Of a DNA stretch of 64,000 nucleotides, positions 1 through 64,000 are shown one piece after another; the first letter of the stretch is position 1, and every line of letters begins with the position of its first letter. The DNA is from Hyphomonadaceae bacterium. Lineage in GTDB: Bacteria > Pseudomonadota > Alphaproteobacteria > Caulobacterales > Aquidulcibacteraceae. The stretch covers positions 1 to 64,000 of the forward strand of contig JAIELK010000002.1 in NCBI GenBank assembly GCA_019753175.1. The letters are read 5' to 3'. Made by a program: the position numbers and the translations under genes. The notes under the pieces are model-generated. The model saw nothing but the letters and a program-made list of their open reading frames with translations, was not told where the DNA came from and ran no database searches.

Positions 1-113
1 TTCTTGAAGCTTCAGCTTGAAGCGCGCCCCGCTCTCCCGCCTGCGCGAGAGCATGATGTACAAGATCGCGAAACCGGCAACGCAGCGCGCGTGGGCCGGG
101 CAAAGGCGCGTCT

Positions 114-2393
114 TCACAGAAAGCTGTACGGATCCACATCAATCTGAACGCGCACGGCGCTGTGCAGCTTCACGCGCGCGGACCAGGTCGACAGAAAGGC
201 GCTGACATCGACGCCGCGATTGGCGCGGATCAGGAAGCGGCGGCGGTGCATGCCGCGGATCACCGCGAGCGGCGCCGGCGCTGGCCCCCAAAGGTCGAGC
301 CCATCGACGTTCGGCGCCTTTTCGCCCATTGCTTTCGCCGCATCGTTGGCGAGCTTCTCGTCCGGCGCCGATACGATCACCGCCGCAAGCCGCCCGAACG
401 GGGGCATGCGCGCGGCTTCGCGCTCGGCGATTTCGGCGGCGAAGAACGCGTCGCGATCCTGCGCGGCGAGCGCCTGCATCACCGGCTCGTCCGGCGCATA
501 GGTCTGGATCAGCGCCCTGCCCTTCTTCTCGTGTCGCCCGGCACGGCCCGCCACCTGGCTCACCAGCTGAAACGTGCGCTCGCCGGCGCGCAGATCGCCG
601 CCTTTCAAGCCGAGGTCAGCGTCGATCACGCCGACAAACGTGAGGTTTGGAAAGTTGTGACCCTTGGCCACGATCTGCGTGCCGATCAGAATGTCGATCT
701 CGCTTGCCTCCATGCGCGCCACGAGCTCGCGCACGGCTTCGCCGTTCGGCGTCGTGTCGGAGGAAAAGATCTCTATGCGCGCATTCGGAAAGAACGTGCG
801 CACCTCCTCCTCGATGCGCTCCACGCCGGGACCGATCGAGGTGAAACTGTCGGGCGTCTGGCATTCGGGGCACGCCTTCGGTTTCGGCATCGAGAAGCCG
901 GTGAGATGACACACCAAACGCCCGGAATATCTGTGCTCGACCAGCCATGCGTCGCTATCGGGCGACTTCATGCGATGACCGCAAACACGGCAAAGCGTCA
1001 GCGGCGCGTAGCCGCGGCGGTTCATGTAGAACAGCGATTGCTCGCCGCGCAGCATCGCCTCGGCGGCGGCCTGCATCAGCTTCGGCGAAATCCAGCGGCC
1101 CTTCTCGGGCGGGTCGAGCTTCATGTCGACCAACCCGACGTCGGGCAGTTCCGCCGCGCCATGCCGCGCCGGCAGCTGCACGTGCGCGTAGCGGCCGGCC
1201 TGCGCGTTCACCAGCGTTTCGAGCGAAGGCGTTGCGCTGGCGAGGATCACGGCGCATTGACCAAGCTTGGCGCGCGCCACCGCGAGATCGCGCGCTTGAT
1301 AGATGACGCCCTCCTCCTGCTTGTAGGACGGATCGTGCTCTTCATCGATGACGATCAGCTTCAAATTCGGATACGGCAGGAAGAGCGCCGAGCGCGCGCC
1401 GAGGATCAGCCGTGCACGGCCGGCCGCCACTTCGCGCCAGGCGCGGCGGCGCGCCTTGTGCGCGATCGCCGAGTGCCACTCGACCGGCGCAACGCCAAAG
1501 CGTGCTTCGAACCGCGCCAGCGCCGCTTGGGTCAGCGCGATCTCCGGCAGCAGCACCAGCACTTGCGCGGCGGGATCGCCGCGCAAGGCTTCGGCGGCGG
1601 CTTCGAGATAGACTTCGGTCTTGCCCGAACCGGTGACGCCATCGAGCAGCGCGACATGAAAGCCGCCGGCGCGCACGTGGGCGCACACCGTTTTGGCGGC
1701 GGCCCTCTGAATCTCCGAGAGCGCCTTGCCCTCACGCTCGATCTCCGGCGCCGGAAACGGCGGGTCTTCGCTGATCTCCAGCTTCGCCAGCGCGCCGCAA
1801 TCGACCAGGCCCTTCACCACGGCGGACGATGTGTCGGCGCGGCGCGCGAGTTCGGCGGCGTTGACCTGTTCCTTCGCCGCTTCCTCCAACACGCGACGGC
1901 GCGCTTCAGTGACCTTGGGCGGCACGGCGCCGGTCGGCGTCAGCACGCTATGCGTCGGCGGCGGCAGCAGCGCTTCGGGCGAACGCACCACCATGCGCAG
2001 AATGTCGCCGGGCGGACGCACCAGATACTTCGACGCCCAATCGATGAACGCGCGCGTTACTTCCGGCAGCGGCGACCCGGGCAGCACTTCCGCGATCGCC
2101 TTGAAATTGGCGGCGCCAGGGTGGTCGCGCTCAACCGCCCAGATGACGCCGCGCACCAGACGCGGCCCGATTGGCGCGATCACGTGCATGCCGGGTTGGA
2201 GCGCAAGCGATCCAAGCGCGCGATAGTCGAACGGCTCGGGCAGCGGCAGCGGAAACAGCACCGCCACCTTGTCGAGCGTGTCGTGAACGAAGTCCGCGCC
2301 TTCCTCCGCCACCGCAAACAACGGCCCGGCAGGCAGCGGCGCGCGCTGCGGCTTCAGCGCATTGAGGGCGCGGCGGCGGGCTGTGGAGGACAT
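114..2393 (-). CDS. priA: Primosomal protein N' (replication restart helicase PriA)
   Basis: PriA is the 3'-5' DNA helicase that recognises abandoned forks and reloads the replisome. The 759-residue product has the 3'-DNA-binding N-terminal region, Walker A GVTGSGKT at about 252-259, the DEEHD Walker B box at 350-354, and a zinc-binding insert with paired cysteines (CRVCGH, CPECQ) at about 465-515. The C-terminal half carries the helicase motifs GTQIVAKGHNF and QVAGRAGR. Length matches full-size alphaproteobacterial PriA. The ATG at 2393 leaves about 40 residues before the conserved core, so the true start could lie slightly further in. It is last in its direction before the window edge and divergent from xerC, a neighbour pair common in alphaproteobacteria. 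Confidence 0.97.
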   Translation of the reverse strand: MSSTARRRALNALKPQRAPLPAGPLFAVAEEGADFVHDTLDKVAVLFPLPLPEPFDYRALGSLALQPGMHVIAPIGPRLVRGVIWAVERDHPGAANFKAIAEVLPGSPLPEVTRAFIDWASKYLVRPPGDILRMVVRSPEALLPPPTHSVLTPTGAVPPKVTEARRRVLEEAAKEQVNAAELARRADTSSAVVKGLVDCGALAKLEISEDPPFPAPEIEREGKALSEIQRAAAKTVCAHVRAGGFHVALLDGVTGSGKTEVYLEAAAEALRGDPAAQVLVLLPEIALTQAALARFEARFGVAPVEWHSAIAHKARRRAWREVAAGRARLILGARSALFLPYPNLKLIVIDEEHDPSYKQEEGVIYQARDLAVARAKLGQCAVILASATPSLETLVNAQAGRYAHVQLPARHGAAELPDVGLVDMKLDPPEKGRWISPKLMQAAAEAMLRGEQSLFYMNRRGYAPLTLCRVCGHRMKSPDSDAWLVEHRYSGRLVCHLTGFSMPKPKACPECQTPDSFTSIGPGVERIEEEVRTFFPNARIEIFSSDTTPNGEAVRELVARMEASEIDILIGTQIVAKGHNFPNLTFVGVIDADLGLKGGDLRAGERTFQLVSQVAGRAGRHEKKGRALIQTYAPDEPVMQALAAQDRDAFFAAEIAEREAARMPPFGRLAAVIVSAPDEKLANDAAKAMGEKAPNVDGLDLWGPAPAPLAVIRGMHRRRFLIRANRGVDVSAFLSTWSARVKLHSAVRVQIDVDPYSFL

Positions 2394-2450
2394 GCAGCGC
2401 TGAATCTAGGGCGCGCGGGGATTCGAGGGAAGCGGGAAGCCGCGGGGGGG

Positions 2451-2702
2451 TCAGTCTAGCCGCTTCGCCTGACGCTCTACGGCTCGGTAGATCGATTGTA
2501 TGGTGGGCGCCGCCCCCAACTCTTCTATCGGGATGGTTACGTCGTACTTTTCCTCAATCTTGGAAATCGCCGCGCCGACTTCGCGCCAGCTCGAAGCGAA
2601 GGTCGTCAGCAAATCAACGTCGTCGGCCATGTCGGCGGGCGCGAGGCCGAGCGCATGGGCCACGATCGCCCGAATTTCGGAGAATCTATCTTGCTCTACC
2701 AT
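2451..2702 (-). CDS. Acyl carrier protein-like small protein
   Basis: An 83-residue acidic protein with the size and helix pattern of an acyl carrier protein. A helix I-like segment is followed by ASSWREV at 36-42, where carriers normally have DSL, then an acidic amphipathic stretch (KIEEKYDV) as in ACP helix II-III. Ser38 sits where the phosphopantetheine-bearing serine would be, but the preceding Asp is replaced by Ser, so modification is uncertain. The start follows the GGAGGAG ribosome site, which overlaps the stop of the upstream dehydrogenase remnant, so the two were probably co-translated. It may serve a small acyl-transfer pathway or be a leftover of one. No partner synthase is in the window. 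Confidence 0.6.
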   Translation of the reverse strand: MVEQDRFSEIRAIVAHALGLAPADMADDVDLLTTFASSWREVGAAISKIEEKYDVTIPIEELGAAPTIQSIYRAVERQAKRLD

Positions 2703-2713
2703 GCAGCTCCTCC

Positions 2714-3031
2714 TCAGTCGTCGCTTGTCGCATTCACCTCGAACTGGCGGCGCACCGAGTCAAAGTCGATCCTTTCGAGCCGAGAAAACTCGCCGATGCC
2801 GGCATTGTTGACCAAGAGAGCGACGGGTTCGCCCGCAAGGCGCTGTACCAGAGCCGCAAGAGTCGTGTCATCGGTAACATCGACGCCCGACTCCACACGC
2901 ACGCCAAGCGCGTCGAGCGCCAGCGAGCTTTTCCTACAAACGGCAACCACCGAGCCGCCGCGCGCGGCGAGTTGGCGACAGAATTCGAGTCCGATGCCAC
3001 GGTTGGCTCTCGTGATCACTGCACAGCCCAT
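2714..3031 (-). pseudogene. Truncated short-chain dehydrogenase/reductase remnant
   Basis: The product resembles the N-terminal half of an SDR-family NAD(P)-dependent oxidoreductase: a Rossmann start ending in NRGIG, an internal NNAG motif, and a segment (FEVNA) that normally leads into the catalytic Ser and YxxxK helices. Those are missing because the frame ends in TGA after about 105 residues, whereas family members have about 230-250. The first glycine of the TGxxxGxG cofactor motif is also changed, reading TRANRGIG. The ATG at 3031 has AGGAG nine bases upstream; the frame is open further upstream but without SDR similarity. I infer a decayed gene left in front of the acyl-carrier-like gene. 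A functional short domain cannot be excluded. Confidence 0.65.
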
Positions 3032-3135
3032 GTCTTTGCACTCCTGGTCGGTTCGTTGTACCCAACCTGTCATCGACGCGGCAGGCAACCGTGCACCCAC
3101 CCCTTCTTCACCATTCGTCAGTACACTCCACCCCC

Positions 3136-4038
3136 ATGTCCGCCGCCGCCCTGCTTGCCCAATGGATCGCATATCTGCGCGAGGAGCGGCGGTTTGCCGC
3201 CAATTCGCTCGAGGCCTACCAGCGCGATGTCGCGGCGTTCCTCTACTTCCTCGCCGGCCATCTCGGCGGCGAGCCCTCTGCGCATGACCTCGCCCAGCTC
3301 GAACCGCGCGATCTGCGCGCCTATCTGGCCTATCGCCGGCAAGGTGCGGACGCGCTCTCCGATCGCTCGATATCGCGCGCGCTCGCGGCGATCCGCAGCT
3401 TCTATCGCTATCTCGAACGCCGCCATGGGCTCACCAACGCGCGGCTGCAGCTGGTGCGAGGGCCAAAGTTGAAGCGGTTGTTGCCGCGGCCGGTCTCAGA
3501 AGATGGCGTTCAGGCGCTGATGCACACGACCGACAGCGACAGCTGGATCGGCATGCGCGACGCCGCGCTGATCACCTTGATCTACGCTGCGGGCCTCCGC
3601 ATCAGCGAAGCGCTGGCGCTGACCGGCGCCGATCGCCCGCTCCAGGCCGCGCTGCGGATCACGGGCAAAGGCGGCAAAGAACGCGTCGTCCCGGTGCTTG
3701 AGGCCGCCCGCGAGGCGATCGAATCCTACGCCGCCACATGCCCTTTCGCACTCACCGCCGACGCGCCCCTCTTCCGCGCAGCGCGCGGCGGGGCGATGAC
3801 ACCACGCATGGCGCAAGCGGTGTTGCAGCATCTGCGCGAGCGCTTGGGGCTGCCTTCGTCAACGACTCCGCACGCTCTCAGGCACGCATTCGCCACCCAT
3901 CTGCTCGCCAACGGTGGCGATCTGCGCGCGATCCAAGAGCTGCTCGGACACGAGTCTCTGTCGACGACTCAGGGCTATGCGAGCGTCGAAGTGAAAAAAA
4001 TTTTTGCGCTGTACCAGCGTGCGCATCCGCGCGCGTGA
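3136..4038 (+). CDS. xerC: Site-specific tyrosine recombinase XerC
   Basis: XerC acts with XerD at dif to resolve chromosome dimers. The 300-residue protein has an N-terminal SAM-like DNA-binding domain (about 1-95) and a C-terminal catalytic domain. The tyrosine-recombinase residues are visible: Arg155 in GLRISEAL, Lys178 in TGKGGKE, His246 and Arg249 in PHALRH, His272 in LLGHESLSTTQ, and the nucleophile Tyr281. The ATG at 3136 is preferred over an in-frame ATG at 3091, because it gives the family's usual N-terminus (AQWIAYLREERRF). The lack of phage or island genes beside it and the priA context argue for the housekeeping enzyme rather than a mobile integrase. Confidence 0.93.
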   Translation: MSAAALLAQWIAYLREERRFAANSLEAYQRDVAAFLYFLAGHLGGEPSAHDLAQLEPRDLRAYLAYRRQGADALSDRSISRALAAIRSFYRYLERRHGLTNARLQLVRGPKLKRLLPRPVSEDGVQALMHTTDSDSWIGMRDAALITLIYAAGLRISEALALTGADRPLQAALRITGKGGKERVVPVLEAAREAIESYAATCPFALTADAPLFRAARGGAMTPRMAQAVLQHLRERLGLPSSTTPHALRHAFATHLLANGGDLRAIQELLGHESLSTTQGYASVEVKKIFALYQRAHPRA

Positions 4039-4260
4039 TCAAAATCGAGTCGCGCGACACCGCTGCGAGCCTTGAAAAATAAGGGCGAGCGAGATGTTGC
4101 ACAGCATTCGCGCAGATAAAAAATCGATGCTGCAGAAAAAATCGCGAGATTGCTTGTAGTTACGCTTTGTCAAGCCTAATCGCACAAAAAAACACACGGA
4201 GAGTCAAACAACTCCCGTCCAACCCAAGTACCAACACTAGTAAAGATGAGGAAACGAAGA

Positions 4261-4484
4261 TGGCTAAGAAGGTAAAGAAGGCCGCGAAGAAGCCGGCCGC
4301 TCGCAAGGCTCGCAAGACCGTCCGCAAGGCGGCTCGCAAGACCGTTCGCAAGTCCGCGAAGAAGTCGGCGAAGAAGCCGGCTCGCAAGACCGCCCGCAAG
4401 ACGACCCGCAAGGTCGCTCGCAAGACCGCCCGCAAGCCGGTCCGCCGCGCGCGCAAGGCTGCGAAGCCCGCCGCTGCGATGTAA
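4261..4484 (+). CDS. Histone H1-like Lys/Arg/Ala-rich DNA-binding protein
   Basis: A 74-residue, extremely basic low-complexity protein built from Lys, Arg, Ala, Thr and Pro in short repeats such as RKTARKA and KKSAKKPA, ending KPAAAM. This is the composition of bacterial histone H1-like tails (Hc1/Hc2, AlgP type), which bind DNA non-specifically and compact the nucleoid. There is no globular domain. The start at 4261 has a GAGGAAACG ribosome site. An in-frame upstream ATG at 4167 would add residues of unlike composition and is rejected. The gene stands alone, preceded by about 220 bases of AT-richer DNA and followed at once by a strong terminator, suggesting an independently and highly expressed unit. 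Confidence 0.8.
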
Positions 4485-4495
4485 ATCGCGACAGC

Positions 4496-4530
4496 AAGAG
4501 GGGCGCCTGGGGGCGCCCCTCTTCGCTTTC
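4496..4530 (+). terminator. Intrinsic terminator of the histone-like gene
   Basis: A perfect 12-bp GC-rich inverted repeat (arms 4496-4507 and 4512-4523) with a 4-base loop is followed by a pyrimidine-rich CGCTTTC tail. It starts 11 bases after the stop codon of the histone-like gene, the expected position for a rho-independent terminator on the plus strand. The T-tract is short, so termination strength is uncertain. Confidence 0.8.
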
Positions 4531-4649
4531 AAGCACAGGCTTCAATTCATCGAGGTCGAATGCGTTCTCCGGTCATCAGAAGCCCACGCTCCCGCATCGA
4601 ACGCCGCCGACTGACCTCTCTCAAACTCAAACGATAAGTTAAGCGCCGA

Positions 4650-5177
4650 CTACGCGACGGCGTTGAGCGCCCAGCGCGCAACGCCTGGATAAGGCGGCTC
4701 CTGGGTGTCAACGAAGCCGCTGCGCGCCAGCGTGTGCGCGGCGCCAGCATCTTCGGCGTCGAGGTGCACGACGATGCGGCTCGCGCCGTTCTCGAACGCC
4801 CAACCCGACAAAGCGCGCACCGCCTCCGCGCCGTAGCCGCGGCCGCGATACTCGGGCATCAGCCCGAACGCGAGTTCGACTTCACCGTCGATGTCGGGCC
4901 GGCCGATCAGGGCGGCGATGCCGACAAGCCGCGGCGGCGCGCGTTCGCCCTCGTTGGCCAGCATCATCCAGCCGTACCAGCCCTCCCCTTCCGGGTCCTG
5001 CGCGAGATTGGCCGCCGCCCAGTCGAGCGCCGCAAGTTCGAACGGCGACGGCGGCCACAACGGCTCATGCATCACGGCGATGGCGTTGAAAAAGGCGCTG
5101 CGGCTCCCGGCCTGCAGCGCGGCCAGGTCCTTGTCGAGCGCCAAGAGCGCCAAACGCTGCGCGGTCACTACCAGCAA
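4650..5177 (-). CDS. GNAT-family N-acetyltransferase
   Basis: A 175-residue protein of the RimJ/RimL-like GNAT group, which transfers acetyl from acetyl-CoA to an amine. The acetyl-CoA pyrophosphate-binding loop is visible as EYRGRGYGAEAV at about 108-119, followed by the helix and strand ending in ARSGFVD near the C-terminus. The substrate cannot be read from sequence. The GTG/ATG choice at the 5' end is unsure, since the N-terminus (MLVVTAQRL) begins right at the conserved region. It is convergent with the histone-like gene and divergent from the antitoxin gene. Confidence 0.75.
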   Translation of the reverse strand: MLVVTAQRLALLALDKDLAALQAGSRSAFFNAIAVMHEPLWPPSPFELAALDWAAANLAQDPEGEGWYGWMMLANEGERAPPRLVGIAALIGRPDIDGEVELAFGLMPEYRGRGYGAEAVRALSGWAFENGASRIVVHLDAEDAGAAHTLARSGFVDTQEPPYPGVARWALNAVA

Positions 5178-5287
5178 ACCGTCCTCCCTCGCCTGCGGCG
5201 GAGGTACTCAACACTGATGCGGGCTCGGGCGCAAAGTGAGCAATGCGAAATGTTCACAAGGGCGGGGGTTTACAGCGCCGCGCAAAA

Positions 5288-5325
5288 GTAATACCATCGC
5301 CAATGTAGGTATTACAGGTATTACC
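5288..5325 (+). promoter_or_regulatory. Probable autoregulatory operator of the antitoxin-toxin operon
   Basis: The octamer GTAATACC (5288-5295) is repeated in inverted orientation as GGTATTAC at 5308-5315 and again at 5317-5324, immediately before the antitoxin ATG at 5326. The direct copies are 9 bp apart and the inverted pair is centred about 20 bp apart. AbrB-like antitoxins typically bind such repeats as dimers to repress their own operon. The role is inferred from position and symmetry. The last copy covers the expected ribosome-binding position, so translation could also be affected. Confidence 0.6.
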
Positions 5326-5559
5326 ATGACGACCGTCACTACCAAGGGGCAGGTTACGATCCCCAAGCCTGTGCGGGAGCGCTTAGGGGTGAAGCCCGGC
5401 GATAAGGTGAGCTTTGAGCTTGCCGCCGACGGGCGAGTCGTCATCGCGAAAGCGAAGCCCAAGGGAAGGCCGAAGCCGAGCCGGTTCGCGACGCTGCTTG
5501 GTCATGCCGGCCCGGGGATGACGACGGACCAGATCATGGCGCTGACGCGCGGCGAATGA
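5326..5559 (+). CDS. AbrB/MazE/SpoVT-family antitoxin
   Basis: A 77-residue protein with an N-terminal swapped-hairpin AbrB domain: TTVTTKGQVTIPKPVRERL then GVKPGDKVSFEL then ADGRVVIAKA (about 2-45). The C-terminal tail, rich in Lys, Pro and Arg, is the part that normally binds and blocks the toxin. The ATG at 5326 begins directly at the conserved domain; an upstream in-frame ATG at 5236 would run through the operator repeats and is rejected. The stop overlaps the toxin start in an ATGA arrangement. Expected role: neutralise the PIN toxin and repress the operon through the repeats just upstream. Confidence 0.87.
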   Translation: MTTVTTKGQVTIPKPVRERLGVKPGDKVSFELAADGRVVIAKAKPKGRPKPSRFATLLGHAGPGMTTDQIMALTRGE

Positions 5560-5957
5560 CGACGTTCGTCGACACAAACGTCCTGCTCGATGTCGCTACT
5601 AACGATCGCACCTGGGCCGCCTGGTCGCTGCAACAACTTGAGGCGGCCGCGATCCTTGGACCGCTCGCCATCAATGACGTCGTCTATGCCGAACTTTCAG
5701 TGCGCTACGCGCGCATCGAAGACGCTGACGAGTTCTTCAAGCTCGCCGGCCTCGTGCACAAGACGATCCCGCGCGCGGCGCTGTTCCTCGCCGGCAAGGC
5801 GTTCCGGAAGTATCGCGCTGGCGGCGGCGTGCGTACGGGGGTGTTGCCCGACTTTTTCATCGGCGCGCACGCAGCGGTGCTGGACGCACCCCTGCTCACG
5901 CGCGACGGCGCCGGCTTTCGCACGTACTTTCCGAAGTTGCGGCTGATCGCGCCTTAG
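5556..5957 (+). CDS. PIN-domain toxin (VapC-like ribonuclease)
   Basis: A 133-residue PIN-domain protein. The acidic Mg-binding residues of the family are in place: Asp6 in FVDTNVLLD, Glu46 in YAELS, Asp99 in LPDFFIGAHA and Asp117 in LLTRDGAGF. VapC-type toxins use these to cut tRNA or rRNA when the antitoxin is degraded. The frame is complete and coupled by a 4-base ATGA overlap to the AbrB-type antitoxin. The RNA target is unknown. Confidence 0.87.
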   Translation: MTTFVDTNVLLDVATNDRTWAAWSLQQLEAAAILGPLAINDVVYAELSVRYARIEDADEFFKLAGLVHKTIPRAALFLAGKAFRKYRAGGGVRTGVLPDFFIGAHAAVLDAPLLTRDGAGFRTYFPKLRLIAP

Positions 5958-5980
5958 GCATTGCCTCAATGGGGTTGATC

Positions 5981-7297
5981 CTAGGTCTCGCAGTTCAGCA
6001 CCCAGCCGACTTGCTCCATCGCCGAATCAATCGGCGATGTCGCGGATCCGAAGTAGAAAAACGTCGGACTGATTCTCGCGCTTTCAATTGCGTTTGCCGC
6101 GTCCTCGCCCAGCCAAACCCTAAATTCTTGGCGGCGTTGCTCCCAATTTTGTGAACTGATCGTGCAGGCTATCAACCACGCCAAGAGTCGCATTTGCCTC
6201 TGCTCAGGGCTTCGATCGAGGGACCAAAATTTCTTGGCGAGATCCCCGCTTCTCAACCCGCCGACAAAACCTCGAAAGAGCTCCCTATCAGAAGCTTCCA
6301 ATCCCACTAGGCACCCGAAAAGCGCAGCCCAACCTCGGCTGGTAGCGGCTCTCAAGCACAACGAAAGCCTTTCGGCACATCTCTCGAGGCGCCGGAGTCG
6401 TCCGGACGACCCGCCAAGCGCGATTAGGCATGCCGTCGCCGCAGCATCCACACAATCGACATACGATCCATCCTCCGCGAGAATCCCGTCGGCGACTAAC
6501 CCCTGTCCTTTGAGTTTCTCAATAAGGTACCGTTTGTCCGCCGATGGGTTCTGAATGCCTATCCAATAATTGAAAAACTTGGCGAGGTATTCTTCTACGT
6601 CATAGCCCGCTCCGAATTGATGTTTGAGCAGGCAAACCAAGTTTTTGCGGTCAATAGCGACCACAAAAACAATGCCTGGAATTGCCAGAAGATGTTTGAC
6701 CGATTCGAGAAACGTTGCGGCCCAAGTGGGATTCGACCGGTCAAGTTCGTCTACCAGAACAACCAGCGGAAACGATTCAGGCGACTCACTCTTCGCGGCA
6801 TCAACAAGGTCAGTCAGAGCAGACCGCGCCTTCGCCAACTCTCTCCTACCTAACTTCTGCGAATCTCCGGCGCGAAATAGGCTGTCTACCTCTTCGTCTA
6901 TCGGACCCAACAACCGATCCCACTCTTCTGAGCCGGCTCTGAGTATTGCCTTGGCACTAATTCGCGCGACCACGGGCAGCAGTCGCTTTGTAGCTGCCTT
7001 CATTCGCTCCAGCGTAGCTGCTTCCGGTTTCCGCTTGTTGAGGTCAACAACAAGGTCTTCAAGCAGTACCACAAGAGGCTGTTCGACGAAGTCTGACTCC
7101 CAGGCGTTGAAGTACACGCACCCGAGTCCTGCCTCTTGAAGGTGAGCCTGCAGGTTGGTGAGGAAGTATGTCTTGCCAGACCCAAACTCCCCTTCAATTC
7201 CGATCACCGCCCCCGCGTGGTGATTCTTGATTATCGGCACCAACCGTTCGGCAAGAGCCTTGCGGTTCAGTACGTCGTTGGTCCATCGATTCGACAT
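5981..7297 (-). CDS. KAP-family P-loop NTPase
   Basis: A 438-residue predicted ATPase. It has Walker A GEFGSGKT at 36-43, the KAP-type signature YFNAWESDF at 62-70, and Walker B VVLVDELDR at about 179-187 followed by FVVAIDRKNL. Unlike many KAP proteins I see no transmembrane pair between Walker A and B, so it looks soluble. KAP NTPases are patchily distributed and some take part in phage exclusion; the role here is unknown. It starts 9 bases after the lpd stop on the same strand, with only a weak ribosome site, so it may ride on the odh transcript. Its codon use is visibly less GC-biased than its neighbours, suggesting transfer. Confidence 0.82.
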   Translation of the reverse strand: MSNRWTNDVLNRKALAERLVPIIKNHHAGAVIGIEGEFGSGKTYFLTNLQAHLQEAGLGCVYFNAWESDFVEQPLVVLLEDLVVDLNKRKPEAATLERMKAATKRLLPVVARISAKAILRAGSEEWDRLLGPIDEEVDSLFRAGDSQKLGRRELAKARSALTDLVDAAKSESPESFPLVVLVDELDRSNPTWAATFLESVKHLLAIPGIVFVVAIDRKNLVCLLKHQFGAGYDVEEYLAKFFNYWIGIQNPSADKRYLIEKLKGQGLVADGILAEDGSYVDCVDAAATACLIALGGSSGRLRRLERCAERLSLCLRAATSRGWAALFGCLVGLEASDRELFRGFVGGLRSGDLAKKFWSLDRSPEQRQMRLLAWLIACTISSQNWEQRRQEFRVWLGEDAANAIESARISPTFFYFGSATSPIDSAMEQVGWVLNCET

Positions 7298-7306
7298 TCC
7301 ATGAGG

Positions 7307-8704
7307 CTAAGCCTGCATCGTCCAGCCGTCGACGCCCTTCGCCGCTTCGCGGATCGCTTCGGCCATAGTCGGGTGGGCGTGGCAGGTGCGGGCGATGTCT
7401 TCGGCGCTGGCGCCGAACTCCATGGCGACGCACACCTCGCCGATCATCTCGCCCACGCCCTTGCCGATCATGTGCGCGCCGACGACGCGCTTGCTCGACA
7501 CGTCTTCGAGCACCTTCACCATGCCTTCGGTCTCGTGATTGGTGCGGGCGCGCGAATTGGCCAGGAACGGGAACTTGCCGACCTTGTACTGCACGCCGGC
7601 GGCCTTCAGCTCCTCTTCGGTCTTGCCGACGCCGGCGACCTCGGGATCGGTGTACACAACGCCGGGGATGACGTCGTAATTCACATGGCCCCACTTGCCG
7701 GCGATCACCTGCGCGGCGGCGATGCCCTCCTCTTCGGCCTTGTGCGCGAGCATCGGCCCGTGCGTGCAATCGCCAATGGCGTAGATGCCGGCGACATTCG
7801 TCTTGAAGTGCTCGGTGGCGATGAAGCCGCGCTGATCAAAGCGCACGCCTACGGTCTCAAGGCCGATATTGGTGGTGAACGGTTTGCGGCCGATGGCGAC
7901 GAGCACACCGTCGGCTTCAAGCACGCGGCTTTGTCCGCCTTTGGCGGGCTCGATCGTGACCAGCAGCGCGTCGCGGGTCTTCTCGACTGACGTCACCTTT
8001 TGGCCGAGCTCGAACGCCATGCCCTGCTTCTTCAGCACCTTCTGGAACGCGGTCGCGATCTCGTTGTCCATGGTCGGCGTGATGCGGTCGAGATACTCGA
8101 CCACCGTCACCTGGGCGCCGAGCCGGCGCCACACCGAACCGAGTTCGAGCCCGATATAGCCGGCGCCGACGACGATCAGCTTTTCCGGAACCTTCGCCAG
8201 CGAGAGCGCGCCGGTCGACGACACGACGCGCTGTTCGTCGATGTCGACGCCGGGAAGATCGGCAGGAACAGAGCCCGTCGCAATGACGATGTTTTTGGTT
8301 TCGAGCGTCTGCTTGGCGCCGTCAGCACCGGTCACTTCGACGCGCCCTTGCGCCGCGATGCGGCCAAAGCCTTTGACGTAATCGACCTTGTGCTTGCGCA
8401 TCAGGAACTCGACGCCTTTGGTGAGGCCGTCGACCGCGTCGTCCTTCTGCTTCAGCATCTGCGGCAGATTGAGCGACAGGCCGGTGATGTTCACGCCCAT
8501 GGACGGGAAGGTCTTCTGCGCCGCCTCGAAATACTCCGAGGCGTGCAGCAGCGCCTTCGAGGGAATGCAGCCGACGTTCAAGCACGTGCCGCCGAGCTTG
8601 CCGCGGCTCTCGATGATCGCGGTTTTCAGTCCGAGTTGTCCGGCGCGTATGGCGCAATTATAGCCCCCTGGGCCGCCCCCGATGATGACGAGATCGTATG
8701 CCAT
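7307..8704 (-). CDS. lpd: Dihydrolipoyl dehydrogenase (E3)
   Basis: The E3 flavoenzyme reoxidises dihydrolipoamide in 2-oxo acid dehydrogenase complexes, passing electrons to NAD. The 465-residue protein has the FAD-binding GGGPGG motif at 9-14, the redox-active disulfide Cys41/Cys46 in GGTCLNVGCIP, the NAD-binding stretch VVGAGYIGLELG, a second FAD motif (IYAIGDCTHGPMLAHKA) and the C-terminal catalytic HAHPTMAEA. It lies downstream of sucA and odhB on the same strand and probably serves 2-oxoglutarate dehydrogenase. Confidence 0.97.
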   Translation of the reverse strand: MAYDLVIIGGGPGGYNCAIRAGQLGLKTAIIESRGKLGGTCLNVGCIPSKALLHASEYFEAAQKTFPSMGVNITGLSLNLPQMLKQKDDAVDGLTKGVEFLMRKHKVDYVKGFGRIAAQGRVEVTGADGAKQTLETKNIVIATGSVPADLPGVDIDEQRVVSSTGALSLAKVPEKLIVVGAGYIGLELGSVWRRLGAQVTVVEYLDRITPTMDNEIATAFQKVLKKQGMAFELGQKVTSVEKTRDALLVTIEPAKGGQSRVLEADGVLVAIGRKPFTTNIGLETVGVRFDQRGFIATEHFKTNVAGIYAIGDCTHGPMLAHKAEEEGIAAAQVIAGKWGHVNYDVIPGVVYTDPEVAGVGKTEEELKAAGVQYKVGKFPFLANSRARTNHETEGMVKVLEDVSSKRVVGAHMIGKGVGEMIGEVCVAMEFGASAEDIARTCHAHPTMAEAIREAAKGVDGWTMQA

Positions 8705-8792
8705 GAAAGCTCCAGCGAGTCGCGCGTGCGCAGCAAATCAGCGGCGCACCATAGAAACGCGGCGCCAGCCGATCAATGCGCAGCGACGAGCG

Positions 8793-9290
8793 TCAGGCGC
8801 CTTCGCGGTTCCAGTACGCTCGATCCGCCGCGTCGACGATCCAGATCAACACGCCGAGAATGAGCAGGATCGCCAGGATCGCCAGCTGCGCTTCCGTCGA
8901 CTCGGTCGCTGATGTAAGCTGCACGGGCTGCCGGTACACGTTGACGTCGATGCTCTGCACTTGCGCCACGATGTCGCCGCCGCCGGCCTGCTGCGACCAC
9001 GCCCAGCGTCCGCCATAGCAAGCAAAGCCCAATAGCCAGGCCCAGAAGCCTTGGGTGCGCCGGATGAGCCGCACGGCGGAAACCAGGAAGAGCACCCCGG
9101 CCGCAGCCCAAAGCCCGACCTCCACCCACGAAAAGCTGCCCAGGCGGTCGATCTGATCCTGCGAAAACACCGTGGCGAGATCCACCGGCGCGCCGCCGAG
9201 CACCAACGCGGTCGCGACCGCCGCGCCCAGGCTGATAAGCACCAGGGCCAGCAATACCAAGATGGCCGGCCAGCGAATGATAAAGGTCAT
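8793..9290 (-). CDS. Small membrane protein within the odh cluster, function unknown
   Basis: A 165-residue protein with three predicted membrane segments: an N-terminal helix (WPAILVLLALVLISLGAAVA), one near 55-75 (GLWAAAGVLFLVSAV), and a C-terminal one (LAILAILLILGVLIWIVDAA). Between the last two is a polar stretch with VQSIDVNVYRQPVQL. I do not recognise a family. The ATG at 9290 is chosen for its GGGGAGGGG ribosome site; the frame is open 42 bases further up. It sits between odhB and lpd, all on the minus strand, so it is likely co-transcribed with the complex genes. Confidence 0.65.
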   Translation of the reverse strand: MTFIIRWPAILVLLALVLISLGAAVATALVLGGAPVDLATVFSQDQIDRLGSFSWVEVGLWAAAGVLFLVSAVRLIRRTQGFWAWLLGFACYGGRWAWSQQAGGGDIVAQVQSIDVNVYRQPVQLTSATESTEAQLAILAILLILGVLIWIVDAADRAYWNREGA

Positions 9291-9408
9291 GGGGCGTCCC
9301 CTCCCCGCCGCTCCCATCGAGCGACGCCGCAATCTACACGGCCAGGAGAGGCTTCGCCAAGCTTCGCAAGAGGTAAAGGCGCTCGCCTGCGGCGCCCCTG
9401 CATCAGCC

Positions 9409-10593
9409 TCAGAGGTCCAGCAGCATGCGTTCGGGGTCCTCCAGCCCCTCCTTGACCCGCACCAGGAAGGTCACCGCCTCCTTGCCGTCGACGATGCGGT
9501 GATCGTAGCTGAGCGCCAAGTACATCATCGGCCGCACCACGACCTGTTTGTCGATCACCACCGGCCGTTCCTGGATCTTGTGCATGCCGAGGATGCCCGA
9601 TTGCGGCGCATTGAGGATGGGCGTCGACATCAATGATCCGTACACGCCGCCGTTCGAGATCGTGAAGGTCGCGCCCTGTAGATCTTCGAGCTTCAGCTGT
9701 CCGTCGCGCGCCTTTATGCCGAGGTCGGTGATGTCCTGCTCGATCTCCGCCATCGATTTTCTGTCTGCTTCGCGCACCACCGGCACGACGAGGCCGCGAT
9801 CGGTGCCAACCGCGATGCCGATGTCGTAGTAGTTCTTGTAGATGATGTCGTCGCCATCGATCTCGGCGTTGACGTTCGGGATCTCCTTCAACGCGGCGAT
9901 GCACGCTTTCACGAAGAAGCTCATGAATCCCAGCTTCACGCCGTGCTTCTTCTCGAACACGTCCTTGTACTTTGCGCGCGCCGCCATCACCGCCGACATG
10001 TCGGCTTCGTTGAAGGTGGTCAGCATCGCCGCCGTGTTCTGTGCTTCCTTCAAGCGCCGCGCGATGGTCTGACGCAAACGCGTCATTTTGGTGCGCTCTT
10101 CACGCTCGCCCAGCACGCGCGGCGGCTGCACCTGCTGCGCAGCGGCCGGCGCATGTGTGCGCGCTTCCAGGATTGCGAGCGCATCCGATTTCGTCAGCCG
10201 ACCGTCTTTGCCGCTGCCGGAGATGGCGGAAACATCGATGCCCCCTTCCGCCGCTATGCGCTGCACCGAGGGTGGCGCGGGACGCGCGCTCGCGGCCGGC
10301 TTTGATGTTGGCGCCGGCTGCGGCGCCGGCGCTGCGGCGCTTGCGCTCGGCTGCGCGCCCGCTGCGCCCATCCGCCCGAGCAGCGCGCCGATCTGCACGG
10401 TCGCGCCTGCCCCGGCGACGATCTCGCTCAGCACGCCCGCTTCAGGGGCGGAAACCTCAACGGATACCTTGTCGGTCTCGAGTTCGACCAGCGTCTCGTC
10501 CTTGCGCACAGAATCGCCTGCCTGCTTCAGCCACTTGGCGACCGTTGCTTCGGTGACGCTTTCGCCCAGGGTCGGCACAACAATATCGGTCAT
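9409..10593 (-). CDS. odhB: Dihydrolipoyllysine succinyltransferase (2-oxoglutarate dehydrogenase E2)
   Basis: The E2 core passes succinyl from lipoamide to CoA. The 394-residue protein has one N-terminal lipoyl domain with the lipoylated Lys42 in [11 protein letters not shown], an Ala/Pro-rich linker (about 80-110), a peripheral subunit-binding domain ([19 protein letters not shown]), and the C-terminal acyltransferase domain with the catalytic [15 protein letters not shown]. The single lipoyl domain and the neighbour sucA mark it as the succinyl enzyme. It is also called sucB. The GFA-like gene ends 6 bases before its start. Confidence 0.97.
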
Positions 10594-10599
10594 CTCACA

Positions 10600-11010
10600 T
10601 CACTTCGTAGCTGGTGGCGCATCATGGCTTGGCAGAACGGGGGAGTCGGTTTTGGTCCAGAACACGCCGTCATTGCCATTGTTCTTCTGTACGAGCCGCA
10701 CGCGCTTTGGATCGAGCCCGCGCATCAGCCGCGCATTGACCCCGATTTTGCTGGCATCGTCGGTTCCGGCCTTGGTCCAGTGCGTGGCGCAGCCGCAGGT
10801 TCGGCAATGGTGGAACTCCAGCTCGCGATCGCCCCACATATAGATGAACGTGTCCGGTTTGCCGCTGAAGCGAACTTCGCGTTGCGGATAATACGCCCAC
10901 AGGCCGCCATACAGCCGGCAAAGCGAGCAATTGCAGTCGAGCACCCATTCGGGCTCTTCCGCCTCGAAGCGGACGCCGCCGCAATGACAGGAACCGCTCA
11001 CTGTCGTCAT
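10600..11010 (-). CDS. GFA/CENP-V domain zinc protein
   Basis: A 136-residue member of the glutathione-dependent formaldehyde-activating enzyme-like fold, a small zinc-binding beta domain. Cysteines occur in the family pattern: Cys8/Cys10 (SCHCGGVRF), Cys26/Cys28/Cys31 (DCNCSLC), and Cys69/Cys72/Cys74 (CRTCGC), enough for two zinc sites. Most family members have no proven activity and many do not use formaldehyde. The start ATG overlaps the sucA stop by four bases (ATGA), so its translation is coupled to 2-oxoglutarate dehydrogenase E1. Confidence 0.85.
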   Translation of the reverse strand: MTTVSGSCHCGGVRFEAEEPEWVLDCNCSLCRLYGGLWAYYPQREVRFSGKPDTFIYMWGDRELEFHHCRTCGCATHWTKAGTDDASKIGVNARLMRGLDPKRVRLVQKNNGNDGVFWTKTDSPVLPSHDAPPATK

Positions 11011-13979
11011 CCGAGCGCCTGCTCCAACAAAGCCTCAAGCTCCTTGAGGTGCTTCGACATCTGGCCCGCAGCGGTTGATGCGGTCGCTGGTCTGCCCGCA
11101 TAGCGCGCGCGCTTGGCCTTCACCTGCATCTTTTCGAGCGTCAGTTCGATCCAGGGATCGGCGAAGCTCCACCCTCCCATATTCTTCGGCTCTTCCTGGC
11201 ACCAGACGAGCTCAGCGTGCGGGAAGCGCGCGAGCTCCGCCATCACCGATTTCATCGGCCATGGATAGAATTGCTCCAACCGGAGCAGATAGACGTCGTC
11301 GCGACCGCGCTTTTCACGATCCTCCAGGAGATCGTAATAGACCTTGCCTGCGCACATGACGACGCGGCGGACTTCTGCGTCCGGCTTCAGCGCGACCGTG
11401 GTAAGGCCGTTGCCCAGTTGCGCGTCATCCCACAGCACACGGTGGAATGAGGAACCATCGGCCATGTCCGCGAGCGCCGACACGCACTTCTTGTGACGCA
11501 ACAGCGATTTGGGCGTGAACACCACAAGCGGCTTGCGGAAGTCGCGATGCATCTGCCGTCGCAGCGCGTGGAAGTAGTTCGCCGGCGTCGTGCAATTGAC
11601 GATCTGCATGTTGTCTTCGGCGCAAAGCTGAAGGAAGCGCTCGATGCGCGCCGAGGAGTGCTCTGGCCCCTGCCCTTCGTAGCCATGCGGCAGCAGCATG
11701 ACGAGGCCCGACATGCGCAGCCATTTGCGCTCTCCAGACGAGATGAACTGATCGATGACGACCTGCGCGCCATTCACGAAATCGCCGAACTGCGCCTCCC
11801 AGAGCGTCAGTGTTTTCGGCTCCGCAAGCGAGTAGCCGTACTCGAAGCCGAGCACCGCTTCTTCGGAGAGCAAGGAATCGATGACCTCGTAATGCGCCTG
11901 GCCAGGCCGGATGTTGTTGAGCGGCGTGTAGCGCGCTTCCGTCTGCTGTTCGATGAAGTGCGAATGGCGTTGGCTGAAGGTGCCGCGGCACGAATCCTGA
12001 CCTGAGAGGCGAACATTGAAGCCCTCGTCGAGCAGGGTTGCGAACGCCAAATGCTCCGCCAGCGCCCAGTCGATGTTCTGACCTTCATCCATGGCCTTGC
12101 GGCGCGCCTCCACCACGCGCTGCACCGTCTTGTGCATGTCGAAGGCGCGCGGCAGTTCGGTGATGCGCCGCCCGAGGTCGCGCAGCTTGTCGAGCGGCAC
12201 ATCCGTCGTGCCGCGGCGATCGTCATCCGCCGGAAGCGCAAAGCCGGACCACACCCCATCGAGCCAATCAGCTTTGTTGACCCGATAGCCCTTGCCGGCT
12301 TCGAATTCCGCATCGAGGAAGGCGTTGAAGGCGTTGATCCAGGCGTCGACCTCGGCTTGCGACACGACGCCTTCCTTCACCAGGCGATCCGAGTAAAGCG
12401 TCAGCGTAGTCTGCTGATCTTTGACGCGTCGATACATGATCGGTTGCGTCATGGTCGGGTCGTCGCCTTCGTTGTGGCCGAAGCGGCGATAGCAGAACAT
12501 GTCGATGACGACATCCTTGCCGAAGGCTTGGCGATACTCGGTCGCCACTTTAGCAGCGAACACAACCGCTTCCGGATCGTCACCGTTCACGTGGAAAATC
12601 GGCGCCTGCACCATCAGCGCCACATCGCTCGGGTACGGCGACGAGCGCGAATAATGCGGCGCGGTGGTGAAGCCGATCTGGTTGTTGATAATGAAATGCA
12701 TTGTGCCGCCAGTTCGATACCCCCGCAGCCCCGAAAGCGCGAAGCACTCGGCCACCACGCCCTGCCCCGCGAATGCGGCGTCGCCATGGATCAGCAGCGG
12801 CATCACCCGCGCGCGCAGATCGTGCAGCGCTTGGCCTTCTTCGGTCCAGGCCGCGCGTTGCGCCTGCTTGGCGCGCGCCTTTCCGAGCACAACCGGGTTG
12901 ACGATTTCGAGGTGGCTCGGGTTCGCCGTCAACGACAGATGCACAGTGTTGCCGTCGAAAGCGCGGTCCGACGACGCGCCCAAATGGTACTTCACATCAC
13001 CTGAGCCGAGCACGTCGTCGGGCGTCGCCGATCCGCCCTGAAACTCGTGGAAAATCGCCTGATACGGTTTGCCCATTACCGCGGCGAGCACGTTAAGCCG
13101 CCCGCGATGCGCCATGCCGAGCACGATCTCTTCGACGCCCATGGCGCCGCCGCGCTTGATGATCTGCTCCAGCGCCGGCAGCATCGCTTCGCCACCGTCG
13201 AGACCGAAGCGCTTGGTTCCGGGATGGCGCTTGTGCACGAATTTTTCGAAGGTCTCGCCTTCGATCAGTTTCTTCAGGATCGCGCGCTTGCCTTCGGGCG
13301 TAAACGCGATCGCCTTGTCAGGACCTTCGATGCGCTCCTGAATCCAGCTCTTCTCGGTCGGATCGGTGATGTGCATGAACTCGACGCCGACGGTCGAGCA
13401 ATAGGTGCGGCGTAGGATCGCCAGCATTTCGTTGACGGTCGCTGTCTGCATACCCAACACGCCGTCGATGAAGATCGGGCGGTCGAGGTCGCCAGGACCA
13501 AAGCCATGGCTGGCGGGATCGAGTTCCGGCGCCGGCGGGCGCACTTCGATGCCGAGCGGATCGAGATTGGCGTTGAGATGTCCGCGGGTGCGGTAGGCGC
13601 GGATCATCATCAGCGCACGCACGCTGTCGCGCGCGGCTTGCTGGACGTCCTGCTGTGAAGCGCCAGGCAGGCGCGCCGCCACTTTTGTTTCCAGCTTGGC
13701 GGCCAATCCCGCCCAGTCTCCGTCCAAGAGCCGGGTCGTTTCTGTGGTCTTTGGCGCGGCCAGGTCGGCGCGATACCAGGACGGCCCTTGCACCGCCTTA
13801 CGAATAGCCGACGGATCGTCTCCCACCGCCATGAAGAACGCGCGCCAAGAGGCGTCGACCGAGCCGGGATCGTCCAGAAAACGCTTGTGCATCTCCTCTA
13901 CGAACGTGGCGTTGGCGCCGTAGAGAAAGCTGGTTTCCAGGAGGGCCGTGTTGGGCAAGCTGCGCGCGCCGTCCGCCAT
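11007..13979 (-). CDS. sucA: 2-oxoglutarate dehydrogenase E1 component
   Basis: Thiamine-diphosphate-dependent E1 decarboxylates 2-oxoglutarate and succinylates the lipoyl group of E2. At 990 residues it is full length. Visible landmarks are the N-terminal SFLYGANATFVEEM, the active-site region GMAHRGRLNVLA, the RRFGHNEGDDP motif of ThDP/Mg binding, the C-terminal LLPHGYEGQGPEHSSARIERF and the final EEPKNMGGWSF. A secreted-protein gene and sucD precede it on the same strand, with a 132-base gap where a promoter could sit. The GFA-like gene, odhB and lpd follow. Confidence 0.98.
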   Translation of the reverse strand: MADGARSLPNTALLETSFLYGANATFVEEMHKRFLDDPGSVDASWRAFFMAVGDDPSAIRKAVQGPSWYRADLAAPKTTETTRLLDGDWAGLAAKLETKVAARLPGASQQDVQQAARDSVRALMMIRAYRTRGHLNANLDPLGIEVRPPAPELDPASHGFGPGDLDRPIFIDGVLGMQTATVNEMLAILRRTYCSTVGVEFMHITDPTEKSWIQERIEGPDKAIAFTPEGKRAILKKLIEGETFEKFVHKRHPGTKRFGLDGGEAMLPALEQIIKRGGAMGVEEIVLGMAHRGRLNVLAAVMGKPYQAIFHEFQGGSATPDDVLGSGDVKYHLGASSDRAFDGNTVHLSLTANPSHLEIVNPVVLGKARAKQAQRAAWTEEGQALHDLRARVMPLLIHGDAAFAGQGVVAECFALSGLRGYRTGGTMHFIINNQIGFTTAPHYSRSSPYPSDVALMVQAPIFHVNGDDPEAVVFAAKVATEYRQAFGKDVVIDMFCYRRFGHNEGDDPTMTQPIMYRRVKDQQTTLTLYSDRLVKEGVVSQAEVDAWINAFNAFLDAEFEAGKGYRVNKADWLDGVWSGFALPADDDRRGTTDVPLDKLRDLGRRITELPRAFDMHKTVQRVVEARRKAMDEGQNIDWALAEHLAFATLLDEGFNVRLSGQDSCRGTFSQRHSHFIEQQTEARYTPLNNIRPGQAHYEVIDSLLSEEAVLGFEYGYSLAEPKTLTLWEAQFGDFVNGAQVVIDQFISSGERKWLRMSGLVMLLPHGYEGQGPEHSSARIERFLQLCAEDNMQIVNCTTPANYFHALRRQMHRDFRKPLVVFTPKSLLRHKKCVSALADMADGSSFHRVLWDDAQLGNGLTTVALKPDAEVRRVVMCAGKVYYDLLEDREKRGRDDVYLLRLEQFYPWPMKSVMAELARFPHAELVWCQEEPKNMGGWSFADPWIELTLEKMQVKAKRARYAGRPATASTAAGQMSKHLKELEALLEQALG

Positions 13980-14111
13980 GGAGGATCTGACCTTTCGGGA
14001 ATCGTTTTGGCAACGCCTACCATATAGGCGCGGCCGCGGAACGGCGCCGTTCTAGAGTGCGTCGGCGCCAGTTTGAAGCGCCGCGTTGGCGCAGGGGGAG
14101 CTTCGCCGGCG

Positions 14112-14918
14112 CTAACGTCGTGGGCACCGCTCATCCACGAGCGCGAGGCGTTGCGTTACAGTCATACGTTCAAGGGTCACGGTATCAGGCGTGGCGGCAG
14201 TAGCTACCAGCCACTCCTCCCCCAGGCGAATGGGCGCGTTCAGCGCACGCGTAAATGATGGGTAGCCAGCGAGCGTGAAGCGCAGGCGCACAGCCCGATA
14301 GGCCGGCCTATCGAACAGCGCCGGTTCTTGAACTGTTTCGATGGCGTCGAGAGTAAGCGCCCGAGAGAAGGCGAGAGGCGTTGAGTCCGCCGGCACAAGC
14401 ACTGCCCAATCCTGGTTGCGACCGAGCAATGGCAAATCTCGCCGCAGCCGCGGAAAAACACCGACCAGCATCGGTGGGTCGCCAACGGGTGCACGCAAAT
14501 CAGCGTAGAAAGCGCTCCGCGCGACGCCTGCGTCGTTCACTTCGCCTAGGCACACCGCACCCCGCGCACCGGTCGCGCAATAGACGGCGACAAGCTGGGA
14601 GAGCGCGTCGATCCCATGGCCCATGACGTTCATGGGCGTAAGGAGGGCACCTTCTTCCAAGCCGAGTTCTGGACGCGGAGTCGAGAGCGCGCGCATTGGA
14701 AGGGGCTGAAGCTGGAGCATCGCAACAGCCTGTCCCGCCCTGAATGTGCCGCCGGCAAAATTCTGGGAATCGGCTGTGAAGGCTTGGTGAATTCTCTCAC
14801 CCAATGGCGGAGAACTGACGGCCGGCGTGGCTGGGCACCAGTTCATTGGATCGATCTGTGCCGCCACGGGTCCACCCAGCGCCACCCAAAGCGCTGCACC
14901 AATCGCCCACACTCGCAT
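14112..14918 (-). CDS. Putative secreted protein between sucD and sucA
   Basis: A 268-residue protein with a clear signal peptide (MRVWAIGAALWVALGGPVAA, cleavage before QIDP). The mature part has four cysteines spread along it (WCPA, VYCATGARGAVCLGE, ERCPRR), suggesting disulfides in the periplasm. No catalytic motif or known domain is recognised. It starts three bases after the sucD stop and so shares its transcript. The function is unknown, and its place inside a TCA-cycle operon does not by itself imply a metabolic role. Confidence 0.65.
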   Translation of the reverse strand: MRVWAIGAALWVALGGPVAAQIDPMNWCPATPAVSSPPLGERIHQAFTADSQNFAGGTFRAGQAVAMLQLQPLPMRALSTPRPELGLEEGALLTPMNVMGHGIDALSQLVAVYCATGARGAVCLGEVNDAGVARSAFYADLRAPVGDPPMLVGVFPRLRRDLPLLGRNQDWAVLVPADSTPLAFSRALTLDAIETVQEPALFDRPAYRAVRLRFTLAGYPSFTRALNAPIRLGEEWLVATAATPDTVTLERMTVTQRLALVDERCPRR

Positions 14919-14921
14919 CGT

Positions 14922-15806
14922 CTACCCCCGCAACACCTCAGCCATCGTGCGCCCGAGCGCAGCGGGATGCGGCGCAACGCGGATCCCCGCGGCTTCCATC
15001 GCCGCGATCTTGCTTTCCGCGTCGCCTTTGCCGCCTGAGATGATTGCGCCGGCATGGCCCATGCGCCGCCCAGGCGGCGCCGTGCGCCCGGCGATGAAGC
15101 CGACCGTCGGCTTCCAGCGCCCTTTCTTCTTCTCGTCGGCAAGGAACTGCGCGGCATCTTCTTCCGCCGAGCCGCCGATCTCGCCGATCATGATGATGGC
15201 TTGCGTTTCATCATCGGCGAGGAAGCGCGTGAGCACGTCGATGAATTCCATCCCCTTCACAGGGTCTCCGCCGATGCCGACGGCGGTGGTCTGTCCCAAG
15301 CCTTCGTTCGTGGTTTGAAACACCGCTTCGTAGGTGAGCGTGCCCGAACGCGACACCACGCCGACCCTGCCCTTCTTGAAGATCTGTCCGGGCATGATGC
15401 CGATCTTGCATTCGTTCGGCGTCAGCACGCCGGGGCAATTCGGGCCGAGCAGAATAGACTTTGACGCCGCCAGCTTCGCCTTCACCCGCACCATGTCGAG
15501 CACCGGGATCCCCTCGGTGATGCAAACGATGAGCGGTATCTCCGCTTCGATCGCCTCTTCGATCGCTGCGGCGGCGCCGGGCGGCGGCACATAGATGACC
15601 GTCGCGTCGGCTCCCACATTGTCCTTGGCTTCCGCGACGCTGTTGAACACCGGCAGGCCAAGGTGGGTTTGACCGCCCTTTCCCGGACTGACGCCACCGG
15701 TCATCCGCGTGCCGTATGCGATCGCCTGTTCGGAGTGAAACGTGCCGTTCTTGCCGGTGAAGCCTTGGCAAATGACGCGCGTGGATGCGTTGACGAGAAT
15801 GGACAA
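14922..15806 (-). CDS. sucD: Succinate-CoA ligase alpha subunit
   Basis: The alpha subunit binds CoA and carries the phospho-histidine of succinyl-CoA synthetase. The 294-residue protein shows the CoA-binding start ([20 protein letters not shown]), the [10 protein letters not shown] segment, [10 protein letters not shown], and catalytic His251 in [13 protein letters not shown]. It is complete. Its beta-subunit partner sucC normally lies directly upstream, but here is 4.75 kb away at 20558-21751. sucD therefore needs its own promoter or a very long transcript that would cross opposite-strand genes. Confidence 0.97.
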
Positions 15807-15903
15807 GCGTCGCCCCGGAAAATGAAAAGCGGGGCGGTTCCTAAACCACGCTTGGCGCCTTGCCTACCCCGGCCCTCCCCACGCTGAAGAACCAATTTTT
15901 ACA

Positions 15904-15997
15904 TTTACGTGACGCCCAAATTACGTTTTTATGACGTTCGTGTGACGCTCAGATAAAGGAGGCCTCGAAGCCTCGCGCGCACGGGAGGAAACGCATC
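15904..15997 (+). promoter_or_regulatory. Upstream region of the UrcA gene with phased TGACG repeats
   Basis: An AT-richer stretch contains three TGACG copies starting at 15910, 15932 and 15943, that is 22 and 11 bases apart, on the same face of the helix. The outer ones extend to GTGACGC. Direct repeats with 11-base spacing are typical binding sites of OmpR/PhoB-type response regulators. A GGGAGGAAACG ribosome site follows just before the ATG at 15998. The regulator is not identified, and no experimentally known box was matched with certainty. Confidence 0.45.
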
Positions 15998-16321
15998 ATG
16001 AACAAGCCGCTTGTTTTTGTGTTGGTTTCTGTCGTCAGCCTGGGTGCGTTTCCGGCCTTAGCGGATGAGCGCGCGGCCGGCGGCAACATGGTGTCGGTTC
16101 GCTATGCCGACCTCGACCCGTCACAAACGGAAGACGCCTCCACCCTGCTCGCGCGACTGCGCCGCGCCGCGGACGCCGCTTGCACGCCATCGGAAGCCGC
16201 CAGCAGCAACGCACGGCTCAACCATTCCGTCGAGGCGTGCAAGGCGGACGCATTGGACCGGGTCGTCGCTGCGCTCGATCGACGGGAACTGTCCCGCTTG
16301 TACGCGGCTGATCGGCGCTAA
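15998..16321 (+). CDS. UrcA-family secreted protein
   Basis: A 107-residue protein with a signal peptide (cleavage after FPALA, about residue 23) and the UrcA-family pattern: VSVRYADLDPS, a helical RLRRAADAACTPS segment with a conserved cysteine, and VEACKADALDRVVAAL with the second cysteine. UrcA proteins are small periplasmic proteins common in Caulobacterales and sphingomonads; the founding member is uranium-induced in Caulobacter. Biochemical function is unknown. It lies on the plus strand between sucD and sucC and has its own repeat-containing upstream region. Confidence 0.85.
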   Translation: MNKPLVFVLVSVVSLGAFPALADERAAGGNMVSVRYADLDPSQTEDASTLLARLRRAADAACTPSEAASSNARLNHSVEACKADALDRVVAALDRRELSRLYAADRR

Positions 16322-16407
16322 CGTCGTTTTCCCTGACTTCCCAGCACCTTGGCGCTGCTCGACAGCCCGCTTAAGTTGTGCCACCGTTCCAAGGGTGGGG
16401 GGAGACG

Positions 16408-17085
16408 ATGATCAGACATCTCGTAGCGTTCGTTGCGCTGGCGTTCCTGTCAGCCTGCGCGGTGACCAATACAGCCACGTTCTCAGGTGAGTTCGAACCA
16501 CCGCCCGCAAACTCGCGGGTGCTCGTGATGACGCCCAACGTGCAGCTTCACGTCCTTACCGCGGCCGGAATGCCGGAACCGCGCGAGGACTGGTCGATCG
16601 CCGGGCGAGACAACCTCGCCGCCACGGTCGCCACGTTTGTGCAGACCGAAGCTCACACCCCGAGCGCGCTGGACCCCTCCACCGCGATGGAAGGCCGCGT
16701 GGGTCAAATCATTCGTCTGCACGATGCGGTGGGCGAATCGCTGGTGTCGCGCGGGTTTCTGCCGACACAGCGCGACCGTTTCGAATGGACGCTCGGCGAA
16801 GGCGTTCGCGAACTGGGCGCCGCGCACAATGCCGACTACGCTTTGTTCATTGGCGCCTACGGCACCTACGCCAGCGCCGGGCGCGTGGCGATGATGGTCG
16901 GCATGTCTTTGCTCGGCGTTGGAATTCCTCTCGGGAACCAAGTCGCTTACGCCTCGCTTGTCGATCTTCGCACCGGCAACATCATTTGGTTCAACACCGT
17001 GGTCGCGGCGCCCAACCAAGACATGCGGGACCCTGACGGCGCCGCCGCTCTCACCGAGTCGCTCATGAAGGATGCGCCGCTGTGA
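16408..17085 (+). CDS. Putative lipoprotein, first gene of an M48 protease operon
   Basis: A 225-residue protein with a lipoprotein signal ending in the lipobox LSAC (Cys17). The middle carries an Ala-rich, partly hydrophobic stretch (GRVAMMVGMSLLGVGIPLG), then ASLVDLRTGNIIWFNTVV. This beta hairpin is like those in CsgG/LPP20-type outer-membrane lipoproteins that describe a value in the envelope, but similarity is too weak to assign a family. The ATG at 16408 has a GGGGGGAGACG ribosome site and begins directly at the signal. Its stop overlaps the GTG of the downstream metalloprotease by four bases, so the two are translationally coupled. Confidence 0.7.
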   Translation: MIRHLVAFVALAFLSACAVTNTATFSGEFEPPPANSRVLVMTPNVQLHVLTAAGMPEPREDWSIAGRDNLAATVATFVQTEAHTPSALDPSTAMEGRVGQIIRLHDAVGESLVSRGFLPTQRDRFEWTLGEGVRELGAAHNADYALFIGAYGTYASAGRVAMMVGMSLLGVGIPLGNQVAYASLVDLRTGNIIWFNTVVAAPNQDMRDPDGAAALTESLMKDAPL

Positions 17086-18335
17086 AGCACGCCCTCGTCG
17101 CCGCGGCGACGCTTTGGTTGTTGCCGGCCTTAGCGTGGGCGCAAGAGACGCAACCTGCTGGAGCACCGAGCGAACAAGCGCCTGCCGCTGTTGTTCAACA
17201 AGCATCACCGGAGCCGTCGCCGCTCCCCGCGCCGGCGCCCTCCCGCACGCGACCGGATATCACCACCGATGAAGGCGGGCTTTGGGGGATGTCGGATCGC
17301 GCCGAGATCGAGGCGCGCGCCTCAGGCCAGCTTGAGAGCGATCCCGCGCTCAACGCCTACCTGCGCGCGGTCGCTTGTCGCGTGGCGGCAGCGCACTGCG
17401 GCGACATCCGCCTCTATGTGATGAACCGGCCGTACTTCAACGCACAGATGGCCCCGAACGGCTATATGGAAGTCTGGTCAGGATTGTTGTTGCGCGCCGA
17501 AAACGAGGCCCAGCTGGCCTTCGTGCTCGGCCACGAAGTCGGGCACTACAGCGAGCGCCACTCGCTGTCGATGTTGCGAACCATACGCGGGCGCTCCAAT
17601 GCCGCCGCTGTGTTTTCGATCATCACAGCGGTCGCTGGCGTTCCGATCGTTGGCGATATTGTCTATCTCGGCACGATCGCATCTGTCTTCGGCTTCTCGC
17701 GGGAAAAAGAGCTACAGGCCGATACGATCGGTTTCGACCGTGCGATCGAGGCCGGTTATGATCCCACCGCCGGCGAGACGCTCTGGAACAATCTGATTGC
17801 GGAGACGCGCGCGTCCGACAATCCGGATGTCCGCCGCCAAGAGACGCGCGGCAGCGTGTTTCGCACGCACCCGCTGTCAGCGGATCGAATCGCCGCGCTT
17901 TCGGAACGGGCAGCACAATCCAGCGGCGGACAAACCCATCGCGAGCGCTACCGGGCGGCGATCCGGCCGTTTCTCGACGAGTGGCTGCGCGCGGACCTTC
18001 GCAGGCGCGACTACGGACAGACATCGCTTGTCCTGGACCGGCTAGCCGCGCACGGCGAGGACCTCGGCACGGTCGAGTACTATCGCGGCGAGATCAATCG
18101 CATCCGGCGCGGCGAAGGTGATCGCGAACGCGCCATCCAACACTACACCAATGCAATCGCGCATCCGGATGCGCCGGCGGCCGCGTGGCGTGAGCTGGGT
18201 GAATACGCTGCACGCGACAACCGCAACGCGGAAGCCGCTCAGTTTTTCCGCACCTATCTCGAGCGCGCGCCGGACGCAGGCGATCGCGCGCTCGTCGAGG
18301 CGCGCTTGGCTCAATTGCCGGGAGGGGGACAATGA
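17082..18335 (+). CDS. M48-family periplasmic metalloprotease with C-terminal TPR-like region
   Basis: A 417-residue secreted zinc metalloprotease. A signal peptide (cleaved after about Ala20) is followed by a Pro/Ala-rich linker, then the M48 domain with HEVGH at 151-155 and the third ligand in the downstream [12 protein letters not shown] segment. The C-terminal part after about 290 is helical and repeat-like ([38 protein letters not shown]), resembling TPRs. This layout recalls BepA/YfgC, which degrades misassembled outer-membrane proteins. Start is GTG at 17082, overlapping the upstream stop; its own stop overlaps the next gene by ATGA. I infer envelope quality control together with the two flanking lipoproteins. 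Confidence 0.85.
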
Positions 18336-18916
18336 ACATCACACGTCGTCGGCTTTTCGCCGCAGCAGCTGGCGCGGCGCTACTATCGGGCTGCGCGAGC
18401 ATTACGCTTGCGGAGGCCGGGTCCTATAAGGTCGAACGCGCGTTTTCGGTCACGTTCACGCGGTCTTGGTCCGATCTCACAGCGGCGGTGGTTCCGCGGA
18501 CGCCGGGCGTCCGCAATCTCACGCGTGACGGCCGCACCCTCAACGATCTCTATCTCGGCTCGATTGCCCCAGGCGGCTCGCTGTTCAGGCCCGCCGACCG
18601 CGACACGCCCGCCGTGACCTATCGCGCTGACATGAGCGACACCGAGTTGGTTGAGTTTGTGATCGACAGTCTGGCGACGGTTTATCAGGAGCCGCAGTCG
18701 ACGGCGCTGCGTCCGCAAACCCTGGCCGGCGATGCTGGCGTTCGCTTCGACATCAGCGCCCGGCGCGAGACCGGTCTCAACATTTCTGGCGCCGCGCTGG
18801 TCGCGCGCCAGGGCGACACGCTCAATCTGATCGTGTTCCTGGCGCCGAGCGAGCACTATTACGGCGCCTACTCGGCCGAGATCGACGCGATCATGGCGAG
18901 CGCGACCCGCGCTTAG
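18332..18916 (+). CDS. Putative lipoprotein, last gene of the M48 protease operon
   Basis: A 194-residue protein with an Arg-rich n-region (MNITRRRLF), a hydrophobic stretch, and lipobox LSGC giving lipidated Cys21. The mature part contains a repeated theme of beta strands ([46 protein letters not shown]) and no known domain. The start overlaps the protease stop by four bases. It is probably a substrate, adaptor or partner of the M48 protease in the envelope. Confidence 0.7.
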
Positions 18917-18921
18917 GGGCG

Positions 18922-19290
18922 TCAGCCCATCATGAAGGCGTTGAGCTTGTTGCCGTCCGGGTCGCGGAAATACGCGGCGTAAAAGCCGTCGCTGCGCGGG
19001 CCGGGCGGGCCTTCGTCCGTGCCGCCATTGGCGAGCGCGATCTCGTAAAGGCGATGGATCTGCTCTTTGCTCTTGCACTCGATCGCGACCATGACGCCGT
19101 TGCCGACGGTCGCCGCTTCGCCATTGAACGGCTTGGTGAGGCCGATGCCGGCGCCCGCGCCCGGCGTCCCCCAGGCGATCGCGCCCGGCCATTCCATCAT
19201 GCGCTTGGTGCCGAGCTCGGCGGCGATGGCGTCGTAGAATCTGGCCGCGCGTTCAAGGTCGTTGGTGCCGAGTGTGACGTAACCGATCAT
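18922..19290 (-). CDS. VOC-family (glyoxalase/bleomycin-resistance-like) protein
   Basis: A 122-residue single-module vicinal-oxygen-chelate protein: GYVTLGTNDLERAARFYDAI at the start, AWGTPGAGAGIGLTKPF, and the C-terminal YAAYFRDPDGNKLNAFMMG that normally supplies a metal-ligand strand. The expected C-terminal Glu is replaced (DGNKLNAF), so metal binding is doubtful. Such short proteins are frequent in alphaproteobacteria and their substrates are mostly unknown. Convergent with the M48 operon. Confidence 0.82.
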   Translation of the reverse strand: MIGYVTLGTNDLERAARFYDAIAAELGTKRMMEWPGAIAWGTPGAGAGIGLTKPFNGEAATVGNGVMVAIECKSKEQIHRLYEIALANGGTDEGPPGPRSDGFYAAYFRDPDGNKLNAFMMG

Positions 19291-19335
19291 GGGGGCTCCT
19301 CCAGATCGCGAAACTAGCAGCGGAGGACGGCAACG

Positions 19336-19647
19336 TCATTCTGGTTTCTTGCTCATGATCGCGTCTCGATCCTGGGCCGCGTGAAGGATACGCAGCACTT
19401 CGACCCTTTGGTCATGGACCTGAACATAGAGGACATACGGTCCGGACACATGGAACCGCACACCCTCGCCGAACTCTGGGCGCAGACCGCCCGAATAAGG
19501 CATGCGCTCGATGTTCGCCAACGTCGTGCGAATGCGCTTGACCACGCGACTTGAAACCGCCGGGCCGGCTTCCCGCAACAAGTACTCACGAATACCAGCC
19601 AGATCGCTCAGCGCCAACGCCGAGAGATGAACCGGCAGTCGCCGCAC
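19336..19647 (-). CDS. RelE/ParE-family toxin
   Basis: A 103-residue protein of the ParE/RelE fold: LSALALSDLAGIREYLL helix 1, SSRVVKRIRTTLANIE helix 2, PYSGGLRPEFGEGVRFHVSGPYVLYV sheet, and VEVLRILHAAQDRD at the C-terminus. ParE toxins inhibit DNA gyrase while RelE toxins cut mRNA on the ribosome; the PYVLYV-VLRILHAAQD pattern fits ParE better. It follows the antitoxin gene with a 3-base gap in the same operon. Confidence 0.85.
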   Translation of the reverse strand: MRRLPVHLSALALSDLAGIREYLLREAGPAVSSRVVKRIRTTLANIERMPYSGGLRPEFGEGVRFHVSGPYVLYVQVHDQRVEVLRILHAAQDRDAIMSKKPE

Positions 19648-19650
19648 GCA

Positions 19651-19920
19651 TTACTCCGCCGCGCTGAGCAAGGCCTTTGCGGCGGCCTCGTCCGCAGCGA
19701 TCCAGGAATCGATCTGCTTGAATGCATCGTCCAGCGAAACGCCCTCGCCGCGGGCGAGGCTGGCGCGGGCTTCGTCGAGCTTGCCGCGTACATATTCAAT
19801 CTCAGCGCGACGCTCCTGGAGCGCTTGCGCGACCAGCGCCTCAACGCTTTCCGCGCGTCCGGCGGCGACTTCGGCGCGGGCCCAGGCGAGCAGATCGGGC
19901 GGTAGAGTGATGGCGGTCAT
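19651..19920 (-). CDS. ParD-like antitoxin
   Basis: An 89-residue protein: an N-terminal ribbon-helix-helix-like region (AITLPPDLLAWARAEVAAGR, then SVEALVAQALQERR) for DNA binding, followed by a helical toxin-binding part rich in Ala and acidic residues. It lies directly upstream of the ParE-like toxin. The ATG at 19920 is preferred over an in-frame TTG nine bases upstream because it starts at the conserved strand; neither has a clear ribosome site. The pair forms a second toxin-antitoxin unit in the window. Confidence 0.8.
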   Translation of the reverse strand: MTAITLPPDLLAWARAEVAAGRAESVEALVAQALQERRAEIEYVRGKLDEARASLARGEGVSLDDAFKQIDSWIAADEAAAKALLSAAE

Positions 19921-19967
19921 TGGCGACAATTAACACGAAACCAAAAGGCGGTCACGGCACCTGCTGG

Positions 19968-20555
19968 TCAGGAAGCGGGCTCGACTCGGTTCACGACGCT
20001 ATAGTTTATCGCGGAACCATTGCGGTCGCCGATGACTTGGACGAAGCCAAAGCGCCTGGCATTCGCTGCCGCTGCGCGAGCGTCCTCGCTAAGTGAAGCT
20101 CCGTTTGCGAACCCGCCCGCGTCATCGCGGACGTAGGCGAACATGTCGCCACCCGGTCCCCACGTCTGAAAGCGATCGAAGCCCAGCCAGGCACGAACGT
20201 CGCGCACTTGGCGTCGAAAAGAAACGCCTTCAGCCACAAGACAAAATCTTGCGCGCGCCTCGCCTTGTCCAAAAGGCCCCTCTCCGAGCACGATCAATCC
20301 GTCCCCGCCGGGCGGCGCCCAGGCCTGGGTCGTGGTCCAGTGCATCACAAAGCCCGAGACCAAGTCCCACGACGGATTTTGTACACGTTCCGCGTCATCC
20401 AGCCGCCGCCAGTTCTGCGCGGCCAAACTCGCAGAAATCGCTTCGACATCGGCGTCGCGCGCCGCACATGTCGATCGCACGAGATCAACCGCAGTCGTGG
20501 CATTCGCGACGCTTGGTGTCAGAAGCAGCGCGAACGCGACAATAATCGCTCGCAT
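19968..20555 (-). CDS. Secreted protein of unknown function downstream of sucC
   Basis: A 195-residue protein with a signal peptide ([19 protein letters not shown]). The mature part has two cysteines (RSTCAAR and ARFCLVAEG), possibly a disulfide, and no recognised domain. It begins only two bases after the sucC stop, so it is transcribed and probably translated with sucC. The function is unknown. Confidence 0.65.
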
Positions 20556-20557
20556 GA

Positions 20558-21751
20558 CTACCCCTTCACAGCCTTCACGATCTTGCGCGCGGCGTCTTCG
20601 AGATCATCCGCGCTGATGACGTTCAGCCCGCTCTCGTTGATGATCTGCTTGCCGAGCTCGACATTCGTGCCCTCGAGGCGCACCACCAACGGCACGGCGA
20701 GACCCACCTCCTTCACCGCGGCGATCACGCCTTCGGCGATCACGTCGCATTTCATGATACCGCCGAAAATGTTCACCAGGATGCCTTTCACTTTCGGGTC
20801 GGCAGTGATGATTTTGAACGCGGCCGTCACTTTTTCTTTCGAGGCGCCGCCGCCGACATCGAGGAAGTTCGCGGGCTCGGCGCCGAACAGTTTGATGATG
20901 TCCATCGTCGCCATGGCGAGACCCGCCCCATTCACCATGCAGCCGATATCGCCATCGAGCGCGATGTAAGCGAGATCGTACTTGGAGGCCTCGATCTCCT
21001 TTTCATCTTCTTCGCCGAGATCGCGCAGCTCTTCCCACTCGGGATGACGGAACGAAGCGTTGGAATCGAAGCCGACCTTGGCGTCGGCGCAGATGAGCTT
21101 GCCGTCTTCGGTGACGATCAGCGGATTGATTTCGAGCAGGCTCATGTCGCTTTTCACGAACGCGTCGTAGAGCTTGGTCACGATATCGGCGCACTGCTCG
21201 GCTTGATCGCCCGACACGCCGAACGCGGCGGCGACCTTTTCGGCGTCAGCGCGCGTCGGGCCGGTCATCGGATCGATCGGCACGGTGGTGATCTTCTCCG
21301 GCGTATCGTGCGCGACTTCTTCGATGTTCATGCCGCCTGCTTCGCTGGCGACGAACGCGACCCGGCCCGACTCGCGATCCACCAAAGCCGAGAGATAGAA
21401 TTCCTTGGCGATCTTGACGCCCTCTTCGATGTAGAGGCGCTTGACCACCCGCCCGGCAGCGCCAGTTTGCAGCGTCACCAGCGTGTTGCCCAACATCTGT
21501 TGCGCGTAGAGGCCGACATCTTCCGGCTTGAAGGCGATGCGCACGCCGCCCTTTTCGCCGGCGCTCGGCTCCTTGAATTTGCCCTTGCCGCGGCCGCCGG
21601 CGTGGATCTGGCTCTTCACCGCCCAGACCGAGCCGCCGAGTTTGGCGGCGGCGTCCACTGCTTCGTCCGCCGTGTAGGCCGCAAATCCGCGCGGGACCGG
21701 GACCCCGAAGCTCTTCAGCAGCGCCTTGCCTTGGTATTCGTGGATGTTCAT
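20558..21751 (-). CDS. sucC: Succinate-CoA ligase beta subunit
   Basis: The beta subunit binds the nucleotide and succinate in succinyl-CoA synthetase. The 397-residue protein begins with [12 protein letters not shown], has the ATP-grasp region ([17 protein letters not shown]), [40 protein letters not shown], and the C-terminal CoA-ligase domain ending with [19 protein letters not shown]. It is complete. The alpha partner sucD, usually the very next gene, lies 4.75 kb downstream beyond inserted genes. chrA ends 28 bases before the start. Confidence 0.97.
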
Positions 21752-21779
21752 CGGGTCCCTCGCGTTCGAAGCGCCCCTC

Positions 21780-23042
21780 TTACAAGCCGGCCGCCTGCGC
21801 CGCCAAGCCCGCGAGCGCGCAAGCCGCCAAAACCAGCAGCAGGTTCGCCTTGAGCCGGATCAGTGCGATGGTGGCGGCCAAGGCCAGAGCGAGCATCCAC
21901 CAGCGGACCGACGCAGCGTCAGGGACCACGACCCAGCCAAGGCTGATCTGCGCTGCGAACAACGCATGGGCCGCAAAGAACAGCGCGAGATTGGCGATGA
22001 CGCCTAGGACCGCGGCGGTAATGGCAGCCAGCGCGCTTTGGGCGCGGGCGTTGCCGGCCAAGCGCTCGGCATAGGGCGCGCCGGCGAAAATCCACACAAA
22101 GCTTGGCGCAAACGTGCACCATGATGCGAGCGCCGCGCCGGCGAGCGCAAGCGCCCAGCCGCCCTCGCCCCACCCGGCGACGAAGCCGACGAATTGGTTC
22201 ACCAGGATGAGCGGCCCCGGCGTGGTCTCGGCAAGACCCAGACCGTCGATCATCTGCGGTGCTGTGAGCCAGCCGCGCGCCACGGCTTCGGTGGCGAGAT
22301 ACGCGAGCACTGCATAGGCGCCGCCGAAGGTCACGCACGCGAGGATCGAGAAGAGCGCCGCGATCTGGAACAGCGTGTGATCTGTGCCCAACGTCGCGCC
22401 GACGACAACGAGCGGTGAAAGCCAGAGCGCCAGCCACAGCACCGCATGCGCAACACTCGTGCGCGGCGACGCCGCGTGTGCACTTGCTTCCGGCGGCAGC
22501 GCCGCACCCTTGCCGGCAAGGGTGGGTATCATGGCGCCGACGACGGCGGCAACGGCGATCACCGCGGGAAACGGCACGCCGGCGATCAGTGCAACAAAAG
22601 CGGCGAGCGCTATCCAAAGCGCAGCGCGCGTCTTGAGCGCGCGCTTGCCAACCTTGAACAAAGCTTCCGCGACGAGCGCAACCACGGCGGCCTTGATGCC
22701 GTCGAAAGCAGCCGCGACCAGCGGCGCCTGCCCGTGAACGAGGTAGAGCCAGGACAGCGCCAACACCACGAGCGCACCGGGAACGACAAAAAGCCAGCCA
22801 GCGACGAGAGCGCCAGACCAGCCACGCAGGCGCCAGCCGATATAGGTCGCGAGCTGTTGCGCCTCCGGGCCCGGCAACAGCATGCAGAAGGCGAGCATGC
22901 GCTGGAAGCGCTCATCGTCGATCCACTGCCGCTGATCCACGAACACACGGTGCATCAAGGCGATTTGTCCGGCCGGACCGCCGAAACCCAAGCAGCCGAC
23001 TTTCAGCGATTCACGGAAGAGATCGGCAAGTGTCGGCGTCAT
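21780..23042 (-). CDS. chrA: Chromate transporter, CHR family
   Basis: A 420-residue inner-membrane protein of the two-domain (long-chain) ChrA type, which exports chromate by proton exchange. Each half starts with the family pattern: [17 protein letters not shown] near residue 16 and [17 protein letters not shown] near 240. The first half also has [20 protein letters not shown], the second [20 protein letters not shown]. About ten hydrophobic segments are visible. It lies 28 bases upstream of sucC on the same strand and downstream of the MFS gene. Resistance is inferred from the family only. Confidence 0.9.
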
Positions 23043-23086
23043 CGTTCAAGCGCCCTGAACGGGAGATCGCGCCCGGCAGGAGCGCG

Positions 23087-24352
23087 TTAGCTTGGCTTTG
23101 CCACGCCTGCAACTGGCCCTTCGCCTTGCCGCGCGCCCTCATCGCCATAGGCGATCTCGCCCGCTGAGACACTGGTGCCAATCTGTGGCGAAAACTCTTC
23201 CTTGACCTCCGCCGGCTCGCGGGCTCCGCGTCGCCAGAACATCGCCGCGCTCACCAGTACGGCCGCGACGCCCGCAAACCAGAACATCCCGGCGATGCCG
23301 TACCAATCGACCAGCGGACCCATGATTATCGGCCCAAGCACCGAGCCCGCCGCCCATACGAACAGAAGTCCGGCCGCCGACTGCGCCAGTTTTCCGGGCT
23401 CGGCGCGGTCGGCCATGTGCGCGACGGCGATGCCGTAGAACGACAGCGCACCCGCCCCCCACATGAAGAACAGGGCAGCAGCGCCAAACTCAGATAACCG
23501 ACCGCTTCCGATCGCCAAAGCAAAGGCCGAGATCGCGGCGAGGGCGGTCAACGCGGCGATGACGATGCGCCGATCCGTGCGATCCGAAAAACGTCCGGCC
23601 GGCCATTGCAGCAACAGCGAGCCGGTGAACGCCGCGGCGTAAAATTCGGTGGCGGCATAGGCGCCGAAGTTCTCCGACGCGTAGAGCGGCGCCAGCGCCA
23701 GCACGCCGCCATTGACGAGCCCGGCGCCGAAGCTGGCGATGACCGCGGCCGGCGCGGTTGCGAATTGCTCGACCAGCGCCAGCGGCTGGGCCTTCGGCGG
23801 CGTCGGCTGCGCGGTGGCCGTGAAGCAGATCGGCACCATGGACAGCGCCGCGAGCGCGGCGGCGATCATCCAAGGCTCGGGCGCGTATGGCGCATAGCCG
23901 AAGGCGAAAAACGGCCCGAGCGCAAGCGACGCCTTGGTCATCACCATGTAGACGCTCATGATCTCGCCGCGCACGCGCGAACCGATTGAGAAGTTCATCC
24001 AGCTTTCGATGGCTTCGAACATCAGCGCGACCGAAAAGCCGGCAATCATCCGCGCCAAACCCCAGCTCCACACGTCTGCGCTGAAATGGAGCGCGAGCGT
24101 GCTGACAGAGAAAACGGCGGCGCAGGCCGCATACACGCGGATGTGCCCGACGCGCGACAACAGCGCGGTCGCGATCATCGCGCCGAACATGAAGCCGGCC
24201 GAATAGGCTGCCGCCACCAGGCCAAGCTCAGTGCGGGAGTGCCCCTGCTCCGTGAAGGCAAGCGGCAGCCTGACGCCGAGCAGGCCGCCCGCCAGTTGCA
24301 GGATGGCGATCGCGGCGATCAGCGCGGCGACGTTGCGCAGCAGGCTAGTCAT
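23087..24352 (-). CDS. MFS transporter
   Basis: A 421-residue major-facilitator permease with about 12 hydrophobic segments. It starts in NVAALIAAIAILQLAGGLLG, has GHSRTELGLVAAAYSAGFMFGA and an MFS motif-like turn RVGHIRVYAA after TM2, a central polar loop near 180-200, and the second half (QWPAGRFSDRTDRR, also a motif A copy). The group resembles the YcaD/UMF-like family; the substrate is unknown. The ATG at 24352 begins at the first membrane helix; the frame is open to a TTG 39 bases upstream. The C-terminal tail is acidic and cytoplasmic. Confidence 0.85.
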   Translation of the reverse strand: MTSLLRNVAALIAAIAILQLAGGLLGVRLPLAFTEQGHSRTELGLVAAAYSAGFMFGAMIATALLSRVGHIRVYAACAAVFSVSTLALHFSADVWSWGLARMIAGFSVALMFEAIESWMNFSIGSRVRGEIMSVYMVMTKASLALGPFFAFGYAPYAPEPWMIAAALAALSMVPICFTATAQPTPPKAQPLALVEQFATAPAAVIASFGAGLVNGGVLALAPLYASENFGAYAATEFYAAAFTGSLLLQWPAGRFSDRTDRRIVIAALTALAAISAFALAIGSGRLSEFGAAALFFMWGAGALSFYGIAVAHMADRAEPGKLAQSAAGLLFVWAAGSVLGPIIMGPLVDWYGIAGMFWFAGVAAVLVSAAMFWRRGAREPAEVKEEFSPQIGTSVSAGEIAYGDEGARQGEGPVAGVAKPS

Positions 24353-24445
24353 GGGACGCCTGCTTCTAGAGCGCCTTTCTCGCGCGCCCAACCCGCCAAT
24401 TCGCCGCGCGCCTGCACAAGATTGTGAGTGCGCGGGCCGCCACCC

Positions 24446-25015
24446 TCACATGGCGAAAAAGACAGAGAACAGCAGCCGGCCGGGCATGAAGGCGAACAGC
24501 CCCGCCACGATCAGCCCGCCCACGAACACGCCCGTCATCATTCTGGAATGAGCTCTCACGTTGTGGCGGCGCGCCATGAACACCGCCATTGGCAGGATGA
24601 CGATGGTCCACCCCGTCAGGAGGTGGATGAAGCTGAACGCACCGCCGTTCAACTCTCTGATGAACAACGAAGAAATCGCCGTAACGCCCATGGCCGCCAC
24701 CCAGCCCCACCCCAAAGCACGGTGTGCTGCGGTCCCCTTCACGCCGATCAACAGGACGATCCCGATGGCGAGCGCGGTGAGAGCCGCAAGCAGATGCATC
24801 TGGATCACCGGTTCAGCCGCCGCGATCAGGCCGAGCTCGGGCAAACGCGGACGGATGTCGAGTTCCCCCACCGCCGCCAAGTAATCGTCCAAACGGTCGC
24901 CGAACGCGATCGCCACGAGCGCGGCGGTGAGCGTGATCGAGACCAGCGCCATGCGCAGCGCGTGCGGCCACTCAGCAATGGACTTCCGCTTGATTGTGCT
25001 TTCCGCCACGGGCAT
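24446..25015 (-). CDS. DUF2306-like membrane protein
   Basis: A 189-residue integral membrane protein with about five hydrophobic segments. The pattern IQMHLLAALTALAIGIVLL, TAAHRALGWGW, FSFIHLLTGWTIVILP and RRHNVRAHSRMMTGVFVGGL, with conserved His in the helices, fits the DUF2306 family. The histidines could bind haem or metal but this is not established. It is divergent from the LytTR gene with 60 bases between the starts, an arrangement suggesting that the regulator controls it. Confidence 0.75.
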   Translation of the reverse strand: MPVAESTIKRKSIAEWPHALRMALVSITLTAALVAIAFGDRLDDYLAAVGELDIRPRLPELGLIAAAEPVIQMHLLAALTALAIGIVLLIGVKGTAAHRALGWGWVAAMGVTAISSLFIRELNGGAFSFIHLLTGWTIVILPMAVFMARRHNVRAHSRMMTGVFVGGLIVAGLFAFMPGRLLFSVFFAM

Positions 25016-25075
25016 CTCCGTCTGAGGTTTCGCTCAAGGTCATGATGCGGATGGCGGCGCCCTAGTCAGGCGGAC

Positions 25076-25879
25076 ATGCGGGAAACGACGGAAAAAGTGC
25101 GTGAAGGCCCAGCCCTTGCAGCCCGCGCTTCGCGGATTGCGGCTCGTCTTGCTGCGGAGAACTGGCCAGGGGTGGCGACGGCTGCGCTCGCCGGCGTCTT
25201 CATGGCCTTCGTGGGCGCCTTCGGCATGGACGACCTGACTCTCGGCCAACGTCTGGCGTATTGGGGCCCGACGATGGTCGTCGGGTCACTGTTCGGCGCG
25301 GCAATTGGGCGTTTTGTGGCGCGCCCTCACCGCATCGGCGATCGCCCCTGGTTGATATGGGCCGCCACGTCCGCAGTTGTTTCGGCGCCGATCACCGTCT
25401 TCGTTTGGTGGTACACACACGTGTTTTTCGGTAGCGCCGGCCCCGACATCCTGTCGCTGTTCGTGAACGTCTTGCTGATCGCGGGCGTCATGACCGCCAT
25501 CATGATGCTGGTCTATCGGCCCGGCGCCACCACCCTGCCCGCACCGGCGAACTCGGCGCCCGCATCAATTCGCTTCCTTGATCGATTGCCGGCCAAGCTC
25601 AAAGGCGCGGCCATTTATGCCGTCTCGGCCGAAGATCATTACCTGCGGCTGCACACCTCCAAGGGCAGCGATTTGATCCTGATGCGGCTGTCGGACGCCA
25701 TTGCGGAACTGGAAGGCATTGAAGGCGCGCAGACGCACCGCTCCTGGTGGGTGGCGCGCGAGGCCGTGCAAAGCGTGCGCCGCGAGGGCGAACGGCTTGT
25801 GCTCGTGCTCAAGGGCGGCGCTGAAGCGCCCGTCAGCCGGCCCAATGTGAAGCCGTTGCGCGAAGCAGGGTGGTTCTAA
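25076..25879 (+). CDS. Membrane-anchored LytTR-family DNA-binding regulator
   Basis: A 267-residue protein with four predicted membrane segments in the first 160 residues (VATAALAGVFMAFVGAFG, YWGPTMVVGSLFGAAIG, LIWAATSAVVSAPITVFVWW, LLIAGVMTAIMMLVY) and a C-terminal LytTR domain (about 165-262): AIYAVSAEDHYLRLHTSKG, MRLSDAIAELEG, THRSWWVARE, and the end SRPNVKPLREAGWF. LytTR domains bind direct repeats in DNA. With no receiver domain, the membrane part is probably the sensor. Divergent from the DUF2306 gene, its likely target. Confidence 0.88.
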   Translation: MRETTEKVREGPALAARASRIAARLAAENWPGVATAALAGVFMAFVGAFGMDDLTLGQRLAYWGPTMVVGSLFGAAIGRFVARPHRIGDRPWLIWAATSAVVSAPITVFVWWYTHVFFGSAGPDILSLFVNVLLIAGVMTAIMMLVYRPGATTLPAPANSAPASIRFLDRLPAKLKGAAIYAVSAEDHYLRLHTSKGSDLILMRLSDAIAELEGIEGAQTHRSWWVAREAVQSVRREGERLVLVLKGGAEAPVSRPNVKPLREAGWF

Positions 25880-26256
25880 GCAGCGGGCTTGGACAGGAAC
25901 AAGAACACCGCGAACAGCACGACCATGACGCTGTCAATCGCCACGGCAATGCCAACGCCGCTCAGATAGCGCTCGCCCTGCGCCAGCACCAGGCCGACGA
26001 ACGCGAGCTTACTCGCGCTGGCGACTGCCAGCGCAAGCCGGCGCGACGAAGGATTGAACGCACCGAATATCAAAAGCGCGCCCATCAATCCAATCAGCGC
26101 GCCCCAGTTCGGCACCACCACAGCGGCCATCGCGCCTGTCGGCGTTTCCTGAAACATCTGCTGTATGGCAGCGCTCGGCGAGATCGCGGCGTAGAGCATG
26201 GTGAGCGTCAGCAGGCCGCTGACAATCATGATTCCGGCGATGGTCTTGCTGAGCAT
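25876..26256 (-). CDS. Small integral membrane protein
   Basis: A 126-residue protein with about four hydrophobic helices (AGIMIVSGLLTLTMLYAAI, VVPNWGALIGLMGALLIFGA, LALAVASASKLAFVGLVLAQ, AVAIDSVMVVLFAVFLFL). No family is recognised with confidence. The ATG at 26256 has an AGGAGG ribosome site seven bases upstream; the frame is open to 26448 but that extension overlaps the acetyltransferase gene and is rejected. Its stop overlaps the LytTR stop in convergent direction. Confidence 0.75.
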   Translation of the reverse strand: MLSKTIAGIMIVSGLLTLTMLYAAISPSAAIQQMFQETPTGAMAAVVVPNWGALIGLMGALLIFGAFNPSSRRLALAVASASKLAFVGLVLAQGERYLSGVGIAVAIDSVMVVLFAVFLFLSKPAA

Positions 26257-26320
26257 GGGCGCCCTCCTCGCGGCTAAGCTAAGCCATGCGGCGGCGCTGC
26301 GTCCACTCTGGCAAGGCGCG

Positions 26321-26860
26321 CTAGTGCGGTCGCCACGCCGCTCGCGCGACTTCCCAGATGTCGTGCGGCATGCCGGCATGAATCGTCGTGTCGCGCACAC
26401 GCATGCCGAGCCGCCGCGCGAGGGCCTGAGATCGGATATTGCCCACATGAATCAAGCTAACAATGCGATCGGGCGCGAATGCAGCGAACGCCCAATCGCC
26501 CGCGGCGCGCGCCGCCTCCAGCGCGTAGCCCTTGCGCCAATGTGCGCGCGCCAAGCCCCAACCGAGTTCGAAACCAACCCAGCATTCCGGCTGCCAGGCG
26601 CCGACGCGGCCAACGAAGGCGCCCGTCGCTCTTTCTTCGACCGCAAACAGGCCGTAGCCCCGCAGCGCCCAATGCCCCACAAGCAGCGCCATGTGACGCC
26701 ACGTGCTCGAACGATCGAGCGGCCTTTGATCCCCGGTGAGAAAGCGCGCCACCTCGGCATCCGCCATCATGGCGGCAAGCGGATCGAGATCGTCCTCGCG
26801 CCATCCGCGCAGCATGAGCCGCTCGGTTTCAAGGCGCGGTATGTCGCGCGGATCGAACAT
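26321..26860 (-). CDS. GNAT-family N-acetyltransferase (RimJ/RimL-like)
   Basis: A 179-residue GNAT protein beginning with the typical LETERLMLRGWREDDLDP, with HWRKGYALEAARAAGDWAF as the acetyl-CoA loop and helix, and NIRSQALARRLGM near the end. The substrate is unknown. The start overlaps the stop of the upstream DUF6265-like gene by one base (TGATG), so the two are translationally coupled. Confidence 0.85.
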   Translation of the reverse strand: MFDPRDIPRLETERLMLRGWREDDLDPLAAMMADAEVARFLTGDQRPLDRSSTWRHMALLVGHWALRGYGLFAVEERATGAFVGRVGAWQPECWVGFELGWGLARAHWRKGYALEAARAAGDWAFAAFAPDRIVSLIHVGNIRSQALARRLGMRVRDTTIHAGMPHDIWEVARAAWRPH

Positions 26861-27354
26861 CAGAGCGGCGCGCGCTCAAAGCGAAGCACTTCTTCCTCAA
26901 CGGCATCACCGCGCCGCAACCGGATGGTCATGACGATGCGATCGGGGCCATCGCGGCGAACCGTCAGGCCATTGAAGACAAGCGCATCTGGTCCGGCAGA
27001 GATCGGCTCGAACTCGACCCAACCATCTCTCTCCTCCCAGCCCACCATGTCAGGGTTGAAGTGCTTCACCCGCATGCGCACCCCACCCTCGACGACATCC
27101 ATCATCAGAAATTCGTAGAACTGCGGCTGCCCATCGCGCCAATAGCGGAAGTGGCCGACCATCTGCCCTCCAACCGGGGGCGTCCAAGCCTCTTCCATCT
27201 GCCCGCCAAATCCCTCGCCAACCCAGCGGCCGGCAAGCCAGGCCGCATCCTCGATGGTCGCCGGCGGCACAGCCTGTTGCGGCTGCGCCTGGGCGGCGCA
27301 GGCCGCGAGCAAGACCGAGCCAGCCGCCGCGATCGCCTTCATGAGTTTCATCAT
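26860..27354 (-). CDS. DUF6265-like secreted protein
   Basis: A 164-residue protein with a signal peptide (MMKLMKAIAAAGSVLLAACA); the AAC could be a lipobox, but the following residues do not decide between lipidation and cleavage. The mature part (DAAWLAGRWVGEGFGGQMEE, GGQMVGHFRYWRDGQP, FYEFLMMDVVEGGVRMRVKH) matches the small lipocalin-like beta-barrel pattern of the DUF6265 group. Function unknown. It is the first gene of a pair with the GNAT gene. Confidence 0.75.
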   Translation of the reverse strand: MMKLMKAIAAAGSVLLAACAAQAQPQQAVPPATIEDAAWLAGRWVGEGFGGQMEEAWTPPVGGQMVGHFRYWRDGQPQFYEFLMMDVVEGGVRMRVKHFNPDMVGWEERDGWVEFEPISAGPDALVFNGLTVRRDGPDRIVMTIRLRRGDAVEEEVLRFERAPL

Positions 27355-27402
27355 CGCGCGCTCCTCCCCAACTCATGACGCAGCCGCGTTCCCAGTTCGA
27401 CA

Positions 27403-28809
27403 TCACTCGGCGCGGAAACGCCAATCATTGTCCGCCGCCAAGTAGACGAAGGTCGCCCACGCAGCGACGTTTTGCCGGAGCGCCGCTGGGTCGATCGCCG
27501 CCAGCGTGTCGTTGGGGGTGTGGTGATAATCGAAATAGTCGAGACCATCCTGGGCGAGATCAGCCACCGGCGTACCCGCCTCCGCCAAGTCGCCAATGTC
27601 GGCGCCGCCGAACGCTGGCGTAGTGCTGGACAGGATGCCCAGCGGCGCCAAGGCCCGATGCAAGGCGCGCGCATGAGGCGCGGCGGACGCAGCAAAGCGC
27701 GTGCGCAACGCAAATACACGGCCGGCGCCAAAATCGCTTTCGAGCGCGACCACATGGTTCTCGTTCGCATGCGCACGGGCATAGGCAGCGCCGCCGTGCA
27801 CCCCGTTTTCTTCCGAGCCTGCCAGCAGGATGCGTATCGTACGGCGCGGCCGTTGCGGCAGCTCGCGGATGAGCCGCGCCGCAGCGGTGATGATGGCGAC
27901 GCCAGCACCGTCATCGATTGCGCCTTGGCCCATGTCCCAGGAATCCAAGTGCGCTGCCAGCAAGACGATTTCTTCTGGGCGCTCGCGCCCGCGAATTTCT
28001 GCGATGACATTGCCCGATGGCGCGTTCTCGCGAATGTCAGCCTCGATCAGCATGCGCACGCGCGTAGGTCCGCGCGCGACAAGCCGCGCCAGCACATCGG
28101 CGTCGGCGGGAGAGATCGCCATCGCTGGCAGCGAGACGCCTTCGGGTTGGCGCGAGGAGCCGCCCTGGTGCGCGAAACGATGCGGGTCGGTGCCAACCGA
28201 ACGGATGATGCACCCGAGCGCGCCTCTGCTTTGCGCCACCGGCGCGCAGCGTCCGCGCTTGCGCACCGCAGCGCCATAACCAGCGCCATCTTGGGTGCGC
28301 ACCATGGGTTCGTCGATGAAAACAATGCGGCCCGCCACCGTCGCGTTCGACGCCGCCTCAAGCGCAGCGAGATCGGCGAAACGTACAACTTCCGCCTCGA
28401 GCCCATCCGGCGGCGTTGAGGGCGAACCGCCGAGTGCGGCCGCGACCATCGGTTGCGCACCGGGCGTCGACACGATGTAGGCCTCCTCGCGGAGCGCATC
28501 CCAATATGGGATCGTGAACGGCTCGATGCGGACATTGCTCAAGCCGTTGGCCCGCAGCATCGCCACCGCCCACTCCCGCGCACGCGCTTCCGCTTCCGAC
28601 GCCGCCAAGCGAGGGCCAACTTCGGTGACCAGGCTTTCGACGATCCCGTAGGCGTGGTCGCTATTGAGCGCAGCCGCCTGCAGCCGTTCCACCGTGCGCT
28701 GCTGCGCCGCCGTAATCGCGGTGACCTGGTCTTCCTGCGCGATCGCCACCCCGGAAAGCGACAGCCCCCATGCGGCGCCAATCGCAAACCATAGCCTTCT
28801 GAGTTTCAT
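27403..28809 (-). CDS. M28-family zinc aminopeptidase
   Basis: A 468-residue secreted peptidase. Signal peptide MKLRRLWFAIGAAWGLSLSG up to about AIA, then an N-terminal region, a PA-like insert (VVRFADLAALEAASN, VAGRIVFIDEP) and the M28 catalytic domain with LLAAHLDSWD, GAIDDGAGVA, AGSEENGVHGG, ESDFGAG and YFDYHHTPNDT supplying the two-zinc ligands and the catalytic Glu. This layout matches carboxypeptidase Q-like enzymes that remove amino acids from peptides in the periplasm. The ATG at 28809 has a GGGAGGGG ribosome site; the 32 residues upstream are not signal-like. Divergent from the oxygenase gene with 43 bases between. Confidence 0.92.
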   Translation of the reverse strand: MKLRRLWFAIGAAWGLSLSGVAIAQEDQVTAITAAQQRTVERLQAAALNSDHAYGIVESLVTEVGPRLAASEAEARAREWAVAMLRANGLSNVRIEPFTIPYWDALREEAYIVSTPGAQPMVAAALGGSPSTPPDGLEAEVVRFADLAALEAASNATVAGRIVFIDEPMVRTQDGAGYGAAVRKRGRCAPVAQSRGALGCIIRSVGTDPHRFAHQGGSSRQPEGVSLPAMAISPADADVLARLVARGPTRVRMLIEADIRENAPSGNVIAEIRGRERPEEIVLLAAHLDSWDMGQGAIDDGAGVAIITAAARLIRELPQRPRRTIRILLAGSEENGVHGGAAYARAHANENHVVALESDFGAGRVFALRTRFAASAAPHARALHRALAPLGILSSTTPAFGGADIGDLAEAGTPVADLAQDGLDYFDYHHTPNDTLAAIDPAALRQNVAAWATFVYLAADNDWRFRAE

Positions 28810-28852
28810 GCCGCCCCTCCCGCACACGCGCTCTTTCTGATAGGAGCGCGAC

Positions 28853-29584
28853 ATGCTGTCCTTCAGGCTCAATCCGGCCCTCGATGTTGTCGGTCTTGCA
28901 CGCACCTATGCGCAGGACAAGATCGTCCAGATCGAAGACATGTTCGACCCGCAGACAGCGGACGCAATGGAAGTCGCAATGCGCGGCCTCCCCTGGCGAT
29001 TGCTGTGTCAGAACGAACGTGGCGAAAGCATTCTCCTCTCGCGCGAGGAGCTGGTGGCAATGAGCAAAGAGGAGCGCGCGCGCTTCGAAGGAGGCATTCG
29101 GGAACGGGCCGCGGCAAACCTGGGCTATACCTACTTTGCCTACCCGATGATCGACGCCCTGCTGGCGGGACGTGAGCCGGGGCACCCTATCCATGCGCTT
29201 ACCGAATTCCTGAACTCGGCGCCCTTTCTGGAGTTCGCCCGGACCCTGATCGGCTGTCCGGGACTGACCAAAATCGACGGTCACGCGACCAACTATCAGC
29301 GCGGCCATTATCTAACGCGGCACATCGATGATGGCGCGCGCAAGGAGCGGCGCGCTGCCTACACGCTTGGTTTCACCCGCAAGTGGGAACCCGATTGGGG
29401 CGGTCTGCTGCTCTTTCTTGATGAGAAGAACAACGTCCGACGTGGGTTTCTGCCGCGGTTCAACGTTCTGACCGTGTTCGACGGCCTCATGCTTCACACC
29501 GTCACGCAGGTGTCCGGATTTGCGCCGGCGGCGCGATTGTCGGTCGCGGGCTGGTTCCGGGACGACCCTTTGCCCGCGCGCTAG
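28853..29584 (+). CDS. 2-oxoglutarate-Fe(II) oxygenase, proline-hydroxylase-like
   Basis: A 243-residue dioxygenase with the double-stranded beta-helix core. The iron ligands are His157 and Asp159 in RHIDDG and His215 in LHTVTQV, and Arg228 in RLSVAGWF binds 2-oxoglutarate. NYQRGHYLTRH before the HxD and GGLLLFLDEKNN after it are typical of the prolyl 4-hydroxylase-like group (OGFOD-type). The substrate, protein or small molecule, is unknown. The ATG at 28853 follows a GGAGCG ribosome site. Confidence 0.88.
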   Translation: MLSFRLNPALDVVGLARTYAQDKIVQIEDMFDPQTADAMEVAMRGLPWRLLCQNERGESILLSREELVAMSKEERARFEGGIRERAAANLGYTYFAYPMIDALLAGREPGHPIHALTEFLNSAPFLEFARTLIGCPGLTKIDGHATNYQRGHYLTRHIDDGARKERRAAYTLGFTRKWEPDWGGLLLFLDEKNNVRRGFLPRFNVLTVFDGLMLHTVTQVSGFAPAARLSVAGWFRDDPLPAR

Positions 29585-30131
29585 CTGACCCGCGCTTTCC
29601 ACTGCGCTTTGCTCTGCCCGTAGATGTCGACCTTGTGCGCCTCGAAGGGCGGCGCGAGCTGGTGATCCTCACGCAAGAGCTGAGAGCCCAGGCGCAACGC
29701 CAGCGCGATCGACGGCGCATTCTGCTTGTCGATGCAATGGATCACGTGATCCCAGCCCAGCGTGTCGAAAGCCCAGTCCATGGCCGCGACTGCGCCCTCA
29801 TAGGCGTAGCCCTGCCCCATCGCGCTCTTCTTCAAGCCCCAGCCGACTTCATCGCCCGGCCACGAGCCTTCCTTGCCGCCCGGTCGCCATGGCCCCAACC
29901 GCCCGATCCACTCGCCGGTGTCGCGTCGTAGCACCGAGAACATCGAATAGCCGAGCAGCGACCACGCGCCCGCCAGCGCCGCCATGCCGCGCCACGCGGC
30001 GTCGCGCGCCTGCACGCCGCCAACAAAGCGCATCGTCTCTTCCTCCGCGCCCATTTCGGCGAAGCCGTCGAAATCTTCGTGCGCGGGCGGGCGCAGGATA
30101 AGGCGCGCGGTGGTGAGGGTGGGGCCGGGGG

Positions 30132-30135
<4 letters not shown>
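29581..30135 (-). CDS. GNAT-family N-acetyltransferase (RimJ/RimL-like)
   Basis: A 184-residue GNAT protein starting TLTTARLILRPPAHEDFDGF, with EVGWGLKKSAMGQGYAYEGA (acetyl-CoA loop, with GQGYA) and NAPSIALALRLGSQ near the end. The ATG at 30135 is chosen because it overlaps the stop of the upstream lipoprotein-like gene (ATGA) and starts at the conserved strand; the 25 residues further up are unrelated. Substrate unknown. Convergent with the oxygenase, with stops overlapping by four bases. Confidence 0.85.
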
Positions 30136-32260
<2,125 letters not shown>

Positions 32261-32311
32261 GCAGCACTCTTAGCGTAGATGTCGCCTCTCGGCGACACGA
32301 GCGGGACGCCG

Positions 32312-33532
32312 TTAGGCCAGCCGGCGCAGCGCATCGACAAGATCGGTGCGCTCCCAGCCGAAACCGCCCTCGTTGTCCGGCGTACGGCCGAAATGGCCAT
32401 AGGCCGCCGTGCGCGCGTAGATCGGGCGATTGAGCTTGAGGTGGGTGCGAATGGCGCGCGGCGTGCAACCGCCCATCATCTCCGGCAGCGCTTTTTCCAG
32501 CTTCGCGGGATCGATCGTGTCGGCGCCATGAAGATCGACGTAAAAACTCGTCGGCGCCGCAACGCCGATGGCGTAGCTGATCTGAATCGTGCATCGCTGC
32601 GCTAGGCCCGCGGCCACCACGTTCTTCGCCAGATAGCGGCACGCATAAGCGGCGGAGCGATCCACCTTCGTTGGGTCTTTGCCCGAGAACGCGCCGCCCC
32701 CGTGCGGCGAGGCGCCGCCATAGGTGTCGACAATGATCTTGCGGCCGGTGAGCCCAGTATCGCCGTCCGGCCCGCCGATCTCGAATTTGCCGGTCGGATT
32801 GATCAACCACTTGGTTTTCTTGGTCACCAAGCCTTCCGGAAACACGGACATCGCATGGGGCTTGATCAGGTCCTCCATGCGCTTGGTGGTGTAGGTGTTG
32901 CCGTTCAGCTTCTTCTTGTGCTGATGGCTGACGACGATGGCGACAACCTCTACCGGTTTGCCATTCTCGTAGCGCAGCGTGACCTGGCTCTTCGCGTCCG
33001 GCTCGAGTTCCGGGCGTTCGCCCGAATGCCGCGCGTCGGCCAATCGCTTCAGGATGTTGTGCGAGTATTGCAGCGTCGCGGGCATCAGCTCCGGCGTTTC
33101 GCTGCATGCGTAACCAAACATGATGCCTTGATCGCCGGCGCCCTCCTCTTTCTTTGCGGTGGCGTCGACGCCCTGCGCGATGTGAGCGGACTGTCCGTGG
33201 AGAAAACAAGCATAACGCGCTTTCTCCCAGTGGAAGCCCTTCTGCGCGTAACCGATATCCTTCACCGCCGCGCGCACCTTCGGTTGCAGCGAAGCGATGA
33301 TGTCCTTCGTGAAGCCCTTGTTTTCGGCCTTTGAGTTGCCCGCCCTTCCCGCCCGCACTTCGCCGGCGAGTACGATGCGATTGGTTGTCACCAAGGTCTC
33401 ACAGGCAACGCGGGCCTCTGGGTCCGCTTCAATAAAGGCGTCGACGACGGTGTCGGATATGCGGTCGGCGACTTTGTCCGGGTGGCCCTCGGAAACGCTC
33501 TCGCTCGTGAATACGTAATTGCTTCTGCCCAC
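32312..33532 (-). CDS. metK: S-adenosylmethionine synthetase
   Basis: MetK makes SAM from methionine and ATP. The 406-residue protein has [18 protein letters not shown] at the start, [15 protein letters not shown], the P-loop-like [19 protein letters not shown], and the methionine-binding C-terminal domain. The XRE-family regulator lies upstream on the same strand, separated by 73 bases; a putative riboswitch in that gap was looked for and not found. Confidence 0.98.
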
Positions 33533-33605
33533 CGCTTAGCTCCACCGGCCTGTTGCGCGCGCTCTCATAAGGACAACCGCAACGAGGCGCAAATGTATGA
33601 GCCTA

Positions 33606-34019
33606 TCAGGGGCGCTTGCCGTCCGCGGCTTCTTCCGCCAGCGCCTTAACCAATTCGATCACGCGGCGGCGGACTCGAATGCTCTTGATGGACGCAAACA
33701 GCGACATCAGCTGCGTGCCCTCCGGGGTCGCCAAGACGTCGTCGACATAGTCTTTGCGTGCTTCCGCTACCCCGGCCCCACGCCCAGCCGCCAGTCCCTC
33801 GAAGAAGCGAGACGGCGGCATATCGAGCGCCGCAGCGATGTCGTGAAGCCTGCTCGCGGCGATGCGATTAACGCCTTTCTCGTACTTCTGAACTTGCTGA
33901 AAAGTCACGCCCAGCAAGTCAGCAAGGCGCTCCTGGCTCATCCCGATCTCGAGCCGGCGGGACCTCACGCGTTGACCAATCTTCTTGTCGACGGCGTTGG
34001 CGGCCCGTTCGTCGTTCAT
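33606..34019 (-). CDS. XRE-family helix-turn-helix regulator
   Basis: A 137-residue DNA-binding protein with a Cro/CI-type HTH at about 14-66: IGQRVRSRRLEIGMSQERLA, DLLGVTFQQVQKYEKGVNRI, and SRLHDIAAALDM. The C-terminal half has no sensor domain that I recognise. This short type between lnt and metK is conserved in many alphaproteobacteria; its targets may include metK. The start overlaps the lnt stop by ATGA. Confidence 0.88.
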   Translation of the reverse strand: MNDERAANAVDKKIGQRVRSRRLEIGMSQERLADLLGVTFQQVQKYEKGVNRIAASRLHDIAAALDMPPSRFFEGLAAGRGAGVAEARKDYVDDVLATPEGTQLMSLFASIKSIRVRRRVIELVKALAEEAADGKRP

Positions 34020-35668
34020 GCGCTCGCTTCCCCAAGCTTGCGATTCCGCGGAGAAAATCTGCCTGCGGCTGTAATCAGAAGCAGCACCAGGAGCAAGATA
34101 TTTCCAAACCGGGCGAAGGTAGTCTCGGGGAGCGAAGCCGGCAACGGCGCCTCGACGGAAAGCCGCTCCCCATCGGTCGACACCACCTCCCGCCCGAGCG
34201 GGTCAATGATGGCCGAGACCCCTCCAGACGCTGCGCGGGCCATGGGCAGCCCCTCCTCGATCGCTCGATAGCGCGCCATAGCGTAGTGCTGCCAAGGGCC
34301 GGTCCCGCGCCCGAACCAGGCGTCGTTGGTGACGCTGACGATCCAGCCCGGCCGCTCATCGCCCCGCGGGACCATGCCTGGAAAGATGGCCTCATAGCAG
34401 ATCAACACTACCGCCGGGGGCGCATCTGGAATGATGACGCGCGACGGGGGCGCGCCTTGATCGAAGCCCGCCCCGATCCGCTGCAGCGGTGCGATGTTGA
34501 ACGGGCCGATCAGCGACCAGAAAGGGATGTACTCGCTAAAAGGCACGAGCCGGTTCTTGTCATAGATCTGGCCCACCCTGAGGGCGCCCCCAACGCCGTC
34601 GATCACGGCCGCCGAGTTGAAATAGGCCAGCCGGTCCCCCGCCCGATCGCGCCGGGACAAACCGGTAATGAGCGCCCTGTCGCCCAAGCCACGACCCAAC
34701 GCTTCCAAAAACTCGGGATTCTCCAGCACAAAAAAGTTGATCGTGGGAATCGCCCCTTCCGGCCACACGAGGATGTTTGCGTTCGAGTCAGCGTACGGCG
34801 CGCCACTTGCCTCGAGATAGCGCGCCAGCACGCGCCACTCCTGGTCTGCCCGCGCCTCCCACTTGGCGGCTTGGCCAAGCCCGGAATCCGCGACGCGCAC
34901 GACAGGTGTAGGCGGCGGCGCGACGACCGAGGTTTCGGCAAGGCGGCGCGCGCCCCAGCCAAAACCGAGACCGACAACCAAGGCTGCAATCAGCGTCGGC
35001 GCCAACCGTCGCACCGTGCTGGCGGCAGGGTCGGCAAGCGCCGCCGGCGTCGCGGCAATCAACAGCGTCAGCAACGACAGGCCGTAAATGCCAACGACAG
35101 ACGCCAGCTGAGACACCGGCTCGCCGGGCGTCCAGACATAACCGGGCAATAGCCAGGGAAACCCGCCGAACACGGCGTTGCCGCGCAGCCACTCGGTGAC
35201 GAGCAGCGCCGCGGCGAACGCAAAGATGCGGCGCACATCGCGCGTCCACAGCGTCATGGCGAGTGTGCAGCCCACGCCGAAGAATGTCGCGGTAGCGATA
35301 CCCAGCAGCGCCGTGGCAGGCACGCCCCATAAGGGTCCCCATGCAACGGAATCGACATTGAACGCAGACGACACCCAATAGAGCCCGGTGGTCATATGCC
35401 CGAATCCGAACCACCAACCCATCTCGAACGCCGACAACAAGCGCGCGCGCTTGCGGTGCGCTGCATCGAGCAGCCAGACCAGCGCGACGATCGCGGCAAC
35501 GTACAACATCGTGAGTTGGAAGGGCGCATGTCCGAGTGTAGCGACCGCGCCCGCGCTCGCCGCGAGCAGCCGTCGCTGCCAGCGACCGCGCGCGTCCAGC
35601 CATTTACCCAAACGTGACAGCAACGCGGGCACGCTCGCACGCGCAGCGGTCAATGACGTGGCTTCCAT
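34016..35668 (-). CDS. lnt: Apolipoprotein N-acyltransferase
   Basis: Lnt adds the third acyl chain to the N-terminal Cys of outer-membrane lipoproteins. The 550-residue protein has about seven membrane helices in the first 240 residues and a periplasmic nitrilase domain with the catalytic triad Glu304 (VWPEGAIPT), Lys371 (YDKNRLVPFSEYIPF) and Cys424 (LICYEAIFP). A last helix near 515-535 closes it. It is co-directional with corC upstream (15 bases) and the XRE gene downstream. Confidence 0.95.
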   Translation of the reverse strand: MEATSLTAARASVPALLSRLGKWLDARGRWQRRLLAASAGAVATLGHAPFQLTMLYVAAIVALVWLLDAAHRKRARLLSAFEMGWWFGFGHMTTGLYWVSSAFNVDSVAWGPLWGVPATALLGIATATFFGVGCTLAMTLWTRDVRRIFAFAAALLVTEWLRGNAVFGGFPWLLPGYVWTPGEPVSQLASVVGIYGLSLLTLLIAATPAALADPAASTVRRLAPTLIAALVVGLGFGWGARRLAETSVVAPPPTPVVRVADSGLGQAAKWEARADQEWRVLARYLEASGAPYADSNANILVWPEGAIPTINFFVLENPEFLEALGRGLGDRALITGLSRRDRAGDRLAYFNSAAVIDGVGGALRVGQIYDKNRLVPFSEYIPFWSLIGPFNIAPLQRIGAGFDQGAPPSRVIIPDAPPAVVLICYEAIFPGMVPRGDERPGWIVSVTNDAWFGRGTGPWQHYAMARYRAIEEGLPMARAASGGVSAIIDPLGREVVSTDGERLSVEAPLPASLPETTFARFGNILLLVLLLITAAGRFSPRNRKLGEASA

Positions 35669-35683
35669 GCGTTCGCTCCGAGC

Positions 35684-36607
35684 CTAGCCGTCTTCAGCGT
35701 CAGCAGCCAGCTTTCCGGGCTCCACGACTCGCTTGATCCGGACTCGTTTCACCCGGCGCGGGTCGGCGTCGACGATCTCAACGTCGAAACCCGACGGATG
35801 ATGAAGGATTTCCCCACGCTGCGGCAAACGTCCCGCCAGCGCCACCGCCAAGCCAGCGATGGTATCGAACTCGTCCTCATGGTCGGGCAGCTGCAGGCTT
35901 GCGCCCAGCTTCCCTTCCAGCTGATCGATCGGCGCTCGTCCGTCCACCTCGAACGCGCCCGGGCGCTCCATGATGAGCGCGGCGTCGATGTCGTGTTCGT
36001 CTTCAATGGCGCCGACGATCTGCTCCACCAGATCTTCCATCGACACCAATCCATCGGTGCCGCCGTATTCGTCCACCACCAGCGCCAAATGAATCCGGCT
36101 TGACTGCATCTTCAGAAAGAGCGTCGCCAGGGTCATCGACTGCGGCACGTAGAGGATGTCGCGCCGAATGCGCGAGAGTGCACGGTCGCCAAACTGGGCG
36201 CGTTGTTCGCCGTTTGACCCCGGCGCCAGCAACGACAGCACGTCGCGTACGTGGATGAAGCCTTGCGGGTCGTCCAGTGTCTCGCCGTATATCGGCAGAC
36301 GCGAGTGCTGACTCTCTGCGATCACGCGCGCCGCCTCCCCCAAGGTTGCGCCAGCTTCGATCGCGACGATTTCGGCGCGCGGCCGCATCACGTCGGCGAC
36401 CTTCAGCGTGTCGAACCGCGCGGCGCGCAGGATCATGTCCTTGTGAGCAAGACCAAGGGCGTCGCCCTTTTCCTCATGCTCGCGCAGCGCATCTTCGACC
36501 GCCTCGGCCGATCCTTTTCTCTCGCGCGCAAAGATTCGCGACCAGCGTTGCGCCAATCCCTGGCGCTTGCGCCGCAAAGGCTCCGAATCGTCGACTGTCT
36601 CAACCAT
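35684..36607 (-). CDS. corC: CorC/HlyC-type CBS-domain protein
   Basis: A 307-residue soluble protein with a tandem CBS pair (VADVMRPRAEIVAIEAGATL and FIHVRDVLSLLAP, then TLATLFLKMQ and HLALVVDEYGGTDGLVSMED) and a C-terminal CorC_HlyC domain (DGRAPIDQLEGKLGA). There is no N-terminal DUF21 membrane domain, as in CorC, which promotes Mg/Co efflux. Its place between ybeY and lnt is the widely conserved order ybeZ/phoH-ybeY-corC-lnt. Confidence 0.9.
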   Translation of the reverse strand: MVETVDDSEPLRRKRQGLAQRWSRIFARERKGSAEAVEDALREHEEKGDALGLAHKDMILRAARFDTLKVADVMRPRAEIVAIEAGATLGEAARVIAESQHSRLPIYGETLDDPQGFIHVRDVLSLLAPGSNGEQRAQFGDRALSRIRRDILYVPQSMTLATLFLKMQSSRIHLALVVDEYGGTDGLVSMEDLVEQIVGAIEDEHDIDAALIMERPGAFEVDGRAPIDQLEGKLGASLQLPDHEDEFDTIAGLAVALAGRLPQRGEILHHPSGFDVEIVDADPRRVKRVRIKRVVEPGKLAADAEDG

Positions 36608-36635
36608 GGGTCAGTTTAGCGCCTTGCGCGCTCCC

Positions 36636-37082
36636 TTAAGCATAGGGGTCGGCGATGCCGAGTCCCGCAAGAATGCCGCGCTCGCGCGCTTCCATTTTCT
36701 CGGCGTCCGCATCGTTCAGGTGATCATAGCCCAACAGGTGCAGGAAGCCGTGCACCACGAGATGGGCGGCGTGTGCTTCGAACGTCTTACCCTGTTCGGC
36801 GGCCTCCCGCGCAATGGTTTCCGCCGCAAGGGCGATATCCCCAAGAAATCCAGCCTCGGACGGCTGGCTCGGAGGGAAAGATAGAACATTGGTAGGGCTG
36901 GTCTTGCCCCGGAACTCAGCGTTAAGAGCGGCGATTGCTGCGTCGTCGCCCAGCAACAAGGACACCGTGCCACGCGCATTCTCGGACGTCGCCGCGGCGG
37001 ACAACGCCTCGGCCAGCGCTTGCTCGCGCCCGCGCCAAGCATCTGGCCCGACCAAGACATCCACCGAAAAAGCCTCAGACAC
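36636..37082 (-). CDS. ybeY: Endoribonuclease YbeY
   Basis: YbeY is a metal-dependent RNase of 16S rRNA 3' maturation and late ribosome quality control. The 148-residue protein has TNVLSFP near 64-70, the substrate-binding patch, and the metal motif HGFLHLLGYDH with His111, His115 and His121. It begins seven bases inside the end of phoH; the two genes overlap. Confidence 0.95.
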   Translation of the reverse strand: MSEAFSVDVLVGPDAWRGREQALAEALSAAATSENARGTVSLLLGDDAAIAALNAEFRGKTSPTNVLSFPPSQPSEAGFLGDIALAAETIAREAAEQGKTFEAHAAHLVVHGFLHLLGYDHLNDADAEKMEARERGILAGLGIADPYA

Positions 37083-38088
37083 GGCCAGACTCTGCCCGAT
37101 CGTAGGCGTCGACGATGTGCGCCACCAGCCGGTGTCGCACCACGTCTTGCGCCGCGAAGCGAATGATCTCCACGCCGGAGAGCCGCTCGAGAATCGTCAT
37201 CGCGTGGGCAAGTCCAGATTGGTCCGGGCGCACCAGGTCGATCTGCGTGGGATCTCCTGTCACCACCATGCGCGAGCCCTCGCCCAGGCGCGTCAGCACC
37301 ATCTTCATTTGCAGGATCGTGGCGTTCTGCGATTCGTCGACGATGACGAACGCGTTGGACAGCGTGCGGCCGCGCATAAACGCAAGCGGCGCGACTTCGA
37401 TTTGGCGACGTTCGCGGCGCGCCTTCAGATCGTTTTCGCTCATCTGGCTGCGGAACGCATCCCAGATCGGCTGAAGATAGGGATCGACTTTTTCGGCGAG
37501 ATCGCCCGGAAGGTAGCCGAGCTTTTCGCCCGCTTCGACCGCCGGTCGCGTCACCACAATGCGATCCACGCGCTCCTGCTTCAGCGCCTCGACCGCGGCG
37601 GCGACGGCCAGGAAGGTCTTTCCGGTGCCTGCCGGTCCGACGCCGAAGATGAGATCGATAGTCTCGTCGCGCAGCGCTTCGACGTAATGAACCTGTCTTG
37701 GCGTACGCAGCGTGAGCCCGCCAAGCTGAGGCAGCGTCATCGGCCCCGATTTCTCGGTCGGCCCCTCCGAGAACGAGATCGCCGCCAGCACTTCGCCCTC
37801 GCGGACCTTGCCTTTGCGGCGGGCAAGATCGGCCAGCGCGTCGACGATCCTCTGCACGCGTTCAATGTCGGCGGCGCCGCTCGCGTCTGCGCGGACCGTG
37901 AGCTGATCGCCCTGTGCATCGAGCGTAACGCGATAGGCGGGCGCGCCGCGCGGCCCGTGCGGGTCGCGGAATGCTTCCTGAATGTGTGCGATGTGGCGAT
38001 GCAAAGGTCCAAACACCGCTTGCGCCACACCAGCCTCTGGCAGCGTGATAATGCGTATGAGGCCGCCGTCTTGGCGTTGCGTGGTCAC
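37075..38088 (-). CDS. phoH: PhoH-family ATPase
   Basis: PhoH/YbeZ is an ATPase thought to work with YbeY in RNA processing. The 337-residue protein has an N-terminal KH-like region (about 20-90), Walker A GPAGTGKT at 151-158, [14 protein letters not shown]-like central segment ([19 protein letters not shown]), the [10 protein letters not shown] Walker B, and GDPTQIDLV. The product overlaps ybeY by seven bases and its start overlaps the miaB stop. Confidence 0.95.
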
Positions 38089-39437
38089 GCTACCTCCAGC
38101 GTCGACTGCGCGGCCTCGCCAGTCAGCGAATTCTGCGATGCCGAGACAATGCGCACCGCGACAATGTCTCCATCGACCGCCGACGAATGCTCGAAATGCA
38201 CGGCCTGCAGATAGGGAGAGCGGCCATGCTTCTGGCCTGCCCTCCGGCCATTGCCGGTCACAAGGATCGGCAAGATCCGGCCAAGCTGTGCTTGGTTGAA
38301 CGCGCGCTGTTGTTCGGAAAGCAGCGCCTGCAGGCGGGCCAGTCGCTCCGCCTTCACTCCCTCCGCCACCTCTCCATGCATCACCGCCGCCGGCGTACCA
38401 AGCCTCGGCGAATACTTGAAGGAGAACGCGGAGGCGAAGCCAACGTCGCGAACCAGCAGCATGGTGGCTTCGAAGTCCGGTTCGGTCTCGCCCGGGAACC
38501 CAACGATGAAATCGGTAGAGAGCGCTATGTCGGGCCGCACGCGGCGCAGGCGCGCGACGATGTCGCGGTAGTACGCGCCATCATGCCTGCGGTTCATGGC
38601 CTTCAAGATCCGATCCGACCCCGACTGCACCGGCAGATGCAGATACGGCATCAGCTTGGGCTCTTCCCCGTGCAGCGCAATCAGCGCGTCGGTCATCTCG
38701 CTCGGGTGCGATGTCGTGTAACGCAGGCGTTCCACGCCTTCGATGCGCGCCAGCCGCGAGAGCAGGTCAGCGAGGCCGTCGCCGCCTTGGCCATGGTAGG
38801 CGTTCACATTCTGGCCAAGCAAAGTGATCTCGCGCACGCCGCGATCCGCCAACACGCGCGCTTCGGCGACAACGTCCGCGACGGGGCGCGAATACTCGGC
38901 GCCGCGCGTGTACGGAACAACGCAGAACGTGCAGAACTTGTCGCACCCTTCTTGAATGGAAAGAAACGCAGTGACTCCGTCAGGTGCGCGCGCCGGGAGC
39001 GCATCGAACTTCTCTTGCGCGGTGAAGTCCGCCGCAAGACGCTCCCCGGTTTTCCGCGCCGCTCGCGCGATCAACTCCGGCAGCTTGTGATAGGCCTGCG
39101 GCCCCACGACTAAATCCACAGCCGGCGCCCGCGCGATGATCTCTTCGCCTTCGGCCTGCGCAACGCAGCCCGCTATCGCGATGGTCGTGCTCTTTCCTTC
39201 AGCGGCGCGGCGCTCCTTGTGCACGCGCAGCCGGCCAATCTCGGAATAGACCTTCTCTGTCGCCTTCTCGCGGATGTGGCAGGTGTTGAGGATCACCAAG
39301 TCCGCGTCGTCAGGCCGTTCGGTCAAGGCATACCCTAAGGGCGTAAGCACATCGCGCATACGCTCGCTGTCGTACACGTTCATCTGGCAGCCGTAGGTTT
39401 CGATGAACAGACGTTTCGGTTCTTGCGCGGCGGCCAT
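38085..39437 (-). CDS. miaB: tRNA-2-methylthio-N6-dimethylallyladenosine synthase
   Basis: MiaB adds the methylthio group to i6A37 of tRNAs using two [4Fe-4S] clusters. The 450-residue protein has the auxiliary cluster cysteines Cys17, Cys53 and Cys91, the radical-SAM motif Cys165-X3-Cys169-X2-Cys172 ([10 protein letters not shown]), the UPF0004 domain at the N-terminus ([12 protein letters not shown]), and a C-terminal TRAM domain. The start ATG overlaps the fur stop by one base; miaB-phoH is a classic alphaproteobacterial pair. Confidence 0.96.
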
Positions 39438-39865
39438 CAGCGCTTGCTCGCCTTGGTTCGCTCGTCGAGAGGCACTCCATACAACTCCAACCGGTGATCC
39501 ACGAGCTTGTAGCCGAGGCGGCGAGCGATTTCATGTTGGAGACGCTCAATCTCCGGATCGACGAACTCGATGACCTGACCCGACTTCATGTCAATCAGAT
39601 GGTCGTGATGTGTGTCGGGCCGCTCTTCGTAGCGCGAGCGCCCGTCCCGGAAGTCGTGCCGTTCGAGAATGCCGGCCTCTTCGAACAGCCGAACGGTGCG
39701 GTACACCGTGGCGATGGAAATTCCGGGGTCGACCGCCACGGCTCTGCGATGCAGCTCCTCAACATCGGGATGGTCCTGGCTGGCTGACACCACGCGCGCG
39801 ATCACGCGGCGCTGCTCAGTCATGCGCATGCCCTTCTCGACGCAGAGTTTCTCGATCCGATCCAT
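39437..39865 (-). CDS. fur: Ferric uptake regulator Fur
   Basis: Fur is an iron- and metal-responsive repressor. The winged-helix region has [20 protein letters not shown] and [20 protein letters not shown], and the dimer domain [17 protein letters not shown] with the metal-binding histidines. The start is chosen at ATG 39865 ([12 protein letters not shown]), where fur homologues usually begin, giving 142 residues. An in-frame GTG at 39928 overlaps the rimI stop (GTGA) and an ATG at 39889 is also possible. AGGAGG precedes 39865 but only two bases away, so the real start is uncertain. Confidence 0.92.
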
Positions 39866-39924
39866 GGCCTCCTCGGGCGGCGGAGACATAACCTTGGGCG
39901 CCGCCCGCGTCCACCGCTGACCCG

Positions 39925-40374
39925 TCACGCTGAGCTTGGGTCCAAGTCGAGGCGCAAGACAAGCGCGTCAACCGGTCCACTTTCGGTGGCGTAATAGCGC
40001 GGACGAGAGCTGATTTCCCGGTAACCAAGTGCGCGGTAGAGGGCGCGGGCGGCCGCGTTGGTTTCGGCCACATCAAGGTGAATCGCGACAGCCCCGCGCG
40101 CGACAGCAACCGCAGCAACCGCGGAAAGCAGTGCTTTGGCGACCCCCTTGCGTCGAGCTTCCGGCAAGACCGCGACCGTCAGGATTTCGGCGTCGCCAGC
40201 CGCTGCCCACGCCATGGCAAAACCAATGACGCTCGCTTCACGCGCAGCAACGGCGATGCTGGCGGGATTGTCCAACATGCGCGCGATCTCTTCCGGGGGC
40301 CACGCTTTGTCGAAGCAGGCCGCATGCACACGAGTGAGTTCGCCAACGGCGCTCGCATCCACGACCTCGATCAC
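39925..40374 (-). CDS. rimI: Ribosomal protein S18-alanine N-acetyltransferase RimI
   Basis: A 149-residue GNAT protein of the RimI type, which acetylates the N-terminal Ala of ribosomal protein S18. It has AEILTVAVLPEARRKGVAKA (motif A), NAAARALYRALGYREISSRP and ends with a variable tail. The GTG at 40374 overlaps the tsaB stop (GTGA) and starts at the conserved VIEVV; the longer frame to 40704 is the shadow of tsaB and is rejected. tsaB-rimI is a conserved pair. Confidence 0.9.
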   Translation of the reverse strand: MIEVVDASAVGELTRVHAACFDKAWPPEEIARMLDNPASIAVAAREASVIGFAMAWAAAGDAEILTVAVLPEARRKGVAKALLSAVAAVAVARGAVAIHLDVAETNAAARALYRALGYREISSRPRYYATESGPVDALVLRLDLDPSSA

Positions 40375-40982
40375 GCGGCGTCCGCGGGCAGTGTGACATG
40401 CGGCGCCCGCAGATAGGTGGGGTTCGGCGGGTAGAGGGCCGGGTCTACGCCCGCCGCTCGCCGGGCCAGCGCCACGATATCCGCACCAACGCCCGGGCCC
40501 GTCCAGGCCACCGCGCGCGCTCCAACCTGCGCGGCGACAAGCGCTTCTCGTTCGTCGGCGAGGCACGCACGCGGCGCGATCAGCGCTGCCCCGTCCTCGT
40601 AGAGCGCCACGTAGGACGCGCCGGGTGCGGCGATCGCTGCTGCGCGAAGGCCCCGCTCGCCGGCGCGCAGCGCCAGCACCTCCAATGTCGAGACGCCGAT
40701 GCATGGTTTGTTCAGCGCCATCGCCAGCGCGCGCGCAAATGACAGGCCAACGCGCACGCCCGTAAACGAACCGGGTCCGGTCGTAACCGTAACGCGATCA
40801 AGCTCGGAAAAACGCACACCGGCCGTGGCCAGCACGTCCTTTACCATCGGCGCCAAGCGTTCCGCCTGGCCTCGCTGCATGGTTTCCGTCGCCGATGCGA
40901 GCACCTCGTCGCCGCGCGCCAATGCGACCGAACAGGAATCAAGGCTCGTATCTATGGCGAGAACGAGCGGAGCTCCGCTCAC
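40371..40982 (-). CDS. tsaB: tRNA threonylcarbamoyladenosine biosynthesis protein TsaB
   Basis: TsaB is the regulatory partner of TsaD in making t6A37 in tRNAs. The 203-residue protein starts LVLAIDTSLDSCSVALARGD, then LAPMVKDVLATAGV and the family motif VTTGPGSFTGVRVGLSFARAL at about 67-86. The fold is a shortened HSP70-like ATPase. Overlaps: its stop with the rimI GTG and its start with the NifU-like stop. Confidence 0.94.
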   Translation of the reverse strand: MSGAPLVLAIDTSLDSCSVALARGDEVLASATETMQRGQAERLAPMVKDVLATAGVRFSELDRVTVTTGPGSFTGVRVGLSFARALAMALNKPCIGVSTLEVLALRAGERGLRAAAIAAPGASYVALYEDGAALIAPRACLADEREALVAAQVGARAVAWTGPGVGADIVALARRAAGVDPALYPPNPTYLRAPHVTLPADAA

Positions 40983-41551
40983 GCCACCTGCTCCACCGCC
41001 GTCACTTCAGGCACGTAGTGGCGCAGCATGTTCTCGATACCCTGCTTCAAGGTCAGCGCCGACGACGGGCAGCCAGCGCACGAACCGCGCATGGTAAGAC
41101 GCACGACGCCACTGTCATGATCCCACGAATGAAACGTGATGTCGCCGCCGTCGCGCGCCACCGCCGGACGCACCCGCGCCTCAATGATGGCCTTGATCTC
41201 CTTCACGATGCCCGCTGCCTCACCTTCGTAGACGATCTCGTCCTCTGCCTCTTCGGCCGCATCGCCTTCGCGCAAGATCGGACGGCCCGAAGTGAAGTGA
41301 TCCATGATCGCAGCAAGCAGATGCGGCTTGAGATGCGGCCACTCGATTGCGTCGTTTCGCGTAACCGAGATGAAGTCGCCGCCGAGATAAACGCGCTCGA
41401 CGCCGTCGACGAGGAACAGCGCATGGGCGAGCGGCGACGCAAGCGCCGCGTCCGGGTCGGAGAACTCGCGACTCCCCGCGCCGAGGACGTCACGCCCCGG
41501 CAGGAACTTCAGGGTGCGCGGGTTGGGCGTCGATTCCGTCTGGATGAACAT
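40979..41551 (-). CDS. NifU-like iron-sulfur scaffold protein
   Basis: A 190-residue protein with an N-terminal NFU_N domain (MFIQTESTPNPRTLKFLPGR) and a C-terminal NifU domain carrying the cluster-binding Cys158/Cys161 (RGSCAGCPSSALTLKQGIE). Such proteins deliver Fe-S clusters to targets. The start is at 41551 where homologues begin; an ATG six bases upstream overlaps the UspA stop (TGATG) and may be the real one. It fits well beside miaB and tsaB, whose tRNA modifications depend on Fe-S enzymes or the same tRNAs, but that is only suggestive. Confidence 0.92.
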   Translation of the reverse strand: MFIQTESTPNPRTLKFLPGRDVLGAGSREFSDPDAALASPLAHALFLVDGVERVYLGGDFISVTRNDAIEWPHLKPHLLAAIMDHFTSGRPILREGDAAEEAEDEIVYEGEAAGIVKEIKAIIEARVRPAVARDGGDITFHSWDHDSGVVRLTMRGSCAGCPSSALTLKQGIENMLRHYVPEVTAVEQVA

Positions 41552-41556
41552 GGTCA

Positions 41557-42072
41557 TCAGGTGGTCGCTGGCGACCTGCCGGTCAAGCCAGCGGAAAGCG
41601 CCAGCCGCCTGATCTCGTCGCGCGTCAGTGCGCCGGGGACGACCAGCACTGGCACCGGCCGTTGGCCCAGTCCCGTGGCGCGCCCGAGCTGTCGCACCAG
41701 CGGACCAGGCCCCGCCGGACCAGCAGCCGCGGCCAGCACCACGAGCTTTATCGACTCGTCTTCCTGCAGCAGCTTGCGTAGTTCCGGCTTCAAATCCCCT
41801 TCCCGTAGAACGGTCTCTGCAGTGATGCCGCACTCGGCCCACGCCTCAGCCGCGAAGCGTTGCGTCAAGGACTCGGCCGCGTCGCGGGCCTCGCGTCGCA
41901 TCTCCTCGGTGATCGAAGCCCAGGGTGCGGGGTCCGACGGCTCGATTACGCGCAGCATCACCAGCCGCCATCCCGTCGTTCGGCAAAGCAGGCCGGCATA
42001 GATGAGCGCGTCCGGGAACTCCTCGCTCTCGTCGGCGATAACAAGGCAGGCGAAGGTGTTCTGGTCAGCCAT
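41557..42072 (-). CDS. Universal stress protein, UspA family
   Basis: A 171-residue protein with the UspA alpha/beta fold: FACLVIADESEEFPDALIYA at the start, LVMLRVIEP after, KLVVLAAAAGPAGPGPLV, and a C-terminal PVPVLVVPGALT. The usual ATP-binding GxxG...GS pattern is weak (AAGPAGPGPLV), so ATP binding is uncertain. It precedes the NifU-like gene with overlapping stop and start. Confidence 0.82.
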   Translation of the reverse strand: MADQNTFACLVIADESEEFPDALIYAGLLCRTTGWRLVMLRVIEPSDPAPWASITEEMRREARDAAESLTQRFAAEAWAECGITAETVLREGDLKPELRKLLQEDESIKLVVLAAAAGPAGPGPLVRQLGRATGLGQRPVPVLVVPGALTRDEIRRLALSAGLTGRSPATT

Positions 42073-42105
42073 CGGCGGCGATGGTCGCGCAAATGCACCG
42101 GCGCA

Positions 42106-43140
42106 TCAAGCGCGCCAGAACCCCACCTTCTCCCGCACCTCCGCCATGATCGGCGCGGCTATTGCGCGCGCGCGTTCGGCGCCGTTGCGCAGGATCGCAT
42201 CCAGCGCGCCCGGATCGGCGTTGAGGCGGCGCATTTCAGCGGCGATGGAGGAGAGTTTCGCCGCAAGCAGATCGGCAAGCGCCGGCTTGAACACGCCGAA
42301 GCCCTTGCCGCCGAATTCGCGCAACACATCGTCGACGCTGCGCTCGCTCATCGCTGCGTAAATGCCGACGAGGTTTTCCACTTCCGCCCTGCCCTTCAGC
42401 CCCTCCGCAGTTTCCGGCAGCGGCAGCGGGTCGGTGGTGGCTTTTTTGATCTTGGACTGAATCGCATCGGCGTCATCGGTGAGGTTGATGCGGGTCATGT
42501 CGGAGGGATCGGATTTCGACATTTTCTTGGTTCCCTCGCGCAAGCTCATGATGCGCGCGCCTGGACCCTGGATCAGAGGCTCCGGCAGCGGGAAGAAGCC
42601 GGGGGCTTCGTAATCGTTGTTGAATTTCTGGGCGATGTCGCGCGAAAGTTCGAGGTGCTGCTTCTGGTCCTCGCCGACCGGCACGTGCGTCGCTTTGTAC
42701 AACAAAATGTCCGCCGCCTGCAGCACCGGATAATCGAACAGGCCCACGGACATGCGCTCGGCATGCTTGCCGGCCTTGTCCTTGAACTGGGTCATGCGTT
42801 CGAGCCAGCCCATGCGGGCGATGCAATTGAAGATCCAGGCCAGCTCCGCATGCTCGCGCACCGCCGATTGGATGAAAATGATCGAGCGCTTGGGATCGAC
42901 GCCGGCGGCGAGATAAGCGGCCGCGACTTCGCGCGACTTCGCCGCCAGCTCTTTCGGGTCCGGCCCCGCTGTGATCGCGTGCAGATCGACGACGCAATAG
43001 AGGCACTCGTAGCGCGCCTGCAGCGCCACGAATTTCTGCAGCGCGCCGAGATAGTTCCCGAGGTGCAGGCCGTTGGTCGGCTGCATGCCGGAGAATACGC
43101 GAGGCGGGCCGGCGTAAGCGGGCGGTGGAGCGTCGGTCAT
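42106..43140 (-). CDS. trpS: Tryptophan-tRNA ligase
   Basis: A class I aminoacyl-tRNA synthetase of 344 residues. The HIGH equivalent is [16 protein letters not shown] at about 22-37, the KMSKS loop is [13 protein letters not shown], and the C-terminal anticodon-binding region has [16 protein letters not shown]. It is complete. It lies downstream of murJ with a 12-base gap and upstream of the universal stress gene. Confidence 0.97.
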
Positions 43141-43152
43141 GGCCGCTGCCTA

Positions 43153-44757
43153 TCAGGGCGCCGCGTCCGGCGGCAAGGCGCTTCCACTCGGCGCTGCGCC
43201 AGGTTCGCGACGGAAAGCGGCGCGCACCTCCGAAATCGTCACCGAGCCGGTGAGGAACAGGGCTACGAAGTAGGAAATGCCACCGCCGAAAATGAGGATC
43301 GCGATCAATACTTCCTTCCCGCCAACCATCGACTCCAGCGCCGCGCGGTTGGCTTGCGCCAGAAACAGCCCCGCTCCCAGCGCAGCCGAGACCAGTGCAA
43401 TTCGCATCAGGCGTCCATTGGCGCGTGTCGAAGGCGCGTAGGCGCGACGCTTGGCGAGCGAAGCAATCATGAGCAACACGTTGAGCCAAGCGGCCGCGCT
43501 GGTCGCAATCGCGAGGCCAGGAAATCCAGGTTCACCCAGGGCGCGCAGCGCGAAGAACAGCGCCGCACCCAGTGCTATGTTGAGCGCCATCGAGATCAGC
43601 GCAAAGTGCATCGGCGCTCTTGTGTCCTCGCGCGCGAAGAAGGCCGGCGCGTAGATCTTTGCCAACACAAAGGCCGGCACACCCCAACCATAATGGAACA
43701 GCGCCAGCGCGCCGGCCTCAGCATCCGACGAGGTGAAGGCGCCGCGCGCAAAAAGCCCGTCGAGCAGCAGCACCGGCATCGCCATCATAGCGGCGGCCGA
43801 GGGCAGCGTGAACGCCATCGACAGATTGACGGCTTCGTCAAGCGCGCCGCGGGCGCCGGCTTGGTCACCCGCCTGCACCAAGGTCGACAAGCGCGGCAAC
43901 ATCGCCACACCGACAGCGATGCCGATCAGGCCAAGCGGCATTTGGTAGAGTCGATCCGCATAATTCAGCAGCGCGATCGCTCCCTCTTCAAGCGATGCCA
44001 GGATCTGGCTGATCATGACATTGATTTGCAGCGCGCCGCCGGCCACCGCTGCAGGCGCCGCAAGCGTCAGCAAGCGCTTCACGTTCGGCGTCAAAGCTGG
44101 GGCGGCTGGACGCGTGCGAGTGCCGGAGCGGCGCGCGCCCCATGCCACCCAAGCAGCCTGCAACACTCCCGACGCCGTGACCGCGGTTGCTGCGGCGTAG
44201 GATGCCTGCACCGGGTCATCGCGAAAGAACCATACGCCTACGAGCAGGCACACATTGAGTAGCGAGGGCGCCGCCGCCGCCGCGAAGAACCGCCCGCGCG
44301 CATTCAAGGCGCCGGCAAACAGCGTCGCCGCGCTGATCGCAACGAGATACGGCATGGTGATTTGTGTCAGCAACGTCGCGAGCTGAAAAATCTCTGGATT
44401 GTTCGCGTAGCCTGCGAACAAAATCAGATTGATCCACGGCATGCACAGCACCGCGATCCCGGTAACGACCGCCGTCGCCAACAACAGCACCGCCAGCGCT
44501 TCGCTGGCGAGCCGGTCTGCGGCCTCCTCACCCTGCTCCGCCAGCGTCTTGGAGTAGACCGGAACGAACGCTTGGCTGAACGCGCCCTCGGCAAACAAGC
44601 GGCGGAACAGATTTGGGAAGCGCAATGCGGCGTAAAACGCATCAGCCACCGGCCCCGCGCCCAATGCCGCCGCCAGCAGCAGATCGCGAAGAAAACCAAG
44701 CACGCGCGAGACAAGGGTCAGGCCGCCGATGACGGCGGTGTTGCGGGCCAGACTCAT
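43153..44757 (-). CDS. murJ: Lipid II flippase MurJ
   Basis: MurJ flips the peptidoglycan precursor lipid II across the inner membrane. The 534-residue protein has about 14 membrane helices and the family landmarks SRVLGFLRDLLLAAALGAGP at 18-37, FRRLFAEGAFSQAFVPVYSK and LPRLSTLVQAGD. Usual length and a full set of helices indicate a functional copy. glnD lies upstream and trpS downstream, an order shared with many alphaproteobacteria. Confidence 0.95.
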   Translation of the reverse strand: MSLARNTAVIGGLTLVSRVLGFLRDLLLAAALGAGPVADAFYAALRFPNLFRRLFAEGAFSQAFVPVYSKTLAEQGEEAADRLASEALAVLLLATAVVTGIAVLCMPWINLILFAGYANNPEIFQLATLLTQITMPYLVAISAATLFAGALNARGRFFAAAAAPSLLNVCLLVGVWFFRDDPVQASYAAATAVTASGVLQAAWVAWGARRSGTRTRPAAPALTPNVKRLLTLAAPAAVAGGALQINVMISQILASLEEGAIALLNYADRLYQMPLGLIGIAVGVAMLPRLSTLVQAGDQAGARGALDEAVNLSMAFTLPSAAAMMAMPVLLLDGLFARGAFTSSDAEAGALALFHYGWGVPAFVLAKIYAPAFFAREDTRAPMHFALISMALNIALGAALFFALRALGEPGFPGLAIATSAAAWLNVLLMIASLAKRRAYAPSTRANGRLMRIALVSAALGAGLFLAQANRAALESMVGGKEVLIAILIFGGGISYFVALFLTGSVTISEVRAAFRREPGAAPSGSALPPDAAP

Positions 44758-44796
44758 AAACTCCCCTCGTCGCGTGACGCGCTGTCTAACCCGCCC

Positions 44797-47490
44797 TCAG
44801 CGCGCCGTCGAGGCGCGCCCGACAGCAAGCGCCTTGTTGGATGAAGTCGCGGGCGCGGCCGGCTCTCCAGCCCGCAATGCCGCTTCGAGTCCCGCGGACA
44901 AGGCATCTATCTGATCGGGGTTGACCAGCTTTTTTCCCGCTTCGTCCTGCAAGTAAAAAACATCCGCTGCACGTTCGCCGTAGGTGTCTATGTGAGCGCT
45001 GACGATCGAGGCGCCGGCATCCGCGCACGCGCGCGCCAACGCCGCCAGCAAACCAGAGCGGTCCCGCCCGGACGCCTCCACCACCGTTGCAACCGCTGAA
45101 GCTTGGTTGTCGATCCGAACCCAGGGCTCGATGGCGAACGCGGCGGCGCGGCGCGAAGGCAGCTTGGGCTCGGGAAGCGGCGCATCCTCGATCGCTGCCT
45201 TGCGCACGCGGCTGATGAGCGCGCGCAAAGCGGCGGGATGCTCGGCGCCAAAGGCTTTGAGATCGGATGTCTGGATCGTGAAAACGTCAAAGGCGAAGTT
45301 GTCGGTCGTCGTGTACACCCGCGCACCAGCTATATCCGCGCCGCTCAGGGAGATCGCCGCCGCGAGGCTTGCAAACAGACCCCTCCGGTCGCGGGCATAG
45401 ACCAGCACTTCCGTTACGCCCTGCGCCTCGCGCACGCGCGCCGCCACATGCGGCACAGCTGCGTCCGCTTGTGCAGCCAGTACTTCCCGCGCGTGCCAAG
45501 CAAGCGCCTCCGCATCATTGCTTAGCCAATACGCGTCCTCGACAAGATCAAGCCACTCACTCAACGCTTCCGCGCCAAGATCATCGACCAAGCGCTGCTT
45601 TGCCAGTCTCGCCTGGTTGGAGAGCAGGTCGCGGACCGCACTCTCGTCGGACCGGCCGCCATGCAGTGCGGCCTCCGTCAGCCGATAAAGATCGCGCAGC
45701 AGCTGACCTTTCCAGGCGTTCCAAACGTTGGGGCCCACCGCGCGCATGTCCGCCACCGTCAAGATCAGCAACAAGCGCAACCGCTCGATCCCACCGACGA
45801 CGCGCGCGAATTCAGCAATGGTGTGGGGGTCGCTGAGGTCGCGTTTTTGCGCGACGTCGCTCATGACCAGGTGGTGACGCACCAGCCATGCCACGACCTC
45901 AACCTCCATCGTACCGAGGCCAAGTCTTCTGCAGGCGCGGCGCGCGGCCTTCTCGCCCTCGATTTGTTGATCACCCTCGCCCTTGCCCGTATCGTGCAGC
46001 AACATGGCGAGATAGAGTGCCCGACGGTTTTTGATCTTTGAGAAGAGCTCCGTCGCCAGCGGATGCTGGTCGCCGTAGCGGCCGCGCTCAATTTCCGACA
46101 GCGCTTCGATGGCCTTGAGCGTGTGTTCGTCCACCGTGAAGTGGTGGTACATATTGAACTGCATCTTCGCGACGATGCGTCCGAACTCCGGCAGGAAGGC
46201 GCCAAGCACGCCGGTGTCATTCATCCTGCGCAAGGTTGCGCCGGGCCGCCTGCCCGAGGCAACCGCCTTGAGAAACTCCTCTCTCGCCGCCGCGTCCAGA
46301 CGCCAGCTGCGCGGCATCCGGCTCGCGACCCGAGCGGCAGCGCCAAGCGCCTCCGGGTGGATGTCCAAGTCGTGCGCATCAGCGAGCACGAACAACCGCA
46401 TGAGATTTCGCGGCGTCTCAAGCACCGCCGGCGTCTCTACATCGAGTCGCCCGCTTTCGGTCAGAAACCCATCGGCGATCGCGCCCTCCGGCTCTCGACG
46501 ACACGGCTCGCTTCGGGCGATTCCCGCGGGCGCGTGCTTGGCATGATCCGCTTCGAGCTTCGCGCACAGGATGCGGGTCAGCATCCCAACTTCGCGTGCA
46601 ACCCGAAAGTACCGGGTCATGAAGCGCTCGACGCCGCTGTGTTCGCCTTTGGCCACGAATCCCATCGCCGCCGCGAGTTCGGGTTGCAAGTCGAAGGTCA
46701 GGCGCTCCTCAGCGCGGCCAGCGACAAAGTGCAGGCGGCAGCGCACCGTCCACAGAAATCTCAGGGCGCTGCGCAACGATGCGCGCTCTGCTTCGGTGAA
46801 CACACCGGCGCTGACATAGGCGCTTTCATCAAGTCCGTAGCGATGACGCGCCAGCCAGAACAGTGTGTGCAAATCGCGGAGGCCGCCCTTCCCTTCTTTG
46901 ATGTTCGGCTCGACCATGTAGCGGGAGGCGCCTGCGCGAGCGTGCCGTTGGTCGCGCTCAGACAATTTGGCTGCGATGAAGCCCGCCTGATCGCGCTCAA
47001 TCACCTCGCGGCGCAGACGCTCTAGCAAACTTCGCGCTAGGCGTTCGTCGCCGGCGACGACGCGCGCTTCGAGCAGCGATGTTCGGATCGTATAATCATC
47101 GCGCGCCAGCTTCAGGTTCTGTTCGACGGTTCGTGAGGCATGGCCGATCTTCGCGCCTGCGTCCCAGAGCCGATAGAGCATCGCCTCGACGAAGCGATCC
47201 GGGCCCACGGCATTGTCGTCTGTCAGGAACAGAAGATCGAGGTCGGAGAACGGCGCGAGTTCGCCACGGCCGTACCCGCCAACGGCGACCAACGCCACGC
47301 CTACGGCCGGCGTTTCCGTTGCGACCGCGGCAAACAAGGCTCCGAGCACGGCGTCGACGTCCCGGCTTAGTCGACGAGCGACGTCGTGGCCGCTGCGGCC
47401 CGCTTCGAGCCCCGCTTTGGCATCGCCACGGGCGCGCGCGAGGGCCGTTGCCACGTCTGGGTTACGATCGCCGAGCGCTGTGACCGTCAT
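44797..47490 (-). CDS. glnD: Bifunctional PII uridylyltransferase/uridylyl-removing enzyme GlnD
   Basis: GlnD senses glutamine and uridylylates or deuridylylates PII proteins. The roughly 897-residue protein has the nucleotidyltransferase motif GGYGRGELAPFSDLDLLFL near 70-88, a GlnD-type helical domain, an HD domain (HHFTVDEHTLKAIE, LLHDTGKGEGD) for uridylyl removal, and two C-terminal ACT domains (VLVYARDRRGLFASLAAA and EASGRDRSGLLAALARA) that bind glutamine. The ATG at 47490 is taken; a GTG nine bases upstream is also possible. Divergent from the small membrane protein at 47641. Confidence 0.96.
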   Translation of the reverse strand: MTVTALGDRNPDVATALARARGDAKAGLEAGRSGHDVARRLSRDVDAVLGALFAAVATETPAVGVALVAVGGYGRGELAPFSDLDLLFLTDDNAVGPDRFVEAMLYRLWDAGAKIGHASRTVEQNLKLARDDYTIRTSLLEARVVAGDERLARSLLERLRREVIERDQAGFIAAKLSERDQRHARAGASRYMVEPNIKEGKGGLRDLHTLFWLARHRYGLDESAYVSAGVFTEAERASLRSALRFLWTVRCRLHFVAGRAEERLTFDLQPELAAAMGFVAKGEHSGVERFMTRYFRVAREVGMLTRILCAKLEADHAKHAPAGIARSEPCRREPEGAIADGFLTESGRLDVETPAVLETPRNLMRLFVLADAHDLDIHPEALGAAARVASRMPRSWRLDAAAREEFLKAVASGRRPGATLRRMNDTGVLGAFLPEFGRIVAKMQFNMYHHFTVDEHTLKAIEALSEIERGRYGDQHPLATELFSKIKNRRALYLAMLLHDTGKGEGDQQIEGEKAARRACRRLGLGTMEVEVVAWLVRHHLVMSDVAQKRDLSDPHTIAEFARVVGGIERLRLLLILTVADMRAVGPNVWNAWKGQLLRDLYRLTEAALHGGRSDESAVRDLLSNQARLAKQRLVDDLGAEALSEWLDLVEDAYWLSNDAEALAWHAREVLAAQADAAVPHVAARVREAQGVTEVLVYARDRRGLFASLAAAISLSGADIAGARVYTTTDNFAFDVFTIQTSDLKAFGAEHPAALRALISRVRKAAIEDAPLPEPKLPSRRAAAFAIEPWVRIDNQASAVATVVEASGRDRSGLLAALARACADAGASIVSAHIDTYGERAADVFYLQDEAGKKLVNPDQIDALSAGLEAALRAGEPAAPATSSNKALAVGRASTAR

Positions 47491-47505
47491 GTCACCCACA
47501 TCTCG

Positions 47506-47551
47506 TCATTCCGGCTCCGCAAAGCTATCCACTTGCTGTTGCACGGAATGA
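47506..47551. promoter_or_regulatory. Inverted repeat in the glnD divergent region
   Basis: The 8-base arms TCATTCCG (47506-47513) and CGGAATGA (47544-47551) form an inverted repeat with a 30-base spacer in the 150-base gap between glnD and the plus-strand membrane gene. The position is suitable for an operator acting on one or both genes. No known regulator box was matched. Confidence 0.35.
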
Positions 47552-47640
47552 CTTCTACGTTATTTTGCACTCGCAAACTTGCCTCATTCGGCGGGCACAA
47601 CCAAATTGCGCCGGGCATTCGCGTCCGGGGAGAGGTGTTC

Positions 47641-48000
47641 ATGCGCAGCAAGGGCGGCAAGACGATCAAGCTGAACCCGGTGGACGAGGACCATCAGGTC
47701 CATAATCACCCTGCGCGCGCCAATCTCGAAGCGCTGATGGATCAGAAGCTTTTCGCCCAGCGCATCAAGAGCGAGCGCGCAGCTGCCTATTGGTTCGCGG
47801 CCTCGCTCTGGGGCGTCAGCGGCCTCGCCATGGGCGCGATCCTGGGCGTTTTCGTTACCCTGATGGTTCAGACCGGCTCTGCCCCAATCTGGCGCGAGAA
47901 CGTCATCGCCGGCGCGGCCATGGACGAAGCCCGCGATACGGTGAACAACCGGGATCCGGTGCTCAGGGATCCTGCGCAGGACCGTCCGACAGCGCCTTGA
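47641..48000 (+). CDS. Small single-pass membrane protein
   Basis: A 119-residue protein with a basic, His-containing N-terminus ([20 protein letters not shown]), one central membrane helix ([20 protein letters not shown]) and a polar C-terminus. The ATG has a GGAGAGG ribosome site; the longer frame upstream is a shadow of glnD. No family is recognised. The last 38 bases overlap the 3' end of mutS on the opposite strand. Confidence 0.7.
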
Positions 48001-50632
48001 GCCGGTAAAGCGCCTCGAGCGCTTCCTTTGGCGACAAGTTATCCGGATCAATGCTCTCGAGGGCTGCCTCGAGAGCTGACGGTTCGCGCAGCGGCGCTTC
48101 GCGCGCGAACAACGGCAGCTCGTCGACGAAATCCACACGGTTGGGGCCGCCCTGCGCCTCCAGCCGGCTCAACACAGCGCGCGCGCGCTCCACAGCGGAC
48201 CGCGGCAATCCCGCCAGTTTGGCGACCTGGATACCATAGGAACGGTCCGCCGGCCCGGGCGACACCTCATGCAGGAACACAAGGTCGCCCTTCCACTCGC
48301 GCGCGCGCAGATGTGCGTTGGCGCCGGCGCCCAGCTTCTCCGCCAGCCGCGTCAGTTCATGGTAGTGCGTGGCGAACACCGACCGGCAGCGATTGGTCTC
48401 GTGCAGGTGCTCCGCCACCGCCCAGGCGATCGCCAGGCCGTCAAAGGTCGCGGTGCCGCGGCCAATCTCATCGAGCACCACCAGCGCGCGCGGCCCGGCC
48501 TGATGCAGAATTGCGGCCGTTTCGACCATCTCGGTCATGAATGTCGAACGCCCGCGCGCCAAATCGTCCGACGCGCCGACGCGCGCGAAGATGCGGTCGA
48601 CGACGCCAAGGCGCAGTTTCTTGGCCGGGACATAAGAGCCCGCCTGCGCCAGCGCGGCGAGCAGCGCGATCTGACGCAGATAGGTGCTCTTGCCGGCCAT
48701 GTTTGGGCCGGTGACCACCAGCAGCCGCGGTCCGCTCCGGCCTTCCGCATCCAAGCGAGCGTCGTTCGGGGTGAACCCCTGTCCTTCACGGTGCACGCCC
48801 TCTTCGACCACCGGATGGCGCGCGCCCTCAGCCAGCAAAGCCGAACTCTCATCGACCTCGGGGCGGGAGCAGCGCGCCTCCTCCGCCCACTCGGCCAGCG
48901 CGGCGGCGACATCAAGTTCGGCCAACGCTTCGGCGGCAGCGCGAATATCGCGCTCGCACACGGCCGCACGTGCGGCGAAGTCCTTGAACAGCGCCAGCTC
49001 CCGCGCCAGCGCCGCCTCGCCGGCGCGGGCGATCCTGGCATCGAGCTCCGCAAGCTCGGTCGTCGTGAAACGGATTGAGCCGGCGTTGGTTTGGCGATGG
49101 ATGAAACGCGCGTTCAACGGCGGCGCCATCAGTGCTTCGGCCTGCTTTGCCGTAGCGTCGATGTGATAGCCCAGCACGTTGTTGTGGCGCAGCTTCAACC
49201 CGGCGATGCCGGTCTCTTCCGCGTACTTTGATTGCAGCGCCGCGATGACCTTGCGACTGTCGTCGCGCAGCGCGCGCGCTTCGTCGAGGGCTTGGTCAAA
49301 ACCGCCGGCAATGAAGCCGCCGTCGCGCGCCAGCAGCGGTAGATCTTGCCCCAGCGCGCGCTCCAACGTTTGTGCGAGCGCCGCACTGGCGCCATTGAGC
49401 GCCAACGCTTCGCAACCCCGCGCGATGTTCGCCGGCCGTGCTTCGCTGGCAGCGCAAAGCGCCGCAACCCGGCTCCCAGCGAGCAGGCCGTCGCGCATCT
49501 GCGCTAGATCGCGCGGGCCGCCTCGGCCAAGCGCCAGCCGCGTAAGTGCGCGCGCCAAATCGCCCGCTTTGCGCAGCTCCGCGCGCACGCCGCCGCGCGT
49601 GCGCGTAGACTCCAGAAACCACTGTACCGCATCCAGCCGCGCATGGATCGGAGCGATCTCTGTCAATGGCCTGGCCAATCGCTCCGCCAGAAGCCGCGCG
49701 CCCGCGGACGTAACTGTCCGGTCGATGCAGCCCAGCAGCGAACCGCGGCGATCGCCCCGCACGGAGCGCTCAATCTCCAGCGCCGCGCGCGTAGCCGCGT
49801 CGATCGCCATGAACGCCCGCTCGGCATTGCGCCGGGGCGGCATGAGGCGCGGCGCGGCGCCTGCCTGAGTCAGCTCGATATAGTCGAGCAGAAGACCCAT
49901 GGCCGCGAGCTCGGCGTCGCTGAACTCTCCGAACGCCTCGAGGGACGCCACTTCGAATGCGGCCCTGATCCGGCGTTCCCCTGATCTCACGTCAGCCTTG
50001 ACCGAGGGGCGCAAAGTCAGCGCGGCGCCGGCCAAAGCCACCCCTGCGCTTACCCGCGCGGCGTCAGTGTCGGTAGCCAGCACTTCCGCCGGCGCCAGCG
50101 CGACGACTTCATCGTCGATCGTGCGCGCATCGACCGGACGTGTTTCGAAACCGCCCGTGGACACATCGGCCCACGCGATCGCCGCGGCATTGCCGACAAA
50201 AGCCACCGCGGCCAAACGATTGGCGGCGCGCGCGTCGAGCAATCCCTCCTCGGTGAGCGTGCCGGGCGTGACCACGCGCACCACCCCGCGTTGGACGATA
50301 GATTTTGCGCCGCGTTTTTTCGCTTCGGCCGGGTCTTCGAGTTGTTCACAGACCGCGACCTTGAACCCGGCGCGGATGAGCTTCGCCAAATAGCCTTCGG
50401 CCTGATGCCAGGGCACGCCGGCCATCGGGATCGGCTCGCCGCCGTGCTGACCGCGCTTGGTGAGCGTGATGCCGATCGCCGACGCCGCGCGCTCGGCGTC
50501 CTCGAAGAACATCTCGTAAAAGTCGCCCATGCGGAAAAACAGCAAAGCATCCGGATGCTCGGCTTTGGCGGCGAGATACTGCGCCATGAACGGCGTCGCT
50601 TTCGGCGGCGCGGAGTGCGAGGAATCGGGCAC
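47963..50632 (-). CDS. mutS: DNA mismatch repair protein MutS
   Basis: MutS recognises mismatches and starts methyl-directed repair. The 889-residue protein has the N-terminal mismatch-reading motif GDFYEMF in an [18 protein letters not shown] context, the connector and lever domains, Walker [15 protein letters not shown], Walker [21 protein letters not shown] and the signature [15 protein letters not shown]. Length is normal for MutS1. Its 3' end overlaps the convergent small membrane gene by 38 bases. Confidence 0.98.
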
Positions 50633-50667
50633 GCGCCAGCTCTAGCCGCTCCCGCGCCGGACTTCCA

Positions 50668-50695
50668 TTGACGCCCCCATGCCCGCAGCTAGGGT
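50668..50695 (+). promoter_or_regulatory. Candidate sigma-70-type promoter of maeB
   Basis: TTGACG at 50668-50673 and TAGGGT at 50690-50695 are separated by 16 bases and end 27 bases before the maeB ATG. The -35 matches the alphaproteobacterial consensus; the -10 is only partial. No experimental support; other promoters are possible. Confidence 0.35.
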
Positions 50696-50722
50696 GCGCC
50701 GCCAACGATCCGGCGGGGCTCA

Positions 50723-52999
50723 ATGTCCGATTCAAAGAAAACCTTCACCGACGCTGAGGCGCTCGATTTCCACCGCTTTCCCACGCCAGGTAAGATCTCG
50801 ATCACGCCGACCAAGCCGATGGCGACGCAGCGCGATCTGTCGCTCGCCTATTCCCCCGGCGTCGCCGTCCCGGTGAAGGCCATCGCCGAGGACCCCGACC
50901 GCGCCTACGACTATACCTCTAAGGGCAACCTGGTCGCTGTGATCTCCAACGGCACCGCCATTCTGGGACTCGGCAACCTCGGCGCCATAGCTTCCAAGCC
51001 GGTGATGGAAGGCAAAAGCGTTCTGTTCAAACGCTTCGCCGACGTCGACTCGATCGACATCGAAGTCACTACGCAAGACGTGGAAGAGTTCATCACCACA
51101 GTCCGCAACATTGGCCCGACCTTCGGCGGCATCAATCTTGAAGACATCAAGAGCCCGGAGTGCTTCGTCATTGAAAGCCGCCTGCGCGACGAACTCGACA
51201 TTCCTGTCTTTCACGACGACCAACACGGCACCGCCATCATCGCCGCCGCGGGGCTGCTCAACGCCTGTGAGCTGACCGGCCGGTCGCTGAAGGACATCAA
51301 GGTGGTCGTGAATGGCGCTGGCGCAGCCGGGCTGTCATGCATCGGCTTGATCAAACACCTTGGCGTTCCCCACGACAACGTCATCGTCTGTGACTCCAAG
51401 GGCGTGGTCTATTATGGCCGCACCGAGAGCATGGATCAGTTCAAGGCCGCGCACGCGGTCGACACCAAGGCCCGCACCCTTGCCGACGCCATGAAGGGCG
51501 CGGACGTGTTCATGGGGCTCTCCGTCGCCGGCGCCGTCAGCAAGGAGATGGTCGCGTCGATGGCGAAGAAGCCGATCATCTTCGCCATGGCAAATCCTGA
51601 TCCGGAGATCACGCCAGAGGACGTGCACGCCGCGCGCAAAGACGCCATCGTTGCAACGGGCCGCTCGGACTACCCGAACCAGGTCAACAACGTCCTCGGC
51701 TTTCCATACATTTTCCGCGGCGCGCTCGACGTGCGCGCGCGCACGATCAACGAGGAGATGAAGGTCGCAGCCGCGCGCGCCCTCGCCGAGCTGGCCAAGC
51801 AGGACGTGCCCGACGAAGTCGCGGCCGCCTATCATGGCCGGCGCCTCAAATTCGGCCCGAACTACATCATCCCGACGCCATTCGATCCGCGCCTCATCTC
51901 CGAGATTCCCCCCTATGTGGCCCAGGCGGCGATGGACACCGGCGTGGCGCGCAAGCCGATCGAGGATATGGAGGCTTACCGTCACCGGTTGGCGCAGCGG
52001 CTCGATCCCACCGCGGCGATGATGCAGCGCGTACAAACGGTCGTGCGGCGTAAGCCAAAGCGCATCGTGTTTGCGGAGGGCGAAGAACCCGCCGTCATTC
52101 GCGCCGCTTATGCGTTTCAGGAGTTGGGCCTTGGCGTGTCGGTGCTGGTCGGGCGCGAAGACCTTGTGCGCGCGAACATGGGTCAGGTCGGCGTGCCTCA
52201 GGACGCGAAGATCGAAGTCGTCAACGCACGGCTCACCGAGCACAACGCCGCCTACACCGAGCACCTCTATACGCGGTTGCAGCGCAACGGTTATCTGCAC
52301 CGGGACGCCCAGCGCCTGGTGAACCAGGACCGCAACGTGTTCGGCGCCTGCATGGTGGCGCACGGCCACGCCGACGGCATGGTCACCGGCGTCACCCGCA
52401 ACTACGCCACTGCACTCGACGACGTCTTGAAGGCGGTCGACCCCGAGCGCGGTTCGCGGGTGATGGGCATGTCGATCATCTTGATGAAGGGGCGCACCCT
52501 TTTCATTGGCGACACGGCGGTGACCGAATTCCCCAACGCAGAAGAGCTTGCACAGATCACCATACAATCAGCCGCCATGGCGCGCCTCGTCGGCGCCACG
52601 CCGCGCGTCGCCCTGCTCTCGCATTCCACGTTCGGGAATCCACGCATGGAGCGCTCAGAGAAGATTCGCGACGCCGTCTCGCTCTTGGATCGCCGCGAAG
52701 ACATCGACTTCGAGTTCGAGGGCGAGATGAATGTCGACGTCGCTCTGCATCCCAACATGCGCGACCTCTATCCGTTCTCGCGCCTCTCCGAACCGGCCAA
52801 CGTGCTGGTGATGCCGGCGCTGCACTCCGCCTCGATCGCCACCAGCCTGCTGACCACCGCGGGCGGCGCGACGGTGATCGGGCCGGTGCTGACGGGCCTC
52901 GCGGCCCCGATCCAGATCGCGCCGCTTGGCGGCACGGTGTCCGACATCGTCACGTACGCAACGCTGGCGGCCTTCCAAGCAGCGCACGTCACACCTTAG
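50723..52999 (+). CDS. maeB: NADP-dependent malic enzyme with C-terminal phosphotransacetylase-like domain
   Basis: MaeB oxidatively decarboxylates malate to pyruvate. The 758-residue protein has an N-terminal malic enzyme part with SLAYSPGVAVPVKAIAED, the catalytic VFHDDQHGTAIIAAAGLLNA and the NADP-site VVNGAGAAGLSCIGLIK (about 1-430), then a PTA-like domain (about 440-758) with MGMSIILMKGRTLFIGDTAV, which in such hybrids is regulatory, often acetyl-CoA responsive. Next to a TCA cluster it likely serves gluconeogenic or NADPH supply, but is not co-transcribed with it. Its stop overlaps the AmpG-like stop. Confidence 0.96.
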   Translation: MSDSKKTFTDAEALDFHRFPTPGKISITPTKPMATQRDLSLAYSPGVAVPVKAIAEDPDRAYDYTSKGNLVAVISNGTAILGLGNLGAIASKPVMEGKSVLFKRFADVDSIDIEVTTQDVEEFITTVRNIGPTFGGINLEDIKSPECFVIESRLRDELDIPVFHDDQHGTAIIAAAGLLNACELTGRSLKDIKVVVNGAGAAGLSCIGLIKHLGVPHDNVIVCDSKGVVYYGRTESMDQFKAAHAVDTKARTLADAMKGADVFMGLSVAGAVSKEMVASMAKKPIIFAMANPDPEITPEDVHAARKDAIVATGRSDYPNQVNNVLGFPYIFRGALDVRARTINEEMKVAAARALAELAKQDVPDEVAAAYHGRRLKFGPNYIIPTPFDPRLISEIPPYVAQAAMDTGVARKPIEDMEAYRHRLAQRLDPTAAMMQRVQTVVRRKPKRIVFAEGEEPAVIRAAYAFQELGLGVSVLVGREDLVRANMGQVGVPQDAKIEVVNARLTEHNAAYTEHLYTRLQRNGYLHRDAQRLVNQDRNVFGACMVAHGHADGMVTGVTRNYATALDDVLKAVDPERGSRVMGMSIILMKGRTLFIGDTAVTEFPNAEELAQITIQSAAMARLVGATPRVALLSHSTFGNPRMERSEKIRDAVSLLDRREDIDFEFEGEMNVDVALHPNMRDLYPFSRLSEPANVLVMPALHSASIATSLLTTAGGATVIGPVLTGLAAPIQIAPLGGTVSDIVTYATLAAFQAAHVTP

Positions 53000-54705
53000 G
53001 CGGGCGCAGGTTGCGCCTGTGGCGGCGCCGTCTCGCGTTTGCGCGCGATCATGAGCGCGAGCACCAGCGCCGCGACCCCGACCAAGCAAGAGTAGAAGAA
53101 AAACAGCACATAGCCCGCACCTAAGGACGCTGGCGACACGCCCAGATCGCTGGCGCGGGCGAACGCGTCCGGCGGCAAATTCTGGAACAGCCCCCGCAAA
53201 CCAGCGAGCGGGCCGCCCGCTTCGGCGGCGCGTGCAGATCCCTCAATGATGCCGCCCGACTGCGCGGCTATCAATTTGCCAGGCAGCGCATAGAGCGATG
53301 AAAACAGCGCGTACTGCGTTGCGGTAAAGCCGGCGCTGGTGAGGCTGGACATGTAGGCAATCAGCACCGTACCGGAGAAGCCCGCGGTGATGTTGTCGAC
53401 CGCGATGGCGGCGGCGAAGGCGCGCCAGTCCGCGCCCAGTGTCGCCAGCCAAGCGAACATCAGGTTGGAAGCCGGCCCCACGACGGCGCCGGCCACCAGG
53501 CATCGGATGAGGCCGAACCGCGCGATCGCCCAACCGGCGACGCCGACGCCAATCACCAGCATCCACACGCCGAACCCTTTGCGGATTTCGGCGATCCGTT
53601 CGAGGTCGAACCCGAGGTCGAGATAGAACGGGTTCATGATGTTGAGGACGAAGTCGGAGAGCCGGTAGCAGCAGATCATCGCCAAGATGAGCCCCGCGGT
53701 CCCCTCGAAGCGCTTGAAGAAATCCGCCAACGGCTCGCCATAGGAACGCCGGAAGTAGAGGCCGGGCCGCGTGGCCCTCCCCGGTGCGGGCAAAGCCGCG
53801 CAAACAATCATGGCGAGTCCAGCGAGCGCCATCGCAACTTGGATGAACACGCCAAGCGGTTTCTCCGCCCATGCCGATTCAAGCCCTGTCAGCGCGCCCT
53901 CGGCGCCAACAACTCTGAAGACGCTTTTCAGCAGGTCGAGTTGGGCGGTGAACCCTGTGCCGAAAATGAGCGCGCCGACCAGCAACAGCGCAAGCCGAAC
54001 CGCCCACTCAAGGGTCTCTTCCGCGGGTTTGACCGGCATGTCGTTCGGCATCAACGGCTGTTGAACCGGGCGCGGCTTTTCCTTTGGCGCGAGCAGCACG
54101 GCGATGACGCCGATCACCATCAGCACGGCCATCGTGGCGTAGGCGACGCCCCAGTTCATGCGCGAAGCAATGAAGAGCGGCGCGATGCCCGCAGTGAGGA
54201 TCGCGATCCGGTAGCCCCACTGATAGGCGGCAGCCATGACCCCCTGCCGCTCTTCCCCCGCAGCTTCAATGCGCCACGCGTCGATGACGATGTCTTGGGT
54301 TGCAGAGGTGAAGGCGACGAACACGGCGAAAAGCGCCACCAGCCCGATATTCACGGTCGGGTTCGATCCTGAGATCAGCCATAGGCCGAACATGATCAGA
54401 CCCTGACACACCAGCATCCAGGATCGCCGGTGGCCCAGCATGGCGCTCAAGACCGGCACCGACGTGCGGTCGATCAGCGGCGCCCACAGGAATTTCAGCG
54501 AGTACGAAAGCGTCGCCAGCGCGAAGAAGCCGATCACCTGCAGCGACACCCCGGCGGTTCGCAACCAAGCCGAAAGCGTGTCGAACACCAACAGGTTCGG
54601 CAGGCCAGCCGCGAAGCCAAGCGCCAACATCACCAGCGACTGCCGCTCGAAGAACACCGCGATAGCGGCCCACGTCGAGCGCTTTGGCGCTGCTTCTGTG
54701 CTCAT
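52996..54705 (-). CDS. AmpG-like MFS permease
   Basis: A 569-residue MFS protein with about 12-14 membrane segments. FAAGLPNLLVFDTLSAWLRTAGVSLQVIGF matches in part the start of AmpG; SLKFLWAPLIDRT and a central region with TQDIVIDAWRIEAAGEERQG, containing the acidic motif of AmpG/SLC33 transporters, follow. AmpG imports anhydromuropeptides for wall recycling. This protein has an unusually long central loop (KEKPRPVQQPLMPNDMPVKP), so another solute is possible. The ATG at 54705 has a GGAGAAAAGCT ribosome site. Confidence 0.85.
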   Translation of the reverse strand: MSTEAAPKRSTWAAIAVFFERQSLVMLALGFAAGLPNLLVFDTLSAWLRTAGVSLQVIGFFALATLSYSLKFLWAPLIDRTSVPVLSAMLGHRRSWMLVCQGLIMFGLWLISGSNPTVNIGLVALFAVFVAFTSATQDIVIDAWRIEAAGEERQGVMAAAYQWGYRIAILTAGIAPLFIASRMNWGVAYATMAVLMVIGVIAVLLAPKEKPRPVQQPLMPNDMPVKPAEETLEWAVRLALLLVGALIFGTGFTAQLDLLKSVFRVVGAEGALTGLESAWAEKPLGVFIQVAMALAGLAMIVCAALPAPGRATRPGLYFRRSYGEPLADFFKRFEGTAGLILAMICCYRLSDFVLNIMNPFYLDLGFDLERIAEIRKGFGVWMLVIGVGVAGWAIARFGLIRCLVAGAVVGPASNLMFAWLATLGADWRAFAAAIAVDNITAGFSGTVLIAYMSSLTSAGFTATQYALFSSLYALPGKLIAAQSGGIIEGSARAAEAGGPLAGLRGLFQNLPPDAFARASDLGVSPASLGAGYVLFFFYSCLVGVAALVLALMIARKRETAPPQAQPAPA

Positions 54706-54721
54706 AGCTTTTCTCCGCCCC

Positions 54722-56497
54722 TCAAGTCGGGCCAAGCGTGGCGGCTTTCCGCGCCCCGGTAAAGCGCTCCGCGACAGCCAGGAGGCGCGTGGCGTCGATC
54801 GGTTTGGTGATGAAGTCGTTCATTCCGGCCGACAGCGCGCGGGCGCGCTCGCTCTCCCCGTCGGCGGTCAGCGCCACAATCGGCGCCCGCGCCGAAGCGC
54901 CGCCGGCGCGGATGCGCTGCGCCGCCTCGAGGCCGTCTAGCCTCGGCATGCGGATGTCGAGCAGGATGAGATCGTAGGCGCTCGTGTTGGCGGCGGCCAC
55001 AGCCTCCTCGCCATCAAACACCGTCGTTACCAGGCAACCGGCGCGACTCAGCACCGTGCGCGCCAACAGCGCATTGATGCGGTTGTCCTCGGCCAGGAGA
55101 ACACGAAGACCGCGCAGCGCTTGTGCTGGTTCGGCATCGTCGGCGACGAGGGCGCCCGCCCGCGCCGCGAGCAAGCGTCGCACCAGGGAGCGGCGTCGCA
55201 CCGGCTTCAACACGTAGTGATGCACACCGGCGGCGCGGCACCTCTCGATTGCGTCCCGGCGCTCTTGTGGCGCAACCGCGATCAGCGCCGCAGCCTCCTG
55301 CTTCAGCGCCATGAGTTCGGCGCCTGGGATTTCGTCGCGCCACTCGAACAGGGTGATATCTGGCTTGGCGTCGCGCTCGACCAGGTCACATCCCTGGGAG
55401 ACCAAGGTTGTTCGAAGCGCTTGCGCAAGGATGTGCGACCGGCTGTGCACCGCAACGCGCAGGCGCGCCAACGCCGCGATGGGTGGAGCCGGCGGCCGCG
55501 ACGTCGGCATTGGCAGCTCAACCCAAAACGCCGCGCCCTGGCCCGGGCGCGAGGACAGGCCGGCCTCTCCGCCCATTGCCGCCGCGAGCTTGCGCACGAC
55601 GGCGAGCCCGAGGCCCGTCCCGCCATGCCGGCGCGCGATGTTTGCATCAGCTTGGGTAAACTCTTCGAAGATCAGCGATTGCTTGTCCGGCGGCACACCA
55701 GGCCCGGTGTCGCGCACGGTGAAACGCACCCGCTCGCCGGGCCGCGATGCGACCTCCAGCAGCACGCCGCCCCGTTCGGTGAATTTCACCGCATTGCCGG
55801 CAAGATTGAAAAGGATTTGACGCAGCCGGCCATCGTCGCCCAGCACCTGCTCGGGCGTATCGGCGCGTACGATCACCGCCAGATCAAGCCCTTTGGCGTG
55901 CGCCCTGGGAGACAAGAGCTCGGCGACATCCTGCATTGCCGCTTCGGGATCGAACGGTGCAGCCTCCAGCATCACCGCGCCCGCTTCAAGCCGCGAGTAA
56001 TCGAGAATCTCAGTGATGAGATCGAGCAGATGCTCCCCCGATTGCTTGATTGCTTCGACATGCGCGCGCGCGCTCGGTTCAAGGTCGCTCTGTTCGAGCA
56101 ATCCGGCCATGCCAAGAACGCCGTGGAGCGGCGTGCGCAGCTCGTGTGTGAGTGTGGCAAACAGCGTGGTCTTTGCACGCATCGCGTGATCGGCGGCGAC
56201 GGCGTGCCGGGTAACATCGCGCGCAACCGCCAGCCGGCTGCCGTCCGCCAGCATGCGCTCCACCCATTCAAAATCGCGGCCGTCGGGCGCGGGCGCGTCG
56301 AAGCAACGCTCGCCGTTCGAGAATGGCGGCGGCTGTACGCGGCCCCAGGGCGGGCGCTGCGGCCCAATCCAATGCCTGAATGCCTTGCGGAAGGCGGGGT
56401 TGGCGCGCAGCAGCGACCCGTCCGGCGCCAGCAAGGCGACCGGATCGGGCATCAAATCGAACACGTCGAGCGTGGGCGCCGGCGCCGGCTGGGCCAT
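54722..56497 (-). CDS. Hybrid histidine kinase with a degenerate plus an intact receiver
   Basis: A 591-residue cytoplasmic sensor kinase. An N-terminal PAS-like domain (about 10-95), HisKA with phospho-His118 (FATLTHELRTPLHGVLG), HATPase_c (LFNLAGNAVKFTERGG, DTGPGVPPDK, GGTGLGLAVV), then two receiver-like domains. The last (about 465-580) is intact: VLLAEDNRINALLA, LILLDIRMPRLDG with the phospho-Asp, and ALTADGE. The one before (about 345-455) has LFEW where the Asp belongs and lacks the first acidic pair, so it is probably not phosphorylated. No membrane segment. The signal is unknown. Confidence 0.9.
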   Translation of the reverse strand: MAQPAPAPTLDVFDLMPDPVALLAPDGSLLRANPAFRKAFRHWIGPQRPPWGRVQPPPFSNGERCFDAPAPDGRDFEWVERMLADGSRLAVARDVTRHAVAADHAMRAKTTLFATLTHELRTPLHGVLGMAGLLEQSDLEPSARAHVEAIKQSGEHLLDLITEILDYSRLEAGAVMLEAAPFDPEAAMQDVAELLSPRAHAKGLDLAVIVRADTPEQVLGDDGRLRQILFNLAGNAVKFTERGGVLLEVASRPGERVRFTVRDTGPGVPPDKQSLIFEEFTQADANIARRHGGTGLGLAVVRKLAAAMGGEAGLSSRPGQGAAFWVELPMPTSRPPAPPIAALARLRVAVHSRSHILAQALRTTLVSQGCDLVERDAKPDITLFEWRDEIPGAELMALKQEAAALIAVAPQERRDAIERCRAAGVHHYVLKPVRRRSLVRRLLAARAGALVADDAEPAQALRGLRVLLAEDNRINALLARTVLSRAGCLVTTVFDGEEAVAAANTSAYDLILLDIRMPRLDGLEAAQRIRAGGASARAPIVALTADGESERARALSAGMNDFITKPIDATRLLAVAERFTGARKAATLGPT

Positions 56498-56521
56498 GAG
56501 GCTGATGAAGCGCGGTGGCGG

Positions 56522-58048
56522 TTAAGAAACCTTGACGCCCTGCCCGGCCTGCTCCGCACCGGCCCATTGACGCTTGAGGCTCAGCGCCTCGGCGACGTGA
56601 ACACGGCGCACGGCGGGGGATCCATCGAGGTCGGCGATGGTGCGCGCGACCTTCAGCGTGCGGTGATACGCCCGAGCCGACAGCACCAGCGTCTCGGCCG
56701 CCTTCGCCAGCAGCGCAGCGCCGGGACCATCGGGCGCCGCCACCCGCTCCAGCGCGTCAAGATCCAGCGTTGCGTTCAAGCCGGCGCCGCGGTCCGCTTG
56801 CGCGTCCCGAGCCCGTCCCACCCGAACGGCGGCTTCGGCGGTGCCCTCCACCGGCGGCGGCAAGGACAGGTCGGCCGCCAAGACCGGCGGCACATCGAGC
56901 TGGATGTCGATGCGATCGAGCAACGGCCCCGATAAGCGCGCCTGGTAGTCGATGGCGCAGCGTGGACCGCGCCGGCACAGGCCCGCGCCCGACCCGCCGC
57001 CGCATCGGCATGGGTTCATCGCCGCCGCCAACAGGATGCGCGCGGGATAAGTCACGTGGTGGTTGGCGCGCGCGATCAGCACCTGCCCGCTCTCCAGCGG
57101 CTGTCGCAGCGCATCGAGGGCTTGCTGCGAGAACTCGGGCAATTCGTCGAGAAACAGCACGCCGTGATGCGCCAGCGAGATTTCCCCGGGCTTCGCCCGC
57201 AACCCTCCGCCCACCAGCGCCGCCATCGATGCGGAATGATGAGGCGCGCGGAACGGCCGCGTGCGCGTAAGCCGTCCCCGCTCCAGCAAGCCGGCCACCG
57301 AGTGCAGCATCGAGACTTCGAGCAGCTCTTCCGATGAGAGCGGCGGCAACAAGCCCGGCAAACGCTGCGCAAGCATCGACTTACCGGCGCCGGGCGGGCC
57401 GACGAACAGGATGTTGTGCGCGCCAGCGGCGGCGATTTCCAAGGCGCGCTTGGCTTGTTCTTGGCCGCGCACGTCGCGCAAATCCGGCGCGCGCACGCCC
57501 GCGATGAGATCGCCCCGTTCAGGCGGCTTCAACGCCGTACCGCCGCGAAAGTGATTGACCAGCGAGAGAAGCGAAGGCGCAGCGATGACCTCGCCCCCTG
57601 CCCATGCTGCTTCGGAGCCGCACGTTTCCGGACAGATGAACGCGAGACCCATGCCGTGCGCGGCCATGGCAGCGGGCAACGCGCCCGGCGCGGGCGCAAG
57701 CGAGCCGTCGAGCCCAACTTCACCGAAGCAGACGATGCCGTCGAGCGCGTCGTGCGGCAGTGCGCCGATCGCCGCCATGGTGGCGAGCGCAATCGGCAAG
57801 TCGTAATGCGTCCCCTCTTTCGGAAGATCGGCGGGCGCGAGGTTGATCACCAGCCGCCCGGGCGGGATCGCCAGCCCTATGGACGCAAACGCCGCGCGTA
57901 CGCGCTCGCGCGCCTCAGAGACGGCCTTGTCGCCAAGACCGACGATGACGATGCCGTGCGTGCCGGGGGCGACCTGAACCTGAACATCGATCCGGCGCGC
58001 TTCGAGGCCTGAAAACGCGACGGTGGTTGCGTTGGCGCATGTCTGCAT
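56522..58048 (-). CDS. comM: YifB/ComM-family Mg-chelatase-like ATPase
   Basis: ComM is a DNA helicase that helps branch migration in natural transformation; YifB homologues are widespread. The 508-residue protein has an N-terminal Lon-like domain, Walker A GPPGAGKSMLAQRL at about 215-228, AMNPCRCGG and SGPLLDRIDIQLDVP of the MCM-like AAA core, and a C-terminal Mg-chelatase subunit ChlI-like part (SARAYHRTLKVARTIADLDG). Name by family; transformation itself is not shown here. A consensus DnaA box lies 10 bases before its start. Confidence 0.94.
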   Translation of the reverse strand: MQTCANATTVAFSGLEARRIDVQVQVAPGTHGIVIVGLGDKAVSEARERVRAAFASIGLAIPPGRLVINLAPADLPKEGTHYDLPIALATMAAIGALPHDALDGIVCFGEVGLDGSLAPAPGALPAAMAAHGMGLAFICPETCGSEAAWAGGEVIAAPSLLSLVNHFRGGTALKPPERGDLIAGVRAPDLRDVRGQEQAKRALEIAAAGAHNILFVGPPGAGKSMLAQRLPGLLPPLSSEELLEVSMLHSVAGLLERGRLTRTRPFRAPHHSASMAALVGGGLRAKPGEISLAHHGVLFLDELPEFSQQALDALRQPLESGQVLIARANHHVTYPARILLAAAMNPCRCGGGSGAGLCRRGPRCAIDYQARLSGPLLDRIDIQLDVPPVLAADLSLPPPVEGTAEAAVRVGRARDAQADRGAGLNATLDLDALERVAAPDGPGAALLAKAAETLVLSARAYHRTLKVARTIADLDGSPAVRRVHVAEALSLKRQWAGAEQAGQGVKVS

Positions 58049-58057
58049 GATGCCACC

Positions 58058-58066
58058 TTATCCACA
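58058..58066 (+). promoter_or_regulatory. Consensus DnaA box upstream of comM
   Basis: TTATCCACA at 58058-58066 matches the DnaA-box consensus exactly, 10 bases upstream of the comM start on the other strand. Only a single copy is visible; the flanking bases do not form a cluster typical of an origin. It may be chance or a DnaA-regulated promoter. Confidence 0.4.
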
Positions 58067-58184
58067 GACTAAGGGCATCATCGTACAAGATGGGAACAAA
58101 GCCGCAACAAAAATCGAACGCCGTGGGTTCGAGACTCAGTTCCTAAGTAGGCTATCCCCAATTGTCCTCAAGACCAAGCCGAAC

Positions 58185-58850
58185 TTAGAACACACGCTCG
58201 TTCTCGGGCTCCCTGCCGCGATATTCGGGTGCGGGCGGTCCCTGCTCTTCGGCCTGCGCATAATAGGGCGCTTCCGGTCGCCTCACCTGCATGAACGAGA
58301 CAACGCGCCGGACGCCGCCGACCACGCTCGCGATCTCGGCGGCGCGTTGCAATTCGTGATCGGTTCGCGCGCTGCCCATGAGATAGACGTTGCCATGGAA
58401 CGTCTCGATGTTGACGTTGATCGCGCGCACCGCCGGGCTCGCCGTGAGGCGCGCCCGAATCTGCGCGGTGATCCATTCGTCCTGCGCGCTCCGCGCCCAG
58501 GTCGACGGCTCGCCAATCGCGAGTTCGTTGTACACCGCGTCGACGATGCGGGCGCTGCGCGCGATCGTCTCGGCAACCTGGCGATGCTCCGCTGTGGGCA
58601 CGCTGCCCGACAGCAAGACATTGCGGCCCGCCACCTCAACATCGACCTCTCTGAACGCAACGTTGTCGACCGACATCAAGCGCAGCTTGACCCGCTGTGA
58701 CGCCGTCGCGTCATCGATGCCTTCGCCGATGGTGCGGTCCTGAACCGCATAGATCCCGACGCTCGCGGCTGTGCCCACGACTGCGGTGGCGCAGCCGCTG
58801 GCCAGCGAAGCCGCGGTAAGAGCAGTCAGCACGGTGAGAGACGTACGCAT
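58185..58850 (-). CDS. BON-domain lipoprotein
   Basis: A 221-residue protein with signal MRTSLTVLTALTAASLASGC giving a lipidated Cys20, then two BON domains: VKLRLMSVDNVAFREVDVEV with VLLSGSVPTAEHRQVAETIA, and ITAQIRARLTASPAVRAINV with VYLMGSARTDHELQRAAEIA. BON domains bind phospholipid surfaces; DolP/OsmY-type proteins protect the outer membrane. The final 35 residues are Glu/Pro/Arg-rich and low complexity. The ATG at 58850 begins at the signal. Confidence 0.9.
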   Translation of the reverse strand: MRTSLTVLTALTAASLASGCATAVVGTAASVGIYAVQDRTIGEGIDDATASQRVKLRLMSVDNVAFREVDVEVAGRNVLLSGSVPTAEHRQVAETIARSARIVDAVYNELAIGEPSTWARSAQDEWITAQIRARLTASPAVRAINVNIETFHGNVYLMGSARTDHELQRAAEIASVVGGVRRVVSFMQVRRPEAPYYAQAEEQGPPAPEYRGREPENERVF

Positions 58851-58886
58851 GGCCGCCCAATCTGCCTGCGGGTCGTTTCGGCACAC

Positions 58887-59249
58887 TTAACGACAGGCTT
58901 CGTCGTACCAGGCTGCGCGTTGATGCTTTGGCAACCATCCCGCGCCGACTATGATCAGGTCGAACCTGATCGGGGCATGCGTCAGCCGCCAACGGCCGGC
59001 GAGCGCCTGGGCGGCGCGCGCGATACGTTGCTGCGCCATCGGCGTCACCGCGAACACGCCCGCGGCGTAGGTTTCGCGCGACTTCACCTCGGCAATGACC
59101 AACACGCCCCGCTTCCAGGCGGCGATATCAACTTCGCCGTAAGGGGTGCGGCAGCGATGTCCCAGGATCCGATAGCCCTTGCCCATAAGGTAGAGCATGG
59201 CGAACCACTCGCCGAGGCGGCCGCGCCGCTCGGCGCGTTGACGGTTCAC
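58887..59249 (-). CDS. yraN: YraN/UPF0102-family putative nuclease
   Basis: A 120-residue protein of the endonuclease-like UPF0102 family: GEWFAMLYLMGKGYRILGHR, RTPYGEVDIAAW and VIAEVKSRETYAAG containing the Glu-Asp-Glu-x-Lys PD-(D/E)xK-like pattern, and ALAGRWRLTHAPIRFDLIIV. No activity is proven for the family. The start overlaps the rsmI stop by four bases. rsmI-yraN is a widely conserved pair. Confidence 0.93.
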   Translation of the reverse strand: MNRQRAERRGRLGEWFAMLYLMGKGYRILGHRCRTPYGEVDIAAWKRGVLVIAEVKSRETYAAGVFAVTPMAQQRIARAAQALAGRWRLTHAPIRFDLIIVGAGWLPKHQRAAWYDEACR

Positions 59250-60145
59250 GCCTGCCCCTTGAGCGCCAGCGCGCGCGCGTAGGCGCGCCGGCGCGGAACA
59301 TTGAGCGTGTCGGCGGCGGATTGCGCCGCATCCTTCACGCCGTTCGCAATGAGCGGTCGCAAGTAGGCGTCGAGCGTTGCGTCATCCACTTCTGCGGCTG
59401 CGAGCGGCGGACCGATCACAACGACGATCTCCCCTTTTGGCGGATCGGCGTTGGCGTAATGCGCGGCAAGCTGCGAGAGCGTCCCGCGGCGAACCTCCTC
59501 GAATAACTTCGTCAGCTCGCGCCCGATCGCAGCGTTCCGATCGCCAAGCGCTCGCGCCATGTCGGCAAGCGAATCTGCCAACCGTGGCCCGGTCTCGAAC
59601 AGCACCAGGGTTGTATCGACGGGCGCCAGCGCGGTGAGCGCTTCGACTCTGGCGCCATGTTTCGAAGGAAGAAAACCGGCAAACAGAAACCGGTCGGTCG
59701 GCAACCCCGAAACCACCAGACCGGCGAGCAATGCGGATGCGCCGGGTATCGGGATCACTCTGTGACCCGAAGCGGCGGCCTCCCGAGCCAACTTGTAGCC
59801 GGGGTCAGAGATCAGCGGTGTGCCGGCATCCGAGATCAGCGCCACGCTCTCCCCACCCGCCAGCGCCGCCAGGATCGTCTCTCGCGCTGCTTCCGCGTTG
59901 TGCTCGTGATACGCGGCGAGCTTGGGCTTTAGGCCGTAGGCGTCGAGCAGCTTGCGCGCCACGCGCGTATCCTCTGCGTAGACCCTTGTCGCAGCGCCCA
60001 GCACATCCAGCGCGCGCAAGGTTATGTCGCGTAGATTGCCGATCGGCGTGGCCACCACATAAAGGCCCGGTTCCAGCGGTGGACTGGCTGCGCCGGCGCC
60101 GATAGGTTCGCGCCCGAATTTCGCTGGGGTTGAGGAGTCGCTCAT
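59246..60145 (-). CDS. rsmI: 16S rRNA 2'-O-ribose methyltransferase RsmI
   Basis: RsmI methylates C1402 of 16S rRNA. The 299-residue protein has GLYVVATPIGNLRDITLRAL at the start, AEDTRVARKLLDAYG, the AdoMet-site ALISDAGTPLISDPGYKL, and FLFAGFLPSK. The ATG at 60145 (MSDSSTPAKF) begins a plausible N-terminus; the frame is open further up but that part overlaps the divergent lipoprotein gene. The two start codons overlap by two bases, so each promoter lies in the other gene. Confidence 0.95.
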   Translation of the reverse strand: MSDSSTPAKFGREPIGAGAASPPLEPGLYVVATPIGNLRDITLRALDVLGAATRVYAEDTRVARKLLDAYGLKPKLAAYHEHNAEAARETILAALAGGESVALISDAGTPLISDPGYKLAREAAASGHRVIPIPGASALLAGLVVSGLPTDRFLFAGFLPSKHGARVEALTALAPVDTTLVLFETGPRLADSLADMARALGDRNAAIGRELTKLFEEVRRGTLSQLAAHYANADPPKGEIVVVIGPPLAAAEVDDATLDAYLRPLIANGVKDAAQSAADTLNVPRRRAYARALALKGQA

Positions 60146-61379
60146 GGTCGGGACCAAATCATCGCCGCGTAGCCTCTCCACGCCAAGCGCAAAGGCGTTC
60201 GCAGCCGTCAGCCTCGCGGCGATGATGGCGGCGTGCGCCACAGCGCCGTCCGGCCCCGCCTTGCCAACCCCGCCCGCTGGCCCGCCGGCGCCTCCCGGCG
60301 CACAGGTTCAGACCCGAGAAGGCGTCACTCCGCCCTTCATGCGGGGGCGTGAGGTGGTGCGCGTCGGGTTGCTTCTGCCATTCTCGCTGCGCCCGCAGGA
60401 CGCCGCAGCGCTCTACAACGCCGCCGAACTCGCCTTGTTCGATCACGGCGATCAAGGCACGTTGCTGATCCCTCGCGACGCGGGCTCGACCGAAGCGTCC
60501 GCAAACGCCGCAGCCCGTGCGCTGGTCAATGACGGAGCCGACATCATCATCGGCCCGGTATTGCGCGAGGGCGTACTCGGCGCTTCACGCGCCGCCGCAG
60601 GCGAGAACATCCCGGTGATCGGGTTTTCCTCGGATCGCACGGTCGCGGGCAACGGCGTCTATCTGCTGAGCTTCCAGCTCGAAGACGAAATCGCGCGGTT
60701 GGCGTCATTTGCGGCCAGCCGCGGCGTCCGCACGATTGCGTTGCTCGCCCCAGCCAACGAATACGGGCGCCGTGTCGAAACCGCCTTGCGCGCCGAAGCG
60801 AGGCTGCATGGCGTGACGCTGGCGCAGGCGCAGCTCTACAACCGCACCGACGCCGACGCCAGCGCCGCAGCGCGTACGCTTGCTGCGTCCCTGCGCACAC
60901 AGCCGGTGCAGGCCATCCTGATTGCCGAGAGCGGCGGTCCGCTCCGCGCCATCGCGCCCGCTTTGGTGCAGGCCGGCGTCGATCCGCGTCAAGTTCGGCT
61001 GATGGGAACAAGCGTATGGGCCGGCGACGCCCAGCGCGAACCGGCTCTGTCGGGCGGCTGGTACGTGGCTCCGGATCCGTCCGCGCGCAGCACGTTCGAA
61101 ACGCGCTACCAGACAACGTACGGCGCCCCCGCGACGCGCCTCTCCAGCCTCGGCTATGATGCGGTGGCGCTCGCCGCCCTGCTCTCCCGCAATTACGGAT
61201 CCCGCGGTTTTTCGCGCAACCGCATCGAAAACGCCGAGGGCTTCTCAGGGTCGGACGGTCTCTTCCGTTTCCGGTCGGACGGCGCAATCGAGCGCGGGCT
61301 GTCGATTATCGAGGTCGGGCAGAACTCGGTGACCACGCTCGATGCGGCGCCACGAGCCTTCCCGCGCAGCGGGAGCTAG
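60144..61379 (+). CDS. Penicillin-binding protein activator LpoA-like lipoprotein
   Basis: A 411-residue lipoprotein: signal with lipobox MAAC (Cys31), a Pro-rich linker (PALPTPPAGPPAPPGA), then a periplasmic-binding-protein type I fold: VRVGLLLPFSLRPQDAAALY, ADIIIGPVLREGVLGASRAA, IPVIGFSSDRTVAGNGVYLL, TIALLAPANEYGRRVE and LSSLGYDAVALAALLS. This is the YraM/LpoA C-terminal fold, which in gammaproteobacteria activates PBP1a. The N-terminal TPR part of LpoA is absent. Divergent from rsmI, the order known from many proteobacteria. Confidence 0.88.
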   Translation: MVGTKSSPRSLSTPSAKAFAAVSLAAMMAACATAPSGPALPTPPAGPPAPPGAQVQTREGVTPPFMRGREVVRVGLLLPFSLRPQDAAALYNAAELALFDHGDQGTLLIPRDAGSTEASANAAARALVNDGADIIIGPVLREGVLGASRAAAGENIPVIGFSSDRTVAGNGVYLLSFQLEDEIARLASFAASRGVRTIALLAPANEYGRRVETALRAEARLHGVTLAQAQLYNRTDADASAAARTLAASLRTQPVQAILIAESGGPLRAIAPALVQAGVDPRQVRLMGTSVWAGDAQREPALSGGWYVAPDPSARSTFETRYQTTYGAPATRLSSLGYDAVALAALLSRNYGSRGFSRNRIENAEGFSGSDGLFRFRSDGAIERGLSIIEVGQNSVTTLDAAPRAFPRSGS

Positions 61380-61475
61380 CGGCGTTCTACAGGTGCAGGT
61401 CGGCGAGTTACGCATCGCCGTGGGTTGATCCCCTCCGCTCCCGCCGCTAGCCACTGAGCACACGGGGAGAAAACG

Positions 61476-62774
61476 ATGGCCAGTATGACTGCGGAGAAGC
61501 GGGGCATCCCGCTCCATTGGCTCATGCTCGCGGGTTTCGCCCTGGGTTTGGGCGCCGGGCTCTGGGTCAATCTCACCGTGGGCGCCGACGCCGAGTGGGT
61601 GCAATGGCTCACGGCGAACATCACCGGACCCGTTGGCCAGATTTTCCTTGGTCTGCTGTTCATGCTGGTGTTGCCGCTGCTCTTTGCGGCGATCGTCGGC
61701 GGCGTCGCGGAGATGGGCGATCTGGGGTCGCTCGGTCGCGTCGGCTGGAAGACGCTGCTGATGACCATCGTCGTGTCGGCGATCGCGGTTGTGATCGGCT
61801 TGACGCTGGTGAACTATTTCCAGCCTGGCCAAGGCGTGGATCGCGCGCTGGCGGAGTCGCTGTTGCAGGAATACGCGGAGGGCGCGCGCGGCATCGTCGA
61901 AAACGCTCCTGATCAGGTGAATTTCAGCCAGTTCCTGCTCGATCTGGTGCCGCGCAACGTCTTCGCGGCCGCGGCCGCGAACCAGGTGCTACCGCTGATG
62001 CTGTTCGCCGTCTTCTTCGGCATCGGTCTGGTGCTGGTGAAGAGCCCGGCGACCGATCAGCTGCAGCTCATGATCGCCGGGCTGTTCGAAGTGATGATGA
62101 AGCTGCTGCGGCTTGTCATCAGCGTCGCGCCTCTCGCCATCGCATGCCTGATGTTCAACCTGGCCGCCCTTTTCGGCTGGGATCTGATGGTGCGGCTCGC
62201 GGCCTTCGTCGGCGTCGCGGTCGCCGCCATGGCGCTGCACATGTTCGTGGTTTATCCGCTGATCGTGCTGGTGTTCGCGCGGCGCAACCCCCTCACCTTC
62301 TTCGCACAAGTGCGGCAACCGTTCCTGGTGGCGTTCTCGACCGCTTCTTCCAACGCGACCTTGCCGATCTCGATCCAAACCGCGGAGACCGAACTCAAGC
62401 TTCCGCGGCGCATCTCCCGCTTCGTGCTCACGGTCGGCGCCACGGCCAACCAGAACGGCACGGCCCTGTTCGAGGGCGTTACCGTGCTCTTCCTGGCGCA
62501 GTTTTTCGGTGTCGATCTCACCGTCAATCAGCAGCTGATGGTGATGTTCGTGTGCATCTTGGGCGGCATCGGCACCGCCGGCGTGCCGGCGGGTTCACTG
62601 CCGGTGATCGCCATGATCCTGGCGATGGTCGGCGTGCCGCCCGAAGGCATCGGCATCATCCTTGGCGTCGACCGCTTCCTCGACATGTGCCGCACCACGC
62701 TCAATGTGGTCGGTGACCTCGTGGTCGCCACGGTGGTCTCGCGCGGCGAGCGCGACGCGGCGCAATCCCCCTAG
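61476..62774 (+). CDS. Dicarboxylate/amino acid:cation symporter (DAACS family)
   Basis: A 432-residue secondary transporter of the GltP/DctA family with eight main helices and two re-entrant hairpins. Landmarks: GQIFLGLLFMLVLPLLFAAI, the serine-rich hairpin VAFSTASSNATLPISIQTAE, TVGATANQNGTALFEGVTVL (the NxxGT substrate and Na motif), and GGIGTAGVPAGSLPVIAMIL. Substrate could be glutamate, aspartate or a C4-dicarboxylate; sequence does not decide. A strong terminator follows. Confidence 0.93.
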   Translation: MASMTAEKRGIPLHWLMLAGFALGLGAGLWVNLTVGADAEWVQWLTANITGPVGQIFLGLLFMLVLPLLFAAIVGGVAEMGDLGSLGRVGWKTLLMTIVVSAIAVVIGLTLVNYFQPGQGVDRALAESLLQEYAEGARGIVENAPDQVNFSQFLLDLVPRNVFAAAAANQVLPLMLFAVFFGIGLVLVKSPATDQLQLMIAGLFEVMMKLLRLVISVAPLAIACLMFNLAALFGWDLMVRLAAFVGVAVAAMALHMFVVYPLIVLVFARRNPLTFFAQVRQPFLVAFSTASSNATLPISIQTAETELKLPRRISRFVLTVGATANQNGTALFEGVTVLFLAQFFGVDLTVNQQLMVMFVCILGGIGTAGVPAGSLPVIAMILAMVGVPPEGIGIILGVDRFLDMCRTTLNVVGDLVVATVVSRGERDAAQSP

Positions 62775-62797
62775 AAAAGAGGCCGGTCCGTTGATCC

Positions 62798-62832
62798 AGG
62801 GCGCGGAGGAAACACCGCGCCCTTCGCTTTTT
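62798..62832 (+). terminator. Intrinsic terminator after the symporter gene
   Basis: A 9-bp inverted repeat with perfect GC-rich arms (62798-62806 and 62815-62823) and an 8-base loop is followed by TCG and a run of five T (62828-62832). It lies 24 bases after the symporter stop on the plus strand, in the short gap to the convergent parB gene. Its final T-run borders the parB stop. Confidence 0.75.
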
Positions 62833-62834
62833 GT

Positions 62835-63785
62835 TCAATGCCCGCTGCGCAACCGGCGGATGACGTCATCGAGCTGTTCGAGCGTCTTGAACGCGATTTT
62901 CACATCGCCCGCCCCGCCCTTTTCGCTAATGCTGACATCAAGCCCGAGCGCGTTCGAAAGGCTTTGCTCCAGCGCACGCGTGTCAGCGCTCTTGGCCTCA
63001 CCGTGCGACACGCGCGGGCCGTGCTTTTCATCTTTCGCCTGCTGCGCAAGGCGCTCGATCTCCCGGACATTCAGTCCGTCCTTGATGACGCGCAGCGCCA
63101 GCGCGCGCGGATCGGGCGCGGTCAAGATCGCGCGCGCGTGACCGGCGCTCAAGCGCCCGTCGCGCACCATGTCCTGCAGGTCTTCAGGCAGCTTCAGGAG
63201 CCGCAGCATGTTGGCGATGTGCGGGCGCGACTTGCCGACCGCTTCGGCGATTTCTTCCTGCGTGCGGCCGAAGCGCTCGATCAGCGCGTGAAAGCCCTGC
63301 GCCTCTTCGATCGGATTGAGGTCGGTGCGCTGCACGTTCTCGACGATGGCGATTTCGAGAACCTCAACCTCGTTGAGATCGCGCACCACGGCGGGAATTG
63401 AATGCAGGCCTGCGCGCTGCGCGGCGCGCCAACGCCGTTCGCCGGCGACGATCTCGAACTTGCCGCCCGCAATCGGGCGCACCAGGATCGGTTGCAGCAC
63501 GCCGTGCGCGCGGATCGACGCCGCCAGTTCGCCGAGTTCGTCTTCGCCGAAATGCTTGCGCGGCTGTTGCGGATTGCGCTGCACCAAGTCGATCGGAATC
63601 TGCTTGGCGCCGCCCTCGCCTGCCGCCGCGCCGGGGGCTTTCGGCAGCTCGACCACGTTCGCGGTCGTTGGCGTTTGCGAGGGGTTCGTCCATGCCGGCG
63701 CCGCCGGCGTGTTGGTCTTGACTGGCTCGCCGAGCAAGGCCGAGAGCCCGCGCCCCAAGCCGCGTGGTTTCGCAAACTCGCTCAT
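62835..63785 (-). CDS. parB: Chromosome-partitioning protein ParB
   Basis: ParB is a CTP-dependent DNA clamp that loads at parS and guides chromosome segregation with ParA. The 316-residue protein starts EFAKPRGLGRGLSALLGEPV, then the ParB/Srx domain (about 65-165) with RNPQQPRKHFGEDELGELAA, and the CTP-binding GERRWRAAQRAGLHSIPAVV, an HTH with TQEEIAEAVGKSRPHIANML, and a C-terminal dimer domain. It is preceded by parA with a 77-base gap, an operon order universal in this group. Confidence 0.97.
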   Translation of the reverse strand: MSEFAKPRGLGRGLSALLGEPVKTNTPAAPAWTNPSQTPTTANVVELPKAPGAAAGEGGAKQIPIDLVQRNPQQPRKHFGEDELGELAASIRAHGVLQPILVRPIAGGKFEIVAGERRWRAAQRAGLHSIPAVVRDLNEVEVLEIAIVENVQRTDLNPIEEAQGFHALIERFGRTQEEIAEAVGKSRPHIANMLRLLKLPEDLQDMVRDGRLSAGHARAILTAPDPRALALRVIKDGLNVREIERLAQQAKDEKHGPRVSHGEAKSADTRALEQSLSNALGLDVSISEKGGAGDVKIAFKTLEQLDDVIRRLRSGH

Positions 63786-63862
63786 CGCCTTCTCGCGCTC
63801 CGCCGACTCAGTTCGGCATGCTTAACAAAGTGCTAGGCAAATCTTACCCACCGGTAAAAACC

Positions 63863-64000
63863 TCACGCCGCCTGCACGCCGCGTTCGCGTTCGATCAGCT
63901 CCTTCGCGAGCCTGATATAGGCCTTCGAGCCGGCGGCGTTTTGATCGTAGATGATCGCCGGCAAGCCGTGGCTTGGCGCCTCGCTGACGCGCACGTTGCG
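63863..64000 (-). CDS. parA: ParA chromosome-partitioning ATPase, C-terminal end (cut by window edge)
   Basis: The last 45 codons and the TGA stop of a ParA gene that continues past the right edge. The visible end reads RNVRVSEAPSHGLPAIIYDQ, NAAGSKAYIRLAKELIERER and GVQAA; VRVSEAPSHG-P is a hallmark of chromosomal ParA/Soj. It lies upstream of parB on the same strand. No start codon is in the window. Confidence 0.92.
   Translation of the reverse strand, partial: RNVRVSEAPSHGLPAIIYDQNAAGSKAYIRLAKELIERERGVQAA

Follow-up and report, generated by a model that had tools for sequence, protein, structure and literature searches.

Three adjacent genes, hereafter A, B and C, very probably constitute a real, so far unnamed envelope system of many distantly related Gram-negative bacteria, in which a secreted M48 metalloprotease (B) is encoded between two predicted lipoproteins (A and C). 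The trio was recognized in the window, i.e., the 64,000-nucleotide stretch of Hyphomonadaceae DNA analysed here. With a probability of about one in two, A-B-C is an outer-membrane-facing proteolytic module, in which A and C would anchor and position a plug-gated B that trims or removes envelope proteins. In E. coli, M48 proteases guard outer-membrane assembly, and the bepA and loiP genes stand without such partner genes. M48 envelope proteases are known as a kind. New here are the dedicated partners, a separate M48 clade and its wide distribution: an M48 subfamily of its own is accompanied by two proteins unrecognized by Pfam in several proteobacterial classes, and it persists even where genomes are very small. 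Once the trio is treated as a single unit, its role becomes directly testable and two unnamed protein families acquire a context.

Organization and recurrence of the A-B-C unit

The three genes lie on the forward strand and overlap each other by four bases (Table 1), as the initial annotation had reported. The lipobox guided the choice of the ATG as the start of A; as called mechanically, the ORF begins with a GTG at 16378. Elsewhere, four-base overlaps are common but not fixed, since they were found at 42 of 82 A-B junctions and 49 of 83 B-C junctions in the named loci described below, as counted with script-chosen start codons. No sigma-70-like site was found ahead of A within 15780-19350, the sole site of this interval being located inside B, at chance level. 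The same interval contains five terminator-like sites against 2.9 expected, a weak signal, one of them at the end of the UrcA gene (16313-16326).

Table 1. Features of the A-B-C locus in the window
Feature	Position	Strand	Basis
UrcA	15998-16321	+	NCBIfam 45.4 bits, cut-off 25
Gene A, lipoprotein, 225 aa	16408-17085	+	ORF
Lipobox LSAC of A, Cys17	16447-16458	+	sequence
A residues 157-173, conserved hydrophobic helix and turn after the RDSYASxGR consensus	16876-16926	+	family-averaged hydropathy
Overlap of A and B, four bases, GTGA	17082-17085	+	sequence
Gene B, secreted M48 metalloprotease with short TPR-like tail, 417 aa	17082-18335	+	GTG start
HEVGH zinc-binding motif, B residues 151-155	17532-17546	+	sequence
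ExxxD with third zinc ligand Glu210	17709-17723	+	sequence
HPx4R active-site plug, His263	17868-17888	+	aligned with BepA THPLPESR
Weak TPR-like match, B residues 343-399	18108-18278	+	Pfam TPR_16 E 1e-6, below cut-off
Overlap of B and C, four bases, ATGA	18332-18335	+	sequence
Gene C, lipoprotein, 194 aa	18332-18916	+	ATG start
Lipobox LSGC of C, Cys21	18383-18394	+	sequence

Co-inheritance of A and C was followed in four draws of genomes. In the order, the A and C of the window were used as queries against 150 genomes, including its own; A was found in 30 genomes and C in 26, with both present in 26, A alone in four, C alone in none and neither in 120. A same-direction M48 gene lies between A and C in 25 of the 26 genomes with C, a count that includes one genome (G049) whose A was missed by tblastn and is known from the search with the A query. 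In the four genomes with A only, the hit is a diverged protein of 198-208 aa, in which the match covers about 70-80 residues. Among 337 genomes of the class (own genome included), A occurs in 25 and C in 24, distributed as 24 with both, one with A only, none with C only and 312 with neither; in one genome (G303), A is merely a weak match, located on another contig. Besides the genome of the window, 23 genomes of the class have C; loci were examined for 21 of these (all except G190 and G279), and B scored 307-410 bits in every one. At the level of the phylum (299 genomes, own genome included), four genomes encode both A and C, none encodes only one of them and 295 encode neither. Finally, in the class of genome G677 (185 genomes), A was found in six genomes and C in seven, with six containing both, none A only, one C only and 178 neither. 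B scored 197-394 bits in all six genomes with A and C, and in the genome with C alone the hit is a weak fragment. Fisher tests of A-C co-occurrence gave p values from 8e-36 to 3e-9 over the four draws, in which independence is overstated because the genomes are related. The initial annotation had named as a refutation the occurrence of the lipoproteins without the protease in most genomes; the opposite was seen in every draw examined.

A scan of named genomes with a B alignment retrieved at least 424 confirmed relatives, of which the best 80 were taken. The order A-B-C was found in 78 of these 80 loci, the other two lacking C (L120) or A (L174) where the contig ends. The loci span Alpha-, Beta- and Gammaproteobacteria and one Myxococcales MAG, and their hosts include Caulobacter, Brevundimonas, Asticcacaulis, Maricaulis, Parvularculaceae, Sneathiella, a Pelagibacteraceae MAG, Lysobacter, Luteimonas, Thermomonas, Nitrococcus, Alteromonas, Cellvibrio, Polaromonas, Ramlibacter, Caenimonas, Roseateles and Limnohabitans, among others. 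Because the trio recurs in this way, both in the order (25 of 26) and in these best 80 of at least 424 relatives (78 of 80), chance adjacency is excluded, and the proposal of a fixed three-gene unit is borne out as far as gene order is concerned. The whole module is duplicated in tandem in four of the 80 loci (L131, L142, L152, in which one B is frameshifted, and L159). Over 69 loci, Mantel tests between the distance matrices of A, B and C gave r values of 0.72-0.80, a correlation for which vertical descent is sufficient. In RefSeq, the trio carried by a Sphingobium plasmid is labelled hypothetical protein, M48 family metallopeptidase and hypothetical protein.

The module is nevertheless patchy, being present in 7 of 12 genomes of the same genus, and is hence dispensable rather than essential in general. 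B is kept in five of six genomes of one family with assemblies of 0.6-1.1 Mb (54-89% complete), a persistence that fits housekeeping better than specialised export, bearing in mind that the assemblies are incomplete.

Reduced forms were found in two genomes. In G132, full-length A and C overlap directly by four bases with no B between them; the six M48 matches of this genome score 39-100 bits, under every module B seen (minima of 197 bits with A and C and of 170 bits in a B-C pair). The A-C pair of G132 (L017) adjoins sucD as in the window, with SucD proteins 90% identical, and B was therefore probably lost there. In G900, contig 23 (L210) carries a second, diverged B-C pair; this genome also encodes a full A-B-C, and a single A was found in it. 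The two cases speak against a strictly obligate trio, since it can be reduced, and point to C as the element in common. No fusion among A, B and C was seen; a 600-aa frame running from B to C in L152 was rejected as a fusion, as it corresponds to a frameshifted B that continues in the frame of C.

Apparent interruptions of module genes occur in three loci, owing either to assembly errors or to decay. In G137 (L037), C contains an in-frame TAA; in Brevundimonas terrae (L116), B is split between two ORFs; and in Ramlibacter montanisoli (L152), where the module is duplicated in tandem, one B is frameshifted.

The neighbours of A-B-C differ from lineage to lineage. In the window, a UrcA gene precedes A at a distance of 86 bases, as noted initially, but it is not part of the unit: UrcA was found in 2 of 110 sequences (80 named and 30 order-level loci), namely in the genome of the window itself and in G137, where it lies downstream of the module. 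UrcA was accordingly rejected as a module member. No flanking gene recurs across lineages as a candidate substrate, the widest flank cluster reaching 9 of the 80 loci (clusters partly named). A mobile or defence element has little support, since the surroundings vary by lineage and among 72,556 plasmid records A has two matches, on an Azospirillum replicon of 1.9 Mb and on a Sphingobium plasmid of 648 kb; a PHROGs search with A and C returned no match.

In the window, sucD (14922-15806, minus strand) and sucC (20558-21751, minus strand) are separated by about 4.75 kb. In addition to UrcA and A-B-C, which are on the opposite strand, this gap contains a glyoxalase-like gene, a ParE toxin gene and small ORFs. 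The ParE gene (19336-19929, minus strand; Pfam E 2.3e-16) has upstream of it a putative antitoxin ORF of 92 aa with no Pfam match. Two minus-strand genes, 14112-14918 and 19968-20555, adjoin sucD and sucC and encode secreted-looking proteins of 268 and 195 aa with no Pfam match. sucD is also located upstream of the module in L096-L100 and in G132 (L017), and sucC downstream in L097-L100.

Properties of the three proteins

B belongs to the M48 family (Pfam Peptidase_M48, PF01435: E 2.6e-27, 96.3 bits for a cut-off of 20.3) and matches the BepA structure 6sar in a phmmer search (2.6e-16). Its N-terminus carries a signal peptidase I-like signal (AWA-Q) followed by a proline-rich linker, and its TPR matches, around residues 343-399, are all below the Pfam cut-offs. 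By alignment, His263 occupies the 'His switch' position of BepA His246. The HExxH, ExxxD and HPx4R motifs are each present in 83 of 83 module B proteins (the window and 82 from the named loci). Given this conservation and the precedent of the BepA plug, B is very probably a regulated zinc protease, its activity being predicted from these residues. The plug was also found in 18 of 18 other M48 proteins; it is thus general in M48 and nothing special about the module.

The signal of B varies among the module proteins: a lipobox-like signal is present in 26 of 82, and 15 of 82 (L129, L131, L147, L148 and L159 among them), mostly betaproteobacterial, start with a twin-arginine-like signal (RRx[FL]). 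The latter would mean that the zinc protease is exported folded.

As judged by sequence, B forms a discrete M48 subfamily. The genome of the window encodes nine M48 genes. A B profile gave 342.6-583.2 bits for the 83 module proteins versus 27.0-102.7 for 18 other M48 proteins, a gap favoured by the training of the profile on the module proteins of the order. The comparison set comprised seven proteins from this genome, nine from relatives and the E. coli BepA and LoiP, leaving aside the eighth other M48 of the genome (L182) and two from relatives (L184, L200). The set of 82 locus proteins was drawn from 87 profile hits, without a TPR protein (L110), the two halves of the split B (L116) and the two frames of the frameshifted B (L152). 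Outside the set of 83, module B proteins score as low as the 197 and 170 bits given above, so that the gap persists, though it is smaller. A tree of 46 M48 domains places 28 module B proteins (the window and 27 of the 82) on one side of a branch with support of 100/99, opposite the same 18 others, several of which are long-branched.

The initial annotation had described A and C as lipoproteins with no clear family. Both have a lipobox in the window, but across the families the cysteine is constant in C alone (77 of 77 rows) and present in 41 of 70 rows of A, being absent in the other 29. Compared with A and with the lipobox-like signals of B, C is hence the constant anchor of the module, with lipidation predicted from its signal. 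The LSGC lipobox of C sits behind a twin-arginine-like start (TRRRLF). The absence of a clear family holds at the level of sequence, but both proteins have recognizable predicted folds.

For C, no Pfam or NCBIfam model scored above its cut-off with the window protein. When the 77 members (the window and 76 of 83 locus proteins, after length and 85% similarity filters) were compared with Pfam at E 0.01, no PsbP- or DcrB-type family was matched, and the sole matches were a lipobox model (two members) and YqeH-like_C (two members, best E 0.0027). The AlphaFold2 model built from these 77 rows has a pLDDT of 95.6, and its best match in a fold search is the cyanobacterial PsbP 2xb3 (Z 14.3, rmsd 2.8 over 143 residues), followed by Mog1, SciW/EagT6, LpqN and DcrB (Z 11.4 for SciW and 10.9 for DcrB), at about 7-16% identity. 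C is thus predicted to have a PsbP/Mog1/DcrB-like fold, a common fold being no proof of function. The order-level alignment of C (A2) was made without the C of G137, which contains the in-frame TAA.

Similarly, the window A is above the cut-off of no Pfam or NCBIfam model, and the 70 members of its family (the window and 69 of 82 locus proteins, with the same type of length and 85% similarity filters) gave no credible Pfam match and one spurious one. The AlphaFold2 model from these 70 rows has a pLDDT of 93.0. The best fold match is PelC (Z 11.8, rmsd 3.1 over 132 residues, 9-14% identity to the PelC chains), followed by FlgT, HpaA, TolB-N, TraT, GNA1162, CsgG, which forms a ring, and LpoB. 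A PelC/CsgG/TraT/TolB-N-like fold is accordingly predicted for A, with the same proviso regarding function. Residues 157-173 have the highest hydrophobicity in the mature protein, and residues 157-167 form a helix in the AlphaFold2 model. The order-level alignment of A (A1) was made without the A of G049 and without four A-like proteins of 198-208 aa.

Distant A-like lipoproteins of this size occur in a single other genus, in four of its genomes (L027, L028, L029, L030), where each is encoded directly before another ORF; in both cases checked (L027, L028), that ORF is a family 2 glycosyltransferase. The A-like protein of L028 has no Pfam match.

Possible roles of the module

In the favoured reading, C, with its constant lipobox, and A, which is often lipidated, would anchor and position B at the periplasmic face of the outer membrane. 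C would hold the protease there, A would act as a scaffold, and B would be held in check by its HPx4R plug. There, B would trim or remove a specific class of envelope proteins, in quality control or in maturation, as BepA does with stalled LptD. This reading infers the outer-membrane location, the physical complex, the gating by the plug and the class of substrates from the gene order, co-inheritance, conserved residues, lipidation signals and predicted folds observed above. More tentatively, A may form a ring like PelC or TraT with the tail of B docked inside, comparable to the TPRs of PelB in PelC and to the TPR domain of BepA in BAM, and C may, by analogy with its fold-mates, the Eag chaperones, handle a hydrophobic segment. 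Taken together as a new outer-membrane machine, with a membrane-dipping helix in the ring of A, the protease facing the lumen and C feeding or shielding hydrophobic clients, these steps make up a rather unlikely picture. If true, it would represent a second, BAM-independent site of protein disposal or maturation in the envelopes of many Proteobacteria.

The fold of A also speaks for an export or surface-assembly complex, in which A would be a PelC/CsgG-like ring, B would mature the cargo and C would be an assembly factor, with no role in quality control. PelC, CsgG and TraT are among the best fold matches of A, and the distant A-like lipoproteins precede an ORF in four genomes, a family 2 glycosyltransferase in both cases checked. 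However, flanking genes recur in no more than 9 of 80 loci (clusters partly named), B is retained in genomes of about 1 Mb, and LpoB and TolB, which share the fold of A, serve other roles, so that an export function seems doubtful. Equally doubtful is the idea that A and C are substrates of B or control it (as an inhibitor, an activator or a sensor) and form no stable anchor complex with it. The retention of the M48 plug in B implies a regulated opening and the three genes are tightly co-inherited, both as expected for control proteins, but mere control proteins should decay after the loss of B, and A and C of G132 are still full length. Least probable, in our view, are independent envelope genes co-transcribed under one promoter with no direct interaction between their products. 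Adjacency is no proof of interaction and no fusion was seen; against this, order and composition persist over several proteobacterial classes in differing surroundings, the module is duplicated in tandem as a whole, and the A, B and C distances correlate, although descent alone can give such a correlation.

Comparison with known systems

No description of the A-B-C trio was found in the titles and abstracts of the open-licence PMC literature, among the matches listed. The closest known protein is BepA (YfgC), to which B had initially been likened in layout. B shares with it the M48 domain, the zinc ligands and the HPx4R plug. BepA has a C-terminal domain with four TPR motifs, and B shows, after its protease domain, a tail with a TPR-like signal below the Pfam cut-offs. 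The likeness in catalytic layout thus stands, in features that are general in M48, but B belongs to a separate subfamily. On the NCBIfam BepA model (NF052400), it scores 84 bits for a cut-off of 570, over the M48 part only (residues 77-281), and another M48 protein of this genome reaches 185 bits over most of the model. B was therefore rejected as a BepA orthologue, also in view of the profile score gap and of its separate side of the tree. Judged from gene lengths, the tail of B is shorter. The gene settings differ too, with B flanked by two dedicated envelope-protein genes and E. coli bepA followed by yfgD. PMC8423444 and PMC7950410 describe BepA as the M48 protease of the BAM complex, which handles stalled LptD and whose TPR domain lies in the BAM ring; proteolysis is repressed by the zinc-binding His246 of its plug, and activity requires the plug to move.

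B also resembles LoiP and YcaL, the outer-membrane M48 lipoproteases of E. coli, in having an M48 domain with a plug and, in 26 of 82 module proteins, a lipobox-like signal. It differs in scoring 35.9 bits on the LoiP model (cut-off 365); LoiP, at 252 aa, has no room for a B-type tail, and its gene is annotated next to tktA and speB.

The predicted fold of A is that of PelC, the ring lipoprotein of Pel export in the outer membrane, but A has 9-14% identity to it with no sequence-family match, and a ring of A is putative. As described in PMC12141448, a PelC ring of twelve holds the TPR domains of PelB, and TraT is an outer-membrane decamer according to PMC11733297. C shares its predicted fold with PsbP, Mog1, DcrB, LpqN and the Eag proteins (SciW, EagT6), but its identity to them is about 7-16%, with no family-level Pfam match. 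The Eag proteins are chaperones of type VI secretion, whereas C is predicted to be an envelope lipoprotein.
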